A DNA stretch of 64,000 nucleotides from Leptotrichia massiliensis (GTDB taxonomy: Bacteria; Fusobacteriota; Fusobacteriia; Fusobacteriales; Leptotrichiaceae), in the NCBI RefSeq assembly GCF_900104625.1, contig NZ_FNVZ01000005.1, forward strand, positions 806,001-870,000. Reading direction: 5' to 3'. The notes below the pieces were generated by a model that was not told the origin of the DNA, ran no database searches, and saw only the letters and a list, made by a program, of their open reading frames with translations. Below, one piece after another: positions 1 through 64,000 of this stretch (position 1 is its first letter; every line of letters starts with the position of its first letter). The position numbers and the translations under genes were made by a program.

Positions 1-321
1 AATTAAAGAAATCCAGTTAAATAATTCCTTGTTTAGCAGATAATTTTCATGCTTTACATTTTCCTGCCACCAAAGTCCTTCTAGTGGCGGAACAACATAT
101 TCAAAAAATCCTTCAATTTTGTATTCTGTTTTATAGCTCATCTTAAGAGTGTAGGCAACTCCATATAGCATTTCAACTGCTTTCTGATACTCGCCATCTT
201 TTTCGTTGGGATTTCCTTTTCCTCGCACTGCTATAAAATTCATTTTAGGGATTTCTATAATTTCAGGTTTTTCTGACGGTCTATAAAATTTTTTAAATTC
301 CTTCTTAAAATCAAATGCCAT
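1..321 (-). CDS. GyrI-like small-molecule-binding domain protein (partial, 3' end outside window)
   Basis: The ATG is at 321 on the minus strand and the frame stays open to the window edge (107 codons seen). The visible protein starts MAFDFKKEFKKFYRPSEKPE and continues through FIAVRGKGNPNEKDGEYQ, then YTLKMSYKTEYKIEGFF and VVPPLEGLWWQ. This is the layout of stand-alone GyrI-like proteins (about 200 aa in the family), which bind cationic or hydrophobic small molecules like the effector domains of multidrug-responsive regulators. It lies 19 bp behind another effector-binding protein at 341-814, so the two probably share a transcript. A function as drug-binding protein or hydrolase is inferred only. 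Confidence 0.75.
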   Translation of the reverse strand, partial: MAFDFKKEFKKFYRPSEKPEIIEIPKMNFIAVRGKGNPNEKDGEYQKAVEMLYGVAYTLKMSYKTEYKIEGFFEYVVPPLEGLWWQENVKHENYLLNKELFNWISLI

Positions 322-340
322 AACTATAATCTCCTAGTTA

Positions 341-814
341 TTATTTTATGCTGATATAAATGTGAATTTCCATATTTTCATAATCATTACCTGCTATATA
401 TTCTTCAAAATCATAGGTATAGTTTCTTATATCAGCTTTTTCTTTCCCAAATTCTTCCCAAAATTTATACCAAAATTCTCCAACAGCCTTTACAGGATCA
501 CCAAAAATCACAAATCTTGCATATTTTCCTTCTGGAATTTCTAGACTTGTCATATCTTCAGGAATTTCATCAATTTTATTTTTCACTTCACAGCCTGTAA
601 GACAGTCGTACTCAAAGCCATTTTCATTACTGTAATTATAATAGACTCCAATAGCATTGTTATTTGTTCTGTTCTTTATATTTTTGGCACCTTTTTCAGA
701 ATACAGTTTTTCCCATAAATTTGAAATTTTTTCAGACATTGTTTCATCATCTTTCACTCGTGTTTTAAATCCAACAAGAGTTTTTTCTTTAATTTCTACT
801 ACTTCATATTTCAT
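341..814 (-). CDS. AraC/GyrI-type effector-binding domain protein
   Basis: This 157-aa protein has no DNA-binding domain. It matches the lone effector-binding (GyrI-like) fold: an N-terminal strand VVEIKEKTLVGFKTRV, a central GVYYNYSNENGFEYDCLTGCEV strand pair with an acidic ligand-pocket region, IPEGKYARFVIFGD, and a C-terminal IYISIK strand. Family members bind small molecules or buffer gyrase toxins. It sits 21 bp downstream of the VOC gene and 19 bp upstream of a second GyrI-like gene, all on the minus strand, which suggests a small-molecule-response operon. The function is assigned from the domain only. Confidence 0.75.
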   Translation of the reverse strand: MKYEVVEIKEKTLVGFKTRVKDDETMSEKISNLWEKLYSEKGAKNIKNRTNNNAIGVYYNYSNENGFEYDCLTGCEVKNKIDEIPEDMTSLEIPEGKYARFVIFGDPVKAVGEFWYKFWEEFGKEKADIRNYTYDFEEYIAGNDYENMEIHIYISIK

Positions 815-835
815 AATTATACCACCTTTATCAAT

Positions 836-1237
836 TTATTTGTATTGCTTTAAAAATTCTTCAGTTGGTTCTATAATCTGTATAACATCTATCAGAAGAT
901 TATCAGGACCTTCAAAAATAAAATGCCTCTGTCCCCATTCCTCATTTTGTATTTCTAGCAATATGTTCATATTTTTATCTTCTGAAATCCTTTCATATAT
1001 TTTATCAACATCTTCAACTTCAAAATTTAATATAATTCCTTTGGATTGTTGCCTGAACACTTCTGGAATTGTTTCATGATTTTTATCTATAATTGCTATC
1101 TCAAAGTTATTCTCATGTTTCAAACTTATATACCAATCGCTGACAAATGTTTCTTTAAAATTAAAATACTTTTTTATAAAATTTCCTGTCACCTCTATGT
1201 TATTACTTAAAATTACAGGATAAAAACTATTTAACAT
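836..1237 (-). CDS. VOC (glyoxalase/bleomycin-resistance) superfamily protein
   Basis: This 133-aa protein has the paired beta-alpha-beta-beta-beta layout of the VOC fold. An N-terminal module (FYPVILSNNIEVTGNFIKKY, then the strand SLKHENNFEIAIID) is followed by a second module (ILNFEVEDVDKIYERI, then EEWGQRHFIFEGPDNLLIDV). Typical metal-ligand positions are not all obvious, so it may be a binding protein rather than an enzyme. An AG-rich ribosome binding site lies in front of the ATG. It is the first gene of a likely VOC-GyrI-GyrI operon, and its promoter region carries a perfect 9-bp inverted repeat (1286-1307), probably the target of the neighbouring WYL regulator. Confidence 0.75.
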   Translation of the reverse strand: MLNSFYPVILSNNIEVTGNFIKKYFNFKETFVSDWYISLKHENNFEIAIIDKNHETIPEVFRQQSKGIILNFEVEDVDKIYERISEDKNMNILLEIQNEEWGQRHFIFEGPDNLLIDVIQIIEPTEEFLKQYK

Positions 1238-1285
1238 AAAAATTCCTCCTCTTTAAAATTTTCTATAGATATTATAATACAAAAA

Positions 1286-1307
1286 ATATGACACCAGTGT
1301 GTCATAT
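1286..1307. promoter_or_regulatory. Candidate operator: 9-bp perfect inverted repeat
   Basis: ATATGACAC and GTGTCATAT form a perfect inverted repeat around a 4-nt spacer (CAGT). On the minus strand the repeat lies just upstream of a TATAAT -10 box (about 1271-1278), so it covers the -35 region of the VOC-GyrI-GyrI operon. A dyad of this size suits a dimeric regulator. The adjacent WYL protein (1382-2275) is the obvious candidate, but the pairing is inferred. Confidence 0.6.
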
Positions 1308-1381
1308 TTATAATAATATTATTTATTTTTTATCATTATTTTTAATCCTATAAAAAATGAAAATCAAAATAATCAAATCTT

Positions 1382-2275
1382 TTAAAAATAATTTTTCTTC
1401 ATTTTTACAATTTTTTCAAACAAAATTTTCTTTATTCTCTCTGGCTCTTCTATCTTCAAATGTTCTCCAAAAGATAGAAGATAGCCGTAAATCCATTCAT
1501 TTTCAGGATATTCCATTATAATTTCAAAATCGCCATTTTCCATTTTGTTTATATTCTCTTCAGAAAATTCATCATAGACACGGTATGCTTGTGATTTATC
1601 TATTTTGACTATGATTTTTGTATTTTCTACCGTATTTTTCTTGTTATTTATTTCAAAGTCTTTGATTGTTTTTTCAAAATATTCGTTTGTTAAAGTCAGA
1701 TTTTTAATTCTTGTTATTTTAAATTGACGGATATCATTTTTTTTGTGGCAATAGGCAAACAAGTACCATGCTTTTTCTTTAAACCATAAATTTAAAGGGT
1801 CTGCTGTTCTTTCATAATGTTCGCCTTTTGTGTTAAAATAGTTAAATTTTACGGTTTGTTTAGTTAATATTGCCTCTTTAATTTTTTCAAATAAAGCACC
1901 ATCATCGCAATTATATCTTGAAAAGTCTATTTTTATCCAGTTGTCTGACTTTTTGTTAAAAATAGTGCTTAATTTTGAAAGAGTTTTATTGTTGTTAGGA
2001 TAATTAGTGGCATTTAAGCTTTGAAGTGCATAAAGTATTTCATTTTGCTCGTCTTGTGAAAATAGCGATTTATTTATGATGTAGTTATCCATCAGCTTTA
2101 TTCCGCCAGATTTTCCCCTTTGAAAATATACTGGAATACCAGCAGAAGAGAGAATGTCAATATCTCTATAGATTGTTCTCACTGATACTTCAAAATGTTC
2201 GCCAAGTTGTTTTGCAGTAATAGTTTTTTTTTCAAGTAATAAATAAACAATTTCAAATAATCTGCTGATTTTCAT
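1382..2275 (-). CDS. WYL-domain transcriptional regulator (YafY-like)
   Basis: This 297-aa regulator has an N-terminal helix-turn-helix of the HTH_11 type (about 1-65, with TAKQLGEHFEVSVRTIYRDI and the wing GIPVYFQRGKSGG). A WYL effector domain follows in the middle (about 140-215, FNYFNTKGEHYERTADPLNL, WYLFAYCHKKNDIRQFKITR), then a WYL C-terminal extension ending near ERIKKILFEKI. WYL domains bind ligands or nucleic acid and tune transcription. The gene lies 144 bp upstream of the VOC/GyrI genes with the inverted repeat between them, so it probably controls them. Its start lies 88 bp after the UbiA gene of the lipid operon. Confidence 0.88.
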   Translation of the reverse strand: MKISRLFEIVYLLLEKKTITAKQLGEHFEVSVRTIYRDIDILSSAGIPVYFQRGKSGGIKLMDNYIINKSLFSQDEQNEILYALQSLNATNYPNNNKTLSKLSTIFNKKSDNWIKIDFSRYNCDDGALFEKIKEAILTKQTVKFNYFNTKGEHYERTADPLNLWFKEKAWYLFAYCHKKNDIRQFKITRIKNLTLTNEYFEKTIKDFEINNKKNTVENTKIIVKIDKSQAYRVYDEFSEENINKMENGDFEIIMEYPENEWIYGYLLSFGEHLKIEEPERIKKILFEKIVKMKKNYF

Positions 2276-2363
2276 ATTATTTTTGCTCCTCTTTATATCG
2301 TTTAGCTTTTATAAATTAAACACAAATTTTTTATTTTAGTAAAAAATATTTTTGATGTTTGAA

Positions 2364-3428
2364 TTATTTTATCAAACTAAAGAAAAGATGAGGAAGAAGC
2401 CCCATGCACATACTTGAAAAAATAATCCATAATCCCGACACAGTTTCTACAATTTTTCCTGATAAATCCTTTTTCAAAAATTTTACCATAAAATGTATCG
2501 AAACTATCAATATTATAAGCAATGTTAATCCACCAAAGAAAAAATATTTTTCATAAGTATGGGCAAGCCCAAGAATAACAAGAAAATATTCAATAACAAA
2601 AAGTAGGCTTAAAACAACCACAGCCTTTTTTCTTCCCCAAAGTTTGCTATATGTTTGCACTCCATGTTCCTCTTCATCAGCTCTTCTCGTTTTTCTTCCT
2701 ATTTCCAGTACGATTCCATTTAAATAATTTAATGCAAAAAGAGGAATTAATGCAAAATCAATATTATGTCTATACCGTTGTAATATAAAAACGTCAAAAA
2801 TATTTTTTGGTACAATGTATTGTGTAGCTTCTACAATAAAAAGAGTAATGAATACCATTATTACAACGTGGGAGAGAGCATAAATCAAAATTCTTTTTGT
2901 AAGCCATTTTTTTATAAAAAATTCTTTTGCCATTAAAAACATATAAATCCACACCAATAGCATGAAATAAATTAGTTTAGGATTTATAACGTGTGCGAGA
3001 ATTATTTGTATTATAATAGTTGCAAGTCCAATTTTTCCCAATGCTTTTAAGGAAATTATTCCTCTTTGAACAGGTCTGTAAGACCTATATTTTAAATCTT
3101 CTTCATAATCCTTAAATTCATCTGTAATTCTCAGCTGAAAGAAAAACATGAATATTATGATAAATAAGGGAAGTAATTTATACCAGATCATTGGTACTTT
3201 ATCAATTTCTTTATCCCAGAGCAGTGGCACTCTATTGACTTCTTTTGACAAAATTGGTGTTATAATTTTTGAATTATATAGTAATCCTGTGTAAATATAT
3301 CCTGACAAAGTAAAAATTAATGTGAAAAAAGAGTTTTTTCCTAATGGGAATCGCTCATTTAGATATATTTTGAAGTTTTTTATATTTTGGATTATTGATT
3401 TTTTTGAATTTATATTACTTTCGTTCAT
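2364..3428 (-). CDS. UbiA-family prenyltransferase (membrane)
   Basis: This 354-aa protein has about eight to nine hydrophobic segments. It carries the two Asp-rich motifs of UbiA enzymes: RITDEFKDYEED (D103, D107 and D111, followed by YRPVQRG) and a second motif near 244-256 (GRKTRRADEEE), then YSKLWGRKKA. UbiA enzymes bind Mg-prenyl-diphosphate and transfer the prenyl group to aromatic or glycerol-type acceptors inside the membrane. The start has an AGAGGAG ribosome binding site. It is the last gene of the seven-gene minus-strand operon, 29 bp after the 122-aa orphan. The acceptor is unknown. The neighbours (BtaA-like, polyprenol-kinase-like, acyl ligase) point to a lipid rather than a quinone. 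Confidence 0.85.
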   Translation of the reverse strand: MNESNINSKKSIIQNIKNFKIYLNERFPLGKNSFFTLIFTLSGYIYTGLLYNSKIITPILSKEVNRVPLLWDKEIDKVPMIWYKLLPLFIIIFMFFFQLRITDEFKDYEEDLKYRSYRPVQRGIISLKALGKIGLATIIIQIILAHVINPKLIYFMLLVWIYMFLMAKEFFIKKWLTKRILIYALSHVVIMVFITLFIVEATQYIVPKNIFDVFILQRYRHNIDFALIPLFALNYLNGIVLEIGRKTRRADEEEHGVQTYSKLWGRKKAVVVLSLLFVIEYFLVILGLAHTYEKYFFFGGLTLLIILIVSIHFMVKFLKKDLSGKIVETVSGLWIIFSSMCMGLLPHLFFSLIK

Positions 3429-3457
3429 TTTTATTTTCTCCTCTTACAATATTTATT

Positions 3458-3826
3458 TTACTGGCAATAAAACTCAATCATTGAAAGTAAATATCCAGTA
3501 TTATCATCTACATTTGTTTCTTCAAGAAAATCTTTAATTTTGTATCTTAATATTAATTTTTTTTCATTATATCGTTCAGATTTTGTGTTATCTATTACCA
3601 TTACAGGACTTCCTGCACTTGCGAAAGCATCAAGAAATCCTAATGCGAGGTCAAAAAACATTCCTTTTGCCTTAGCACGTGTATAAGTTTGATATTTCTT
3701 ATCCAGATGTGATAAATCCGCTTCGTTTTCTTTTGCTGAACGATAAAACATTTTTAAAGTATCTCTATTGTATGATGAAAATAATTTTAATCCTTCTTGA
3801 ATTAATTCTTTTGCTTCTGTTTTCAT
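3458..3826 (-). CDS. Hypothetical 122-aa protein of the lipid operon
   Basis: I do not recognise this family. The protein is short and mostly helical by composition, with an N-terminal amphipathic stretch (KELIQEGLKLFSSYNRDTLK), a central FFDLALGFLDAFASAGSPVMVID segment that could be membrane-associating, and a charged C-terminus with one Cys (IEFYCQ). A clear AGAAAGGA ribosome binding site precedes the ATG. It lies 18 bp after the acyl ligase and 29 bp before the UbiA gene, so it is almost certainly co-translated with the pathway. It could be a small partner or carrier-like subunit, but no phosphopantetheine DSL motif is seen. Confidence 0.7.
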   Translation of the reverse strand: MKTEAKELIQEGLKLFSSYNRDTLKMFYRSAKENEADLSHLDKKYQTYTRAKAKGMFFDLALGFLDAFASAGSPVMVIDNTKSERYNEKKLILRYKIKDFLEETNVDDNTGYLLSMIEFYCQ

Positions 3827-3844
3827 AAAATTTCCTTTCTGAAT

Positions 3845-5398
3845 TTAAATTTTTTCAACGATCTCTTCAAGTTTTTTATAGTCTGTCTTGCTGTTATGTC
3901 TTTTGTCCATAGGAATTTCAGTTTCAATTATTTTAAATATTTCAAATTTTTCTTTTAGTTCTTTAATTTCACTATCCTCAGATAAATTTCCTTTAAATTC
4001 AGGGTTTCTTTCGGCAAAGAGATATAATTTATTATTCTTGGAAGTAAGGACTGATTTTTTTAAGTTTTTACAAAATGAAAAGGCAGTTTCTACAGTAAAA
4101 GGATAATAAATTTTTTCCCCAAGCTGTATTCGCCCTTTAACTCTTCCTAGCAGTATAAGTTGGCCTTTTTTGTTAATATATCCCATATCTCCTGTTCTAT
4201 GCCATTTTTCATTTGGTTTTTTCTCAACATTTAAATATCCGTTTACTACATTTTCACCTTTTACAAGTATTTCACCTTTTAATGCTGAAAAATCTTCAAT
4301 GTTGTTATTTTTTAGGATTTTATTTTTTTCAGGCGTTTTTTCTAATTCTTCTATTTTAAGTTCTATTTCATTAACAATTTTTCCAGCGAGAAGCCCATCG
4401 CCATTTTTCATATTTTCAATATTTTCTTCTGTTATGTCTTCAAAATTTAATACTGATATGGGTTCAGCCTCTGATGCTCCATACAAGGCTATAATTTTAG
4501 CATTTGCGAAAACTTCTTTAATATTTTTCATAAGGCTGTAAAAGACAGGTGCTCCACCAGTATATACTTTTTGGACATTTTCAAGCATTATTTTTTCATC
4601 TTTGCAAAATTTCACGATGTTTTCAAATATTGCAGGAGGCAAGATGATGTTTTGTATATTATTTTCTGTTATTTGCTTAACAATGTTCCCAAAATCTGAC
4701 TCGACAGGTTTTCGCCAGTTCAAGTCAGGAATAAAGGTAGTTGTTCCTGTTGCCATATGTGAAAGAAGAAATATCGGGAATGAAGAATAAACAGCTGTTT
4801 CTTTTTCAAATTTTAGATTTTTTTCAAGTATATTGTGCTGTCCAAGTAAAAATTCATGCGTTCTCATAATAATTTTTGGAAATCCTGTACTCCCGCTTGT
4901 AAAACTGATAAGAGCAGGTGTATTTCCGTCAATTTTTTCGTTTTGAATTTTTTTCTGATTTTTATTTTTTTCATATATCGAAAGTTTTTCAGAATGTTCC
5001 ATCATTTTAATATAATTAATTTTTTTGCCAATTTTTCTGATTCCCATCAAAAAGAATCCTTTTAAAAGTGTTTTTCCGCTTCCAATTATTCCGTCAGGAG
5101 AAATCATTTCACAGCATTTATTTATATGCTCAATACCAGCATACGGATCAATAAACACAGCCTGCAGTCCCATTTTAAATATTGCAGTCAGAATAAGATA
5201 AAATTCTATGCCAATGGGGACAAAAACAACGATTTTATTTCCTTTTTTAAATCCTTTTTGTGTCAAGTAACTGCAAATTTCATCTGATTTTGTATCAATT
5301 TGGGTAAAAGTAATCTTATTTCCTGTTTTTAAATCAAATAATGCTGTATTGTCTGGATATTGTTTTCTCAAATCTTTAATTTTGTCAATTATTGTCAT
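3845..5398 (-). CDS. AMP-forming acyl ligase (ANL superfamily, fatty acyl-CoA ligase/OleC-like)
   Basis: This 517-aa enzyme shows the ANL motifs in order: the P-loop SFTSGSTGFPK (about 165-175), YGASEAEPIS (A5), HRTGDMGYINKKGQLILLGR (A7/A8), and a C-terminal cap ending in MDKRHNSKTDYKK, whose Lys would be the adenylation lysine (A10). It should activate a carboxylic acid with ATP to an acyl-adenylate and pass it to CoA or another acceptor. The length is normal for fatty acyl-CoA ligases, and the OleC beta-lactone synthetases are close relatives. The ribosome binding site is AAGGCGGTG. It lies 17 bp after the GNAT gene and 18 bp before the orphan. The natural acyl group is unknown. Confidence 0.85.
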   Translation of the reverse strand: MTIIDKIKDLRKQYPDNTALFDLKTGNKITFTQIDTKSDEICSYLTQKGFKKGNKIVVFVPIGIEFYLILTAIFKMGLQAVFIDPYAGIEHINKCCEMISPDGIIGSGKTLLKGFFLMGIRKIGKKINYIKMMEHSEKLSIYEKNKNQKKIQNEKIDGNTPALISFTSGSTGFPKIIMRTHEFLLGQHNILEKNLKFEKETAVYSSFPIFLLSHMATGTTTFIPDLNWRKPVESDFGNIVKQITENNIQNIILPPAIFENIVKFCKDEKIMLENVQKVYTGGAPVFYSLMKNIKEVFANAKIIALYGASEAEPISVLNFEDITEENIENMKNGDGLLAGKIVNEIELKIEELEKTPEKNKILKNNNIEDFSALKGEILVKGENVVNGYLNVEKKPNEKWHRTGDMGYINKKGQLILLGRVKGRIQLGEKIYYPFTVETAFSFCKNLKKSVLTSKNNKLYLFAERNPEFKGNLSEDSEIKELKEKFEIFKIIETEIPMDKRHNSKTDYKKLEEIVEKI

Positions 5399-5415
5399 TC
5401 TACACCGCCTTTTAT

Positions 5416-6444
5416 TTAAAGTTCCTTTATAAACAGGGCATATCTTCTTAACTCATCTCCTAAAAGTGAGCCGATATTTTTTGATATATTTTTTTCATGC
5501 ATCAAGGCATAAATCACATTTTTATAGCCTGAACGTTCCGCTTCCTTCACAAGTTCATCTATCAGAATATACCCCATGCCTTTTCCATTATATCTAGGAG
5601 AAATTGCAATCGTTTTAAGAATCATAGTTTCTATTTTCTCCTTGTATTGAAGTTCGGCATAATCAGGTATTCCAAATACGTAGCCGATTAATTCGTCTTT
5701 TAAATAAAGCATTTTAAAGAATTTTTTTACAATTTTATCTTCATAGTTCATATACATTTTCAAAAATATTTCTCTATCCAATTCAGAATACAGAAAATTA
5801 TTTTTAAATGCCTCAATTGTCAAGTCGTAAACTTTATTCAGCACAGGCATTAAATCTTCATTTTTCGCAGATTTTACTGTTATATCTTTATAGTAGTCAA
5901 ATTTTTTCAACTTTTCAATTTTTTTAGATAAATGCGCCCTTTGAACAGGATTCATATTTTCCATTATTGTTGAAATATAGTAGGTAAGTGGCTTAAAACC
6001 AATTTTTTCAAAGAGTTTCACATAATAGTCTTCATTAAAAGGCTCCAACAAAAACGGAGCATGATTTCCCCTGTCCGTAACATACCGATATGTATTCCAA
6101 GTAGTTCCATTTAAAGGGCCTATTATTGTTTCTATACCATCTTTTTTAAGATTTTCAAAAATTTGATTAAATATTTCTGTTTCATTTTTTCGATATTTTT
6201 CCAAAATATTTACATTGCCAATATATGATGTTGCCTTTTCATTGTAATTGGGACGATTGTGCCATAAATTAAGACTTCCAGCTGTTTCTTCATTCTCATT
6301 ATAAAAAACAATAATTTCAGATGGACGTTCTATTTGTATTTTTGGAATTTCATTTTGTGAAATGTTATTTTCCATAATATATTTTTCTAAATAGTTTTTA
6401 TTTATTTGGTTATTTTCTGTTATTATGTATCGTTTGATTTTCAT
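5416..6444 (-). CDS. GNAT-family acyltransferase, two-domain (342 aa)
   Basis: The C-terminal GNAT domain is clear: the acetyl-CoA loop AISPRYNGKGMGYILIDELV, then NVIYALMHEKNISKNIG. The N-terminal half (GNVNILEKYRKNETEIFNQI, GPLNGTTWNTYRYV, FLLEPFNEDYYVKLFEKIGF) looks like a second, degenerate GNAT module, as in N-acyltransferases of about 340 aa. I start at the ATG at 6444: the earlier TTG at 6468 would place the ribosome binding site AAAGGAG inside the gene. The gene follows the polyprenol-kinase-like gene by about 26 bp. In this operon it probably N-acylates an amino lipid head group or intermediate, using the acyl-CoA made by the neighbouring ligase (inferred). Confidence 0.78.
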   Translation of the reverse strand: MKIKRYIITENNQINKNYLEKYIMENNISQNEIPKIQIERPSEIIVFYNENEETAGSLNLWHNRPNYNEKATSYIGNVNILEKYRKNETEIFNQIFENLKKDGIETIIGPLNGTTWNTYRYVTDRGNHAPFLLEPFNEDYYVKLFEKIGFKPLTYYISTIMENMNPVQRAHLSKKIEKLKKFDYYKDITVKSAKNEDLMPVLNKVYDLTIEAFKNNFLYSELDREIFLKMYMNYEDKIVKKFFKMLYLKDELIGYVFGIPDYAELQYKEKIETMILKTIAISPRYNGKGMGYILIDELVKEAERSGYKNVIYALMHEKNISKNIGSLLGDELRRYALFIKEL

Positions 6445-6470
6445 TTGCAAATTTTCTCCTTTTGACAATT

Positions 6471-7802
6471 TTATAGCATTCCAATTCCTAATAGCAGTAT
6501 AGAACAGATAAAAACTGTTCCAGAAGCTATAAATACTTTTGTTTCTCCGCTAAGCTCCTTTTCCTTTTCAATAATATAAAAAATCTTCATGCTTGTTTCA
6601 TAAGTAAATATGCCGCCAAATATAAAAATTATTATTCCAATTAGCATTTTAAAATCCAAAATTCTTGACAAGGCAAGATAATTTATTATAAAGAAAGCAA
6701 ATGCCTTTCCAATGCTTCCCATCAGAAAATTCATTCTAAATGTTTCCCGTTTTACATTTCCAGCGTTATCTCTTATTAAATTTATAATTCCAAAATGCAG
6801 CGAAAAGGTAAATATATAAATAAGATACATTTTATTTTTATCAAGTATGATGCTCATAGCAAGCCACATTGCTGTAGTAAATGCTATTGCCAAAAGTCCT
6901 TTAAGAGAATCTTTTACTTGCCCTTTTACCTTTGGAGTGAAATGATAATAGCCAAGATACATTATTAGTGGCGGAATAAGCCATTTTATTCCTCCAATTA
7001 TCATTACGATGTAAAGAAAAAATAAACTTGCAGTTTGTGCAACCCTTGTAAGCGTAGTCTTTTTTCTATTCAATATTATAATTATAAGAAGTATCATTAT
7101 TACCCAAAATTTATACATCAGCTCCTGTGCTGTCAAATATAAATTTAATCTTAGAAATAGATACACAAAAAGCGGCACAAAAAGATTATCCAGACCATTC
7201 CATGAAATAACTTCAAGAATCATTGTAAGGATACTTAATAGAAGAGAAACAAGTACAATGTTTATACTCCCGATATCACTGAAAAACAAAAAGAAGTTTA
7301 TACATATGAAGTATGTTGTCAGAAAGAATGTTACCGAGCCTTCTATCGACTTTGTTCCAAATCCCGTATTAAATTTATACTTGCTGTAAAATTCCCCTAT
7401 AAGAGCCGCAAAGGCATCAGAAAGCATAAGAATTATAAGCGGAAGGGCATACATTACCTTATTATCACTTGAAACAAGCCATAATCCCAAAATACTCATA
7501 ATAAAGTATATATCCCCTAAAGTCTTCCTGTTTTTTGTTTCCAGTACTTTTTTAAATCCTGTCACTTTATTTTTTACAATTCGTATAGAAACAAGTAGTA
7601 TAAGAAATACTATCCCAAGTATTACAACCGAGCTTTTTCTTTCAAAGATAAAAGGAAGTGTCAGCCCACCAATTCCTGAGCCTATATGCAGAATCTTCCT
7701 TATAAATTCCGAATTAAGTTTTTCATTTTTTTCAAGCTTGTTAAGCAGAAGGAAAAAGAGTATAAAAGTCGCCAGAACAAATATCATTTTAATAATTTCC
7801 AT
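6471..7802 (-). CDS. Polyprenol/dolichol/phytol-kinase-like membrane protein with C-terminal membrane extension
   Basis: This 443-aa protein is rich in membrane helices. The first half carries the signature of CTP-dependent dolichol/phytol kinases and phosphatidate cytidylyltransferase relatives: RKILHIGSGIGG (about 36-47), TLGDIYFIM, LSDAFAALIGEFYSKYKF, and KSIEGSVTFF. The second half (after about 250) adds further helices with no family I recognise; it includes a polar loop NLIRDNAGNVKRETFRMN. Phytol kinases are usually 200-300 aa, so this is long and may be a fusion. Its first 14 bp overlap the end of the BtaA-like gene, which implies translational coupling. It may phosphorylate a long-chain alcohol or move CMP/phosphate onto a lipid. 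Confidence 0.8.
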   Translation of the reverse strand: MEIIKMIFVLATFILFFLLLNKLEKNEKLNSEFIRKILHIGSGIGGLTLPFIFERKSSVVILGIVFLILLVSIRIVKNKVTGFKKVLETKNRKTLGDIYFIMSILGLWLVSSDNKVMYALPLIILMLSDAFAALIGEFYSKYKFNTGFGTKSIEGSVTFFLTTYFICINFFLFFSDIGSINIVLVSLLLSILTMILEVISWNGLDNLFVPLFVYLFLRLNLYLTAQELMYKFWVIMILLIIIILNRKKTTLTRVAQTASLFFLYIVMIIGGIKWLIPPLIMYLGYYHFTPKVKGQVKDSLKGLLAIAFTTAMWLAMSIILDKNKMYLIYIFTFSLHFGIINLIRDNAGNVKRETFRMNFLMGSIGKAFAFFIINYLALSRILDFKMLIGIIIFIFGGIFTYETSMKIFYIIEKEKELSGETKVFIASGTVFICSILLLGIGML

Positions 7803-8958
7803 TTTTTATCACCTTTTCCACTACAAAATCTGTATAGAAAAATGTCATATCCTTTTCATGAAGCTTCCTATCCAGCTCCTTCATTCTTTCATATTTTTTC
7901 CCATTTACATTTGTTTCTTTTCCAGTAACTGCTATTTCGCTATCCGTCTTTTTATAATCTAGTTTTTCTGAATTTCTTTCAACTATTAGGTTCCAGTATG
8001 CCAGTAAGGCATTGTTTTCAGCATTGTCATAAATTTTTCTCATTAATTTACTGTAATTTTCAGCTGACATATACTCAAATATGTCACTTAAATTAAATTT
8101 ATTTATTTTAAAATCAATCTGATCCAGATATTCTTCAACAGAACTTTGGAAAATTTCCACCTTATGAAGATTTTTTCTGATTTTATCAAAATTTTCCTTT
8201 CTCAGAAAATAAGGAAGACAGTCCTTACGGTAATTTCCCGTCAGAATATATTTAATATAAGGATTTTCATATGGATTCAGTTCACAGAGGGCATATCTGC
8301 TTCTTTCCTTCATTTCTTCAGAGATATTTTTTTCTGCATATCTGAAAAATTCCTTATCCCTTCCCAGTTTCCCAACTATATATTTTGAAAAGAACAGCTT
8401 AAACATCAGTTTCCACCTAAAATTATACCAGTGCTTATCATAATATTCCGTTCTTTCCTGTCTGGATTTCTTTTCAAGAAGCTTTTCTACACGTTTTTTA
8501 CTATGCACAAAAGGAAGTATTTTTTCCCTGAAAATCTTAAAAAACTTTTCAAATTTTCCGGTATGTATTATTCCTTTTTCTATTGCCTCCTTATTAAAAT
8601 CCCAGTATTCCTTCACTTCTTTATCAAGATTTTCTTTTATCCTGTCATATATTTCAATTCTTTTATCAGATTTCATTACTCCCATGAACTCAAGCATTTC
8701 TTCATAGGACAGGCTGTTAAAAACTTCCTTTTTCAGTTTTGCAAGTGCTATCTGAGGAAAACTTATATCAAGTGCCACCACTTTCTTTGGATTTTCTGCA
8801 AGCATGGAAAACACATTATCTCCCGCAGACAGTATCCCAAAGCATATATCATTTTCCTGTATATTAAGACTTTCGAGCAAAACCTCTGTATCTTCCCAGC
8901 ATTGGGAATACCTTATCAAAGAAAAATCAACCCTGTTTTCTTTTACTTCACTTTTCAC
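7789..8958 (-). CDS. DUF3419 / BtaA-like SAM-dependent aminocarboxypropyl transferase
   Basis: This 389-aa protein matches the BtaA-like DUF3419 family: RYSQCWEDTEVL near the N-terminus, the SAM-binding strand FGILSAGDNVFSML, VALDISFPQIALAKLK, a central Trp-rich WYNFRWKLMFKLFFSKYIVG, and FNLSDIFEYM. BtaA moves the 3-amino-3-carboxypropyl group of SAM onto diacylglycerol to give diacylglyceryl-homoserine, a betaine-lipid precursor. No BtaB methyltransferase lies nearby, so the product may stay unmethylated or be modified by the GNAT neighbour. The start is a GTG 8-9 nt after a GGAGGA ribosome binding site. It follows the phosphotransferase-like gene by 55 bp and overlaps the next gene. Confidence 0.85.
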   Translation of the reverse strand: MKSEVKENRVDFSLIRYSQCWEDTEVLLESLNIQENDICFGILSAGDNVFSMLAENPKKVVALDISFPQIALAKLKKEVFNSLSYEEMLEFMGVMKSDKRIEIYDRIKENLDKEVKEYWDFNKEAIEKGIIHTGKFEKFFKIFREKILPFVHSKKRVEKLLEKKSRQERTEYYDKHWYNFRWKLMFKLFFSKYIVGKLGRDKEFFRYAEKNISEEMKERSRYALCELNPYENPYIKYILTGNYRKDCLPYFLRKENFDKIRKNLHKVEIFQSSVEEYLDQIDFKINKFNLSDIFEYMSAENYSKLMRKIYDNAENNALLAYWNLIVERNSEKLDYKKTDSEIAVTGKETNVNGKKYERMKELDRKLHEKDMTFFYTDFVVEKVIKNGNY

Positions 8959-9013
8959 CTATACTTCCTCCAAATTTATCTGTATAAAATTTTTAACCAG
9001 TTTTTTTCTGATT

Positions 9014-11731
9014 TTATATTTCCTCCAATTTTTTTATTATTCCCGTACTTCCATCAAACTGTACAAAATCTCCCGTTTTTAAAGCAGTTGTTGCTCCCTG
9101 TACTCCAACTATGGCAGGTATATTCATTTCACGTGAAATAATTGCACTGTGAGATAAAAGGCTTCCCTTTTCCACTATAAGCCCCTTTAATAAAGGAAAA
9201 ACCATAACCCAGCTCGGATCCGTAGATTTTGTAACGACAATATCTCCATCTTCAACTTCAGTATTCATAGGATTTAGTACAATTTTTACCTTTCCCTTGA
9301 CTACTCCCTTGCTGCATCCTGTTCCCTTAAGAATATTTTTATCTCCCTGTTCATTTCCTGTCAAATCTTCATAATGGAAGTTTTCCCCTAAAAATCCTCT
9401 CGTTAAAAATCTGTCAGGAAGGACAGCTCCTTCTTCATATCCCTTATACTTTTCTTTTCTTAAGTCTATCAGCTTTTTTAAGTCTGTATCAATTAGTGCA
9501 CCGTCTATCAGTCCAAAAATTTCATCTATTGTCAGATAAAATACATCCCTTTCATGAACTATTATATTTTCTTCCTTCAGATAAATTCCCATTTTTTTCA
9601 TAATTTTTCTGACCATGCCAAAAACCTTTGTCCTTTCATATCGCAGGTTTTCCCTTAATCGAATAAACTTTTTTGCATAGGATACTGTTTTTTTCAGTAT
9701 AAATTTTTTCAACGGACTGATTCTGAAGTTTTCATATATCTTTTTCTGTTCCTCCGAAATGTTCCTTTTACTGTGTTCACCTGATTCCTTTGTCATCGAA
9801 ATCGAATATATCATCCTGATCAGAAATAACGGATCTTCCCTCAATGTCAATGCTTCAAGCTTCAGCTCATGTACCGTCCTGTCTCCAAATTTTTGCATAT
9901 ATTCTTCCAGTAATGAGTTAAATTCTTTATTCCTAGTTAAATTTTCAATATTAATATCTGTTGCAGCTTCTGCAGTTATCCCTTTTATTTCATTCTGTAA
10001 ATTCTTATCCTTTTTTATTATACTGCTCATTTTCATAATATATTTTGAAGGCTCGACACTTATCATGTCATTTCCTTCCTGAGCAATAAGAATATTATGT
10101 ACTTCTTCAAAATTTTCCTTTATATATTTTTCTGCTACTTTTTTTGAAAGACCGAACCAAACCATTACAAGAAAATCATTTATAATAGGTATTTCCCAGT
10201 TTTTTAAAAATTTATTTTCAAGAAACTTGTAATATTTTTTTAAGTCCTTTACGCTTTTTTCCTCCAGACTGCTATTTTTTCCATTAAGATTTTCATCTAT
10301 GAGCTTATAAAACTTTTTAGCCTTGTTCTCAATCAAAAACATATTTAAAAACAATGTCCCTCCTGCCTTCAGCTTTTCAATCCTGTTTCTGAATTTTTCC
10401 CACGAAGACATTTTTTCTTCCGCTTCCAGAAGATTTTCCTTTATATCTTCTTCAGACAGTTCCTTTTTCACTCCCATCATCTGCTCCATAAATTTGCTAT
10501 TATTACGTGAATTAGGAAACAGCATGAGAAGTTTGTACCAGTTTATCAGATTATAGTAAACTCTTCCCTTCAGTAATCCAAGCATATTGTCATATACAAC
10601 CTGATAGCTTTCAACAACCTTCGGAGGTACTCCCGTAATTTCCGAGAATCTTTTATATACATCAGAGTAGGCTTTTCTTATAAAGCTGAAGGTAAGCGGA
10701 AGTGTAATTTCAGGATAGCTTTCTACAATATTACTGTTGTCCCATATTATTGTATTTGATGTTTTTTCATTTGATTTTTCTAATGTAGTTACAGGTCTTG
10801 ACTGCAATATATAAAGTTTCCCCTTTTCAAATGCCCATTCCATATCCTGAGGTTTTCCATAATATTTTTCAATATTTATAATATTTTCTCCAAGCTCCTG
10901 TACTTCACTGTCGTTTAACACTTCATCTTCAATATTTATTTCTTCTATCTTTACTTTCTTATTTTCAAAATCTAAAACCTGCCTTATTTTTTTTGTTCTT
11001 ATTTCCTTTTTAATTTCCTTCGTTTTTTTATTATATATAAACAGATCTCCATTTTCATCTCCATCAACTATACTTGTTCCCAGCCCATAAGTTCCTGAAA
11101 TTACTATTTCATCATAATGTCCATTTACGGGATTTACGCTGAATCCGACTCCGGCCTTTTCAGAATTTACCATTTCCTGAATTATTACTGCCGGAACATT
11201 TATTTCATTGTTTATTTTTCCTTCTTTTCTATATTTCATAACATGCGAGGAAAAGGAAGAAATCCATACTTCCTTCACTTTTTCCATTATATTTTCTTTT
11301 TTTATATATAGATATGTTTCAAACTGACCTGCAAATGAAAAATTGCTGCTGTCTTCTTCTATTGATGAAGATCTTACAGCATAGTAACTTTCTTCATTTA
11401 GTACATTTTCAATTTCTTTTTCAAATTCTTCCCTAATTTTATGATTTTTTATAATTCTAATTATATTTTCAATTTTTCTTTCGGTATTTCCGCTAAATAC
11501 AGCATTCCAATCCTTAATTTCATCATTATTTCCTGCTTCTTGGTTATGTTTTTCAATTTCTTTTAGTATAATTTCCTTAAAATATCTGTTAGTAATGACT
11601 GAAAAATGCGGGACATTAAATCCATTGGCAGCAAGTTCAAGCAAATTTTGAGCCTTTTTACCAATTTTTTCCTCAAATACTGTATTTTCATTATGATTTT
11701 TTAATTTATCAATATTATAAATATATTTCAT
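9014..11731 (-). CDS. PEP-synthase/rifampin-phosphotransferase-like ATP-grasp plus swivelling His-domain enzyme
   Basis: This is a 905-aa protein. The N-terminal PPDK-type ATP-grasp domain (about 1-320) carries KIGKKAQNLLELAANGFNVP, YAVRSSSIEEDSSNFSFAGQ, the VPAVIIQEMV region, and QDMEWAFEKGKLYILQSRP. A long helical middle follows, then a C-terminal mobile phosphohistidine domain with GSLLSHSAIISREMNIPA; the catalytic His is H861. No PEP/pyruvate-binding barrel follows. The architecture is therefore that of rifampin phosphotransferase, which phosphorylates an acceptor bound in the helical region, rather than true PEP synthase. I choose M at 11731 (AAAGGA site). The upstream ATG at 11809 lies in the T-tract of the preceding terminator. 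First gene of the lipid operon. Confidence 0.82.
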   Translation of the reverse strand: MKYIYNIDKLKNHNENTVFEEKIGKKAQNLLELAANGFNVPHFSVITNRYFKEIILKEIEKHNQEAGNNDEIKDWNAVFSGNTERKIENIIRIIKNHKIREEFEKEIENVLNEESYYAVRSSSIEEDSSNFSFAGQFETYLYIKKENIMEKVKEVWISSFSSHVMKYRKEGKINNEINVPAVIIQEMVNSEKAGVGFSVNPVNGHYDEIVISGTYGLGTSIVDGDENGDLFIYNKKTKEIKKEIRTKKIRQVLDFENKKVKIEEINIEDEVLNDSEVQELGENIINIEKYYGKPQDMEWAFEKGKLYILQSRPVTTLEKSNEKTSNTIIWDNSNIVESYPEITLPLTFSFIRKAYSDVYKRFSEITGVPPKVVESYQVVYDNMLGLLKGRVYYNLINWYKLLMLFPNSRNNSKFMEQMMGVKKELSEEDIKENLLEAEEKMSSWEKFRNRIEKLKAGGTLFLNMFLIENKAKKFYKLIDENLNGKNSSLEEKSVKDLKKYYKFLENKFLKNWEIPIINDFLVMVWFGLSKKVAEKYIKENFEEVHNILIAQEGNDMISVEPSKYIMKMSSIIKKDKNLQNEIKGITAEAATDINIENLTRNKEFNSLLEEYMQKFGDRTVHELKLEALTLREDPLFLIRMIYSISMTKESGEHSKRNISEEQKKIYENFRISPLKKFILKKTVSYAKKFIRLRENLRYERTKVFGMVRKIMKKMGIYLKEENIIVHERDVFYLTIDEIFGLIDGALIDTDLKKLIDLRKEKYKGYEEGAVLPDRFLTRGFLGENFHYEDLTGNEQGDKNILKGTGCSKGVVKGKVKIVLNPMNTEVEDGDIVVTKSTDPSWVMVFPLLKGLIVEKGSLLSHSAIISREMNIPAIVGVQGATTALKTGDFVQFDGSTGIIKKLEEI

Positions 11732-11770
11732 AAATTTATTTTCCTTTACTAAAGAATGTGTTTGTTTTAT

Positions 11771-11799
11771 ATTATACCTCATTATGATTAATTTTAAAA
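11771..11799 (-). promoter_or_regulatory. Promoter of the lipid operon
   Basis: On the minus strand a perfect -10 TATAAT occupies 11776-11771. A weak -35 (TTTTAA) lies 17 bp upstream at 11799-11794. It sits directly behind the metNIQ terminator and about 40 bp before the chosen start, so the seven-gene operon probably begins here as its own transcript. Confidence 0.55.
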
Positions 11800-11810
11800 C
11801 TTTTTTCATG

Positions 11811-11836
11811 AAAAAAGTTGCCCTTAGTAGAGCAAC
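11811..11836 (-). terminator. Intrinsic terminator of the first met ABC operon
   Basis: On the minus strand GTTGCTCT pairs with AGGGCAAC (8 bp, one G-T) around the loop ACTA and is followed by TTTTTT. It lies about 100 bp after the MetQ-like gene and just before the lipid-operon promoter. Confidence 0.85.
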
Positions 11837-11936
11837 CTATATTGAAAAATTTGTAAATTTAAACTCATAAAAACTTAATAAATTTAAGTTTTGAGAAGAA
11901 TATTGATTCGAAATGGTTATAAGATATTTGTATTTT

Positions 11937-12731
11937 TTAAAACACAGGGAATCCTTGTCCAGCATATTTTTCTTCAATAAATTTTTTAACTTTTTCAGAA
12001 GTCATAGCTTTTGTCAAATCTTGTATTTTTTTACTGTCTTTATTATCTTCCCGTGCTACAAGACTTACAGCGTATTTACCATTTGTATTTTTTTCAATGA
12101 ATAAGGCATCTTTTACGTGAACTCCAATTTTTAGCATATGTGATGGCCAGTTAAATGCTAAGTCAGCTTCTTGGTATGCTTGCACTAGTGATGGAATAGG
12201 AACTGCCATAAATTTGAAATTTTTCTTTGTATTAATAACATCATTCAAATTATAAAGTCCATCTTTTGGCTTCAATTCAATTAAACCTTCATTTGCAAGT
12301 ATTCTCAAGGCTCTATCCTGATTTGTCACATCATTTGGAATGGCAACTTTTGCCCCATTTGGAATTTCTGCCTTATTTTTGTATTTTTTTGAATAAAAGC
12401 CTACATAAACATCATAAATTCCTTTAACTTTTACAAGTTTTCCGTTATTTTTCTTATTAAAAACTTGCATAAACGGCTCGTGCTGATGAAAGTTTGCATC
12501 AAAGTCTTTAGCATTTAAACCAACATTTGCAGTAACATAATCTGTTAATACAGTAACTTTTACATCATAACCTTCCTTTTTCAAGTCTTCAGCCGCTATT
12601 TTCACAATTTCATCCATCGGATATCCAGCCGCAGCAATTCTGATTACATTATCCTTTTTTAAATTTATTCCAACAAATGCTAAAACTAGCACACATATTA
12701 CAGCTAATGAAATTAATAATTTTTTTGACAT
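11937..12731 (-). CDS. MetQ-like (NlpA family) substrate-binding protein, membrane-anchored
   Basis: This 264-aa NlpA/MetQ-family protein carries IRIAAAGYPMDEIVKIAAED, YVTANVGLNAKDFDANFHQH, KVAIPNDVTNQDRALRIL, and FIEEKYAGQGFPVF at the C-terminus. These are hallmarks of methionine-type binding proteins. The N-terminal hydrophobic segment (LLISLAVICVLVLAFVGINL) lacks a lipobox, so it is probably held by an uncleaved transmembrane helix, unlike the lipoprotein version at 51351-52190. It overlaps MetI by one base. The substrate may be methionine or another amino acid. Confidence 0.85.
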   Translation of the reverse strand: MSKKLLISLAVICVLVLAFVGINLKKDNVIRIAAAGYPMDEIVKIAAEDLKKEGYDVKVTVLTDYVTANVGLNAKDFDANFHQHEPFMQVFNKKNNGKLVKVKGIYDVYVGFYSKKYKNKAEIPNGAKVAIPNDVTNQDRALRILANEGLIELKPKDGLYNLNDVINTKKNFKFMAVPIPSLVQAYQEADLAFNWPSHMLKIGVHVKDALFIEKNTNGKYAVSLVAREDNKDSKKIQDLTKAMTSEKVKKFIEEKYAGQGFPVF

Positions 12732-13387
12732 TAGTAAATTCTCCTTTTCTTATCTAAATTTTTTGATATTCTGTTTCCAATAATCTGTATTGAAAATACA
12801 ATGACTATCATTATTGTCACAACCCTATATACAAGGGCATAGTTGTATTCGTTGTATCCATATCGCATTGCATAGTCGCCAATTCCGCCTCCACCAACAA
12901 CTCCCATTACAGTAGAGTATGAGATAAAGCTGATAATTGCCGAAGTTAAACCAAGTACAAGGCTGCTTCTCGCTTCAACAAGCAAAAAATACCACACAAT
13001 CTGAAATACACTTGCCTTCATTGACAAAGCTGCATCAATTATCCCGCTATTCACATCATAAAAGGACTGTTCTGTAAATCTCGCATACAGTGCCACAGCT
13101 ACAAAGCAAATTGGAAAACTTGCAGGAAACAGTCCAAAAGCAGTACCAAAAATTAATCGTGTGAGAGGTATTAATATGACTACAAATATTAAAAATGGGA
13201 AACTTCTGACTACATTTATATAAATGTTGCATGGAATATTTATAAACTTATTTTCCCTAATGCCACCTTTATCAGTCAAAAATACCACGGCTCCTAAAGG
13301 GATTCCCAAAAATACTGCACATATTGTAGGAATGAGAACCATTATAAAAGTGTCCTTTATTGCAATTAATAATTCAGTATCTATCAT
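12731..13387 (-). CDS. MetI-like ABC permease
   Basis: This 218-aa permease has five to six helices and the binding-protein-dependent transport motif region IIDAALSMKASVFQIVWYFL (the EAA loop, here with a D in place of E). It also has the MetI-typical SYSTVMGVVGGGGIGDYAMR. It is shorter and more divergent than the second copy at 50630-51313. It overlaps MetN by 4 bp and MetQ by 1 bp, so the three are translated as a coupled unit. Confidence 0.87.
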   Translation of the reverse strand: MIDTELLIAIKDTFIMVLIPTICAVFLGIPLGAVVFLTDKGGIRENKFINIPCNIYINVVRSFPFLIFVVILIPLTRLIFGTAFGLFPASFPICFVAVALYARFTEQSFYDVNSGIIDAALSMKASVFQIVWYFLLVEARSSLVLGLTSAIISFISYSTVMGVVGGGGIGDYAMRYGYNEYNYALVYRVVTIMIVIVFSIQIIGNRISKNLDKKRRIY

Positions 13388-14055
13388 TTCAGAACCTCCC
13401 TCACATAATCGGCATAACTTTTGTTTGATTTTTCATAATCTCTCTGATTAACATTGAAAATATCTGTAATTTTTCCCTTTTCAATAACAGCCACCCTGCT
13501 GCATAGTCTTTTTACAACTTCCAGTTCGTGAGTAACAACTAAAATGGTCGTTCCATATTTTTTATTTATTTCCTCAAATAAGTCAAGTATTTCATCTTTT
13601 ACAGATTTATCCAAAGAAGCTGTAACTTCATCGCAAAGCAGTAATTGCGGATTTGTCACTAATGCACGGGCAATCGCCACTCTCTGCCTTTCACCGCCGC
13701 TAAGAGAAGCAATAAACGATTTTTTCTTATCAGACAGCCCAACAAATTTTAAAATTTCTTCAACTTTTTCAGCTGAAAACTTTCTCTTTAAAATTAACGG
13801 AAGAGCAATATTATCAAAGACATTTTTGTTATACAAAAGATTAAATTCCTGAAAAATATAAGCAACTTCAGTATTATTTGCAATATTAATTTCTCCTTTA
13901 TCAGCCTTCAAAATTCCTTGAATAATTCTCAAAATCGTTGATTTTCCACTTCCTGACTGCCCAATTAATCCAAAGATTTCCCCTTTGTTAATCTTCAAAT
14001 TTATTTTTAAATCAAAATTAGCATAATTTTTTTCAATATCTTTAAGTTTTACCAT
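13384..14055 (-). CDS. MetN-like ABC ATPase lacking the NIL regulatory domain
   Basis: This 223-aa ATPase has Walker A GLIGQSGSGKSTILR (about 30-44), the Q-loop YIFQEFNLLYNKNV, signature LSGGERQRVAIARAL, Walker B LLLCDEVTASLD, and switch His TILVVTHELE. It stops after the nucleotide-binding domain and has no C-terminal NIL/ACT-like domain. True MetN uses that domain to sense internal methionine (feedback inhibition). Either this transporter is not feedback-inhibited or its substrate differs. A GGAGGTG ribosome binding site precedes the ATG. Confidence 0.87.
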   Translation of the reverse strand: MVKLKDIEKNYANFDLKINLKINKGEIFGLIGQSGSGKSTILRIIQGILKADKGEINIANNTEVAYIFQEFNLLYNKNVFDNIALPLILKRKFSAEKVEEILKFVGLSDKKKSFIASLSGGERQRVAIARALVTNPQLLLCDEVTASLDKSVKDEILDLFEEINKKYGTTILVVTHELEVVKRLCSRVAVIEKGKITDIFNVNQRDYEKSNKSYADYVREVLK

Positions 14056-14382
14056 CTCACCTCCAATTATTTTTGTATTTAATCTTAAAATGAAATAACT
14101 TCAAAATTATATCACACTTTTTAAAATTAGGGAATATTGTTTGGAAAAAAAGTGAATTCTATTTTGGGGAACAGAAATAATTAAAATTAATTGATTTTTT
14201 TTGATATTTTCAGCGTTTTCTATTTTTTAGGGGAACAAAAATTAAAAACAAATATTTCCTTGAATTTATATTTGAGATTAGATATAATTTGTTTAGAAAA
14301 AATAGTTTAGAATTAAATTTAAAAGAAATAACTTAAAATTAGGTTTAGAAGTTTAAAAAAGTATTGTTGTAGGAGATTGGCT
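14056..14382. other. Divergent intergenic region between met operon 1 and the WYL gene
   Basis: To the left, a minus-strand TATAAT (14111-14106) with a poor -35 is the likely metN promoter. In the middle, two direct GGGGAACA repeats at 14166-14173 and 14230-14237 lie in similar contexts (TTTnGGGGAACA followed by AAAT-rich DNA). To the right is the plus-strand promoter of the WYL gene (14260-14288). No SAM riboswitch or T-box was recognised, and no ORF. Confidence 0.55.
14260..14288 (+). promoter_or_regulatory. Promoter of the WYL/effector/AAA island
   Basis: TTGAAT (14260-14265), a 17-bp spacer, then TATAAT (14283-14288). It is 95 bp upstream of the WYL start codon. The direct GGGGAACA repeats just upstream are candidate regulator sites. 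Confidence 0.75.
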
Positions 14383-15230
14383 ATGAAGAAGGTTAGAGTT
14401 ACAATTTCGGATTTTATGAATGAAATTATAAAAAGTGATTCGGAGTATTTTAAAATACCTGTGGGAAGAATAGGGAACATAATTTTTAAATATTATATGG
14501 ACAAAAATTTGAATAAAGTGGAATTGGGAAACTTTTCAGGAGAAGTGCTTCAGTTTAACTTAAATAAAAATAATGATGAAATTTTTATGGATACTTTTGT
14601 TAGAAGCAGAGTTGAAACTGAGGCTGAATATTGGAGAAATATAATTTTTACGTATATTAATAATTTACGATATAGACGTGAAGAAATATTATTTGAAAAG
14701 ATTTTTAGGAAAATTAAGGAAGGAATACAGGGTAAGAGAAAGATAAAAATAAAATATCACAAATATATAAGGTTAGTAAATCCGTATTTTGTAAAAGTGG
14801 CAGATGATGAAAACAGATCTTACCTGTTCTGCTACTGTGAAAAGAATAATGATTATAGGAATTACAGAATTTCAGAAATAGAAGAAGTATGGTTTACAAA
14901 TGAAAATATTGAAATAAAAGATAAAAATATATTGATGATGTGTATAAAAATTTTGATCCATTTCTATCGTATAAGAACACAGTTAAAGTTGAATTTACAG
15001 AAAAAGGAGTGGAATTATATGAAAAAGTTTTGACAAACAGACCTAGACTTTTAAATAAGAAAGATAGAATTTACACCTTTGAATGTGATAACAAACTTGC
15101 ATTGGTATATTTTGCACAATTTTTTTCAAATGTAAAAATCTTAGAACCAATTGAATTACAGGAAAAATTAAAAAATGAACTTAAAAGGACAATAGAAATA
15201 TATGAAAATAAGGAGGAAAAAAATGTTTAG
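14383..15230 (+). pseudogene. WYL-domain protein interrupted by a frameshift
   Basis: Reading from the ATG at 14383 (AGGAG ribosome binding site 7 nt upstream) gives an N-terminal region and most of a WYL domain (KIKIKYHKYIRLVNPYFVKV, SYLFCYCEKNNDYRNYRIS). The frame then derails at about 14915-14935 and ends at 15033. The remainder continues in another frame (14940-15230), with a typical WYL C-terminus: YKNFDPFLSYKNTVKVEFTE, ALVYFAQFFSNVKILEPIEL. The break lies in an A/T-rich tract (AAAAATATATTGATG), where two extra bases or one missing base would restore one 282-aa protein. It could be a pseudogene, a sequencing error or a phase-variable tract. The end overlaps the next gene's start. Confidence 0.75.
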
Positions 15231-16959
15231 ATTAAGAGGGAGCAGAAGAAGAAAAACGGAGGAAATTATCAAAAAATTTTTAAAAAGTTATGCTCAAAAT
15301 GAGAAAAGTGAAAATAAAAAGGATTTGAGAAGCTGGTTAATTTTTGAATTGCAAAATGAACTAGTGGTAAAGAAGCCAGAGGAAATAGAAAAAATGGCTG
15401 ATGAACTTATGAAAGGAGTTGAAATTTATTTTGACAAGAAAAAGGAAGTGGAAAAATATCAGAAAGTTGGTATAAGCAGCAGTGATTATGTGGGAGATGT
15501 GATACTGGATAAAATTTCGGAAGATGTAATAAATGCGGAAGTTGTGGATAGACAGCAAATTATAAGGGATATGAAGGAAAGCAGTGAAATTTTAGCAAAT
15601 TACAATGAGGCAATGATATATGAAGCGGCTGCAATAAATGATCCACAAGTAGTGGCAAATACATTAAGTGCAGCTAAAGCAAATGTTTATGTTGACAATG
15701 TAAATTTAACTATAGGCAAGTCAAATGAAGAAATTTTGTCAGCACTTACAACTAAAACTGGAGAAATAAGCCAAAATCCTAATTTAGATGGATTTATATT
15801 TGAAGAACGTCACGCTGGAACATTTAATATAGATGCGGCAGTTAAAGAAAAAAACTACTATGCAAAGGCATTAAAGCCAGAAATAGGCGAAACTTATGGA
15901 AAAAATTCGATTGATATGACAATAGAAGATTCTGGCAAGATTGTAAGAAAATATCAGGCAAAAGCCTATAAAAATGCCAATGAAACTGCAAAATCATTTT
16001 ATGACAGACAGCAAGGTTACAAATATAAATTTCAGTCAAAATTAGTTCCGTCAGATCAGACTGGAGATATTCCAAATGCAGTAGATAAGCTGAAATTTGG
16101 AGAAGTGGAAAGTAAAAATATAAGTAAAGAAGAAATAAAAAATATTCAGGAAAAATACCAGTCTGGCGACAAAGAAGCAGTAAAATTCAGTTTTGAAAAA
16201 GATGTAGACGTTCTTGCAATAAGCAAACAGATAGGAAAACAGGCTGTAATCAATGGAACTATGGGAGTTGGTATTGGAATGGCTTTGGATGTTGGAACAA
16301 AACTTGTTTCTGGAGAAGAAGTGGAAGTTGCTGAAGTAATCGAGGCTGGAGTGAAGACTGGAACTTCAATGGGACTTTCAACAGCAGTTGCTGGAGGAAT
16401 AAGGGTTGCAGTTGAAAAAAATGTTCTACCAAAAGTTCTTACAGGAGTCTTAGCAAATAATAATATTGTTGGAGCAATTGCGGCATCTTCAATTGATATT
16501 ATAGGAACAGCGTTTAAATTAGGTTCGGGTGAAATAAGTCTAGGAGAGGCGACAAAAAGGGTAGGAACGTCAGTAGGCTCTGCTTATGGAGCGATAGTTG
16601 CTTCAAATGCTGGCTTTATAGGTGGAATGGCAGTGGCTGGAGCAATTGGGCTGGGAGCATTGGGAGTTGCAGGAGCAGTTGTTGGTGGAGCAGTGGCACT
16701 TGCGGCAGGAGCAGTATGTGGAATAGTGGGAAGTAAAGTTGGCGGAGCGATAGCAAAAGGAGTGGGAACTATTGCAAAACCTGTAATTGATGGTTCAACT
16801 GAAATAGTAAAAAAAGGGACAGAGGCAGTAAAAAACGTTGCAAAAGGAGCATGGGAAGGAGTGAAAGCAGTAGCTTCAGGTGTAAAAGCAGTAGGAAGTG
16901 CCTTAAGTTCGGCAGTTGGAGCAGTAGGAAGTTTTATTGGAGGATTATTTGGCTGGTAA
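15223..16959 (+). CDS. Candidate membrane-active effector with glycine-rich C-terminus (578 aa, function unknown)
   Basis: I do not recognise a named family. The N-terminus (1-130) is charged and helical. The middle (about 190-300) holds FEERHAGTFNIDAA, then SIDMTIEDSGKIVRKYQAKAY; D231 and Q245-A-K247 have the spacing of the D...QxK active site of Mrr-like PD-(D/E)XK nucleases, a weak resemblance. The C-terminal 220 residues are Gly/Ala-rich hydrophobic repeats (GAIGLGALGVAGAVVGGAVA and others), like the glycine-zipper segments of pore-forming proteins, ending GSFIGGLFGW. I start at ATG 15223, after AAGGAGG, not 21 bp earlier. It lies between a WYL gene and the AAA-FGE gene and is probably co-transcribed with both. 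Confidence 0.7.
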   Translation: MFRLRGSRRRKTEEIIKKFLKSYAQNEKSENKKDLRSWLIFELQNELVVKKPEEIEKMADELMKGVEIYFDKKKEVEKYQKVGISSSDYVGDVILDKISEDVINAEVVDRQQIIRDMKESSEILANYNEAMIYEAAAINDPQVVANTLSAAKANVYVDNVNLTIGKSNEEILSALTTKTGEISQNPNLDGFIFEERHAGTFNIDAAVKEKNYYAKALKPEIGETYGKNSIDMTIEDSGKIVRKYQAKAYKNANETAKSFYDRQQGYKYKFQSKLVPSDQTGDIPNAVDKLKFGEVESKNISKEEIKNIQEKYQSGDKEAVKFSFEKDVDVLAISKQIGKQAVINGTMGVGIGMALDVGTKLVSGEEVEVAEVIEAGVKTGTSMGLSTAVAGGIRVAVEKNVLPKVLTGVLANNNIVGAIAASSIDIIGTAFKLGSGEISLGEATKRVGTSVGSAYGAIVASNAGFIGGMAVAGAIGLGALGVAGAVVGGAVALAAGAVCGIVGSKVGGAIAKGVGTIAKPVIDGSTEIVKKGTEAVKNVAKGAWEGVKAVASGVKAVGSALSSAVGAVGSFIGGLFGW

Positions 16960-17092
16960 AAATAATAATATTATTTTAAAATTAAAGTTAAAAAATTCTA
17001 ATCAAACTCTACAGTGTTAGATTAATTTAATTTTAGATGAGTTAGAGCATATGTATAAAAAAATTGAAATAAATAAAAAATCAGGAGGAAAA

Positions 17093-19408
17093 ATGGAAAC
17101 AAATTTATCAAAATATTTAAGGGCAAGAAGACCTATAATTTGGGTACACAGTGGAGATTATAAGGAAGTTGACACAATTGTGAAGGAGGCGACTAAAGAA
17201 TATGAAAATAAGGCGATTTTTGAATACAGGGCCTTTGGAGTTGTGAATTTTGAAACGAAGGTTAAAAGTGATGAAATTGTGGATTTGTATAGTTTTTTAA
17301 ATATTCTGTTTTCTGAAGGTGTTAAAACTAATGTGTTTTTGATAATTAAGAATGCAGAAGAAGAAATGAAAGATGCTAAAAATATTGCACTTATAAAGAA
17401 AATAGCAGAAACTAGATATTCAAATTCAGATTATAATTTTACAGTGATTGTAGTAACAGAAGTGGAAACAGTGCCGAAGGATTTGGAAAAATTTACTTCG
17501 ATACTTGATCTTCCAAACATGACAAAAGACGAGATTGAAAAATACATTTGGAACTTTGCTAAAGAAAATAATGTGAATGTGGATAAAAATGATGTTGGGG
17601 AAGTTGCAATTTCGTTAAAAGGATTGACAAAACTGGAAATAGATCACGTTCTGAATATGATAATTGAATCTAAGAATAATATTTCAATTTCTGGAAGAGA
17701 TATAATCATTCGTGAAAAAGGACAAATAATTAAAAAATCTTCAATTTTGGAAATTATTGATTTTAAGGAAAAAATTGAAGAAATTGGTGGACTTGAAGGG
17801 CTGAAAGAATGGTTAAGTTCTAAGGCACAAGTATTTAGAAGACTGGATGAAGCCAAGAAATTTGGAGTGGATACGCCAAAAGGAGTATTGCTTGTGGGAA
17901 TGCCGGGCTGTGGTAAAAGTTTGGCGGCAAAAGCAAGTGCAAGATTGTTTAATGTTCCATTATTAAGGCTGGATATAGGAAGACTTTTGGGAAAATACGT
18001 TGGAGAATCAGAACACAATATGAGAGTGGCACTAAAAACAGCAGAATCAATAAGTCCGTGCATTTTATGGATAGATGAAATAGAAAAAGCCTTTGCAGGA
18101 ATAGATCAAAATGGTGGAGCAAGCGACATAACAAAACGTCTATTTGGACAATTTTTGACTTGGTTACAGGAAAAAGAAAACACGGTATTTGTAGTAGCAA
18201 CAGCCAACGATATAACAGCCTTTCCGCCAGAATTTCTAAGAAAAGGACGATTTGATGAAGTATTTTTCATAGACTTCCCAAATGAGAAAGAAAGAGAAAA
18301 AATATTTGAAATTCACCTTGAAAAAAGAGGAAAAATGTCAGATGATATAAATTTAAAAGAACTGGCAGAAGAAACAGAAGGCTACTGTGGTGCCGACATA
18401 GAAGAAATCGTTAAAAACGCAGTTGAAAATAAATTTATACTAGAAACTGAAAATGAAGAAGATAAGAAAATCACAACAAATAATTTATTAGAAGCAACTA
18501 AAAGTATAGATTCTTTATCGAATATTTTATCAGATAAAATAGATGTTTTAAAAAAGAGCTACAAAAAATTCAAAATAAAATCAGCTTCTCAAAAAATAAA
18601 AAATGGTAAAAGAATAGATGGAAAATCTACATTCAAAGATATGGTTATAGTAAATGGAGGAAAATATACACCATCATTCTTTAATGAAGAAAGAGAAGTT
18701 TGCAATTTAGAAGTTTGTAAATATCCAACAACACAAGATATGTGGATGGAAGTAATGAAGAAAAATCCATCAAAATTTAAAGGTGGAAGACGTCCAGTTG
18801 AGAATATATCTTGGTGGCGCGCTTTGGAGTTTTGTAATAAATTGAGTGAAAAACATGGATTAAAACCAGTGTATGACTTGAGCCGAAAAGAAAAAGGCAT
18901 ATTAAGAATACATCAATCAAATGGCAAAATAGAGTACCCAAATGTAGCAGATTTTAGAAAAACTGAAGGATTTAGATTGCCAACAGAAGTTGAATGGGAA
19001 TGGTTTGCAAGAGGTGGAGAAATTGCAATACAAGATGGGACATTTAATTATAAGTATTCAGGCAGTAATAATGTATATGAAGTTGCTTGGAATAGAAATA
19101 ATTCAGAAAAGCGTACTCATGATGTAGGAATGAAGAAACCGAATCAATTGGGACTTTATGATTGTAGCGGAAATATTTGGGAGTGGTGTTATGATACATC
19201 TGGTGATGGATATATACCTGAAAAAACACCATACAGGTATGATGAAAGTGTATCAGGTAATAGATTAAAAGGAGGGTCTTTTTATAGTGATACAGAATAT
19301 TGTAGTGTATTTAATTGTAGTAGAGATAAATTAATTTGTAAAATATGGAGTGGTAGCGAATGGGTTCGACTCTGTCCTACAAGCTTCCGTATTGTTAGAA
19401 CAATTTAA
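17093..19408 (+). CDS. AAA+ ATPase fused to a C-terminal FGE-sulfatase (SUMF1-like) domain
   Basis: This is a 771-aa protein. An N-terminal region (1-230, TNLSKYLRARRPIIWVHSGD) resembles that of AAA proteins with an ATPase-like first half. An FtsH/Cdc48-type AAA+ module follows: Walker A GMPGCGKS (269-276), Walker B ILWIDEIEKAF (D328, E329), sensor FVVATANDI, and arginine finger RKGRFDE. From about 513 comes an FGE-sulfatase domain (FKDMVIVNGGKYTPS, FRLPTEVEWEWFARGG, GLYDCSGNIWEWCYD, RLKGGSFYSD, SFRIVRTI). I start at 17093, after AGGAGG. Such lectin-like FGE domains act as binding modules. The last about 45 residues are unusually Cys-rich and deviate from the family where hypervariable repeats sit. 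No formylglycine-type sulfatase is nearby. Confidence 0.85.
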   Translation: METNLSKYLRARRPIIWVHSGDYKEVDTIVKEATKEYENKAIFEYRAFGVVNFETKVKSDEIVDLYSFLNILFSEGVKTNVFLIIKNAEEEMKDAKNIALIKKIAETRYSNSDYNFTVIVVTEVETVPKDLEKFTSILDLPNMTKDEIEKYIWNFAKENNVNVDKNDVGEVAISLKGLTKLEIDHVLNMIIESKNNISISGRDIIIREKGQIIKKSSILEIIDFKEKIEEIGGLEGLKEWLSSKAQVFRRLDEAKKFGVDTPKGVLLVGMPGCGKSLAAKASARLFNVPLLRLDIGRLLGKYVGESEHNMRVALKTAESISPCILWIDEIEKAFAGIDQNGGASDITKRLFGQFLTWLQEKENTVFVVATANDITAFPPEFLRKGRFDEVFFIDFPNEKEREKIFEIHLEKRGKMSDDINLKELAEETEGYCGADIEEIVKNAVENKFILETENEEDKKITTNNLLEATKSIDSLSNILSDKIDVLKKSYKKFKIKSASQKIKNGKRIDGKSTFKDMVIVNGGKYTPSFFNEEREVCNLEVCKYPTTQDMWMEVMKKNPSKFKGGRRPVENISWWRALEFCNKLSEKHGLKPVYDLSRKEKGILRIHQSNGKIEYPNVADFRKTEGFRLPTEVEWEWFARGGEIAIQDGTFNYKYSGSNNVYEVAWNRNNSEKRTHDVGMKKPNQLGLYDCSGNIWEWCYDTSGDGYIPEKTPYRYDESVSGNRLKGGSFYSDTEYCSVFNCSRDKLICKIWSGSEWVRLCPTSFRIVRTI

Positions 19409-19534
19409 TTTTTATGATTCTTCATTTTTTAGGTTTTGAAACAGGGGGGATTTTGACTAAAAAGGGAAAGAAAATAACGGAAATGGGGGATTGAGCAGGT
19501 TTTGGGATTTATTAAAAAAAGTTTAAAAATGTGG

Positions 19535-19563
19535 TTGACAAAAAGTAACAAAAGTGTTATAAA
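19535..19563 (+). promoter_or_regulatory. Strong promoter upstream of the Abi_2 gene
   Basis: TTGACA (19535-19540), a 17-bp spacer, then TATAAA (19558-19563). The start would be near 19570, about 120 nt before the Abi_2 start codon, leaving room for a structured leader or small RNA. Confidence 0.8.
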
Positions 19564-19569
19564 TAATAT

Positions 19570-19668
19570 GTGGATCGTACTATATCAATGATTTCTTAAA
19601 TAGAAGTCGATATAGGCTGAATTATAATTTAAATTAATATAAAGGCTCTCTGTTTGGAGGGCTTTTCT
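19570..19668 (+). ncRNA. Structured RNA candidate upstream of Abi_2
   Basis: After the strong promoter a long hairpin spans 19580-19615. CTATATC pairs with GATATAG, and after a 3-nt bulge (AAT) GATTTCT pairs with AGAAGTC (one G-T) around the loop TAAAT. A second hairpin at 19641-19666 (AAAGGCTCTC with GGAGGGCTTT) is followed by a short T-run and looks like an intrinsic terminator or attenuator 26 nt before the GTG start. This is either a separate about 100-nt RNA or an attenuating leader. A conserved motif called abiF RNA has been reported next to abiF-like genes; I cannot test the match here. Confidence 0.5.
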
Positions 19669-19692
19669 GATATTTTGGAAAGGAGATTTTTT

Positions 19693-20631
19693 GTGGATCA
19701 GCCATTTAAAAAGTTCAAAGAGCAGGAAATGATTATATCAAGCAGAATGAGCATTGATAAAGATACAATTTCTATTTTGAAAAGATTTAATTACTATTCT
19801 ATTATAAATTTTTATAAAGCTCCTTTTTTAGAAAAAAATAAAAATTTGAGAGGAAAAGATAAATACATTGAAAATTTTAAATTTAAATATTTAAAAAGTC
19901 TTCATGATTTTGATAGGGAATTGAGAATTTTATTTTTTGATAATTTGACATTGCTTGAAAGTTTTTTCAAAACAGCTATTTCTTATTATTTTTCTGAAAC
20001 AAACGGAATTTTGAAAAAAAATTCGTATCTTCTTTTAGAGAATTACAATACTGGAAAGAAAAATTCAAATATTCTTAAAATTTCAATGGTAGTGAATACG
20101 TTGAAAAAGATAAAAAAAGATAATGAAAAAATGATAATAAGACATTATAATACTACAAAAGATAATATTCCTTTTTGGATTATAATTCACTATTTAACTT
20201 TTGGAGATATTAGCAAACTATATTCTTGTTTACATAAAAATGTATATGATAAAATTTGCGATCATTTTAAAAATTTGTATAAAGAAGAATATGGCAATCT
20301 TCCAAATATAACTCATTCATTTGTAAGAACTTATTTAGTTGCTAGCTCTCATTTTAGAAATGTTGCTGCCCATAATGAAAGGTTATACGAATTTTCTTCG
20401 AGAGAAACTGTTAATATAAAAAAAGTTAGCGATATGACATCAAACAGAAATCAAAAACTCTTTACGATTTACGAAGGATTAAAATTATTTCTTTCTAAAG
20501 AAGAATTTGATGCATTAACAGAAAAATTAAAATTGATTATCAAAACTTTGGAAGATAAATTAGAAAATATTGTAAATATAAACGATATTTTATCAAGAAT
20601 GGATTTTCCAAATGATTGGCATAAAAATTAA
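19693..20631 (+). CDS. Abi_2 (AbiD/AbiF-like) HEPN-type abortive infection protein
   Basis: This is a 312-aa protein of the Abi_2 family: DQPFKKFKEQEMIISSRM at the N-terminus, ILKRFNYYSIINFYKAPFL, LKSLHDFDRELRILFFDNLT, and the C-terminal HEPN motif SSHFRNVAAHNERLY. In that motif R222-N-V-A-A-H227 fits the RNase consensus R-X4-H. HEPN Abi proteins are thought to cleave RNA during phage infection or as toxins, and AbiF-type proteins have been linked to the ancestry of Cas13. I start at GTG 19693, with AAAGGAG just upstream, rather than 39 bp earlier. Structured RNA candidates with strong promoters flank it on both sides, so a protein-RNA system is likely. Confidence 0.85.
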   Translation: MDQPFKKFKEQEMIISSRMSIDKDTISILKRFNYYSIINFYKAPFLEKNKNLRGKDKYIENFKFKYLKSLHDFDRELRILFFDNLTLLESFFKTAISYYFSETNGILKKNSYLLLENYNTGKKNSNILKISMVVNTLKKIKKDNEKMIIRHYNTTKDNIPFWIIIHYLTFGDISKLYSCLHKNVYDKICDHFKNLYKEEYGNLPNITHSFVRTYLVASSHFRNVAAHNERLYEFSSRETVNIKKVSDMTSNRNQKLFTIYEGLKLFLSKEEFDALTEKLKLIIKTLEDKLENIVNINDILSRMDFPNDWHKN

Positions 20632-20657
20632 CTTTTGTCAAAAAATAAAGAATGTAG

Positions 20658-20686
20658 TTGACAAAATATTTAACATATATTATAAT
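20658..20686 (+). promoter_or_regulatory. Near-consensus promoter downstream of Abi_2
   Basis: TTGACA (20658-20663), 17 bp, then TATAAT (20681-20686): a perfect sigma-70 consensus. No ORF follows within the next 400 bp other than infC, which has its own promoter. The transcript therefore appears to be the small RNA at 20693-20798. Confidence 0.9.
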
Positions 20687-20692
20687 TTATTT

Positions 20693-20798
20693 ACATTAAA
20701 GCCTTATTTATTTAAGGAAAGAATGGTAATAAAAGATTAAGAGCCTTATTCGTTAAGGACTACCGAAGGTATATTCAAAAAATATGCCTGTTTTTTTT
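20693..20798 (+). ncRNA. Small structured RNA candidate (~105 nt) downstream of Abi_2
   Basis: A consensus promoter ends at 20686 and a clear intrinsic terminator ends the region: AGGTATATT (20767-20775) pairs with AATATGCCT (20781-20789, one G-T), then eight T. Between them are two copies, 42 nt apart, of a CCTTA/TAAGG hairpin (20702-20717 and 20744-20758). The second is enclosed by GGTA (20725-20728) pairing with TACC (20761-20764). The RNA has no ORF. Its position right behind an Abi_2 HEPN gene suggests an RNA partner or antitoxin. The part around 20734-20764 (GATTAAGA, hairpin, AAGGACTA) resembles in layout a Leptotrichia Cas13a repeat, recalled from memory. Confidence 0.75.
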
Positions 20799-20842
20799 AT
20801 AAAATGTCAAGGACAAGAAGTCAAAAAAAATTCAAAATTTCC

Positions 20843-20871
20843 TTGCAAAATAAAATAAAATATGATAAACT
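20843..20871 (+). promoter_or_regulatory. Promoter of infC
   Basis: TTGCAA (20843-20848), 17 bp, then TAAACT (20866-20871). The start is near 20878, giving a leader of about 255 nt before infC. Confidence 0.65.
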
Positions 20872-20877
20872 ATTTTA

Positions 20878-21121
20878 GTAATTAAATTAGAAGTAGAAAC
20901 ATTGTTTCTCACCTTTCCATCAATATATTTAGGTTTTGGATTGATTTTCCAAATAAAAGTAGAATGTTTTATTCTATTTTCAAGATGAGTTGGGTATTAG
21001 TTATTTGATATTTTATAATGAAATAAGTATTTTTGTTATGATAATTTTGTTGTGAAATTTATTTATATAATAACTATTGAGCAAGGTTTCTTATATCTTG
21101 TTTTTTTATTGTAAAAAAATT
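20878..21121 (+). promoter_or_regulatory. Long infC leader with attenuator-like hairpin
   Basis: About 250 nt of non-coding leader precede infC. It ends in a weak hairpin, CAAGGT with ATCTTG, followed by seven T (about 21081-21110), immediately before the ribosome binding site. This placement is what an L20-controlled transcription-attenuation leader would have, as known for infC-rpmI-rplT operons in Firmicutes. Homology to any Rfam L20 leader was not tested. Confidence 0.5.
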
Positions 21122-21135
21122 AGGAGGTGTTTTTT

Positions 21136-21660
21136 ATAAGAGGAAATAACCGATCTGATGAGCCAAGAATGAATGAGCGAATTAGGGCAAGAGAAATTAG
21201 AGTTGTTGGTGATGATGGAGAACAGTTTGGAGTAATGTCAGCTAGAGATGCGTTAGCACTTGCAGCAGAAAAAGAATTGGACTTAGTTGAAATTTCACCA
21301 AATGCAACACCGCCTGTATGCAAAATTATGGACTATGGAAAATTCAAGTATGAGAAAACGAAGAAAGACAAGGAAAATAAGAAAAAACAAAAAAATGTCG
21401 TTATTAAAGAGATTAGAATTAAACCTCATATTGACGAGCATGATAAAGAAACAAAAATTTCTCAAATTGAAAAATTTATAGCCAAGGAGCATAAGGTAAA
21501 AGTCAGCCTAAGACTTACAGGTAGAGAAAGATTACATGCAGAATCTGCTATTAAAGTATTAGACGAGTTTGCAAGCCATTTTGAAGAAACTGCAACAGTT
21601 GAGAAAAAATACGGAAAAGAACAGGTTCAAAAATTTATTTTATTATCGCCTAAAAAATAA
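21136..21660 (+). CDS. infC: Translation initiation factor IF-3
   Basis: This is IF-3 (174 aa from this start): the N-domain [40 protein letters not shown], a charged linker [12 protein letters not shown], then the C-domain [15 protein letters not shown] and [14 protein letters not shown]-3 binds the 30S subunit, blocks 50S joining and proofreads start codons. The SD AGGAGG (21122-21127) is 8 nt before an AUA codon at 21136. A GTG at 21127 lies inside the SD and cannot serve, and the next ATG (21169) is 41 nt downstream of the SD. A rare AUA start suits the known autocontrol of infC by non-AUG discrimination. First gene of infC-rpmI-rplT. Confidence 0.95.
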
Positions 21661-21704
21661 AGGCAAAATTTAAAAAAGTGAAAAGTGATTTAGGAGGAAA
21701 GAAA

Positions 21705-21911
21705 ATGCCAAAAATGAAAACACATAAAGGAACAAAAAAAAGAGTTAAAGTTACAGGAAGTGGGAAAATTTCTATAAGACACTCAGGAAAAAGCCATATC
21801 TTGACTAAAAAGACTCATAAAAGAAAAAAACGTCTAGGACAAGACGCAATCGCTCCAAAAGGTGCTGAAAGAAAAATCAAAAAAGCATTGGCTGGACAAG
21901 AAGGAAGATAG
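21705..21911 (+). CDS. rpmI: 50S ribosomal protein L35
   Basis: This 68-aa basic protein begins [18 protein letters not shown] and includes [15 protein letters not shown], diagnostic for L35. I start at 21705, after a TAGGAGGAAAG site, not at the ATG-like codon 27 bp earlier. It follows infC by 44 bp in the usual infC-rpmI-rplT order. Confidence 0.96.
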
Positions 21912-22117
21912 TTTAAGTAATTGCTTTAAAATTATTTTTAAAAAAGCAATTTAATAAAATTTATTACTTTCATTTAAAAGTGAAATTAAAAAAGGCAGTT
22001 TAGAATAAGAATTAACCGCTTTTTATTAAAAAATCAAAATTAAAAATTGACAAAAGTTAGTTCTGAATATTAAATATAAAGAACAAAAAACGGCTAAAAT
22101 ATCAAGGAGGAAAGAAG
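21912..22117 (+). promoter_or_regulatory. rpmI-rplT spacer with hairpins and a separate promoter
   Basis: The 206-bp gap is wider than usual for this operon. It holds an AATTGCTTT/AAAGCAATT hairpin (about 21918-21951) and a second imperfect hairpin around AAAAAGGCAG and CCGCTTTTT (about 21990-22027). A promoter-like TTGACA (22047-22052) is followed 17 bp later by TTAAAT (22070-22075). rplT may thus be transcribed or controlled on its own. Confidence 0.5.
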
Positions 22118-22462
22118 ATGCCAAGAGTAAAAACAGGAATAGTTAGAAGAAAAAGACATAAAAAAGTTTTAAAAGAAGCAAAAGGTTATAGAGGAGCCAT
22201 AAAAACAAATTATAAAAAGGCTAATGAAGCAGTTAAAAAAGCTATGGCTTACGCAACTGAACATAGAAAATTGAAAAAAAGAAAAATGCGTGAATTATGG
22301 ATTATCAGAATTAACGCTGCTGCAAGATTAAATGGAATTTCTTACTCAAGATTAATGAACGGACTTAAAAAAGCTGGAATTGAACTTGACAGAAAAGTTT
22401 TAGCAGACTTAGCATTAAATAACCCTGCTGAATTTGCAAAATTAGTAGAAAAAGTTAAATAG
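22118..22462 (+). CDS. rplT: 50S ribosomal protein L20
   Basis: This is a 114-aa L20: [61 protein letters not shown]20 is needed early in 50S assembly and, in many bacteria, represses its own operon by binding the mRNA leader. A strong SD (AAGGAGG) is present, and a perfect 11-bp terminator hairpin follows the stop codon. Confidence 0.97.
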
Positions 22463-22478
22463 AAATAAATAACAAATC

Positions 22479-22535
22479 AATACTCAAATGGTAATTTTTT
22501 AATTTAAAATAAACTATTTGAGTATTAATTTTTTT
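22479..22535 (+). terminator. rplT terminator
   Basis: AATACTCAAAT (22479-22489) pairs perfectly with ATTTGAGTATT (22516-22526) and is followed by AATTTTTTT. The stem shares the ACTCAAA/TTTGAGT core seen at several gene borders in this window. Confidence 0.8.
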
Positions 22536-22604
22536 AACTTATAATAAAATAGATATTAAAAAATTGTAACAAAAAAATCTAAATAAATTAGATTTGATTA
22601 GAAA

Positions 22605-22749
22605 GGCTATACTTGTAAACCTTGTAAAAAAATAAAGTTTGGATTATGAGATAGCCCTTTTTATATAGGGAAATTAAATAAATAATGTTTTTTTGGGCTA
22701 TCTCATAAAATGGTCTTTTATTCAAAAAAACAAATTTCCCTATATAGCC
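22605..22749. repeat. Interleaved inverted repeats (A-B-A'-B'), possible MITE remnant
   Basis: A = TTATGAGATAGCCC (22644-22657) pairs with A' = GGGCTATCTCATAA (22695-22708), a 14-bp perfect match. B = TATATAGGGAAAT (22662-22674) pairs with B' = ATTTCCCTATATA (22734-22746), a 13-bp perfect match. The arms are interleaved rather than nested, giving pseudoknot or switch topology. The outer ends GGCTATA (22605) and TATAGCC (22743-22749) also match as short terminal inverted repeats. No clear target-site duplication was found. Confidence 0.65.
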
Positions 22750-22791
22750 AAATGATTGTTAATTATTAATTAACTCTCTTTTGACATTACT

Positions 22792-22819
22792 ATTATAACA
22801 TGAAAGTTAAAAAAGTCAA
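22792..22819 (-). promoter_or_regulatory. Minus-strand promoter facing the interleaved repeat
   Basis: On the minus strand TTGACT (22819-22814) is followed, after 16 bp, by TATAAT (22797-22792). The transcript would run into the inverted-repeat element at 22749-22605 and has no ORF, so it could be an sRNA or an antisense transcript towards the end of rplT. Confidence 0.55.
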
Positions 22820-22915
22820 TACTATAAATTAAATATTTTTAAAAAAATTTTGAATTTTTTGGAAAATATATATTTTTAATTCTTGAGAAGGAATTTAAAT
22901 AAATTTAAATTATGT

Positions 22916-22943
22916 TTGAAATTATTGAAAATCGAGGTAAAAT
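22916..22943 (+). promoter_or_regulatory. Promoter of hpt-rsmA
   Basis: TTGAAA (22916-22921), 16 bp, then TAAAAT (22938-22943), about 80 bp upstream of hpt. Confidence 0.6.
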
Positions 22944-23024
22944 AAAGTTTAAGAGAAGCTGTTTAGTGTTTGTGTATTTTTTTAACAATTATTTTGGAAA
23001 AGAAATTAATAATGGAGGAAGATT

Positions 23025-23579
23025 ATGACAAAAGATGTTGAATTTGGAATAAAAGAGCAACTGATCACTAAAGAAGAAATTCAGAAAAGATTAAAAGAAT
23101 TAGGAGAACAAATTACAGAAGATTTTAAAGACGAAAATGAACCGCTTATAGTTGTTGGGCTTTTAAGAGGATCCATCGTATTTATGGCTGATTTGATCAG
23201 AGAAATAAGATTACCACTTGAAATCGACTTTATTGAGGCTTCTAGCTATGGAGAAGGAACGCAGACTTCTAGAGAAGTTAAGATTCTGAAAGATTTAAGA
23301 AGTACAATTAGCGGAAAAAATGTGTTAGTTGTAGAAGATATTATTGATTCAGGATTTACGCTGAAAAAAATATTACAACTTTTAGGAAGCAGAAATCCTA
23401 AGAAAGTATCATTGTGTACATTGCTGGATAAACCTGAAAGAAGAGAAGTTGAAATTGACGTGCAGTATATAGGTTTTGAAATCCCAAATGAATTTGTTGT
23501 GGGATACGGACTTGATTTTAATGAAATTTACAGAAACCTTGAGTATGTAGGAATAGCTGAACCATCGGTTTTTGAATAA
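23025..23579 (+). CDS. hpt: Hypoxanthine phosphoribosyltransferase
   Basis: This 184-aa purine salvage enzyme transfers ribose-5-phosphate from PRPP to hypoxanthine or guanine. It shows VVGLLRGSIVFMADL, the flexible loop residues SSYGEGTQTS, and the PRPP-binding motif VLVVEDIIDSGFTL. The C-terminal GYGLDFNEIYRNLEYVG is typical. The start has a GGAGGAAG ribosome binding site. It lies 39 bp before rsmA and probably shares its promoter. Confidence 0.95.
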   Translation: MTKDVEFGIKEQLITKEEIQKRLKELGEQITEDFKDENEPLIVVGLLRGSIVFMADLIREIRLPLEIDFIEASSYGEGTQTSREVKILKDLRSTISGKNVLVVEDIIDSGFTLKKILQLLGSRNPKKVSLCTLLDKPERREVEIDVQYIGFEIPNEFVVGYGLDFNEIYRNLEYVGIAEPSVFE

Positions 23580-23618
23580 TTTATAATAGTTCTAGGATAC
23601 ATTAAATAAGGAGAAAGA

Positions 23619-24467
23619 TTGAAAAGAAATAAAGAAAAATATCAAAATAAAAATAAATATTTTGAAAATGAAAATCATAAGGCTAAAAAAAAATATGGAC
23701 AGAATTTTTTGAATGACAGCAATTTGTCAGATGAAATTTTAGACATAGCAAATATTGATGAGGAAACAGAAGTTTTGGAAATAGGACCAGGATTGGGATT
23801 TTTGACAGAAAAATTGATTGAAAATTCTAAATTTTTGACTGCTTTTGAGATAGATGATGATTTGATACCGTTTTTGGCTAAAAAATTTGAAAACAAGCAA
23901 AATTTTAAATTGATTCATCAGGATTTTATGGAAGCAGATTTGGAAAAATTTTTTGAAAATAGAAAAAATGTTAAAGTTGTGGCAAATATTCCGTATTATA
24001 TAACTTCGCCGATTATTAACAAACTTTTGGAATATCGTGAGAATATTGATGAAATTTATTTGATGGTGCAAAAGGAAGTGGCAGAGCGAATTGCCTCCCA
24101 GCCTCATAGCAAAAATATGAGTCTGCTTACGCATGCAGTTCAATTTTATGCTGAAGCAGAATATCTGTTTACTGTGCCGAAGGAAAAATTTGATCCTGTT
24201 CCAAAAGTTGATTCAGCATTCTTAGGAATAAAAATTTTGAAAGATAAAAGATACGAAAGCCAGATTTCAGAAGAAAAATATTTTAAATATTTAAAAGAAG
24301 CCTTTTCCAATAAGCGAAAGAGTATAGCTAACAATTTAACAAAATTAGGATTTTCAAAGGATGTAGTTGGAGCTGCACTAGAAAAAGTCGGAAAGACAAG
24401 GCTTGCACGGACTGAAGAGTTTTCTGTTCAGGAATTTATCGATTTTATTGGGATTTTGGAAAAATAA
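23619..24467 (+). CDS. rsmA: 16S rRNA (adenine1518-N6/adenine1519-N6)-dimethyltransferase
   Basis: This 282-aa KsgA/RsmA protein dimethylates two adenines in the 16S helix 45 loop late in 30S assembly. Motifs are KKYGQNFLNDSNLSDEIL, SAM site VLEIGPGLGFLTEKL, and the catalytic motif IV VANIPYYITSPI. The C-terminal substrate domain has FSNKRKSIANNLTKLG. The start is a TTG at 23619, 5 nt after AAGGAG; the 25-residue Lys-rich N-terminal extension is non-standard and dispensable by family comparison. It converges with the DUF4911/ttcA genes. Confidence 0.94.
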   Translation: MKRNKEKYQNKNKYFENENHKAKKKYGQNFLNDSNLSDEILDIANIDEETEVLEIGPGLGFLTEKLIENSKFLTAFEIDDDLIPFLAKKFENKQNFKLIHQDFMEADLEKFFENRKNVKVVANIPYYITSPIINKLLEYRENIDEIYLMVQKEVAERIASQPHSKNMSLLTHAVQFYAEAEYLFTVPKEKFDPVPKVDSAFLGIKILKDKRYESQISEEKYFKYLKEAFSNKRKSIANNLTKLGFSKDVVGAALEKVGKTRLARTEEFSVQEFIDFIGILEK

Positions 24468-24559
24468 ATTAATATTGCAATTTATGATTTTATAAAATTT
24501 TAGTTTAAAACAAGAGCAGAATATTAGTAAGTAAATTCACGATAATTTGTAAATGAAAA

Positions 24560-24600
24560 GGCTTGGAATTATAACACTCCAAGCCATTCTCTTTTTTCTA
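24560..24600. terminator. Bidirectional terminator between rsmA and the DUF4911 gene
   Basis: GGCTTGGA (24560-24567) and TCCAAGCC (24578-24585) form a perfect 8-bp stem. A T-run (CTTTTTT) follows on the plus strand and TTTT on the minus strand. The hairpin overlaps the last codons of the minus-strand gene. Confidence 0.7.
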
Positions 24601-24829
24601 GAATTTCTATTTCGATATTTTTTTGCTTTAATGTTTCGATTGCGTTATCCATATCATTTAAAAGATAAGAATTTGTGAGAATTTTTATTAAACCGCTCTG
24701 ATTGTCAAGAGTTCTTACATTTCCTAATCCATCGTATGCTTCTATGATTTTATTGATAAAGTCGATATGTTCTTTTTTTGTTTGAATAATGTATTCCCAG
24801 CTTTTCATCTCTTTTTCATTTTTGTTCAT
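24569..24829 (-). CDS. DUF4911-like small protein
   Basis: This 86-aa protein includes IDFINKIIEAYDGLGNVRTL, SGLIKILTNSYLLNDMDNAI, and a C-terminal EKREWLGVL. The size, the yI-x-F-I-N-K-I-I-E-A-Y-D-G pattern and the position next to a TtcA-like gene fit the DUF4911 family found in Clostridia and Fusobacteria. No biochemical role is known to me. It is translated from the same transcript as the upstream thiolase gene (16-bp gap), which might point to a link with tRNA modification. Confidence 0.65.
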   Translation of the reverse strand: MNKNEKEMKSWEYIIQTKKEHIDFINKIIEAYDGLGNVRTLDNQSGLIKILTNSYLLNDMDNAIETLKQKNIEIEILEKREWLGVL

Positions 24830-24845
24830 ATTTTTATCCTTTCTT

Positions 24846-25778
24846 TTAAAACTTGTCTAAGTATGAATATTTTCCGTCAGAGTCTTTCCAGCCTAATATT
24901 TTTTCCAAATTTACATTTTGTGTTGATTGAACTATACGTTTTTTTATATCAGGATTATTTTTTACAAGCTGTGCAATTAAGTCCTTGGTTTCACGACGTT
25001 TGCTTGAAGTCTTTTCGGCAGCTACAGTACAGCCACAGTTCATTGGCAAGATACCGTTATTTCGTACCCATTTTATAATTGCTTTTTCTTCAACGTAGAA
25101 TAATGGACGAATTAATTCTATCTCAAAATTATCGGACTTTAGTTTTGGTAACATTGTTTCAAATTTTCCCATATAAAACATGCTCATTAGAGTGGTTTCG
25201 ATAACATCGTCAAAATGATGTCCAAGTGCTAGTTTGTTGCACTCAAGCGAAGTTGCTTTTGTGTAAAGGCTTCCACGACGCATTTTAGCACACATATAGC
25301 AAGGATAGTCTTTTGCAATCTTTTCTGCAATTTCAAAAATATTATCATTATAAATCTCACACGGAATATTCAGATGTTCTAGATTTTTTTTCAAATTATT
25401 CAGATTGGCAGGATTAAATCCAGGATTCATTGAAATAAACACTAACTCAAAATTAGTTCTGCTGGCTCTTTTCAGCTCCTGAAACAGCTTTGAAAGCAAA
25501 AGGCTGTCTTTACCTCCAGAAATAGCAACTGCAATCCTGTCACCATCTTTTACCATTTCAAATTCTTTTAAAGCTCTGACAAAAGGTGTCCAAAGTGCTG
25601 AACGGTATTTCTTCTGAATACTTTTTTCAATAGTTTCCAGCGGCTGAAGCGGAACAGACGGTAAAATTGTTTCACAAACTGCACTTCCGAGAGAAGTAGA
25701 AGCAATGTTGTCAGTATTTGTTTCATTATTTATTGTATTTTCATTATCGAAATCGTTTTCGATGTTTTCTAAATTCAT
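24846..25778 (-). CDS. TtcA-like tRNA 2-thiocytidine biosynthesis protein
   Basis: This is a 310-aa PP-loop ATPase: AVAISGGKDSLLLSKLFQEL (SGGKDS), the CxxC pair YPCYMCAKMRRGSLY, GHHFDDVIETTLMSMFY, and NGILPMNCGCTVA, giving further Cys for an Fe-S cluster. TtcA-type enzymes thiolate C32 of some tRNAs. An about 60-aa N-terminal extension rich in Asn/Asp/Glu precedes the catalytic domain and is unusual for E. coli-type TtcA. A TTGACA-17-TACAGT promoter lies 40-65 bp upstream. Exact substrate specificity (TtcA versus a related PP-loop thiolase) cannot be fixed here. Confidence 0.88.
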   Translation of the reverse strand: MNLENIENDFDNENTINNETNTDNIASTSLGSAVCETILPSVPLQPLETIEKSIQKKYRSALWTPFVRALKEFEMVKDGDRIAVAISGGKDSLLLSKLFQELKRASRTNFELVFISMNPGFNPANLNNLKKNLEHLNIPCEIYNDNIFEIAEKIAKDYPCYMCAKMRRGSLYTKATSLECNKLALGHHFDDVIETTLMSMFYMGKFETMLPKLKSDNFEIELIRPLFYVEEKAIIKWVRNNGILPMNCGCTVAAEKTSSKRRETKDLIAQLVKNNPDIKKRIVQSTQNVNLEKILGWKDSDGKYSYLDKF

Positions 25779-25815
25779 TAATTTATAACTCCTTTTAAAA
25801 TTTGTTTCTTTATAG

Positions 25816-25844
25816 ACTGTATCAAGTTTTTAGTAGATTGTCAA
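25816..25844 (-). promoter_or_regulatory. Promoter of the ttcA-like gene
   Basis: On the minus strand TTGACA (25844-25839), a 17-bp spacer and TACAGT (25821-25816), about 40 bp before the start codon. Confidence 0.75.
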
Positions 25845-26104
25845 GAACAAAATACACAACGCTAGATGACCCAAACTTTACAAATAAAATAGAAAATAGA
25901 AATTAAAACTTTGGTTGTGATATCACAATCAAGGAGAGAAGATTTAGGAGAAAACTTTTGTATTAAATATAAACAATTATTCAAATTACCTAATTATAAT
26001 TATACATTTTTAAAAGAAAATTATAATAATTATTTGTTTGGGATATAGTTAAATTTAATCTAAAGTATACATTTAAAATTATAAAAACACGTAATTTGAA
26101 TTAG

Positions 26105-26253
26105 GGCGTATCTGAAAACTCTTTAAATAATAAATTTTTAACAAATTTTTTCAAAATCAAAAATAATAAACACTGTTTTTATCGCAATTTAAATAATTTA
26201 TAAAATCAAAAAACCATTAAAAATAACATCGATTTTGAGTTTTCAGATACAGC
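26105..26253. mobile_element. MITE-like element with 4-bp target duplication
   Basis: The left end GGCGTATCTGAAAACTC and the reverse complement of the right end, GCTGTATCTGAAAACTC, form 17-bp imperfect terminal inverted repeats. The element is flanked by TTAG on both sides (26101-26104 and 26254-26257). TTAG fits the YTAR duplication typical of the IS5 subgroup. The 149-bp element has no coding capacity, so it would need a transposase in trans. Confidence 0.7.
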
Positions 26254-26412
26254 TTAGTTAAGTATTAAATAAACTTAAATATATTATGTTATATTATGAA
26301 TTGATTGAAATATGATAAATGTTATTTTATATAACAATTTTTAATTTTTTTATTAAATAAAATTAATGTTATAAGAAATATCAAAAAAAAACAAAGAATA
26401 AAACAAAAAAAG

Positions 26413-26441
26413 TTGATTTTTTTATATTTTTTTGATAAAAT
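26413..26441 (+). promoter_or_regulatory. Promoter of autotransporter 1
   Basis: TTGATT (26413-26418), a T-rich 17-bp spacer ending TTTTTTTGA, then TAAAAT (26436-26441). The same arrangement occurs before autotransporter 3 (41691-41719), so the upstream DNA is probably duplicated along with the genes. Confidence 0.65.
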
Positions 26442-26602
26442 GTATTATAATATAAAAATTGTAATCAATATAAATAAGATATGGCTGTTTAATAAGATAA
26501 TTTCTAGCATATAACTAATTTATAGGGACTTTAGGTTAAATTAATGAAGGGTAAGGGAATATTGAAATTATAATATTAAGAAAAAACAAAAAGGAGAGAA
26601 AA

Positions 26603-29600
26603 ATGACTAATAATCTAAGAAAAGTGAAAAAGGATTTATGTTCTTTTGCTAAAAAGTATAAAAATTTCAAATATACAGATTCTGCATTATTTGCATTTTT
26701 ATTGACAGGGCTTATTACAGTCAAAAATAATTCATTTGCAAAAACAAAAGATACATCAATTAAGACTCAAGAAAATAAAATCACAACGTCAATAAAAGAA
26801 ATAAAAAGCAAAGTTAGTGAAACTAGAAAAGAAAATAATAAATTAATAAAAAATGTTAATCTAGAACTAATTCAATTAATGGAGCAAGGAGATCATGTTG
26901 TAAAATCCCCTTGGAGCTCATGGCAATATGGGGCAAATTTTTTCTATAATGATTGGAAGGGTACATATAAAGGATTAGGAGATAAAGAAGAAAAATATAT
27001 ACTAAATTCAAAATTAAATAGAGGTCAATGGTGGGAAAGAAATGTATCTCCAAGTAGCAAAATGTATGATAGAGTAGCAATTTCTCAAGATCCTCTTTCA
27101 ACATCTACAAAATCAAGAAAAAATGCAGGAGAAGTGTATGGTCTTGTGGGAACGGTACCTATACCTGATCCAGGAGTACCTATTATTATTCAGCCAAGAA
27201 TAAATGTAGCAATACCAAATATTCCTAACCTAAATATAAATCCTAGAGCTATTAACCCTAATCCTAATTTTACTATACCTGAAATAGAAACAGTAACGTT
27301 TGATCCAATTTCAGTAGCTGCAATAAGACCAAATGTATTCCAGCCACCTAGGCTTACTGAACTTTCAGTAGGATTTTCACAGGATTCAGTAGGACCAGGG
27401 TTTTATGGGGATCCAAATGCAATAGTAAATCAAAGTAATGCAGTAGCAAATGCTTCAGGAACAGATATAACAATAGATGATAGAGGTTTTACTGTAAATG
27501 GAGCTTTTACTTATGAAGGTGAAAGAGGAGTTATTAATGCAACTCAAAAGCTTGAATCTAGAGGAACTGTTAATGGAAGATGGGAAAATAAGGATTCAAG
27601 AGTTGCAAGTGGAGCATATCCAAATGGAACAAATATATTCAATAATTTACAATATCTAAATGATAATGGTTATGGATATGGAAATAGACCAGGATATAAA
27701 TTAGACGATACATCTGGAGCTGGAATAACGGCTGTATCACCACAAACAGTCTTTAATATTACACAATATCAATTTAAAAATCCTACAAATAGTTCGGCAC
27801 TTAATAGAGCACAGCAACCGCTTCCGACAACTATAACTGGAACGTGGACATTAAGAAATAATACACAAACTCCTTTTGGAAGAACAGAAGGAGCAGCGAA
27901 TGGTTGGGCAGGTCAAGCTGGGACTGCTAGAAAAACAGCTAATACTGTAAGATTTATCAGTTTAAATCCTACTGGAGCAGGAGTAGGAGGAAGTACAGCA
28001 TTTGGTCCTGTAATAGTTGAATTTGATGGGAAATTGAATTTATACGGAAGAAATATAAGAGACGTTATTGGTTCATCAGTAAATGGTGTATCTCATGGTA
28101 AAGCTGGACGTCCACATTTAACAATAGGAATGGAAGTTCAGACATTAGCAGGTCAAGCAGCAGTCCTAATTAATAAAGGAGAACTTAATCTTGAGAAAGA
28201 AAGTGCAAAAAATGATGGAAATGCAAGTTATCTTATAGGAATGACTGCAATGGTGGAAGGTTATACAGAATATGCACCTACTAATAATATGATACCTGGA
28301 TATGGTGGTCCTGCACCTATAACATATAGACCTTGGGCTTCGGAAATGAGAAACCAAGGGAAAATTAATGTTAAAAGTGTTAACAGTATAGGAATAGATT
28401 TTGCTGAATTTGGATTTAATAAATATGCAGACAGCCAAGATTTTAGAGTAAGTTCAGCAAATCACAATGAGGATGCTAATAAGTATAATGTATATAAACA
28501 TAAATCTTATGATGAAAAAGGTTCTTTGAATATGTATGTTAAGACAGGAAAGATTGATATTAGCAGTGTTGACACAAATTCAGATCCTACAAATGTAGAA
28601 GGTAGTTATGGTATAAGAATACCAAATGTATTTGCCAAGGGTATATCACAAGCAGGAACTGTAGCACCTGCAGATTTTGTACATGGTTCAGGAAATTTAG
28701 TACCAGCAAATCATTTGGGAACATCACACTATGATGAAGATGGTATTTATTATGATGAAACAATAATTGATGGAAAACAAGGAATGGTTAATGTAGGAGG
28801 AAAGCATAATGTTGGAGTATCAATATCCAAAAATATAACTGGTTCAGGAATGTATGCGATAGCAAATCCATATCAGGAAAATACTGTAACATTGCCAGCA
28901 AGTTCAGGATTTACATCTCCTATTAAATACGGTACAGGGCATGTAAGTGTGTATAACTATCAGAAAGGTATTGGTTATGATGGTGATGGGTTAGAAGCCA
29001 AAGATGCAGCTTCTGCGGCAAGTATAGACAATACTGGAAGATATGATGCTGCAACATCTACTACTGAAGACCCTATCGGAAATATATATAATTTAAATAT
29101 TACAGTAGATGGAATTGAAAATGTTGGATTACTTAGAAATTCAGATTATATGGCAGGAGAATATTCAAGTACTGCAAGAAGTTTGGCTGAAAAAGATTTT
29201 AGAATTACAGATGGACATATTGAAAGTATAGATTTTTCTAACACAGCAGATGGTGGAACATTATTTAGGACTGACAGATATGGAATAAATTTAATAAGAA
29301 ATTTGACAGTTAATCCTGGTAATGCAAGTGCTGCTGCCAATAGATATAATATTGTTATGCTGTCGAATATTGCCACTCAATCAAGAAACGCTAATGCTCC
29401 AGCGATTTTCCAAATCAATGAAAATGATACAATATTACCTAAGGTGAAAAATACAGGAAATATTACAGTAAATGGTGGAAAACAAAATGTAATAGGACTT
29501 ATGGCATATCAAGGAGCTAAAGCAGAAATTGAAGGAAATTTGAAAATAGGAGATAAAGCTTCAAATAGTGAATCTAAAACATCATTTGGGTTAGTAGTTA

Positions 29601-32600
29601 GTGGTAAATCAGCTAAGTATAATGCAGGTAATACGGCACAAACTTTCTGGGAGCTAGATGCTAGTGGTAATGATGTTACAAGCCAGTATGTAGGTAGCAA
29701 GACTTATTCTGAGGCGACAAGTAAGGGGAATATTGATATTTACGGAGAAAAATCAATAGGGGTATATAATAACGCTGGAAAATATACAATGAATGGTGGA
29801 ACTATAAAGGTTGAAGGTAAAAGTGCTATAGGAGTATATGCTATAGCAGAAAGAAAAAAAGATGGTGCAATAATAAAAAATGCAGAAGTATCATTAAATA
29901 AAGATGCAGCCAATCTATTAAATCCAGGAAAAGTGGAAGTTGAAGGAGAAGGTGCAGTTACTCTTTATGCCGTAGATGGAGCAGATATTGGACTTACAGA
30001 TATGGATTTATCAATAACAGGAAACAAAGCTTTATTATTTTATAGTGAAACTAAAGGAAAAAAAGCAGACTCATTTGGAAATCTAGTATTAGATCCAATA
30101 ACTGGATTGCCTACAGAAGATAAGTCCCAACTTATACTTCGTGGAAATTCAACTGCTACAATAAATCCTGGAGCAACAGCCTTTTATGTGAAAATAAATG
30201 GAGCAGGTTCAAGTCCTCTAAATGATGTAGTTCACTCATCTTCTACAGGAAATATTACAGTAAACTTGAAAGAAAATTCAACACTTATAGTAGCAGAAGG
30301 AAAAGGTGGAAATACAGGAGGAGAATTGCTTTCAAATCTTACATCAACAGGAAGTACACACATAATACCAGTATATACAGGGGTAGCAGGAGGTTCATAT
30401 ATTCCGTATAAAGCTACAAGACTACCTCTTACTATAGATCAAAATGTAAATCTTGATAACCCTATTGATGCATATTTAAAATCTGAATTTAGTTCATCAA
30501 GTATTACAGTAAACGCAGGAAAAAGTATCACAGGATCAGGAGCAATTACATCTCCGATAAAGCTTGCTAAAAAATCTAAAGTAGCTATAGCTCAGAAAAA
30601 CAGTACAACAGGAGCACCAAGAAATGATGTAATACTTACAAATAATGGAACAATAAGCCTTACAGGTATAGGAATGGCAGGAATTGTTGGAGAATATTCA
30701 GAAATCTATAATAATAGCGTATTAAATACAATAGGAGATGATTCTACAGGTATTATTACTTCAAATGGTGGAATTGCAACAAATAATGGAAGCATTACAG
30801 TAGGAAATAATGGAGTAGGAATAGCAGGAATAAACTATCTTGGAGTAGGAGATGCTACATATACTGCAGGACAACCTACTACAGGAAATGGAAGCATAGA
30901 AATTGTTCATAATGGAAGTATTAACTCTATAGGAACTGGAGTTTCTTCAATTGGAATACTTGCTAAAGATGTAGATACAAGTGCTGCTGGAAATGCAGTA
31001 ACAGCTGCATCGCCTGTAAGCATAACATTAAAAAACGGTTCTTCAATTGATATGTCGGCAGCTCCAGATTCTATCGGAGTTTACTCAGATGCTTTATATA
31101 GAGGAAGTGTAGCTAAAATATCAGATAATGGAGCTAATATAACAATAGGAACTGATGGAGTGGGATTACTTGCTAAGGGAACAGAGATAAATGCAACTGC
31201 AGGAAATATAATAGCTGCTAATAATGCAAGAGCTCAAGGAATATTTACTGATTCAGATATAGTAAGTTTTAAAAATATGACATTACTTGGAGATGGCTCG
31301 ATAGGTATTCATAACTATGGAGTGAATACTCTTTATCCAACAAACCAAGGACGTAATTATGTAAATATAACTAATGGAGGAACTATTACATTAGGAAATT
31401 CAGCAAGCATAAATAATCCAAGTATCGGAATGTATACGAAATATGGAAATATAAATCATCAAGGAACAATAAATGGTGGAAACAATGTAATTGGAATACT
31501 TTCTGACACTCCTTACGCTGTAAATAATAATGGTACAATTTCATTTGGAGATGGTGCAATTGGAATTTACAAAAAGCAAGGAAGTACGACTCTTACTTCA
31601 GGAAGTAACATAACTGTTGGAAATGGTGCAATTGGAGTAGTTTCAAATAATGGAAGCCATATAGAAAATAATTCTTCAAATATAAACATAGGAAACAGTT
31701 CGTTTGGATTTGCTGTTTTGGGTAACGGAACAAATACTTATATAAGTAATCCTGGTTCAAACTTAAATATGGGTTCAAATAGTGTTTATCTATATAAGGC
31801 TGGTCCAGGAAACGCAAGTACATACACTACTGTAAGAACTGCAGGAAATAATAATGCTGCTCTTTATGCAACAGGAACGGGAGCTGTTATTAATAATTAT
31901 GGAGTTATAGATTATTCAGCTGGAGTAGGAAATGTAGGAGCTTACGCTGAAGCAGGAGCGTCTATTAATAATTTTGGAGAAATTACAATAGGACATTCTG
32001 TGATTAAGCAAGGAGAAGAAGCATATTCAATTGGTATGGCAACTAAAGGTGGAACTATAAGAAACGTAAACAAAATTAATGTTACGGGAGATTATTCTAT
32101 AGGAATGTTTGCTCAAGGAGCAGGATCAAGAGCGATAAATGATGGAATAATTGATATAAGTTCATCAAAAAATGGATATGGAATGTACATAGATGGAAAT
32201 GGTGCAGAAGGAATAAATAATAATTTAATAAAAACATCTGGTACAGGAAATACTGCAATTGGAATAGCAGTATTAAATAATGGAACATTTACAAATAATG
32301 GAACAGTTGATATAAATCTTGCAAACTCTACAGGAATTTATTTAAGAAATGCTATTATTAAAAACTATGGAACAATTAATATATCAGGAGCAGGTTCTGT
32401 AGGGGTAAGAAGTAAAACAGGAAAATATCAAGATGCTTCAGGAAATATAACATCAGTAAATTCAACAAATTTAGGAAATGCAGTAAATGCAGCTCAAGGT
32501 TCGTATGACCTTATTACAGAATCAGCTAGTGATCCTTCTGTAACAAGAGGAAACTCTGCGATAATAGCAAATGAAGATGAAAATGGAAATATTATAAGAA

Positions 32601-34093
32601 AAGCGTATGTAAATGGCGTGGAAGTACCTATTCATGATTTAACGGCTCTTACACCAGATGTAGGAAATTACGCATTCTCAAATGTGGGTATTTATGTTGA
32701 TACATTAGGAAGAACATCGCCTATTAATTGGGTAGATGGATATAATCCTTTAGTAGACAATGATCTTATAATTGGAACGGAAGTAACAGAATTAACAACT
32801 GCTAAAGCAATAAGAGTGGGGAGTGATATAATAACACCATTCTTAAGATCAGGATACCAAATTCCAACATCATTAAATATACGTTCTGCAGCACTGACAT
32901 GGGTAGCAACACCTACGCTTGATCCATATACAGATGAGCCTACAGCAGTTACAATGACAAAACTTGCATATACAGACTTTGTACCTAAAACAGAAAATGC
33001 TTGGAATTTTGCTGATGGATTGGAACAAAGATATGGTGTAGAAGCAGTAGGAACAAGAGAGAAAAAATTATTTGACAAGTTAAATAGCATAGGTCAAAAT
33101 GAACAAGTATTACTAACACAGGCTTATGATGAAATGATGGGACATCAATATGGAAATACTCAGCAAAGAATTAATTCAACTGGAAGTATGCTTGACAAGG
33201 AATTTAAACATCTTAAAAAAGATTGGAGAAATCCGTCTAAACAAAATAATAAGATTAAAGTATTTGGTATGAGGGATGAATATAAATCAGATACAGCGGG
33301 AATCATAGATTATACAAGTAATTCTTACGGATTTGCGTATGTTCACGAAGATGAAAGAATTAAGATGGGTAATTCAAGTGGATGGTATGCAGGAGCTGTA
33401 ACAAATAGATTTAAGTTTAAAGATATTGGAAAATCAAAAGAGAATCAGACTATGCTTAAAGCGGGAGTATTTAAGACAATGTCACCGAAAAAAGATTATA
33501 ACGGAGCATTACAATGGACAATTGGCGGGGATGTATTTGCAGGTTTAAACAATATGCAACGTAGATATTTGGTAGTAGATGAAATATTCCAAGCAAAATC
33601 TAGTTATCATTCTTATGGAGCAGCTGTTAAGACAGATTTAGGATATGATATAAGAATGAGTGAAAGAACTCATTTGCGTCCTTATGGAGCGTTAAAAATG
33701 GAATATGGAAGATTTAACGATATTAAGGAAGATAATGGAGAAGTAAGACTAGAAGTAAAAGGAAACGATTATTTTTCAGTAAGACCAGAAGTTGGAGTTG
33801 AATTTAGATATGTACAGCCGTTAGCGGTAAGAACAAATTTATCTGTAGGCTTGACAGCGTCTTATGAGAATGAACTAGGAAAAGTTGGAGAAGTAAACAA
33901 TAAAGGAAGAGTAAGATATACGACGGCAGACTGGTTTAAGATAAGAGGGGAAAAAGATGACAGACGTGGGAATGGTAAATTTGACTTGAATATCGGAGTA
34001 GACAATACAAGATTTGGAGTTACGGTAAATGGAGGATATGACACTAAGGGTAACAATGTAAGAGGTGGAATAGGATTTAGAGCTATTTACTAA
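26603..34093 (+). CDS. Giant autotransporter 1 (2,496 aa)
   Basis: This is a type V secreted surface protein. The N-terminus follows the fusobacterial autotransporter pattern: MTNNLRKVKKDLCSFAKKY, YTDSALFAFLLTGLITV as an extended signal, a probable cut after NSFA, a coiled coil to about residue 95, and ELIQLMEQGDHVVKSPWSSW. The passenger (about 100-2,150) is built of short Gly/Asn-rich beta-helix rungs such as NNGTISFGDGAIGIYKKQG. The translocator (about 2,200-2,496) runs from GHQYGNTQQRINSTGSMLDK to the terminal IGFRAIY, with the aromatic last residue needed for outer-membrane insertion. An adhesin function is inferred. Part of the translocator DNA is nearly identical to autotransporter 2 and part to autotransporter 3. 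Confidence 0.93.
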   Translation: MTNNLRKVKKDLCSFAKKYKNFKYTDSALFAFLLTGLITVKNNSFAKTKDTSIKTQENKITTSIKEIKSKVSETRKENNKLIKNVNLELIQLMEQGDHVVKSPWSSWQYGANFFYNDWKGTYKGLGDKEEKYILNSKLNRGQWWERNVSPSSKMYDRVAISQDPLSTSTKSRKNAGEVYGLVGTVPIPDPGVPIIIQPRINVAIPNIPNLNINPRAINPNPNFTIPEIETVTFDPISVAAIRPNVFQPPRLTELSVGFSQDSVGPGFYGDPNAIVNQSNAVANASGTDITIDDRGFTVNGAFTYEGERGVINATQKLESRGTVNGRWENKDSRVASGAYPNGTNIFNNLQYLNDNGYGYGNRPGYKLDDTSGAGITAVSPQTVFNITQYQFKNPTNSSALNRAQQPLPTTITGTWTLRNNTQTPFGRTEGAANGWAGQAGTARKTANTVRFISLNPTGAGVGGSTAFGPVIVEFDGKLNLYGRNIRDVIGSSVNGVSHGKAGRPHLTIGMEVQTLAGQAAVLINKGELNLEKESAKNDGNASYLIGMTAMVEGYTEYAPTNNMIPGYGGPAPITYRPWASEMRNQGKINVKSVNSIGIDFAEFGFNKYADSQDFRVSSANHNEDANKYNVYKHKSYDEKGSLNMYVKTGKIDISSVDTNSDPTNVEGSYGIRIPNVFAKGISQAGTVAPADFVHGSGNLVPANHLGTSHYDEDGIYYDETIIDGKQGMVNVGGKHNVGVSISKNITGSGMYAIANPYQENTVTLPASSGFTSPIKYGTGHVSVYNYQKGIGYDGDGLEAKDAASAASIDNTGRYDAATSTTEDPIGNIYNLNITVDGIENVGLLRNSDYMAGEYSSTARSLAEKDFRITDGHIESIDFSNTADGGTLFRTDRYGINLIRNLTVNPGNASAAANRYNIVMLSNIATQSRNANAPAIFQINENDTILPKVKNTGNITVNGGKQNVIGLMAYQGAKAEIEGNLKIGDKASNSESKTSFGLVVSGKSAKYNAGNTAQTFWELDASGNDVTSQYVGSKTYSEATSKGNIDIYGEKSIGVYNNAGKYTMNGGTIKVEGKSAIGVYAIAERKKDGAIIKNAEVSLNKDAANLLNPGKVEVEGEGAVTLYAVDGADIGLTDMDLSITGNKALLFYSETKGKKADSFGNLVLDPITGLPTEDKSQLILRGNSTATINPGATAFYVKINGAGSSPLNDVVHSSSTGNITVNLKENSTLIVAEGKGGNTGGELLSNLTSTGSTHIIPVYTGVAGGSYIPYKATRLPLTIDQNVNLDNPIDAYLKSEFSSSSITVNAGKSITGSGAITSPIKLAKKSKVAIAQKNSTTGAPRNDVILTNNGTISLTGIGMAGIVGEYSEIYNNSVLNTIGDDSTGIITSNGGIATNNGSITVGNNGVGIAGINYLGVGDATYTAGQPTTGNGSIEIVHNGSINSIGTGVSSIGILAKDVDTSAAGNAVTAASPVSITLKNGSSIDMSAAPDSIGVYSDALYRGSVAKISDNGANITIGTDGVGLLAKGTEINATAGNIIAANNARAQGIFTDSDIVSFKNMTLLGDGSIGIHNYGVNTLYPTNQGRNYVNITNGGTITLGNSASINNPSIGMYTKYGNINHQGTINGGNNVIGILSDTPYAVNNNGTISFGDGAIGIYKKQGSTTLTSGSNITVGNGAIGVVSNNGSHIENNSSNINIGNSSFGFAVLGNGTNTYISNPGSNLNMGSNSVYLYKAGPGNASTYTTVRTAGNNNAALYATGTGAVINNYGVIDYSAGVGNVGAYAEAGASINNFGEITIGHSVIKQGEEAYSIGMATKGGTIRNVNKINVTGDYSIGMFAQGAGSRAINDGIIDISSSKNGYGMYIDGNGAEGINNNLIKTSGTGNTAIGIAVLNNGTFTNNGTVDINLANSTGIYLRNAIIKNYGTINISGAGSVGVRSKTGKYQDASGNITSVNSTNLGNAVNAAQGSYDLITESASDPSVTRGNSAIIANEDENGNIIRKAYVNGVEVPIHDLTALTPDVGNYAFSNVGIYVDTLGRTSPINWVDGYNPLVDNDLIIGTEVTELTTAKAIRVGSDIITPFLRSGYQIPTSLNIRSAALTWVATPTLDPYTDEPTAVTMTKLAYTDFVPKTENAWNFADGLEQRYGVEAVGTREKKLFDKLNSIGQNEQVLLTQAYDEMMGHQYGNTQQRINSTGSMLDKEFKHLKKDWRNPSKQNNKIKVFGMRDEYKSDTAGIIDYTSNSYGFAYVHEDERIKMGNSSGWYAGAVTNRFKFKDIGKSKENQTMLKAGVFKTMSPKKDYNGALQWTIGGDVFAGLNNMQRRYLVVDEIFQAKSSYHSYGAAVKTDLGYDIRMSERTHLRPYGALKMEYGRFNDIKEDNGEVRLEVKGNDYFSVRPEVGVEFRYVQPLAVRTNLSVGLTASYENELGKVGEVNNKGRVRYTTADWFKIRGEKDDRRGNGKFDLNIGVDNTRFGVTVNGGYDTKGNNVRGGIGFRAIY

Positions 34094-34121
34094 TAGTTAA
34101 TAAATGTATTGTAATTTTTCT

Positions 34122-34152
34122 AAGAGTGGAAATTATTCCACTCTTTAATTTA
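34122..34152 (+). terminator. Terminator of autotransporter 1
   Basis: AAGAGTGGAA (34122-34131) and TTCCACTCTT (34136-34145) form a perfect 10-bp stem with a 4-nt loop. The following T-tract is weak (TAATTTA), so some read-through into autotransporter 2 is possible. Confidence 0.65.
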
Positions 34153-34374
34153 CGTATATAAACATTATCTGAAAATACAAATAAAATTTTATGATATATC
34201 TAATAAATTTTAGAAAAAAGTATATTTTTAATTTATAGCAAGATTATTTTAAAATTTAGAAGTAAAAGTATAATAACAAGGTAAGTTATAAATTTAAATC
34301 ACATAATAATTTTGAGGTTGATTTTTTAGTCGTTTAGTATACTAAAAGGTTTAAAAATGAAAGGAATAAAGAAT

Positions 34375-37300
34375 ATGACAAATAATTTACAAAAAGTTAA
34401 ACAAGACCTATGTTCATTTGCAAAAAGAGCAAAAGATTTTAAATATACAGATTCTGCATTGTTTATGTTTTTATTAACAGGATTTGTTATGACAAGAAAT
34501 AATCTATTTTCGTCAGCGACAAATAAAGATATCGAGATTCAAAAAGAAGAAGTGTCTACATCAATTAAAAATATACATCAGAATTTTAGTGAAATAAGAA
34601 AACAAAATGATAAATTAATAAAAGATGCAAATTTAGAAATAATTCAGTTAATGGAACAAGGAGATTATGTAATAAAGAGTCCTTGGAGTAGTTGGCAATA
34701 TGGTTTAAATTATTTTTACAATAATTGGGATGGATCTTATAAAGGCCGTGGAGATAAGAAGGCAAAATATCCTTATGAAGGTGTATACAAAAGAGGTGAA
34801 TGGTGGGAAAGAAATGTCTCGCCTTATGGGGATTCGTATAAAAGATTACTTGCTAATAGTGGACTTCATTCAGATCCTAGTTCATCACTTAGCAATAGAA
34901 GAAATGAACTTGAATACGGTTTAGTTGGAACAGTTCCTGTACCAGATGCAGGAGTACCATTTATAATTGAACCTGTTATAAACATAAATACTCCAACATT
35001 GCCTAATTTAAATATAAATCCCACAATAATACAGCCAAATGTAACTTTTTCAATTCCGTCAGTAAAAACAATTAGCTTTGATGAAATAAAAGTAAATAAA
35101 CTTGAACCTAATGTATTTGAACCACCAGCTTTGAATGAAGTATCTACAGGATTTGCACAAGGTCAGGAAATAGGATTAAATACGAATCAGAATTATATTG
35201 TTTCTAATAGTACAGTTAATTTAATAGATGATGTTAATATAAAAATACAAGACACAGGATACTCTGGAACAGGTCAGTTTAGCTGGGATGGACATAGTGA
35301 TAATAGAAGTAGAACCAACAGACCTGCTGACGGAGGAGTCCATGGTACAACATCATCAGCATATAGTTATCTACATACACCAAATGCGATAGTTCCAAGT
35401 GAATATTCACAAAGTGCAACGAGTCCTGGATTAGGATTTCTAGATGATTCAATCACAAGAACAGATAGAAAATTCCCTATAAATACAAACTGGAGACCTG
35501 TGACAGACCCTCATTATGAAAGAAGGAATGCTTCATCTCAACAAGTGTTTTTAAATGTCTTAACTGATGGTTATAATTTAGGAGGAGCAGGAAAAACTTT
35601 AACATTTGAAAATCATACTAGTGAGCCTTTGACTAATAATTCAAATAGGCTAGAAAGAACAAACACGTTAAGGGTAATAAGTGTAAACCATGCGTATGGA
35701 AGCGTGAACAGGACAGTTGAATTTAATCTTGAGGCAGACTTGAAAATTTCAGGAAGAGATGGATATTTAGATAAGATGCTTACTCCTAATCCTAAAAATT
35801 CAGGGCATTCTCCGCATATGACAATTGGTATAGAACATCAGGCCTATGGATCAATAGCGGCAAGAGCCATAAATAAAGGGACTATGACTTTAGAAAAAAT
35901 AAGTGCAAAAACTGGTGGACTTGCAAGTAATGTTGTGGGTATGACTGCAATGGTCGAAGACTATGGTGATTACGGACATAGATTAAGCCCAGATGATCCT
36001 AATGCAAATGCTGGAATACCTAATGGATGGTATCTAAAAGACGGAGATTCTGACGCATCTCCAACTCCTGTTACAAGTCCAAAATGGAAATACAGAAGAC
36101 AGGCTCCTTGGGAATCTACTCTTGAAAATAGAGGTACAATAAAAGTAGATGCAATCGACAGTATCGGTATGGATTTTGCTGAATATACTTTTAGGGCAGA
36201 TATCGCAGGAACAAGCTATAAATCAGATAATATATCTGGACCGATTCCAAATCCTAGAGGAAATATTCCTGCTTATAACAACAAAGGTTCATTAAATATT
36301 TATGCAAGAGTTGGAAATATTGAATTGAACAGTGAAGATCCAGATGCTTCCGTAAATGCAGTATATTCTGGAATACAAGGAAGTTATGGATTAAGAGTGC
36401 CAAATATTTTCAAAACAGCTGACAATTCACAAGTTTACTATGATGAAACAGTAATTGACGGTACTTTGAACAGTCCGACGTCAAAAGGTATTGTTGTAAA
36501 TGGAAGCCATAACGTTGGAGTTTCTATTTCAAAATTAATAACAGGCTCTGAAAGAGTGCGTCAATATCAATCTGGAGGAATACCAGGATTAACGCCAGCC
36601 GATGGTGCAAAGCCTTATTTAGTAGCAAGAGCAAATACAGACCCTATTGGAAATATATACAATCTTAATATAGTTGTAAACGGTACTGAAAATGTTGGAT
36701 TGCTTAGAAAATCTGATTATATGCAAGGAAGTAAATATGATATTGGTGGATTTATGCCAGGACTGGCAAGATCAAAAAATGATTTTGTAATAACGGATTC
36801 ACATATTAATTCAATAGATTTTACAAAAGATGCTAAAGGTGGAGCACTATTCAGAACAGATAAATATGGAATTGATTTAGCAAAAACTAATTTTACTGTA
36901 ACAGCAATGGAAAACAGAAATAAGGATGCCAATGACAATGATTTATACAATATTGTAATGCTAGCAAATGGAAGTATAAATAGTGTTGTTGCAGGGGCAC
37001 CCGCTGAGGATAATCTTGATGCGAATAAGCCTGTAAAAGTAAAAAATACTGCTGCAATAACAATAGGAAGCACAGCTAATACTGGATACAATATGCTTGG
37101 AATGATGGCATATAAAGGTGGAGAATTTGAAAATGATGCAGATATTACTTTAAATACAAAAAATTCAATTGGACTGGTTATAGAAGGAGAAGCTGAAAGA
37201 AGCGGAGTAAAAAAAGAAAGTAAAGGGGAAAGTACAAGCAGCACTATAAAAGTAACTGGAGATGGATCTATTGCTGTTTATAACAATGGCAGAACTTATA

Positions 37301-40300
37301 CAATGACAGGTGGAGAAATTAATATTTCAGGAAAGAAAAATGTGGGAGTGTATTCAGCGGGAGTTCCGACATATGATCATTTGGGCAATATAACTGGTTA
37401 TTCAAACCTTGCTACGACAACATTAAATAACGGTACATTGAAAGTTTCAGGGAAAGGTTCAGTTGGATTATATGCTAATGGTGGTTCTGACATAAAGCTG
37501 AATAATATGACAAATATGGAAGTAGAGGAAAATGCACTATTATTTTATGGTATAAAACATAATACGGATTATTCTCAATTGGAACTTGTAGGAAATAATA
37601 CTGTAACTATAAAAAACGGTGGGTATGCCTTTTACTTTAAAAATGAAAATTTACTTGACCGTCTAGTAAAAACTGGAAGTACAGGTAAAATATACTTAAC
37701 TTTGGAAGATGGAGCAACATTGAGCGTTATTGAAGGAGATGGAGTAACGCCTTTATTACTAACAAATGTTTCGCCTGTATCCGCAAATAATACTGGAGAT
37801 TATGAAATTGAACCAGGAATTGTTATAAGAGGCACTTCTGGAGATTACACAACAACAAAATCAACTAAAGTAAATCTTCAGATGGATATGGATGCAAACT
37901 TGGATGACAAAAATGACAGATACTTAAATTCTGAATTTGTATCTTCAAGTGTTACTTTAAGAGCTGGAAAAACAATAAGTGGTTCAGGAGCATTAACAAC
38001 TGCTGATGTCAATGCTGAAAAAGTTAAAAAATCAAAAGTTGCCATTGCTCAGACAAATTCAGAAGATTTAAGAAATAAAGTCAAACTTACGAATGATGGT
38101 ACTATTAACCTGACTGGAACTGGAATGGCTGGAATTGTAGGGCAATTTGCAGAAATATATAACAATAGCATCTTAAAAACAACTGGACAAGATTCAACTG
38201 CAATAATAGGTTCAAATGGTGCTTTGGCACAAAATGGTGCTGCTGGTACTATAGAAATTGGAAATGGTGGAGTTGGAATAGCAGGAATAAATTATCTTGG
38301 AGTTACAGATATACCTAGAGGGACACCTCCAACAAACGGAAACAGAGGAATAGATATTGTAAATAAAGGAAGTATAAAATCAGTAGGAAATGGAGCGGCT
38401 ATAGGAATATTAGCTGTGGATGATGAAAGTCAAAATATTGTTGGAGCATTTGGTCCTAATTCGATTTTATTAGATAGCGGATCTTCAATAGATGTATCTT
38501 CTGGAACAGGTGGAATTGGAGTATATTCTCAAATCAAAAATCGTTCAACAAAAACTGGGTTAATCACAGATAATGGTTCAACAATTAAAATAGGAACTAA
38601 CGGAGTAGGTATCTATGCAGATGGAACTGTTATAAGTGCAACTAATGGTGGAATTATAGAAACTGTAAATGGAGCAACTGGAAAAGGAATATATACAAAT
38701 GAATCTGTTACTTCAAATAAAACTATAAAATTATTAGGAGATAAGTCGATAGGAATACATGTATATGGCAATTCACCAGTAAATATAACTAATAGTGGAG
38801 ATATAACTGTAGGGAACTCTCTTGATAAAAATAATCCAAGTATTGCAATCTATGCTCCAAATGCAGGAAGTATTAATCATTTGGGTGGAACAATAACTCT
38901 TGGAAATAAATCTTTAGGATTATATTCAGAGAACGGAACAGCAACATCTTCTGCTCCGATATTAGTAGGAAATGAAGGATTAGGGGTATATAAAAAATCT
39001 GGAACTGCAACATTGAATGGTAAAATGGAAGTAGGAAATTCAGCTGTAGGAGTATTTGGAGATAACAATGCAACTATTGTAAATAATTCTTCAGATATGA
39101 ACATAGGAGACAGTTCATTTGGATTTGCAATTTTAGGTAATGGAGTCAATAATTATATAGGAAATCCAGGATCAGCAATAAATCTTGGGACAGAAAGTGT
39201 ATATCTTTACAAAGCAGGACCTCTTGGAACACTGACAAGTGAAACATCTGTAAATCTAAAAGCAGGAGCTGGAAGAAGCACAGGATTTTATGCTGTAAAT
39301 GGTGGGACAATAACTAACAGAGGACAAGTGAATTTTGCGAACGGAGTTGGAAGTGTAGGAGCTTATTCTGAAAGTTCTGGTACAGTTTACAATGAAGGAA
39401 CAATAACAGTAGGTGGCTCAGACATTCTACAAAATTATTACTCAATCGGTATGGCATCAAAAAATGGCGGTAAAATTGTAAATAATGCAGGAAGTACGAT
39501 AAATGTGACAGGTACTTATGGTATAGGGATGTTTGCCGATGGTGCAGGGTCAAGAGCCGAAAATTATGGAACAATAAATTTAGAGTCTGCTGGAGAATTT
39601 AGAGGTGCTTATGGAATGTATATAAATAACCATGCAACAGGGTATGTTGGACCTTTTGGAGTTATAAAATCTGGAAGATATGGTTCAAATACAGATAAGA
39701 GCGACTTGATAGGAATAGCAGTATTAAATGGTGCAACACTTGAAAATCATGGAATAATCGATATAGACGCAAGAAATTCTTATGGAATATATATAAGAAA
39801 TGGTATTATAAAAAATTATGGAACTATTAATATTTCTGGAACAGGTTCAATAGGATTAAGATATAAGAATGCAACTGATGAAAATGGTAATCCTCTGAAT
39901 CCCACAGATATACAGAATGCAGTAAATTTAGGAAATGGAGCGACTGCACACAGAGAAGATCCAAATATTAACAATAATGTTGGAACATCAGCAGGAAGTA
40001 CGAGAATATCGCCTACTGGAGTGGTAACTATTAATGGAAATATTGTATCTGTTCATGATTTAACTTCAGAAATAAGTCCATTAACAGGAAATTATGGATT
40101 CTCAAATGTAGGAATTTACGTAGACACATTGGGAAGAACAAATCCAATTAACTGGGTAGACGGTTTTAATCCTAGTTTAGAAAATGATTTGATAATAGGG
40201 GCAGAAGCAGCAGAATTGTCAACAAGTAAAGCAATTAAAATAGGTAGAAATGTATTGGGACCTTATATAACACCATATATGCAAATGTCAGGACCGACAC

Positions 40301-41526
40301 CACAAATATTAAATGCAATATCTGGATCCCTTACTTGGAATGTAAAACCACTAGCTGGACCAAGCGGCTATCCTGAAGAAGCGATAATGGCAAAAATTCC
40401 ATATACTGATTTTGTTCTTAAAACAGAAAATGCTTGGAACTTTACTGATGGACTTGAACAAAGATACGGTGTAGAAGGTATTGGAACAAGAGAAAAATTG
40501 TTATTTAACAAACTGAATAGCATAGGTAAAAATGAACAATCGCTGTTAACACAAGCTTTTGATGAAATGATGGGACATCAATATGGAAATACTCAGCAAA
40601 GAATTAATTCAACTGGAAGTATGCTTGACAAAGAATTTAAACATCTTAAAAAAGATTGGAGAAATCCGTCTAAACAAAATAATAAGATTAAAGTATTTGG
40701 TATGAGAGATGAATATAAATCAGATACAGCGGGAATCATAGATTATACAAGTAATTCTTACGGATTTGCGTATGTTCACGAAGATGAAAGAATTAAGATG
40801 GGTAATTCAAGTGGATGGTATGCAGGAGCTGTAACAAATAGATTTAAGTTTAAAGATATTGGAAAATCAAAAGAGAATCAGACTATGCTTAAAGCGGGAG
40901 CATTTAAGACAATGTCACCGAAAAAAGATTACAATGGTGCATTGCAATGGACAATCGGTGGAGATGTATTTGCCGGTATTAATGAAATGAAACGTAGATA
41001 TCTTGTAGTAGATGAAATATTCCAGGCGAAATCTGACTATCATTCTTATGGAGCGGCAGTTAAGACAGATTTAGGATATGACATAAGAATGAGCGAGAGA
41101 ACGCATTTGCGTCCTTACGGAGCATTAAAGATGGAATATGGAAGATTCAACAATATCAAGGAAGATAACGGGGAAATGAGACTAGAAGTAAAAGGCAATG
41201 ACTATTTCTCAGTAAAACCGGAAGTTGGTGTTGAATTTAAATATGTACAGCCGCTAGCGGTAAGAACAAATTTATCTGTAGGCTTGACAGCATCTTATGA
41301 AAATGAACTAGGAAAAGTTGGAGATGTAAACAATAAAGGGAGAGTAAGATACACTACAGCAGACTGGTTTAACATAAGAGGAGAAAAGGATGACAGACGA
41401 GGGAATGGTAAATTTGACTTGAATATTGGAGTAGATAATACAAGATTTGGAGTTACGGTAAATGGAGGATATGACACTAAAGGTAATAATGTAAGAGGTG
41501 GAATAGGATTTAGAGCTATTTACTAA
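34375..41526 (+). CDS. Giant autotransporter 2 (2,383 aa)
   Basis: This is a paralogue of the genes on either side. I start at 34375, because MTNNLQKVKQDLCSFAKRAK aligns with the starts of the two paralogues and an AAAGGAA site precedes it; an ATG 18 bp earlier lacks this match. The extended signal region is YTDSALFMFLLTGFVMTRNN, followed by a coiled coil and LIQLMEQGDYVIKSPWSSWQ. The passenger resembles that of autotransporter 1 in order and motifs (PHMTIGIEHQAYGSIAARAI, VGMTAMVEDYGDY, then many SIGIY/GVGIY rungs). The translocator ends IGFRAIY. A weak TATAAT (34269-34274) without a good -35 is the only promoter candidate, so it may depend partly on read-through. Confidence 0.92.
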   Translation: MTNNLQKVKQDLCSFAKRAKDFKYTDSALFMFLLTGFVMTRNNLFSSATNKDIEIQKEEVSTSIKNIHQNFSEIRKQNDKLIKDANLEIIQLMEQGDYVIKSPWSSWQYGLNYFYNNWDGSYKGRGDKKAKYPYEGVYKRGEWWERNVSPYGDSYKRLLANSGLHSDPSSSLSNRRNELEYGLVGTVPVPDAGVPFIIEPVININTPTLPNLNINPTIIQPNVTFSIPSVKTISFDEIKVNKLEPNVFEPPALNEVSTGFAQGQEIGLNTNQNYIVSNSTVNLIDDVNIKIQDTGYSGTGQFSWDGHSDNRSRTNRPADGGVHGTTSSAYSYLHTPNAIVPSEYSQSATSPGLGFLDDSITRTDRKFPINTNWRPVTDPHYERRNASSQQVFLNVLTDGYNLGGAGKTLTFENHTSEPLTNNSNRLERTNTLRVISVNHAYGSVNRTVEFNLEADLKISGRDGYLDKMLTPNPKNSGHSPHMTIGIEHQAYGSIAARAINKGTMTLEKISAKTGGLASNVVGMTAMVEDYGDYGHRLSPDDPNANAGIPNGWYLKDGDSDASPTPVTSPKWKYRRQAPWESTLENRGTIKVDAIDSIGMDFAEYTFRADIAGTSYKSDNISGPIPNPRGNIPAYNNKGSLNIYARVGNIELNSEDPDASVNAVYSGIQGSYGLRVPNIFKTADNSQVYYDETVIDGTLNSPTSKGIVVNGSHNVGVSISKLITGSERVRQYQSGGIPGLTPADGAKPYLVARANTDPIGNIYNLNIVVNGTENVGLLRKSDYMQGSKYDIGGFMPGLARSKNDFVITDSHINSIDFTKDAKGGALFRTDKYGIDLAKTNFTVTAMENRNKDANDNDLYNIVMLANGSINSVVAGAPAEDNLDANKPVKVKNTAAITIGSTANTGYNMLGMMAYKGGEFENDADITLNTKNSIGLVIEGEAERSGVKKESKGESTSSTIKVTGDGSIAVYNNGRTYTMTGGEINISGKKNVGVYSAGVPTYDHLGNITGYSNLATTTLNNGTLKVSGKGSVGLYANGGSDIKLNNMTNMEVEENALLFYGIKHNTDYSQLELVGNNTVTIKNGGYAFYFKNENLLDRLVKTGSTGKIYLTLEDGATLSVIEGDGVTPLLLTNVSPVSANNTGDYEIEPGIVIRGTSGDYTTTKSTKVNLQMDMDANLDDKNDRYLNSEFVSSSVTLRAGKTISGSGALTTADVNAEKVKKSKVAIAQTNSEDLRNKVKLTNDGTINLTGTGMAGIVGQFAEIYNNSILKTTGQDSTAIIGSNGALAQNGAAGTIEIGNGGVGIAGINYLGVTDIPRGTPPTNGNRGIDIVNKGSIKSVGNGAAIGILAVDDESQNIVGAFGPNSILLDSGSSIDVSSGTGGIGVYSQIKNRSTKTGLITDNGSTIKIGTNGVGIYADGTVISATNGGIIETVNGATGKGIYTNESVTSNKTIKLLGDKSIGIHVYGNSPVNITNSGDITVGNSLDKNNPSIAIYAPNAGSINHLGGTITLGNKSLGLYSENGTATSSAPILVGNEGLGVYKKSGTATLNGKMEVGNSAVGVFGDNNATIVNNSSDMNIGDSSFGFAILGNGVNNYIGNPGSAINLGTESVYLYKAGPLGTLTSETSVNLKAGAGRSTGFYAVNGGTITNRGQVNFANGVGSVGAYSESSGTVYNEGTITVGGSDILQNYYSIGMASKNGGKIVNNAGSTINVTGTYGIGMFADGAGSRAENYGTINLESAGEFRGAYGMYINNHATGYVGPFGVIKSGRYGSNTDKSDLIGIAVLNGATLENHGIIDIDARNSYGIYIRNGIIKNYGTINISGTGSIGLRYKNATDENGNPLNPTDIQNAVNLGNGATAHREDPNINNNVGTSAGSTRISPTGVVTINGNIVSVHDLTSEISPLTGNYGFSNVGIYVDTLGRTNPINWVDGFNPSLENDLIIGAEAAELSTSKAIKIGRNVLGPYITPYMQMSGPTPQILNAISGSLTWNVKPLAGPSGYPEEAIMAKIPYTDFVLKTENAWNFTDGLEQRYGVEGIGTREKLLFNKLNSIGKNEQSLLTQAFDEMMGHQYGNTQQRINSTGSMLDKEFKHLKKDWRNPSKQNNKIKVFGMRDEYKSDTAGIIDYTSNSYGFAYVHEDERIKMGNSSGWYAGAVTNRFKFKDIGKSKENQTMLKAGAFKTMSPKKDYNGALQWTIGGDVFAGINEMKRRYLVVDEIFQAKSDYHSYGAAVKTDLGYDIRMSERTHLRPYGALKMEYGRFNNIKEDNGEMRLEVKGNDYFSVKPEVGVEFKYVQPLAVRTNLSVGLTASYENELGKVGDVNNKGRVRYTTADWFNIRGEKDDRRGNGKFDLNIGVDNTRFGVTVNGGYDTKGNNVRGGIGFRAIY

Positions 41527-41539
41527 GTTTGATAAAAAA

Positions 41540-41566
41540 ATTTAAACAAGAAGTTTAAATATAATT
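41540..41566 (+). terminator. Weak AT-rich terminator of autotransporter 2
   Basis: ATTTAAAC (41540-41547) pairs perfectly with GTTTAAAT (41553-41560) and is followed by ATAATTTT. The all-AT character makes strength doubtful. Confidence 0.4.
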
Positions 41567-41690
41567 TTATAAAAATAATTTTAATTTATTTCTGTAATTT
41601 AAATAAGCAATAGTATTTCTATATTTTAAATATATTATAAGAAATATGTTTGATTATGAAATAAAAAATAAAAATATTTTTAAAATTGTA

Positions 41691-41719
41691 TTGATTTATC
41701 TTATTGTTTTTGATAAAAT
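41691..41719 (+). promoter_or_regulatory. Promoter of autotransporter 3
   Basis: TTGATT (41691-41696), a 17-bp spacer ending GTTTTTGA, then TAAAAT (41714-41719). It is the same type as the autotransporter 1 promoter. Confidence 0.65.
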
Positions 41720-41860
41720 AAAAAAAAAGAGCATATTATTTTATATCTGTAACATATAAGAAGTACAAAAAAAATAATAAATTTAATCTAAATATTAATT
41801 TTTTGAATTAATTTTTTAGTCACTAGGTACATTAAAATATAAAAAGAAAGGAATAAAAAA

Positions 41861-44800
41861 ATGACAAATAATTTACAAAAAGTTAAGCAGGATTTATGTT
41901 CATTAGCAAAAAGAACAAAAGATTTTAAATATACAGATTCTGCACTGTTTATGTTTTTGCTGACAGGACTTGTTATGGTAAGAAATAACTTGTTTTCGAC
42001 AACATCAAATAAAGAGATTAAAACTCAAAAAGAAGAAATATCTACATCAATTAAAAATATACATCAGAAATTTAAAGAGACAAGAAGAGAAAATGATAAA
42101 TTGTTAAAAGATGCGAATTTAGAATTAATTCAATTAATGGAGCAAGGAGACCATGTAGTAAAATCTCCATGGAGTTCATGGCAGTATGGGATGAACTACT
42201 TTAATAATAATTGGAATGGAACATATAAAGGACGTGGAGATAAGAAAGAGAAATATCCTTATGAAGGCATATTCCAGAGAAGTGAAGATGCGTTTGAAAA
42301 ATATACTTCACCTTTAAGTTCAAAATATAAAGAGCTGCCAACTTCAACAAATCCATATTCTGCATCTTCAACTGCAAGATTGGGATTATCAAACAAAGGA
42401 TATGGAATTTCAAGTACTTCACCTAGACAGGAGCCATTATCCACATTAAATGTAGACGCTTCAATAAGACCAAAAGATGTGTCTAGAGATCCTGTGGATG
42501 CACCAAGAGTATCTGTACCTGTACCGCAGTTAAGTGCGATTGGTGTGCCAAACTTATTGCCGCCTTCATTGAATATACCAACACCTGCTACACCGACAAT
42601 AAGTCTAAACTTACCAACACCAAATACAAATCCATTTACGGATTTCTGTTTTACATGTGGAACTCAAAATGGAGTACACCAAGTTGATAATGCTAAGGCT
42701 TTTAACGATGCGCAGCATAACAGTTCTGATGGAAATGATCCTGATAAAAAGCCTAACTGGACGGATGGAGGAAATAATAAATTTTGGACAGGATATAATC
42801 CAGTTACAGGTTTATTAACTCCAAATTCTGGAACAAATGGAAATATAAGAAATTTTTCCTATTCAAGTGGAAGTAGAACTAACTGGGCTCCAAGAACTGC
42901 AGCAGCATTATACTTTAATAAGTCTTACGATGAAAGAGCAAGAGCTAATACAGCTCTAGGATTATCAGCTGCAAATATGAAAAAGCCTAAACCTGATCCA
43001 GTAGGATTTGAAGCAAAAAATATTGAAGTATATGTTGCTGGGAATGTATCAGATAATGCCGGAAATAATGCAGGGAAAACCAATGGTAATCATGATGGTG
43101 CAATAGGAATACATACAGTTTGGGATGGAACACTTTCAAATATTAAAGGGCATCTATATGGAAGAGCAAATTTCCTTTCAATAGAGACTTGGCATTCAGG
43201 TAGATTACAATTTAATAATGTATCGATAAATATTGAAAGAGATGATAGCAAAGGGATAAAAGCAAATGAGAACACTTTATTCTATATTTACCCAGCTACT
43301 TATGATACGATAGCTTCTCATAACTACTGGGCAGGAGCTCCAAAGCAACGTGGAGGATTTATCGGAAAAGTTGATGCAAAAATTGCATCAAATAAAAATA
43401 TAGTGTACTCTGTACTTGGTGCTCAGGGATCGTTTGAAATTACCAGTACAGGAAAATATGAGTTAGAAGGAGCAGACAATATAGTTTATTCCGGATTAGG
43501 ATATTCTCCTAACTTTAATAATTTAATTAGCAAAACTGCTACTCCTAATGGAATAATTGAAGATTTATATGGTACTGGTTTAACTCCTTCAATAAAGCTT
43601 GATAAAGCACCAGAATCTTATGGTGATGGAAATGTTATAATGTTATTCAATAATAGAATCAGTCTAGCAGGAAAAGCATTCTATGATTCTCCTACTAACA
43701 GTTCAAATCAATATATATCAAATGATGGAAATGGACCTGTTAGAAAAGCTAATTGGGAAAAATCTGGAGTTGGAATATATCAAGGAGAAATAAGAGCAAA
43801 AGCTATTATTGGTAATCAATTGAATATGGCAAATTCCGGAACTCAGACAGCAGCTGGAAATACAACTACTATAAGAAACGGTGCTACTGAAACAGAAAAA
43901 ACAGGTGATTCTAACTATGTTGAAAATAATATAGGGATATATGCAAGATCTGGTCAAAGAGGAAAAGAAACAATTAATGGGCAGGTAGCTGAAATTAAGC
44001 CTTCACAAGATTTAGGAGCTATAGATGCTGCAAGAGGAACAGACTTTAATAGAGATGAAGTTCATTCTTTACAAGTTAATGATATTGATATCAGTTTTGG
44101 TAAATATGCTAAAAATGGTATTATGATGGTTTCAGAAAATGGAACTGTTTTAGATGCAGCTATGAGTACTAATAAACATGAGGGTAGCGATACAACAACT
44201 GTACCTATAATGACAGGAGATATTAAAGATTACGGGACAGCAAATCTTAATGGAAAAATTTCATATAATGATGCTAGTAATGAGGCTGCAACTGGAACAA
44301 TAATAGCTTATTCAGATGGAAAATGGCAAAATAGCGTTCACGGAATGATTTCGAATGAAGCTAAAAGGTTTGAAGGAAAGCCTAGTGAAATTAATATAGG
44401 ACGTAATGTTGTTCTTACTGGAAGATATAAAAAGTTTGCTGATGGAACAGAGTCTACTCCAGTAGCTTATGTAGCTAAAAATGGCGGAGAAATTACTGCT
44501 CATGAAAAAACTTCAGCAAAAGGTTTTGGAGGATTATTAGCTTACGCTGAAGCAGGAGGAAAAGTTACATTAAAGAAAGAAGCTGAATCAGTAAGCGAAT
44601 GGGCTAAGAAGGATGAAGAAACAAAGCCTTATCTGTATGAAAATATTGGAGGATATGCTAAAGGCGCAGGTTCAACTGTTACATTTGAAGAAAATCTGAA
44701 AATTAACGGTATGGCAGGTTTTGCTGATGGAACAGGAGCAGTTGTAAACTTGAATAAAAATGCAAATAAAGTACAGACAGGTAAAGGTGGAGCACTGGTA

Positions 44801-47800
44801 GCCCTTAATGGAGGAGTAGTTAATTTTGGTGGTGGAGATATCTATCATGAAACGAATGTAACGACTAACAGTGTTGGAACTGGTAATCAAGGTGATAATG
44901 CAGGGGATCATGCACAATCAACACCATTTTTTGCAGGAGCTAACTCAAAAGTAAACTTCACAGGCGCTACAACAATAAACATGTCAGATGGTATTTTAAA
45001 AGCTGGAGAAACTTCTGATTATACTGCAGCGGCAGGAACAGCTACTAAATATAACGGTATGCAAAATGTTAGTGTTAAACTTACTGGAGACAATGTAGTT
45101 TTAGCTGCATATGATGGAAATACAACAAACTGGACTGGATCATCTGCAGGATCATCACAGGTTATGACTGAAATGAAGATAAATCCTGCTAATTTTAATC
45201 CTAATGGAAAGAAGTATAAAATATTCTATATTAATGGAATATTCAATTTAAATACTAACCTAGATTTAGATGATGCAACTAATGAATTTAACAAGAGTCT
45301 TGGTTTATCAAATGAAAAATTTAATATAGCAAATGGAATGACAGTAAGCTCTCTTACAGGTAAAGGGCTTGTTATGGGATCAAACACCAGTGCAACTGAT
45401 AATACAAGCAACTTGTATAACAATGAAGGAACTGTTGATATAAAAGGCGGAAATGTAGCGTCAACAACTGCGTTAAATGTAAGTTATGGAACAATTCATA
45501 ATAAAAATCTGATAAATGTTGACAAAGGTATTGGTGCCTATGGAATAAATGGAAGTAAACTGATAAATGATCAGAATGCCAATATAAATATAACTGGCGA
45601 AGGTGTAGGAATGGCGGCATTTACTTCAGGAACTTCTTTACAGGATTATGGAACAGATAAAAATATTGCTAACGGTACATTAGGTACAGCAAAAACATTA
45701 GAAATATTAAATAAAGGAATGCTTACTGTAAACGGAGATACTTCAGTAGGAATTTATGGTAAAACTGATAAGATAGCAGGCGCTCATGCAAGTACAAATA
45801 TAACTAGAGTAAACGGGCTTATCAGTAACGAAGGAAAAATTATTATGACAGGAAATAAAGCTGTTGGAATTGTATCTAACGGATTAGGTAATACTGTCAC
45901 ATTGAATGGAACAGGAAGTTCTGACATAGTAATTCAAGGTACAGAGGGAATTGGAGTATATGCTGAAAATTCAGATGTTAACTTACTGACAAATTACGGA
46001 ATAGAAGTTAAAGATAAAGGAACAGGAATATTTATAAAAGATGGAAGTAACGTGAGTGCAGGAACACTTGAACTGAAATATAGCGGATCAAATACTGAAA
46101 CAGGAGTAGGATTGTTTTATGACAATACATCTGGAGGAGTTAAGACAAATAATACAAATGTAAATCTTGTCGATACAGTTGGAACAACAGGAGGCGTTGT
46201 AGGACTATATGTAAAAGGAAATGGCGGACTTCTGACAAATAATGGAAACGTATCAGGAGACAGGGGTTATGGATTAATTACAGAAGGAACAGAACTTGTA
46301 AATGCAGGTATAATTACATTGAATAACCCTGTTGATGCAGCAACTAAGAAACCAAGTGTAGGAATTTATACAAAAGCAACTGATAAAATAACAAATAACG
46401 GAACAATAACAGTGGGAGATAATTCAGTTGGAATATACGGACATGCAGTTGATAATAACGGAACAATAAATACTGGTGCAGGTGGTACAGGTATATATAG
46501 TTCAGGTGGAGATGTAAATCTTAATTCTGGAAGCATAAATGTAGGTACTGAAAAAGCTGCGGCAGTCTATACAAACGGAAGCGGTCAAACTGTAAGAGCA
46601 CATTCTGGAAGCAATTTATCAATAGGGGATAATTCGTTTGGATTTATCAACGAATCAAAAACAAGTGGAACAGGAAATAAAATTATAAGTGATATTTCAA
46701 GTATAAGTAATCTTGGCAATGAAACAGTTTACATATATTCAGCAGATGCTAGAGCAGGTGCAGAAGTAATTAATAATACAAACTTAACTTCTACAGGTTC
46801 ATATAACTATGGATTGTATTCGGCTGGAAAAGTAACAAACAATGCAGATATAAACTTTGGAAGCGGATTTGGAAATGTTGGAATATACAGTACTCATGGA
46901 GGAGAAGCAACAAATGCTGCAGGAAAGAATATTACAGTAGGCGCTTCGTTTATAGATGATAATAATCCATTGAATAATAGATATGCAGTTGGAATGGCTG
47001 CAGGATTTACTCCAACACAAAGTGAAATCGCTGCAGGTAAAAGAGCTTATACAGGAAATATTATAAATAATGGGACTATTAATGTGACAGGTCCATCTAG
47101 TATAGGGATGTATGGAACAGGTCAAGGAACAAAAGTAATTAATGCAGCAGGAGCAACGATAAATCTAAATGCAAGTAATACTACAGGAATGTACTTAGAT
47201 AACGGAGCATACGGATACAACTACGGAACAATCAGATCAAATGGAACTGGACTTGAAAAAGTGATTGGAGTGGTTGTTAAGAATGGTTCAACAATTGAAA
47301 ATCATGGAGACATAATTTTAGATGCAAAATCTGCAGTTGGAATACTTGCTAAAGGAGATATTGCAGGAAATAACCTTGGAATAATCAAAAACTATAAAAC
47401 GATGATTATACAAGGTGAAGGTTCTATAGATGAAAAAGCAGATGGAAATCAAAGCAGCCTTGGAAAAGGATTGATGGGAGTATCAATAGAAGTACCTAAG
47501 GGTTCAAGTGTAGGAACAATAACAGTAAACGGAAATCCTGTAGTGCCTACGATTGCTACTTCATCAGCTGAAGAATATAAGGCAATGCAGACTTCTACAA
47601 TAGGAATGTATATAGACACTTCGAGTAAGAGATTTACTAATCCTATTCAAGGATTAAGCACATTAAGCGGCTTAACTAAAGCGGATCTTATTATAGGTGC
47701 CGAAGCAGCAGAAAATACTACAAGCAAATATATTCAACTAGATAAGAAAATACTAGACCCATACAATGAAATGATAAAACAAAATCCTCAAATAAAAGAC

Positions 47801-49039
47801 TGGAATATCTATTCAGGATCATTGACTTGGATGGCAACAGTTGCACAAAATCAAACAGATGGAACAATAGAAAATGCGTATATGGCTAAAATTCCTTATA
47901 CTTTCTGGGCTGGAAAAGAACCTAATCCTGTAGAAGTTACAGATACATATAACTTCTTAGATGGACTTGAACAAAGGTACGGTGTAGAAGGACTTGGAAC
48001 AAGAGAAAAAACTTTATTTGATAAAATAAGCGGTATAGGAAATAATGAACAGGTTCTATTCTTCCAGGCAATAGATGAAATGATGGGACATCAATATGGA
48101 AACACTCAGCAAAGAATCAATTCGACAGGAAATATGCTAGACAAGGAATTTAACTATCTGAAAAAAGAGTGGAGAAATCCGTCTAAGCAGAATAACAAGA
48201 TTAAAGTATTTGGCATGAGAGATGAATATAATACAGATACTGCAGGAATTATTAACTATACAAGCAATTCTTATGGATTCGCATATGTTCATGAAGATGA
48301 AGCAATCAAGCTTGGCAACAGTTCAGGATGGTATGCAGGGGCTGTGACTAACAGATTCAAGTTCAAGGATATTGGAAAATCAAGTGAAAATCAGACAATG
48401 ATTAAAGCTGGAGTGTTCAAGAAAATGTCACCTAAGAAAGACTATAACGGAGCATTGCAATGGACAACTGGCGGGGATGTATTTGCAGGTTTAAACAATA
48501 TGCAACGTAGATATTTGGTAGTAGATGAAATATTCCAAGCAAAATCTAGTTATCATTCTTATGGAGCAGCTGTTAAGACAGATTTAGGATATGATATAAG
48601 AATGAGTGAAAGAACTCATTTGCGTCCTTATGGAGCGTTAAAAATGGAATATGGAAGATTTAACGATATTAAGGAAGATAATGGAGAAGTAAGACTAGAA
48701 GTAAAAGGAAATGATTATTTCTCAGTAAAACCAGAAGTTGGAGTTGAATTTAGATATGTACAGCCGCTAGCGGTAAGAACAAATTTATCAGTAGGATTGA
48801 CAGCATCTTATGAAAATGAACTAGGAAAAGTTGGAGATGTGAACAATAAGGGAAGAGTAAGATATACGACAGCAGACTGGTTTGGAATCAGAGGAGAAAA
48901 AGAGGACAGACGAGGGAATGGTAAGTTTGACTTAAATATTGGAGTGGATAACACAAGATTCGGAGTTACAGTAAATGGAGGATATGACACTAAAGGAAAT
49001 AACGTAAGAGCAGGAATAGGATTCAGAGCTATTTACTAG
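41861..49039 (+). CDS. Giant autotransporter 3 (2,392 aa), divergent passenger
   Basis: The N-terminus (MTNNLQKVKQDLCSLAKRTK, YTDSALFMFLLTGLVMVRNN, LIQLMEQGDHVVKSPWSSWQ) and translocator match the other two genes. The front of the passenger does not: after a Pro/Ser-rich stretch (about 160-260) comes FTDFCFTCGTQNGVHQVDN, with a CxxC pair that is unusual for an outer-membrane passenger. Sections with NGGEITAHEKTSAKG and KGLVMGSNTSATDNTSN follow before the familiar SVGIY rungs. The protein ends IGFRAIY. It probably displays a different adhesin or enzyme-like tip. The last about 240 bp of its barrel core are identical to autotransporter 1. Confidence 0.93.
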   Translation: MTNNLQKVKQDLCSLAKRTKDFKYTDSALFMFLLTGLVMVRNNLFSTTSNKEIKTQKEEISTSIKNIHQKFKETRRENDKLLKDANLELIQLMEQGDHVVKSPWSSWQYGMNYFNNNWNGTYKGRGDKKEKYPYEGIFQRSEDAFEKYTSPLSSKYKELPTSTNPYSASSTARLGLSNKGYGISSTSPRQEPLSTLNVDASIRPKDVSRDPVDAPRVSVPVPQLSAIGVPNLLPPSLNIPTPATPTISLNLPTPNTNPFTDFCFTCGTQNGVHQVDNAKAFNDAQHNSSDGNDPDKKPNWTDGGNNKFWTGYNPVTGLLTPNSGTNGNIRNFSYSSGSRTNWAPRTAAALYFNKSYDERARANTALGLSAANMKKPKPDPVGFEAKNIEVYVAGNVSDNAGNNAGKTNGNHDGAIGIHTVWDGTLSNIKGHLYGRANFLSIETWHSGRLQFNNVSINIERDDSKGIKANENTLFYIYPATYDTIASHNYWAGAPKQRGGFIGKVDAKIASNKNIVYSVLGAQGSFEITSTGKYELEGADNIVYSGLGYSPNFNNLISKTATPNGIIEDLYGTGLTPSIKLDKAPESYGDGNVIMLFNNRISLAGKAFYDSPTNSSNQYISNDGNGPVRKANWEKSGVGIYQGEIRAKAIIGNQLNMANSGTQTAAGNTTTIRNGATETEKTGDSNYVENNIGIYARSGQRGKETINGQVAEIKPSQDLGAIDAARGTDFNRDEVHSLQVNDIDISFGKYAKNGIMMVSENGTVLDAAMSTNKHEGSDTTTVPIMTGDIKDYGTANLNGKISYNDASNEAATGTIIAYSDGKWQNSVHGMISNEAKRFEGKPSEINIGRNVVLTGRYKKFADGTESTPVAYVAKNGGEITAHEKTSAKGFGGLLAYAEAGGKVTLKKEAESVSEWAKKDEETKPYLYENIGGYAKGAGSTVTFEENLKINGMAGFADGTGAVVNLNKNANKVQTGKGGALVALNGGVVNFGGGDIYHETNVTTNSVGTGNQGDNAGDHAQSTPFFAGANSKVNFTGATTINMSDGILKAGETSDYTAAAGTATKYNGMQNVSVKLTGDNVVLAAYDGNTTNWTGSSAGSSQVMTEMKINPANFNPNGKKYKIFYINGIFNLNTNLDLDDATNEFNKSLGLSNEKFNIANGMTVSSLTGKGLVMGSNTSATDNTSNLYNNEGTVDIKGGNVASTTALNVSYGTIHNKNLINVDKGIGAYGINGSKLINDQNANINITGEGVGMAAFTSGTSLQDYGTDKNIANGTLGTAKTLEILNKGMLTVNGDTSVGIYGKTDKIAGAHASTNITRVNGLISNEGKIIMTGNKAVGIVSNGLGNTVTLNGTGSSDIVIQGTEGIGVYAENSDVNLLTNYGIEVKDKGTGIFIKDGSNVSAGTLELKYSGSNTETGVGLFYDNTSGGVKTNNTNVNLVDTVGTTGGVVGLYVKGNGGLLTNNGNVSGDRGYGLITEGTELVNAGIITLNNPVDAATKKPSVGIYTKATDKITNNGTITVGDNSVGIYGHAVDNNGTINTGAGGTGIYSSGGDVNLNSGSINVGTEKAAAVYTNGSGQTVRAHSGSNLSIGDNSFGFINESKTSGTGNKIISDISSISNLGNETVYIYSADARAGAEVINNTNLTSTGSYNYGLYSAGKVTNNADINFGSGFGNVGIYSTHGGEATNAAGKNITVGASFIDDNNPLNNRYAVGMAAGFTPTQSEIAAGKRAYTGNIINNGTINVTGPSSIGMYGTGQGTKVINAAGATINLNASNTTGMYLDNGAYGYNYGTIRSNGTGLEKVIGVVVKNGSTIENHGDIILDAKSAVGILAKGDIAGNNLGIIKNYKTMIIQGEGSIDEKADGNQSSLGKGLMGVSIEVPKGSSVGTITVNGNPVVPTIATSSAEEYKAMQTSTIGMYIDTSSKRFTNPIQGLSTLSGLTKADLIIGAEAAENTTSKYIQLDKKILDPYNEMIKQNPQIKDWNIYSGSLTWMATVAQNQTDGTIENAYMAKIPYTFWAGKEPNPVEVTDTYNFLDGLEQRYGVEGLGTREKTLFDKISGIGNNEQVLFFQAIDEMMGHQYGNTQQRINSTGNMLDKEFNYLKKEWRNPSKQNNKIKVFGMRDEYNTDTAGIINYTSNSYGFAYVHEDEAIKLGNSSGWYAGAVTNRFKFKDIGKSSENQTMIKAGVFKKMSPKKDYNGALQWTTGGDVFAGLNNMQRRYLVVDEIFQAKSSYHSYGAAVKTDLGYDIRMSERTHLRPYGALKMEYGRFNDIKEDNGEVRLEVKGNDYFSVKPEVGVEFRYVQPLAVRTNLSVGLTASYENELGKVGDVNNKGRVRYTTADWFGIRGEKEDRRGNGKFDLNIGVDNTRFGVTVNGGYDTKGNNVRAGIGFRAIY

Positions 49040-49093
49040 AATAATAATAAAAGAAGTAATACATATTTGAGTGAAAAACTTAGATAAAAAAAT

Positions 49094-49130
49094 TAAGGAC
49101 AGTAAGACTTTAGTTTTGCTGTTCTTTTTT
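49094..49130 (+). terminator. Terminator of autotransporter 3
   Basis: AAGGACAG pairs with CTGTTCTT (one G-T pair) across an about 18-nt loop region and is followed by TTTTTT, ending near 49130. Confidence 0.7.
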
Positions 49131-49421
49131 ATAAAATAAAAATATAGTGCTCATATGAAACACAAAAATTGCGAATATTTTACTTAAATTCTAGTTTTCT
49201 ACTATTTTTTTATTCTAAAAATAAATTTACTAAAAACTTTTTTAGTAAATGATTAAAGCCTAATATTCTAAAATAATTTGAATACAGTTTTTGTTTTTTA
49301 AACAAGTTTTAGTATAAAATATTGTAAAAATTATAAATTTAAATTTGTATCTAAATTTTGGTATTGTATAGTTTTATAGTACTTAGTATATTTAAAAAAA
49401 TTTTTTGTAGAGAAATAAAAC

Positions 49422-49502
49422 TTGTATATACAATATAAAAATGATATAATATGAAAAAGTATTTTAAAAATAGTTGACTTTTAAAGTAAGAAATAATATA
49501 AT
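49422..49502 (+). promoter_or_regulatory. Tandem promoters of met operon 2
   Basis: P1: TTGTAT (49422-49427), 17 bp, TATAAT (49445-49450), which also has a TGA extended -10. P2: TTGACT (49474-49479), 17 bp, TATAAT (49497-49502). P2 is closer to consensus and leaves a leader of about 48 nt. Confidence 0.75.
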
Positions 49503-49556
49503 CTTTTTGACCACAAATTTAAAGATAAAGCAAAATTAATGAAAAAGAGGTGAAAT

Positions 49557-50630
49557 ATGGATAGTTTAATTAAGATAAGAAACTTGGTAAAAAAGTATAA
49601 GCTTAATAATGGACAGGAACTGCTGGCTGTAAATAACGTGAATCTTGATATTGAACAGGGAGATATCTATGGAATTATGGGTCTTAGTGGAGCTGGGAAA
49701 TCTACGCTTATACGTCTTCTTAATAGACTGGAAGAGCCTACTTCTGGAGAAATTTTTGTAAAACATGAAGTTATTGATAAAAAAGGAAAGAAAAGTCTTG
49801 GATATGAAGATAAAAATATTTTGAATTTTAATGTGAGAATGTTACGGGAATATAGAAAAAAGACAGGGATGATTTTTCAACATTTTAATTTGTTAAATTC
49901 ACGAAATGTCGCTGGAAATGTAGCTTTTCCGTTAGAGATTGCAAGATGGAAAAAAAGGGATATTAATAAAAGAGTAGACGAATTGCTGGAAATCGTAGGG
50001 CTTTCTGATAAAAAGCTGAATTATCCTGAACAGCTTTCAGGAGGGCAGAAACAGCGTGTCGCAATAGCAAGAGCATTGGCGAACAATCCGCAATTACTTC
50101 TGTCAGATGAGGCAACATCGGCACTTGATCCTAGAACAACTAATTCTATTTTAGAACTTTTGAAAGATATAAATCAGAAGTTTGGAATAACAATAATTTT
50201 AATAACGCATCAGATGGAAGTTATAAAGAAAATTTGTAATAAGGCTGCAATCATGTCGGATGGAGAAATTATTGAAAAAGGGGAAACAAAGGAAATTTTC
50301 TTGAATCCTAAGACAGAATTAGCAAAAGAATTTGTACAAAATATTTCACACGAAGAATTTAGGACAGAGGAAGAAATAAAAAATCGTGAAGAAAATACAG
50401 GAAAATTACGATTAAGATTGAAGTATAATGAAGAACAGGTAAACGAATCATATATCACCCAAATAATTCGTAAATACGACGTTGAAGTTAATATTTTAGG
50501 TGGATTTATTGACAAAGTGGGCGATATTATTGTAGGAAATTTACTGGTAGAAATTTCGGCAAACGAAGAAAAATCCAAAGACATTATTGAATGGCTGAAA
50601 GAAAATAAAATAGATTCGGAGGTGGTATAA
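49557..50630 (+). CDS. metN: Methionine ABC transporter ATPase with NIL domain
   Basis: This 357-aa ATPase has Walker A GIMGLSGAGKSTLIRLLNR, Q-loop MIFQHFNLLNSRNVAGNVAF (classic MetN), signature LSGGQKQRVAIARALANNPQ, Walker B LLLSDEATSALDPRT, and H-loop IILITHQMEV. A C-terminal NIL domain (about 275-357, RLKYNEEQVNESYITQI, VNILGGFIDKVGDIIVGNLL) is present; in MetN it binds methionine and shuts the transporter. It is therefore the feedback-controlled copy, unlike the truncated ATPase at 13384-14055. Its stop overlaps the metI start by one base. Confidence 0.94.
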   Translation: MDSLIKIRNLVKKYKLNNGQELLAVNNVNLDIEQGDIYGIMGLSGAGKSTLIRLLNRLEEPTSGEIFVKHEVIDKKGKKSLGYEDKNILNFNVRMLREYRKKTGMIFQHFNLLNSRNVAGNVAFPLEIARWKKRDINKRVDELLEIVGLSDKKLNYPEQLSGGQKQRVAIARALANNPQLLLSDEATSALDPRTTNSILELLKDINQKFGITIILITHQMEVIKKICNKAAIMSDGEIIEKGETKEIFLNPKTELAKEFVQNISHEEFRTEEEIKNREENTGKLRLRLKYNEEQVNESYITQIIRKYDVEVNILGGFIDKVGDIIVGNLLVEISANEEKSKDIIEWLKENKIDSEVV

Positions 50631-51313
50631 TGAGATTTGACTGGATCAAGTTTTTACAATTTCAAAATATGGCTATACCTCTTTGGGAAACAATATACAT
50701 GGTATTTATTTCCACAGTTATATCATTAATTATCGGACTTCCAATTGGAATTTTACTTGTTACATCTGATGAAAAGGGAGTTAAACCAAATAAAACTATT
50801 CATAAGATACTAGATATGATTATTGTAAACATTACAAGATCAATTCCATTTATAATTTTAATGGTTTTATTAATACCGCTTTCACGGATGCTTGTTCACA
50901 AATCTTATGGAAGTGTTGCTTTCATTGTTCCACTTTCGCTAGGTTCTGCACCATTTGTGGCAAGAATTATTGAAGGGGCCTTAAAGGAAGTAAATGATGG
51001 GCTTATTGAAGCTTCAAAATCAATGGGAGCGACTGCATCTGAAATTATTTTTAAAGTAATGATTCCAGAAGCCTTGCCTGCACTTGTTCATGGAATGACA
51101 TTGACATTGATTAGTTTAATTGGATATTCTGCAATGGCTGGAACAATCGGTGGTGGTGGACTTGGAAATGCCGCTGTAATTGACGGTTACCAAAGATCTA
51201 AGCCCGAAGTGATGTGGCAGGCGACAATTGTTATAATTGTGCTTGTACAAATCGTACAGTTTATTGGAAACAGCATTGTAAAAATGTTGATGAATAAGAG
51301 AAAAAGAGTTTAA
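50630..51313 (+). CDS. metI: Methionine ABC transporter permease
   Basis: This 227-aa inner-membrane permease has five helices. It contains the EAA-type loop GLIEASKSMGATASEIIFKV and the MetI signature GYSAMAGTIGGGGLGNAAVI. It couples to metN by a stop-start overlap and precedes metQ by 37 bp. Confidence 0.94.
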   Translation: MRFDWIKFLQFQNMAIPLWETIYMVFISTVISLIIGLPIGILLVTSDEKGVKPNKTIHKILDMIIVNITRSIPFIILMVLLIPLSRMLVHKSYGSVAFIVPLSLGSAPFVARIIEGALKEVNDGLIEASKSMGATASEIIFKVMIPEALPALVHGMTLTLISLIGYSAMAGTIGGGGLGNAAVIDGYQRSKPEVMWQATIVIIVLVQIVQFIGNSIVKMLMNKRKRV

Positions 51314-51350
51314 TAAAAAGGTTGTAAAATAAATTATAAATAAAAAATTT

Positions 51351-52190
51351 TTGGAGGTATTTATGAAAAAAATATTATCATTGTTATTAGCAACGGCATT
51401 ATTTTTAGTAGCTTGTGGAAACAAAAATGAAACTAAAGGAGCAGCTGACAGCCAAGGTGGAGCAGCTGGAAAAACTGAAAAATTAATCGTGGGAGCAACT
51501 CCTATTCCGCATGCTGAATTATTGAATTTGGTAAAAGAAGACTTGAAAAAGGAAGGAATTGATTTAGAAGTAGTTGAATTTAATGATTATGTTCAGCCAA
51601 ATAAAGCACTTGCAGACAAAAGTATAGATGCAAACTTTTTCCAACATGTTCCATACATGGAAGATTTCGGTAAGAAAAATAATATTGAATTATCAGCAGT
51701 TGGGAATATTCACTTGGAGCCAATGGCTTTATATTCTAAAAAAATAAAAAATCCTAATGAATTAAAAAATGGGGACACTTTGATAATTCCTAACGATCCA
51801 ACAAATGGAGGTCGTGCATTGATTTTACTTGACAAAGCTGGTATCATAAAATTAAAAGACAACACAAAATTAGATTCTACGCCAGCAGACATTGCTGAAA
51901 ATCCAAAAAATATTAAAATTGAAACATTATCAAATGAGCAAATTGCACCAAGATTAAGCGAAGTTGCAGGAGCAATCATAAATTCAAACTTTGCAATTGA
52001 TGCTGGAGTTACAAAAAATGAAATTATCCTGATAGAGGGTAAAGATTCGCCTTATGTAAACATTGTTACAGTTCTAAAAGGAAATGAAAATGATGAAAGA
52101 GTTAAAAAATTGGTAAAAGCATTACAAAGTGAAAAAATTAAAAAACATATTGAAGAAAAATATGAAGGTAGAGTAATTCCTGCGTTCTAA
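51351..52190 (+). CDS. metQ: Methionine-binding lipoprotein
   Basis: This 279-aa NlpA-family lipoprotein has a signal peptide MKKILSLLLATALFLVACGN with lipobox LVAC (Cys21). The family core is VGATPIPHAELLNLVKEDLK, KSIDANFFQHVPYMEDFG, DTLIIPNDPTNGGRALILLD, and HIEEKYEGRVIPAF. It captures methionine (or related amino acids) for MetNI. A terminator follows the stop codon. Confidence 0.94.
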   Translation: MEVFMKKILSLLLATALFLVACGNKNETKGAADSQGGAAGKTEKLIVGATPIPHAELLNLVKEDLKKEGIDLEVVEFNDYVQPNKALADKSIDANFFQHVPYMEDFGKKNNIELSAVGNIHLEPMALYSKKIKNPNELKNGDTLIIPNDPTNGGRALILLDKAGIIKLKDNTKLDSTPADIAENPKNIKIETLSNEQIAPRLSEVAGAIINSNFAIDAGVTKNEIILIEGKDSPYVNIVTVLKGNENDERVKKLVKALQSEKIKKHIEEKYEGRVIPAF

Positions 52191-52505
52191 ATTTGTAAAA
52201 AAAATTATATGGAAAAATAGCTTTAAATTAACTTTTAGAGCTATTTTTTTGTAAACTTCTTGAAATTAATTTAAAAAAAATGTATAATAGATGTAATGCT
52301 TTTTAGAAAGGCAATTGAAAAGAGAAAAATTTTTATAAATTTTGCCTAATTTAAAAAGTTATTTTTATTTAACTCAAAATTTTGAGTTTATAAAGATTTA
52401 GATATTTTATAAAAAAGAGAGGAGAAAACATTTTTAAATATTGTAATTTGAAAATTAGTTTCAATGTTTATTTAATTTTCAAAATATTTAAAGAGATGAA
52501 GAAAA
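52191..52505. other. Region between met operon 2 and the M13 peptidase
   Basis: It contains the metQ terminator, the peptidase promoter TTGAAA (52260-52265)-17-TATAAT (52283-52288), and a leader of about 210 nt. The leader includes an 18-bp perfect palindrome, AACTCAAAATTTTGAGTT (52371-52388). Confidence 0.7.
52213..52250 (+). terminator. Terminator of met operon 2
   Basis: AAAAATAGCT and AGCTATTTTT form a strong stem around an AT-rich loop, and the stem runs into seven T (52213-52250). Confidence 0.85.
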
Positions 52506-54647
52506 ATGAAAAAATTACTTACAGTTTCGTTATTTTTAGCTAGTATTAATTTAATTTATGCAGAAAATGAAAATTATGGATATGAGGATCTTTCAGTAAA
52601 AAGAACATCACAAAAAGAAGCAAAACCAGTACAGCCTGCACCTAAACAAATGGGATTCTGGGATTTTTATGAAAAGCAGCAGGCAAAATTGTTAAAGGAT
52701 AACGATAAAAAGTTATTTGATGAACTCAGTCCAACAATTAAAGCAAAAGATGATTTTTATGACTATGTGAATGAGGAATGGACAAAAAAAACACAGATTC
52801 CTAGTACGAAGCCAGCATGGGGTTCCTTTTATGAATTAAATGAGAAAAATCAAGATTTTTTACGTAACCTAATAAATGAATTAAAAAATAAATCATCATT
52901 GAGTGCAGATGAAAAGAAGGTTATAACCCTTTATGACAGCTATTCTGATATGAAAAAAAGAAATGAAGATGGATTAAATCCAATAAAAAAAGATTTGGAT
53001 AGAATAGATGCTATACAGAATATTGAAGATTTGAAGAAATACAATATTGAAGTTACAAAAACTGGTGGTTCTGAATTTTATGGATGGGGTGTAGGAACTG
53101 ATTTAAATGATTCTAAAAATAATGCAATTTATTTAGGAAGTGCTGGAATTGGACTATCAAGAGATTATTTTCAAAAAGATACAAAGGAAAATAGAGCAAT
53201 ATTGGAAGAATATACAAAATATGTAAGCGATATATTAAAATATGCTGATGAAAAAGATGCTCTTGAAAAAGCCAAAAAGATAGTTGCTTTTGAAAAACAG
53301 ATTGCGAATACATTATTGACAAATGAAGAACGTCACGATGTAAAAAAATATAATAATCCAATAAAAGTTAGTGACTTAGGTACATTATCTAAAAATGTAG
53401 ATTTAGCACAATACTTGAAAGAATTAAATGTGAAAACTGATAAAGTTATCATAAGTGAATTGAATTATTATAAAAATTTGGATAACTTTGTAAATGATGC
53501 TAATATTGACATAATTAAAGATTATATGAAATATAATTTAATAAGCTCTGCTGCGGGTATCTTAACAGATGACATGGGGAAAAGAAGTTTTGAGTTTTTT
53601 GGAAAATATTTAAATGGACAAAAAGAAAGAGAAACGCTTGAAAAAAGAGCATTAAACTTTACAAATGGAAGTTTAGGTGAAATAATAGGAAAAATTTATG
53701 TTCAAAGAAACTTCTCGCCAGAAGCTAAAAAAAATACACAACAAATGGTTGATTATATTAAAAAAGCAATGAAAAATAGAATTGAAAAACTGGATTGGAT
53801 GAGTGCAGCAACTAAGAAAAAAGCACTTGAAAAATTAGCAAAAGTTAATGTGAAAATCGGATATCCTGACAAATGGAAAGATTACAGCAAAATGACAATT
53901 TCAAGTAATGATACACTTTATGAACAATTGAAAAAAATAAGTGAATGGGAATATGGAGAAGAATTGAAAAAGGTTGGAAAACCAGTAGACAAGAAAGAAT
54001 GGCATATGGATCCACATACAATAAATGCATATTATTCTCCAACAGGAAATGAAATAGTCTTTCCAGCTGGAATTTTACAATTTCCATTTTATGATTATAG
54101 CAAATCAGAAATGGCAAGTAACTTTGGAGCAATAGGAACTATAATCGGACACGAGCTTACACATGCATTCGATGTATCAGGAGCTGAATATGATGGAGAT
54201 GGAAATGTAAAAAACTGGTGGACAGAAGAAGATAAGTTAAAATTTGATGCAGCAACTAAAAAATTAGAAAGACAGTTTTCAACTTATTCAGTTGGCGATG
54301 GAGTAAATGTTAATGGGAAATTTACATTAACAGAAAATATTGCTGATTTAGGTGGTCTAAATATTGCTTATGATGCATTACAGTTATATTTAAAAGATCA
54401 TCCAAATTCTACAAAAGCCTATGCTGATACAACAAACAAATTATTCTTCTTAAGTTTTGCAAGAATGTGGCGACAAAAATCTACTCCAGAATATTTAAAA
54501 AACTTGGCAAAAACAGATTCACATTCACCAAATATATTTAGGGTAAATGGAACTTTAATAAATGTCGATGCTTTCCATAAAGTATTTGAAACAAAACCAG
54601 GAGATAAAATGTACAAAGCCCCAGAAGATAGGATAAAAATCTGGTAA
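52506..54647 (+). CDS. Secreted M13-family metallopeptidase (PepO-like)
   Basis: This is a 713-aa neprilysin-type zinc peptidase. A signal peptide MKKLLTVSLFLASINLIYA is followed by a linker and the M13 N-domain (FYDYVNEEWTKKTQIPSTKP). The catalytic zinc motif is IGHELTHAFD (H549-E550-x-x-H553), with the third ligand in TENIADLGGLNIAYDAL, and VNAY-type substrate positions appear in NAYYSPTGNEIVFPAGILQF. It should cleave short peptides in the periplasm or outside the cell. It is monocistronic, with its own promoter and terminator. Confidence 0.94.
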   Translation: MKKLLTVSLFLASINLIYAENENYGYEDLSVKRTSQKEAKPVQPAPKQMGFWDFYEKQQAKLLKDNDKKLFDELSPTIKAKDDFYDYVNEEWTKKTQIPSTKPAWGSFYELNEKNQDFLRNLINELKNKSSLSADEKKVITLYDSYSDMKKRNEDGLNPIKKDLDRIDAIQNIEDLKKYNIEVTKTGGSEFYGWGVGTDLNDSKNNAIYLGSAGIGLSRDYFQKDTKENRAILEEYTKYVSDILKYADEKDALEKAKKIVAFEKQIANTLLTNEERHDVKKYNNPIKVSDLGTLSKNVDLAQYLKELNVKTDKVIISELNYYKNLDNFVNDANIDIIKDYMKYNLISSAAGILTDDMGKRSFEFFGKYLNGQKERETLEKRALNFTNGSLGEIIGKIYVQRNFSPEAKKNTQQMVDYIKKAMKNRIEKLDWMSAATKKKALEKLAKVNVKIGYPDKWKDYSKMTISSNDTLYEQLKKISEWEYGEELKKVGKPVDKKEWHMDPHTINAYYSPTGNEIVFPAGILQFPFYDYSKSEMASNFGAIGTIIGHELTHAFDVSGAEYDGDGNVKNWWTEEDKLKFDAATKKLERQFSTYSVGDGVNVNGKFTLTENIADLGGLNIAYDALQLYLKDHPNSTKAYADTTNKLFFLSFARMWRQKSTPEYLKNLAKTDSHSPNIFRVNGTLINVDAFHKVFETKPGDKMYKAPEDRIKIW

Positions 54648-54669
54648 AATAATTAAATAATAAAACAAA

Positions 54670-54705
54670 AACTATCTTAATTAATATTGAGATGGTTTTT
54701 TATTT
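54670..54705 (+). terminator. Terminator of the M13 peptidase gene
   Basis: AACTATCT (54670-54677) pairs with AGATGGTT (54690-54697, one G-T) and is followed by a T-rich run. Confidence 0.75.
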
Positions 54706-54721
54706 TGATTTTTTATTATAT

Positions 54722-54783
54722 AAAAAAGCTACCAAAACAAAGATGGTAGCTTAATTCTTCCAAAGAAGAAAATCTATTTATCT
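54722..54783 (-). ncRNA. Minus-strand small RNA candidate (~60 nt)
   Basis: A near-consensus minus-strand promoter, TTGACA (54817-54812)-16-TATAAT (54795-54790), directs a transcript from about 54783. It contains a TTCTTC/GAAGAA hairpin with loop TTTG. It ends at a strong intrinsic terminator, AAGCTACC paired with GGTAGCTT, running into six T at about 54723. No ORF is present. A promoter and terminator only about 60 bp apart are the signature of an sRNA. Confidence 0.65.
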
Positions 54784-54789
54784 AATACA

Positions 54790-54817
54790 ATTATACACTA
54801 TTTTTATAAAATGTCAA
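54790..54817 (-). promoter_or_regulatory. Promoter of the minus-strand sRNA candidate
   Basis: TTGACA (54817-54812), a 16-bp spacer, then TATAAT (54795-54790) on the minus strand. Confidence 0.8.
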
Positions 54818-55108
54818 GTTTTTTATTTTTAATATTAATTAAAAGTCAAATCAAGAGTTCATCTATAAACATTATCGGACGTAATAATAATTTATAATTT
54901 TAATGTAAAATCAAAAGATATCAATCAAAAAATTAGTTATAAAAATTAATATCGAGTAATACAAAGCAATAAATTATTGACTAATTCACAAAATAATAAA
55001 AGGAAAAATATTTAAATTTATGATATAATATTTATAGAAAAAGAAAAAAATTTTATAAATAAAAACAGAATTGAGACTAAAATTTTAGAAAATGGAGGGA
55101 ATTAGGAC

Positions 55109-55957
55109 GTGAAAAGAAAAACTATTAAAAACACAGTTGAAATATCGGGAATTGGGCTTCATAAAGGAGAAGAGATAAAATTAACTTTGAAACCTAGCGA
55201 AAATAATGATGAAAGAGGAATTATTTTTAAAAGAATAGATGTGAGCGGGAAAAATAATGTTATAAAGGTTGATTATAGAAATTTATTTGATTTGGAGAGA
55301 GGAACAAACATTAGGAATGAAGATGATGTGAAAGTTTATACGATTGAACATTTTTTATCATCACTTTCAATTACAGGAGTGACTGATATTTTAGTTGAAA
55401 TTTCAGGGAATGAATTACCTATTTTGGATGGAAGTTCGGCTGGATTTGTTGAAAAATTGCTAGAGGCTGGAATTGTAGAGTTAAATGAGGAAATAGAACC
55501 TGTTATAATTACGGAACCTGTTATATTTTCAGATGAAAAGGCAGGGAAATATGTGATGGCATTGCCTTATGATGGGTTTAAAATATCTTATACGATTGAT
55601 TTTAATCATAGTTTTTTGAAATCACAGTATTATGAGCTCGAAGTAAATTTAGAAAATTATATGGAAAATATTGCAAAATGTAGAACTTTTGCATTTGATT
55701 ACGAAATAGACTTTCTTAAAAAGAATAATTTAGCGTTGGGAGGAAGTTTGGAAAATGCTGTGGTAGTGGGATCGGATGGTCCATTAAATCCAGAAGGGTT
55801 GAGATATCCTGATGAATTTGTAAGACATAAAATTCTTGATATAATTGGAGATTTATATGTTTTGGGAATGCCTATAAAGGCCCACATTATCGCAATAAAG
55901 GCTGGACACTATGTAAATTCAAGATTAACTGAGATGATTGCGAAAAAATATTTATAA
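55109..55957 (+). CDS. lpxC: UDP-3-O-acyl-N-acetylglucosamine deacetylase
   Basis: This is the committed, zinc-dependent step of lipid A synthesis (282 aa). Features are SGIGLHKGEEIKLTLKPS, the zinc His in YTIEHFLSSLSI, SGNELPILDGSSAGFV, the second zinc His/Asp in DEFVRHKILDIIGDLYVLG, and the C-terminal catalytic His in KAGHYVNSRL. The length is at the short end of the family. The start is a GTG at 55109, 9 nt after GGAGGG. First gene of the lpxC-fabZ-lpxA-lpxI-lpxB run. Confidence 0.96.
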   Translation: MKRKTIKNTVEISGIGLHKGEEIKLTLKPSENNDERGIIFKRIDVSGKNNVIKVDYRNLFDLERGTNIRNEDDVKVYTIEHFLSSLSITGVTDILVEISGNELPILDGSSAGFVEKLLEAGIVELNEEIEPVIITEPVIFSDEKAGKYVMALPYDGFKISYTIDFNHSFLKSQYYELEVNLENYMENIAKCRTFAFDYEIDFLKKNNLALGGSLENAVVVGSDGPLNPEGLRYPDEFVRHKILDIIGDLYVLGMPIKAHIIAIKAGHYVNSRLTEMIAKKYL

Positions 55958-56067
55958 AAAATATAAAAATTGCTTGTAATTTGGATAAAAATCAAATATA
56001 ATGTAGGTATAAAATTTTGAGAATAGTTGAAATAAATAAAAATATAAATTCAGGAGGAATAAAAAAT

Positions 56068-56502
56068 ATGGCAGCAAATGAAACAATTATGAGTGTAGAG
56101 GATATTATGAAAATATTGCCACATAGATATCCGTTTTTGCTAGTAGATAAAGTTATCGAAAAAAATGGTACTGACTCTTTGGTAGCAATAAAAAATGTTA
56201 CAATGAACGAAGAATTTTTCCAAGGGCATTTTCCTGGAAAACCAGTAATGCCAGGAGTTTTACAAATAGAAGCGTTGGCACAAGCTGTAGGATTGTTAAT
56301 GTTGGAACCAGGTAAAATACCTTTATTTATGTCAATTGACAAATGTAAATTTAGAAGAGGTGTTGTTCCAGGAGACCAATTAAGATTAGAAGTAGAGAAA
56401 ATAAAGGTAAAAAGTAACGTAATAGTCGCACGTGGAAGATGTGTTGTTGACGGTACAGTCGTAAGTGAAGCTGACTTAAAATTTTCAGTACAGGATTTAT
56501 AA
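56068..56502 (+). CDS. fabZ: 3-hydroxyacyl-ACP dehydratase
   Basis: This 144-aa hot-dog-fold enzyme has LPHRYPFLLVDKV and GHFPGKPVMPGVLQIEALAQ; the catalytic His and Glu lie in these two motifs. It dehydrates 3-hydroxyacyl-ACP for fatty acid elongation and competes with LpxA for the same substrate, which explains the placement between lpxC and lpxA. I start at 56068, after AGGAGG; the in-frame ATG-like codon 51 bp upstream has no such site. Confidence 0.96.
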   Translation: MAANETIMSVEDIMKILPHRYPFLLVDKVIEKNGTDSLVAIKNVTMNEEFFQGHFPGKPVMPGVLQIEALAQAVGLLMLEPGKIPLFMSIDKCKFRRGVVPGDQLRLEVEKIKVKSNVIVARGRCVVDGTVVSEADLKFSVQDL

Positions 56503-56656
56503 TTAGATAATACTCAAACTACTTTAAAATTGGACTTTTTAAAATGAAATAAAACTGTTATTTGAGTAGCATAAAAGTTTATAAGTTCGATTTTTTAGTA
56601 GTTCTATTTAACTTTAAAATTCAAATTTTAAGTAATTCAAAATAAAAGAATGAGGT

Positions 56657-57442
56657 ATGATAATTATGAGTTTAAATATACATCCAACGGCGATTGTTGA
56701 TCCAAATGCTAAACTTGGAGAAAATGTAAAGATAGGTCCTTACTCGATTATAGGACCAGAAGTAATAATTGGAAATGGAACTGTTGTAGAATCACATGTT
56801 GTAATTGAAGGAGAAACGATTATTGGTGAGAATAATTATATTTTTTCTTTTGCTTCGATAGGTAAAGATCCACAAGATTTGAAGTTTGCTGGAGAAAAAA
56901 CTAGAGTTGTTATTGGAAATAACAATAAAATTCGTGAATTTGTCACAATTCACCGTGGAACTACTGATAAATATGAGACAAGAATTGGAAATAATACACT
57001 TGTAATGGCTTATGTTCACATTGCTCACGATTGCATAATTGGAGATAACTGCGTACTGGCAAATGCTGCTACTTTTGCTGGACATGTGGAAGTGGAAGAT
57101 TATGCGGTGGTAGGTGGACTTACTGCTGTACATCAGTTTACAAGAGTTGGACGGCACGCTATGATAGGTGGATGTTCGGCTGTAAATCAAGATGTTGTTC
57201 CTTATATGCTGTCTGAAGGGAATAAGGCGAGAGCTGTTTATATTAACATTGTAGGGCTTCAACGTAGAGGTTTTTCAGAAGAGCAGATAAAAAGGCTAAG
57301 AGAATTGTATAAAATTATATTTAAGAAAAAGTTGAAACTGGAAGAAGCACTTCAAATTGTTGAACGTGATTATGGACAGTATGAAGAAGCACAAAATCTT
57401 GTTAATTTTATACGAAAAAGTAAAAGAGGTATAACAAGATAA
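56657..57442 (+). CDS. lpxA: UDP-N-acetylglucosamine O-acyltransferase
   Basis: This is a 261-aa left-handed beta-helix of hexapeptide repeats (ILGENVKIGPYSIIG-type rungs). It has the catalytic His region VMAYVHIAHDCIIGDNCVLA, GGLTAVHQFTRVGRHAMIGG, and an alpha-helical C-terminus (RRGFSEEQIKRLRELYKIIF). It adds 3-hydroxyacyl to UDP-GlcNAc, the first lipid A step. The real start may be the second Met (56663). The 154-bp gap after fabZ holds an 8-bp TACTCAAA/TTTGAGTA inverted repeat. Confidence 0.96.
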   Translation: MIIMSLNIHPTAIVDPNAKLGENVKIGPYSIIGPEVIIGNGTVVESHVVIEGETIIGENNYIFSFASIGKDPQDLKFAGEKTRVVIGNNNKIREFVTIHRGTTDKYETRIGNNTLVMAYVHIAHDCIIGDNCVLANAATFAGHVEVEDYAVVGGLTAVHQFTRVGRHAMIGGCSAVNQDVVPYMLSEGNKARAVYINIVGLQRRGFSEEQIKRLRELYKIIFKKKLKLEEALQIVERDYGQYEEAQNLVNFIRKSKRGITR

Positions 57443-57534
57443 AAATCAAAACTTAAAATGTAAAATTTCTCAAAATAATTGATATTTTATTTTGAGTTAA
57501 TTTTTTAATATAGATATTTTTTTAAGAGGAAAAA

Positions 57535-58344
57535 ATGATAATGGAAAAAGTAGGTTTGATTGCAGGAAATGGGAAATTACCTGAATTATTTTTGAATCAA
57601 TGTATTTTAAAGGGGATTGAGCCGTTTTCGGTTTATCTATTTGAAAGTGTGGAAGAAAGCATAAAAGAGCATAAAAATTCTGTAAAATATAGTGTTGCTC
57701 AAGTTGGGAAAATAATCTCACATTTTAAGAAAAATAGAATAACTCACTTAATAATGCTTGGGAAAGTCGAAAAAAATCTGATTTTTTCAAATTTAAAATT
57801 TGATTTGACGGCAACTAAGATATTATTGTCTACAAAAAATAAAAAAGATAAAAATATTTTAAAGGCAATAATTAATTACATTGAATCAGAAAATATTGAA
57901 GTTTTGCCACAAAATTATCTGATGGACGAATATATTGCAGGAAATGAAACATATACAAAAGTTTTACCAAGTAAAAATGAGGAAAAAACAATAGAAATTG
58001 GAATTGAGGCGGCACGAATGCTTACCGACATTGATGCAGGGCAGACTGTTGTTGTAAAAGATGAATCTGTTATCGCATTGGAAGGTGTGGAAGGTACTGA
58101 TAAGGCAATTTTGCGTGGTGGAGAACTGGCTGGGAAAAACTGCATTGTAGTAAAAATGGCAAGACGTAATCAGGATTATCGTATAGATATTCCAACGATT
58201 GGTCTGGAAACGATAAAAAAAGTTGTGGAAATTAATGGACGTGGGATTGTAATTGAAGCTGATAAAATGCTGTTCATTGATAAAGAGGAAGTTATAAAAT
58301 TTGCAAACAAAAATAAAATTTTTATAAAAGGAATCAAGGTTTAA
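57535..58344 (+). CDS. lpxI: UDP-2,3-diacylglucosamine diphosphatase, LpxI type
   Basis: This 269-aa LpxI (DUF1009) family protein begins KVGLIAGNGKLPELFLNQ and has THLIMLGKVEKN, the LpxI C-domain core EAARMLTDIDAGQTVVVKDE, VIALEGVEGTDKAILRGG, and the C-terminal DIPTIGLETIKKVVEINGRG. It cleaves UDP-diacylglucosamine to lipid X and replaces LpxH. The position between lpxA and lpxB supports the role. ATG codons at 57535 and 57541 are both possible. Confidence 0.95.
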   Translation: MIMEKVGLIAGNGKLPELFLNQCILKGIEPFSVYLFESVEESIKEHKNSVKYSVAQVGKIISHFKKNRITHLIMLGKVEKNLIFSNLKFDLTATKILLSTKNKKDKNILKAIINYIESENIEVLPQNYLMDEYIAGNETYTKVLPSKNEEKTIEIGIEAARMLTDIDAGQTVVVKDESVIALEGVEGTDKAILRGGELAGKNCIVVKMARRNQDYRIDIPTIGLETIKKVVEINGRGIVIEADKMLFIDKEEVIKFANKNKIFIKGIKV

Positions 58345-58436
58345 AAGTTTTTTTAGTAAAACTATTTTTTAAAATTAAACTCAAAAATTGTTATAAATAA
58401 TGATATTTTGTTTAGTTTTTATTATTAAAATATACT

Positions 58437-58482
58437 CAAATATCTCTATTTTTATCTACAAAATATATAAGATAGATATTTG
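58437..58482. repeat. Long inverted repeat before lpxB
   Basis: CAAATATCT (58437-58445) and AGATATTTG (58474-58482) match perfectly. Extended by four bases, 12 of 13 positions pair (TACTCAAATATCT with AGATATTTGAATA). There is no clear T-run, so this is a regulatory or processing hairpin rather than a terminator. It shares the ACTCAAA core with other spacers in the window. Confidence 0.6.
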
Positions 58483-58540
58483 AATAATTTATAAAGCAGT
58501 TTTAAGTAAGTAAATTAAAGAATATAAAAAAGGCTAAAAA

Positions 58541-59749
58541 ATGAAAAATAATAATGAAAATCATATAATAAAAGAAAAAAATAATGATTTATCAATAGTA
58601 AAATCTCAAAAAAAGAAAAAAATCTTTATTTCCTGTGGTGAAATGTCTGGAGATTTACACGCTTCATACATTGTGGAAGAAATGCGAAAAAAAGATAAAA
58701 ATGTTGAGTTTTTTGGTGTGGTTGGGGATAAATCGATAGAGGCTGGAGTTAAGACAGTAAACCATATTAAGAATAATGATGTTATGGGATTTGTAGAGGC
58801 TTTGAAAAAGTATGGCTATTTTAACAAAAAAGCCCATGAATATTTAGAATTTATCAAGAAAAATGGAATAGAAACTGTTATTTTTGTTGATTTTGGCGGA
58901 TTTAATTTAAAATTTTTTGAATTATTAAAAAAGAAAATTTTGGAAAAAGAACTGCAGAATTTGAGAATGATTTATTATATTCCGCCTAAAGTATGGGCTT
59001 GGGGGAAAAAACGGATTGATAAATTAAAAAAATTTGACGATGTTATTGTAATTTTTCCATTTGAAAAGGCATATTATGATAATACTTTGAAAAAGAATGG
59101 ACCAAAAGGGCTCAAAGTACAGTATTTTGGAAATCCATTTGTTGATAAATATGATTTTTCTGACAAGCTAGGAAAAAAAATATTGTTGCTTCCTGGGAGT
59201 AGACGGCAAGAAATTGAAAAATTTTTGCCAGTAGTTATGGAACTGCTTAGAAATGAAAAAGTTAAAAATGAGAAATTTTTAATGAAGCTGGCAAGTAGAG
59301 ATCATATAAAATATATATGTGATTTTGAGGAAAAACACAAAATTGGTGTTCATAAAATTCCAAATTTGGAAATAACTTTTGATGAAATAAAAAATATTCG
59401 TAAAGATTGCAAATATGCAATAGCGACTTCAGGAACAGTAACTTTTGAAATATCGCTTATGGGACTGCCTGTGATTGTAGTTTATAAAACATCTAAAATC
59501 AATGCTTTTATTGCAAGAAAGATAGTCAAAATAAAATATATAACGCTTACTAATCTAAATGCAAATAAAGAGATTTTTAAAGAACTGCTGCAGGAAGATT
59601 TTTCCGTGGAAAAGTTACTTGAAGAAATGAAAATTATGGAAAAAAATAAAGAAACTATTGTTTCAGAATTGAAAAAAGAAAGAGAGAAACTAGGTAATTT
59701 TGGAGTTTTGGGAAAAATTGCTAATTATTTGTTAGAAAATAGAGATTAA
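58541..59749 (+). CDS. lpxB: Lipid-A-disaccharide synthase
   Basis: This is a 402-aa GT-B/GT19 enzyme: FISCGEMSGDLHASYIVEEM at the N-terminus (after a 25-residue polar extension), GFVEALKKYGYFNKK, VFVDFGGFNLKFFE, YYIPPKVWAWGKKRIDK, LLPGSRRQEIEKFLPV, and ATSGTVTFEISLMGLPVIVV. It joins lipid X to UDP-diacylglucosamine to give the lipid A disaccharide. Next comes the MATE exporter, 20 bp downstream. Confidence 0.96.
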   Translation: MKNNNENHIIKEKNNDLSIVKSQKKKKIFISCGEMSGDLHASYIVEEMRKKDKNVEFFGVVGDKSIEAGVKTVNHIKNNDVMGFVEALKKYGYFNKKAHEYLEFIKKNGIETVIFVDFGGFNLKFFELLKKKILEKELQNLRMIYYIPPKVWAWGKKRIDKLKKFDDVIVIFPFEKAYYDNTLKKNGPKGLKVQYFGNPFVDKYDFSDKLGKKILLLPGSRRQEIEKFLPVVMELLRNEKVKNEKFLMKLASRDHIKYICDFEEKHKIGVHKIPNLEITFDEIKNIRKDCKYAIATSGTVTFEISLMGLPVIVVYKTSKINAFIARKIVKIKYITLTNLNANKEIFKELLQEDFSVEKLLEEMKIMEKNKETIVSELKKEREKLGNFGVLGKIANYLLENRD

Positions 59750-59769
59750 CTTTACAAAAGGGAAAAAAT

Positions 59770-61215
59770 ATGGAAAAAAAACGTGAAGAACTGTTAAAAG
59801 GTTCTATTTTGAAATTATTTGTAAAATATTTCATACCAACGCTTATCGGATCTGCGGCAGTTGTTTTATATAATATCGTTGACAGGTTCTTTGTTGGAAA
59901 AATTAGCGAAAAGGCACTTGCTGGTGCGGGAATTGCTTTTTATATTGTTATGCTGATTATCGCCTTTTCAATGTTTATTGGAGTTGGAGCTGGAACTATT
60001 ATTTCAATTCGGCTTGGACAGGGAAAAAAGGGAGAAGCTAAGAAAATATTGGGAAATGCAGTAACATTATTTACTATTTTAGGACTTTCGCTGTATGTAC
60101 TTTTAATATTGAATATTAACACAGTTTTACGATATTCAGGTGCTAATAACGAGACCTTGCCATATGCAAGAGCTTATCTGGAAATAATATTACTAGCAAT
60201 CTTGCCCTTATTTTATTCATTTGGATTGACAAATGTTTTAAATGCGGCTGGAGCACCGCGAGTTGCTATGTTTTCAATGCTGATTGGTGCAGTTGTAAAT
60301 ATTGCTTTGGATTATGTGGCTGTAATGATTATGCATACTGGAATTGAGGGTACTGCTTATGCAACATTAATTGGAAATGTTCTCTCTGCAATATTTGTGT
60401 TATGGTTTTTAACTACAGGGAAATTACCATTTAGAATAGATATGTTTGGCTTTAAGCTGGAAGAAGAAAGCGTTATTACAATAAGATTTTCAAAAATGAA
60501 ATTGGATTCAAAAATAGTAAAAGATATTTTTTCAATAGGAATGTCGCCGTTTTTATTACAAGCTGCAAGTTCAGGAGTAGGACTTGTAACAAATAAAATT
60601 GTAGACACTTATGGCGGAACTTATGGCGTAGCAGTTATGACAATTATAAATTCATATTTACCAATTATGACAATGAGTGTCTATGCTGTTTCTCAGGCTG
60701 TTCAGCCTATAATTGGATTTAATTATGGTGCGAGAAATTTCAGGAGAGTTAAAAAATCTTTGATGACTGCTATAAATGCTGGAGTTGCTTTATCTTTTAC
60801 ATTTTGGATAATTGTAATGCTTTTACCAAAAGAACTGATTTTATTTTTTAACGAAAAAAGTACGCCTGAAGCTCTAAGAGAAGGTGTAAAAGCAATTAGA
60901 GTATATTTTTCGCTTGTAATAATTTCATCTTTTGGAATAACTGTACCAAATTATTTTCAAGCAACGGGACGTTCAAAATATTCGGTTATATTAAATCTAT
61001 TACGGCAAGTTGTTATATTTCTAATAGTTATGATAACTTTTTCAAATATTTGGAAACTGGATGGAGTGTGGCTTGCACAGCCTTTTACTGATTTACTGTT
61101 TTTCATAATACTTTTAGCATTCTTATATAAGGAAAAAAGATTTTTTGATAAAATGATTGAAAGTGAGAATAACTTATTGGAATATAATGAGGAGATAGAT
61201 GAACAAAAGAAATAA
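59770..61215 (+). CDS. MATE-family efflux transporter
   Basis: This 481-aa protein with 12 hydrophobic segments begins GSILKLFVKYFIPTLIGSAA, VLYNIVDRFFVGKISEKALA, and the second half repeats the fold (GMSPFLLQAASSGVGLVTNK, VYAVSQAVQPIIGFNYGARN, VPNYFQATGRSKYSVILNLL). MATE proteins exchange cations or drugs against Na+ or H+. The location between lpxB and plsY might hint at a lipid-related or stress-related substrate, but this cannot be told from sequence. Confidence 0.93.
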   Translation: MEKKREELLKGSILKLFVKYFIPTLIGSAAVVLYNIVDRFFVGKISEKALAGAGIAFYIVMLIIAFSMFIGVGAGTIISIRLGQGKKGEAKKILGNAVTLFTILGLSLYVLLILNINTVLRYSGANNETLPYARAYLEIILLAILPLFYSFGLTNVLNAAGAPRVAMFSMLIGAVVNIALDYVAVMIMHTGIEGTAYATLIGNVLSAIFVLWFLTTGKLPFRIDMFGFKLEEESVITIRFSKMKLDSKIVKDIFSIGMSPFLLQAASSGVGLVTNKIVDTYGGTYGVAVMTIINSYLPIMTMSVYAVSQAVQPIIGFNYGARNFRRVKKSLMTAINAGVALSFTFWIIVMLLPKELILFFNEKSTPEALREGVKAIRVYFSLVIISSFGITVPNYFQATGRSKYSVILNLLRQVVIFLIVMITFSNIWKLDGVWLAQPFTDLLFFIILLAFLYKEKRFFDKMIESENNLLEYNEEIDEQKK

Positions 61216-61251
61216 AAAAAGATAAATTTATTATATAAAAGAGGAATAAAA

Positions 61252-61875
61252 ATGATTACAATTTTATTAATGGTTATTTCCTATATTCTAGGAAGTGTGC
61301 CAAATGCACTTTGGATAGGAAAAGTTTTTAAAGGGATAGATATTCGTGAGCATGGAAGCAGAAATACTGGCTCTACAAATGCGGCTCGGGTTTTAGGTGC
61401 AAAATTAGGTATTTTGACATTAATTTTAGATGTTTCTAAAGGATTAGTTCCGACATTAATGGCAATTTTGCTAAAAGCTGATTTTTTTGAGAATTTGACA
61501 AAAATTTCAAATTTGGATTATGTATTAGTTGGAATCTGTGCAATTTTAGGTCATGTATTTTCTATGTTTATGAATTTTAAAGGGGGAAAGGCTGTTGCAA
61601 CGACACTTGGAGTATTTTTAATTTTAGTTCCAAAGGCTATATTGTTTGCGGCAATTGTATTTTTTGTAGTTTTTGCCGTTTCAAGATATGTTTCGTTATC
61701 TTCGGTTTTGGCGGCTATATCACTTCCAATTTTTATATATTTTTTGTATCAGCAAACGATATATGTTATTTTAGGAATTTTAATAGCAATCTTGATTGTA
61801 GTAAAACATAGAAGCAATATTGAAAGATTAAAAAATGGAACAGAATCTAAATTCAGTTTAAAGAATAAAGAATAG
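61252..61875 (+). CDS. plsY: Acyl-phosphate glycerol-3-phosphate acyltransferase
   Basis: This is a 207-aa integral membrane acyltransferase: GSVPNALWIGKVFKGIDIRE, HGSRNTGSTNAARVLG, MNFKGGKAVATTLG, and the C-terminal KHRSNIERLKNGTESKF. It transfers the acyl group of acyl-phosphate to G3P, the first step of phospholipid synthesis. It lies 36 bp after the MATE gene and 11 bp before gpsA, which supplies its G3P. Confidence 0.96.
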   Translation: MITILLMVISYILGSVPNALWIGKVFKGIDIREHGSRNTGSTNAARVLGAKLGILTLILDVSKGLVPTLMAILLKADFFENLTKISNLDYVLVGICAILGHVFSMFMNFKGGKAVATTLGVFLILVPKAILFAAIVFFVVFAVSRYVSLSSVLAAISLPIFIYFLYQQTIYVILGILIAILIVVKHRSNIERLKNGTESKFSLKNKE

Positions 61876-61886
61876 GAAAGGAAGGG

Positions 61887-62915
61887 ATGATGATGAAAAA
61901 TATATTGGTTATTGGTGGCGGAAGCTGGGGCACTTGTCTTTCAAAATTATTAGTAGAAAATGGACATAAAGTCTATTTATGGGAGCATAATGAAGAAGTG
62001 AGAAAAGTAATTCGTGATACAAAGGAAAATCCAAAATTTTTACCCAATATAAAATTACCTGATAATCTTAATGTTGTGGATGATTATGCAGATGTTCTTG
62101 AAAATCCTGAAAAATATGGTAAAATTGATATTCTTTTATTAGCAACTCCTACACAATTTTTAAGAGTAATTTTAAAAAGATTGAAAAATTTTTTAAATTA
62201 TAATATAATATTGGTAAATGTTGCAAAAGGGCTAGAAATTGCTACTAAAAAGAGAATTTCTGAAATAGTGGCTGAAGAGTTTGGAAACAAGCCATATAAT
62301 TATGTTCTGCTGGCAGGACCGACACACGCTGAAGAAGTGGCTCAAAAATTGCCATCTGCCATACTTTCGGTATCTGAAAATGAAGAAGCGGCCAAAACGG
62401 TACAAACTACATTTAGTAATCTTTATTTCAGAGTTTATACAGGAACAGACCTGATGGGAGCTGAGCTTGCGGGAGCATTAAAGAACTGTCTTGCAATTGT
62501 AGCGGGAATTGCCGATGGAATGGGTTATGGAGATAATACAAAGGCTGCTCTTATAACTCGAGGAATTAATGAAATGTTTGAGATCGCAAAATATTACAAT
62601 GCCAATCCTAAAACATTTATGGGGTTATCAGGGCTTGGAGATATTATTGTAACTTGTACGAGTAAACACAGTAGAAATAGATTTGTGGGGGAAAAGCTGG
62701 GACAAGGTGAAAAAATTGAAGATATAGTTTCACATATGAATATGGTGTCAGAAGGTGCAGAAACAATAAAGGCCCTTTATAAAATTATAAAGGAAAATAA
62801 TCTGAAAGCACCTATTTTTACAGCACTTTATGAAGTGATTTACAATGGAAAACCAGTTTCAGAACTGGAATCTACATTTATGAGCAGAGATTTAAAGTCA
62901 GAATTTTTAAGTTAA
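61887..62915 (+). CDS. gpsA: NAD(P)H-dependent glycerol-3-phosphate dehydrogenase
   Basis: This 342-aa GpsA has Rossmann motif ILVIGGGSWGTCLSKLL, LLATPTQFLRVILK, NVAKGLEIATKKRISEI, LAGPTHAEEVAQKLPSAI, AGALKNCLAIVAGIADGMGY (active-site Lys), and LSGLGDIIVTCTSKHSRNR. It makes G3P from DHAP for PlsY. Three consecutive ATG codons follow the AAGGAAGG site, so the true start may be 3-6 nt later. It forms a phospholipid-precursor unit with plsY. Confidence 0.96.
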   Translation: MMMKNILVIGGGSWGTCLSKLLVENGHKVYLWEHNEEVRKVIRDTKENPKFLPNIKLPDNLNVVDDYADVLENPEKYGKIDILLLATPTQFLRVILKRLKNFLNYNIILVNVAKGLEIATKKRISEIVAEEFGNKPYNYVLLAGPTHAEEVAQKLPSAILSVSENEEAAKTVQTTFSNLYFRVYTGTDLMGAELAGALKNCLAIVAGIADGMGYGDNTKAALITRGINEMFEIAKYYNANPKTFMGLSGLGDIIVTCTSKHSRNRFVGEKLGQGEKIEDIVSHMNMVSEGAETIKALYKIIKENNLKAPIFTALYEVIYNGKPVSELESTFMSRDLKSEFLS

Positions 62916-62960
62916 AAATAAGTTAAAAAATTATATAAAAAATAAAATTGGAGTGAGGTA

Positions 62961-63782
62961 ATGGAAGATAACAACTTAAACTTGATGTCGTTATATTTAA
63001 GTGATATTCAAAAATTTGATCTACTCTCAAAGGAGGAAGAATATGAACTGTTAAAACGGATTAGGGAAGATGATGATGAGCAGGCAAGGCAATTATTGAT
63101 TTTATCAAATTTAAGATTGGTAATAAGTACAGCTAAAAAGTCTCTTGGAAACGGGCTTCCTTTGATTGATTTGATTAGTGAGGGTAATATTGGATTAATA
63201 AAAGCTATAAATAAATTTGATTATGAAAAAGGACATAGGTTTAGTACGTATGCAGTATGGTGGATAAAGCAGTCAATAAAAAAAGCCATCATTAATATAG
63301 GACGTGATATAAGAATACCTTCTTATAAATACGAACAATTGTCAAAAGTGAATAAAGTTATAAAAGATTATACTGCCATTCATGGGGAAGCTCCATCAAC
63401 AGAGTATATTGCAAAGGAAGTTGATCTGAAAGAAAGTAAAGTTATTTTACTTTTAGGAGAATTTCAGGATATAATGTCTTTGAATGAAACAATTGGAGAT
63501 AATATTTATTTGGAAGACATCATTGGAAAAAATGATGATGTGGAAGATAAAATAATAAAAGAAGATCAGCTAGTTGAAATGAAAGACTTGCTTGAAAGAG
63601 TTCTGAATGAACGTGAAAGAGCGATTCTCGAATATCGTTACGGACTGTATGACAATAAAATCCATACATTAAAGGAAATCGGTGAGCAGATGGGAATTAC
63701 TCGTGAAAGAGTCAGACAGATAGAAAAAAAGGCAATAACAAAATTAAAAGAACATTTGGAAGAATATAAAGATATATTGTAA
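62961..63782 (+). CDS. RpoD-like RNA polymerase sigma-70 factor (short)
   Basis: This is a 273-aa sigma factor with region 1.2 (LNLMSLYLSDIQKFDLLSKE), 2.1-2.4 (LILSNLRLVISTAKK, LIDLISEGNIGLIKAINKF, YAVWWIKQSIKKAI), 3 (RIPSYKYEQLSKVNKVIKDY), and 4 (LNERERAILEYRYGL, HTLKEIGEQMGITRERVRQI, EKKAITKLKEHL). It lacks region 1.1 and is shorter than a typical housekeeping RpoD. It may be a group 2 factor, or a reduced primary sigma. It lies 46 bp after gpsA and 15 bp before dnaN. Confidence 0.88.
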   Translation: MEDNNLNLMSLYLSDIQKFDLLSKEEEYELLKRIREDDDEQARQLLILSNLRLVISTAKKSLGNGLPLIDLISEGNIGLIKAINKFDYEKGHRFSTYAVWWIKQSIKKAIINIGRDIRIPSYKYEQLSKVNKVIKDYTAIHGEAPSTEYIAKEVDLKESKVILLLGEFQDIMSLNETIGDNIYLEDIIGKNDDVEDKIIKEDQLVEMKDLLERVLNERERAILEYRYGLYDNKIHTLKEIGEQMGITRERVRQIEKKAITKLKEHLEEYKDIL

Positions 63783-63797
63783 AGGAGAGGTGAATAT

Positions 63798-64000
63798 ATG
63801 TTACATATAATTGTAGATAGAAAGTCGTTATTAAAAGCTATAACTATAGTGGAAAATGCAGTAACTGAAAACAAAATAAGAGAAGTCCTTTCTGGAATTT
63901 ATATTGAAACAAACGAAGGAAAGGCAATTTTACGAGGAACAGACTTGGAGCTGTCTATAAATACAGAAATATCGGCACAAGTTGAAGATGAAGGAAAAAT
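63798..64000 (+). CDS. dnaN: DNA polymerase III beta subunit (sliding clamp), 5' part
   Basis: The ATG is at 63798, after AAAGGAGAGG, and the gene runs off the window. The visible start, MLHIIVDRKSLLKAITIVEN, then VLSGIYIETNEGKAILRGTD and LELSINTEISAQVEDEGK, matches the first domain of DnaN (about 370 aa in the family). It is the clamp that holds polymerase on DNA. The start lies 15 bp after the sigma-factor gene, so co-transcription is likely. Confidence 0.9.
   Translation, partial: MLHIIVDRKSLLKAITIVENAVTENKIREVLSGIYIETNEGKAILRGTDLELSINTEISAQVEDEGK

Follow-up and report, generated by a model that had tools for sequence, protein, structure and literature searches.

A hypervariable C-terminal segment in a TvpA-type AAA-FGE protein of Leptotrichia species, with no diversity-generating retroelement found in the Leptotrichia massiliensis genome

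We analyzed a 64,000-nucleotide stretch of the Leptotrichia massiliensis genome (GCF_900104625.1, contig NZ_FNVZ01000005.1, positions 806,001 to 870,000 of the forward strand), hereafter the window. It encodes a protein in which an AAA ATPase is fused to an FGE-sulfatase domain with a C-type-lectin fold, referred to here as AAA-FGE. The C-terminal end of this 785-amino-acid protein, RLKGGSFYSDTEYCSVFNCSRDKLICKIWSGSEWVRLCPTSFRIVRTI, contains a hypervariable segment (VR) and a conserved 3' anchor. These features and the neighboring genes are listed in Table 1. The AAA core matched the PADLOC model of the AAA ATPase IetA (E = 1.7e-28), and the likeness stops there, as the PADLOC matches of the protein (IetA/TRIP13) were confined to the AAA region. 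The NCBIfam anti-phage ATPase model scored 93 bits, far below its cut-off of 510. The ATPase may be Ycf46-like.

Table 1 Features of the AAA-FGE locus, in window coordinates.
Feature	Coordinates	Strand	Basis
WYL-domain regulator, upstream neighbor	14377..15033	+	Pfam WYL; synteny
Partner gene, with E..H...FN ... D ... YQxK region and Gly/Ala-rich C-terminus	15202..16959	+	Directly upstream of the AAA-FGE gene
AAA-FGE gene (P0001), 785 aa	17051..19408	+	ORF list; Pfam AAA (279-408) and FGE-sulfatase (555-758)
Second polymorphic block, N-terminal region of the AAA-FGE gene, two allele classes	17240..17715	+	Nucleotide identity 58-83% between classes; 128 split sites
AAA ATPase core, residues 279-408	17885..18274	+	Pfam; 98-100% identity among five Leptotrichia over residues 241-480
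FGE-sulfatase / C-type-lectin-fold domain, residues 555-758	18713..19324	+	Pfam; best PDB sequence match TvpA 2y3c; Foldseek 5aoh, 2y3c
Hypervariable segment (VR), codons 744-778, flanked by GGS and FRIVRTI	19280..19384	+	Lowest-identity window of the gene (0.12)
Conserved 3' anchor FRIVRTI, directly after the VR	19385..19405	+	FRIVRTI in 5/6 orthologues, FRVVRTV in 1/6
AbiD / Abi_2 gene, swappable 3' slot	19654..20631	+	Pfam Abi_2; PADLOC AbiD
infC, conserved right border of the locus	21127..21660	+	Synteny

We compared the FGE domain alone with PDB sequences. The first match was TvpA of Treponema denticola (2y3c, E = 2.1e-37), and the best chain named formylglycine-generating enzyme followed at E = 1.5e-9. 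A 15-sequence profile returned the same order (2.9e-61 for TvpA and 1e-25 for formylglycine-generating enzyme). Foldseek, run with a predicted model of the domain, ranked CarF (5aoh) first and TvpA (2y3c) second. The core of this model was fine, but pLDDT fell under 50 across domain residues 186-251, VR included; because the model is unreliable there, the exposure of the VR tip is borrowed from TvpA. The variable region of TvpA is C-terminal according to PMC4891356, and the VR of AAA-FGE, lying between GGSW and GFR, occupies the matching position in the same FGE / C-type-lectin domain. A sequence-only reading of the window had proposed a C-terminus of the kind that diversity-generating retroelements (DGRs) rewrite, and the domain indeed belongs to a class that DGRs diversify. 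AAA-FGE differs from TvpA in several respects: TvpA is predicted to be a lipoprotein and has a reverse transcriptase (RT) and a template serving it, whereas the FGE domain here is fused to an AAA ATPase, neither DGR component was found, and the VR varies in length.

The gene was found in the L. massiliensis genome, in four other Leptotrichia genomes (G002, G004, G008 and G010) and in G055, which belongs to another family of the same order; with one genome per species, variation was measured between species. Over the matched part, the orthologues of the four other Leptotrichia genomes were 82-91% identical, and that of G055 was 71% identical. Among the five Leptotrichia, mean pairwise identity in the VR was 0.12 (gaps scored as mismatches), against 0.59 in the next-lowest region and a gene median of 0.93. 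This confirms that the C-terminal segment is hypervariable between Leptotrichia species, which the sequence-only reading had merely inferred. In the ten pairs of these five genomes, identity was 98-100% for the AAA part and 79-90% for the portion of the FGE domain that precedes the VR. A codon alignment of the six orthologues showed differences throughout the stretch between GGS and FRIVRTI, with VR lengths of 35 (L. massiliensis), 36 (G002), 36 (G010), 31 (G008), 42 (G004) and 26 (G055) codons; VR alignments between diverged alleles are uncertain. Despite these length changes, the reading frame and the 3' anchor (FRIVRTI/FRVVRTV) were preserved in all six, which argues against decay. As a control, we used a pair of sister FGE proteins that stand alone, without an AAA domain (G054/G090), in which 24 of 26 residues of the VR segment were identical, compared with 170 of 213 in the rest of the FGE domain.

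If a DGR acted on this C-terminus, as the sequence-only reading had suggested, an RT and a template repeat should be present. Neither was found. The L. massiliensis genome (2.54 Mb, 99.97% complete) gave no match to RVT_1, in a search that did give matches in 3 of 14 control genomes. A 51-nucleotide pattern that tolerated a template A opposite any VR base, with up to three mismatches, matched only the gene itself in this genome. BLAST detected no second copy of the VR there, nor in G002, G004, G008 or G010 when queried with the L. massiliensis VR and its flanks. Four of the six full-length AAA-FGE carriers lacked RVT_1, and the RTs classified in two orthologue-carrying relatives are defense or group II intron types (AbiP2-type in G008; Drt8-type and group II intron in G010). 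Among carriers of more diverged copies, G091 had two RVT_1 matches and G082 one (unclassified). An active DGR was therefore rejected, and with no retroelement in the genome the VR variation probably arose in another way. Silent FGE cassettes as VR donors in L. massiliensis were likewise rejected, as the genome holds a single FGE match. For none of the VR alleles did we find a donor. We found no publication linking Leptotrichia with a diversity-generating retroelement.

The variants themselves did not follow the pattern that a DGR produces, in which alleles are of equal length and changes are confined to template-A sites, for the most part the first two positions of NNY codons. VR lengths ranged from 26 to 42 codons, and a hand alignment of the L. 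massiliensis and G010 VRs on their common framework gave 10, 7 and 6 differences at codon positions 1, 2 and 3, together with one codon of length. In this pair, 9 of 16 changed codons ended in T or C on both sides, compared with 11 of 19 unchanged codons.

The composition of the segment had been read as a further sign of DGR activity. The four cysteines are real in this Cys-poor proteome (4 of 35 residues, compared with 38 of 14,249 in 18 genes of the window, three of them giant), and the enrichment held even against the Cys frequency of the AAA-FGE gene itself (P ~6e-4). It is not common to the orthologues, whose VRs contain 4, 0, 2, 2, 1 and 1 cysteines. Formylglycine-generating enzymes have conserved catalytic cysteines in their C-terminal segment; no conserved Cys column was present in the VR among the six orthologues or among 15 aligned homologues. 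The GC content does rise at the very end of the gene (0.43 over the last 44 nucleotides vs. 0.315 up to position 19261), where a homing site had been envisaged. The corresponding 3' ends of the six orthologues span 0.23 to 0.43, so that the GC-rich end is probably no conserved, IMH-like homing site; the anchor at the 3' end of the VR is conserved, yet it encodes FRIVRTI, and the GC rise is not conserved.

The excess of codons ending in T or C was likewise present (22 of 35 VR codons vs. 165 of 430 preceding codons, Fisher 0.0065). As proof of a DGR we rejected these NNY codons, since they mostly reflect amino-acid composition; a residual synonymous excess remains. For the L. massiliensis VR this excess reached z = 1.78, a value attained by roughly 5% of the stretches of 35 codons in the genes of the window. 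With amino-acid composition corrected, the six orthologue VRs gave z = 1.78, 1.95, 2.19, 2.48, 1.81 and 3.79, and five sister FGEs gave -0.33, -0.33, -0.24, 0.15 and 0.20, that is, no excess. The background for this statistic was the genes of the window, which is only an approximation to codon usage in G055 and in other genera, and the counts leave out two mis-cut rows, G082 (8 codons) and the second row of G004 (128 codons). Such an excess is what a DGR past would leave, and fast change at positions 1 and 2 from NNY-rich codons could produce it too.

These data bear on the possibility that the gene is an orphaned or fossil DGR target, its VR alleles having been written by the DGR of an ancestor or of another host, the RT and template then lost or left behind, and the frozen alleles spread by gene transfer. 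The kinship with the DGR target TvpA, the matching place of the VR, and the synonymous excess seen in all six VRs (z 1.8-3.8) but in none of the five sister FGEs all favor such an origin. There is also a precedent, in that PMC4891356 reports 8 of 17 Treponema denticola isolates with target genes and without a template or RT. A further parallel comes from a Bacteroidales metagenome-assembled genome (L077:7665-10523), where two tandem FGE genes come after a related AAA gene and have C-termini that differ in a classically DGR-like manner. The two VRs are equal in length and differ 10, 8 and 2 times at codon positions 1, 2 and 3; among the 14 codons altered at positions 1-2, a manual count gave 13 that end in a pyrimidine (C/T). 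However, this genome itself has no RVT_1 and no predicted template, and in Leptotrichia the VR lengths differ, the changes between L. massiliensis and G010 fall at all codon positions without favoring NNY codons, and no template-like second copy was found in the five carriers. We therefore regard a fossil DGR target as a doubtful explanation, though one that deserves consideration.

Substitution patterns at the VR pointed to selection. Between L. massiliensis and G010, we counted 19.5 nonsynonymous and 3.5 synonymous changes in the VR, whereas the AAA part had 5.5 and 30.5, respectively (Fisher 5e-7). When the remainder of the FGE domain served as the reference, the difference reached only p = 0.06. 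In the VR of this pair dN was 0.27 and dS 0.23, and with dS at 0.16 in the FGE domain before the VR and 0.24 in the AAA part, there is no clear increase in the synonymous rate. A dN close to dS is also what neutrality would give, were the C-terminus unimportant and simply drifting under relaxed constraint. Three observations make such drift improbable: the frame and anchor were kept in six of six orthologues through length changes of several codons, the VR segment is conserved in sister FGEs, and dN/dS exceeded 1 in several pairs, although these values are noisy. Hardly credible is an active DGR that our searches overlooked in L. massiliensis, in favor of which only the domain class and codon bias speak, given that a 99.97% complete genome yielded no RVT_1 while the positive controls did, an A-tolerant template pattern that found the gene alone, and the lack of a second copy by BLAST.

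Next to selection, the locus bears marks of exchange. Against a background identity near 95% in the locus alignment, the N-terminal block falls into two allele classes, with 99-100% identity within the G010/G004 class. Informative sites grouped G010 with G004 in this block (128 sites), G008 with G004 (87) and L. massiliensis with G010 (56) in the 3' stretch, and G002 with G004 (17) in the infC stretch. These groupings along the locus are mutually incompatible, which means that lineages have exchanged alleles. The 3' slot downstream of the gene (19409-20770, up to infC) also differs in content: AbiD occupies it in L. massiliensis and G010 (90-100% alike), G008 and G004 have a PemK/MazF-like gene there (94-100% alike), and G002 has no ORF of 80 amino acids. 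At the upstream side, the WYL gene has 218 codons in L. massiliensis and about 290 in relatives; in the locus alignment, its length differs by one base near 14872 from that of all four relatives, and the G004 copy is also split, so that the regulator looks frameshifted in two of the five genomes.

We then examined the gene directly upstream of AAA-FGE. Of 98 genomes from the Fusobacteria phylum, 7 contained this partner gene, and it adjoined the AAA gene in all seven. A profile search recovered partner homologues beside an ATPase in 11 of 116 other loci, one of them in L. hongkongensis, and the hosts included Clostridia, Helicobacter, Anaerobiospirillum and Neobacillus, among others. No FGE motif was seen in the ATPases beside these homologues except in L. 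hongkongensis. The partner corresponds to no curated family in Pfam or PADLOC. To the eye, its conserved E..H...FN ... D ... YQxK region appears nuclease-like, and the Gly/Ala-rich end of a Clostridiaceae homologue gave weak Gly-zipper and LeoB matches; the predicted structure of the partner (mean pLDDT 35) was unusable. We found no literature joining a glycine zipper effector, an AAA ATPase and anti-phage activity. The combination of partner, ATPase and AbiD or MazF-like neighbors suggests a conflict system.

Related arrangements have been described. C-type-lectin sensor domains diversified by retroelements occur in putative bacterial conflict systems, according to PMC7159879 and PMC10907252. 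The DGR targets of CPR bacteria in the latter resemble AAA-FGE in fusing an AAA ATPase to a C-type lectin with a variable tip, which does not imply homology of the AAA parts, but those targets have DGRs and none was found for AAA-FGE. The VMAP ternary conflict systems with FGS domains, as presented in PMC7159879, likewise pair a variable FGS domain with a P-loop NTPase and are putative conflict systems. Here, by contrast, the partner is a Gly/Ala-rich protein outside the Pfam and PADLOC families, and none of the eight proteins compared with Pfam matched MoxR, vWA or VMAP.

Taken together, we favor the reading, at a probability of about 0.6, that the VR is a ligand-binding tip of the TvpA type, which probably acts as the sensor in a conserved AAA conflict system of two genes and owes its diversity to selection and to recombination between species. 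Direct support comes from the localized extreme divergence in frame, the varying length, dN close to or above dS, the incompatible splits, and searches that found no RT, template or silent copy. In the mechanism that we propose, the VR would be under diversifying selection while recombination between conserved flanks would exchange alleles in the 3' portion of the gene, and because of these two processes the segment would be hypervariable between species with no rewriting by a retroelement in the L. massiliensis genome. The tip may bind a ligand that changes, such as a component of a phage or of a rival cell; the ATPase may act as a relay for this binding, and the partner encoded next to it would be the putative effector. 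More tentatively, the locus may be an exchangeable sensor-plus-cargo module, in which a sensor domain of the DGR class is hypervariable across the genus without a retroelement, and tip alleles, often together with the downstream AbiD or PemK/MazF gene, are swapped between species at conserved flanks and sharpened by selection, all on a conserved AAA conflict system; this wider picture is possible rather than probable.

The finding is ordinary in parts, as the domain class and the theme of a variable sensor are known, and the missing retroelement is what is unusual. That the same site is equally variable without a retroelement allows a comparison with DGR cases. It also raises the question of whether the fold itself is the target of selection, with DGRs as one route among others that feed it. 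The analysis further marks out a conserved AAA system of two genes, which occurs in Fusobacteria, Clostridia, Helicobacter and other groups and whose putative sensor is now open to testing.

Phages and viral contigs carried AAA relatives, as well as FGE matches of less than 60% identity, and an Exiguobacterium plasmid carried a related ATPase near an AAA / McrC pair. Elsewhere in the window, three consecutive tandem ORFs of about 2,390-2,500 codons each span positions 26603-49039.
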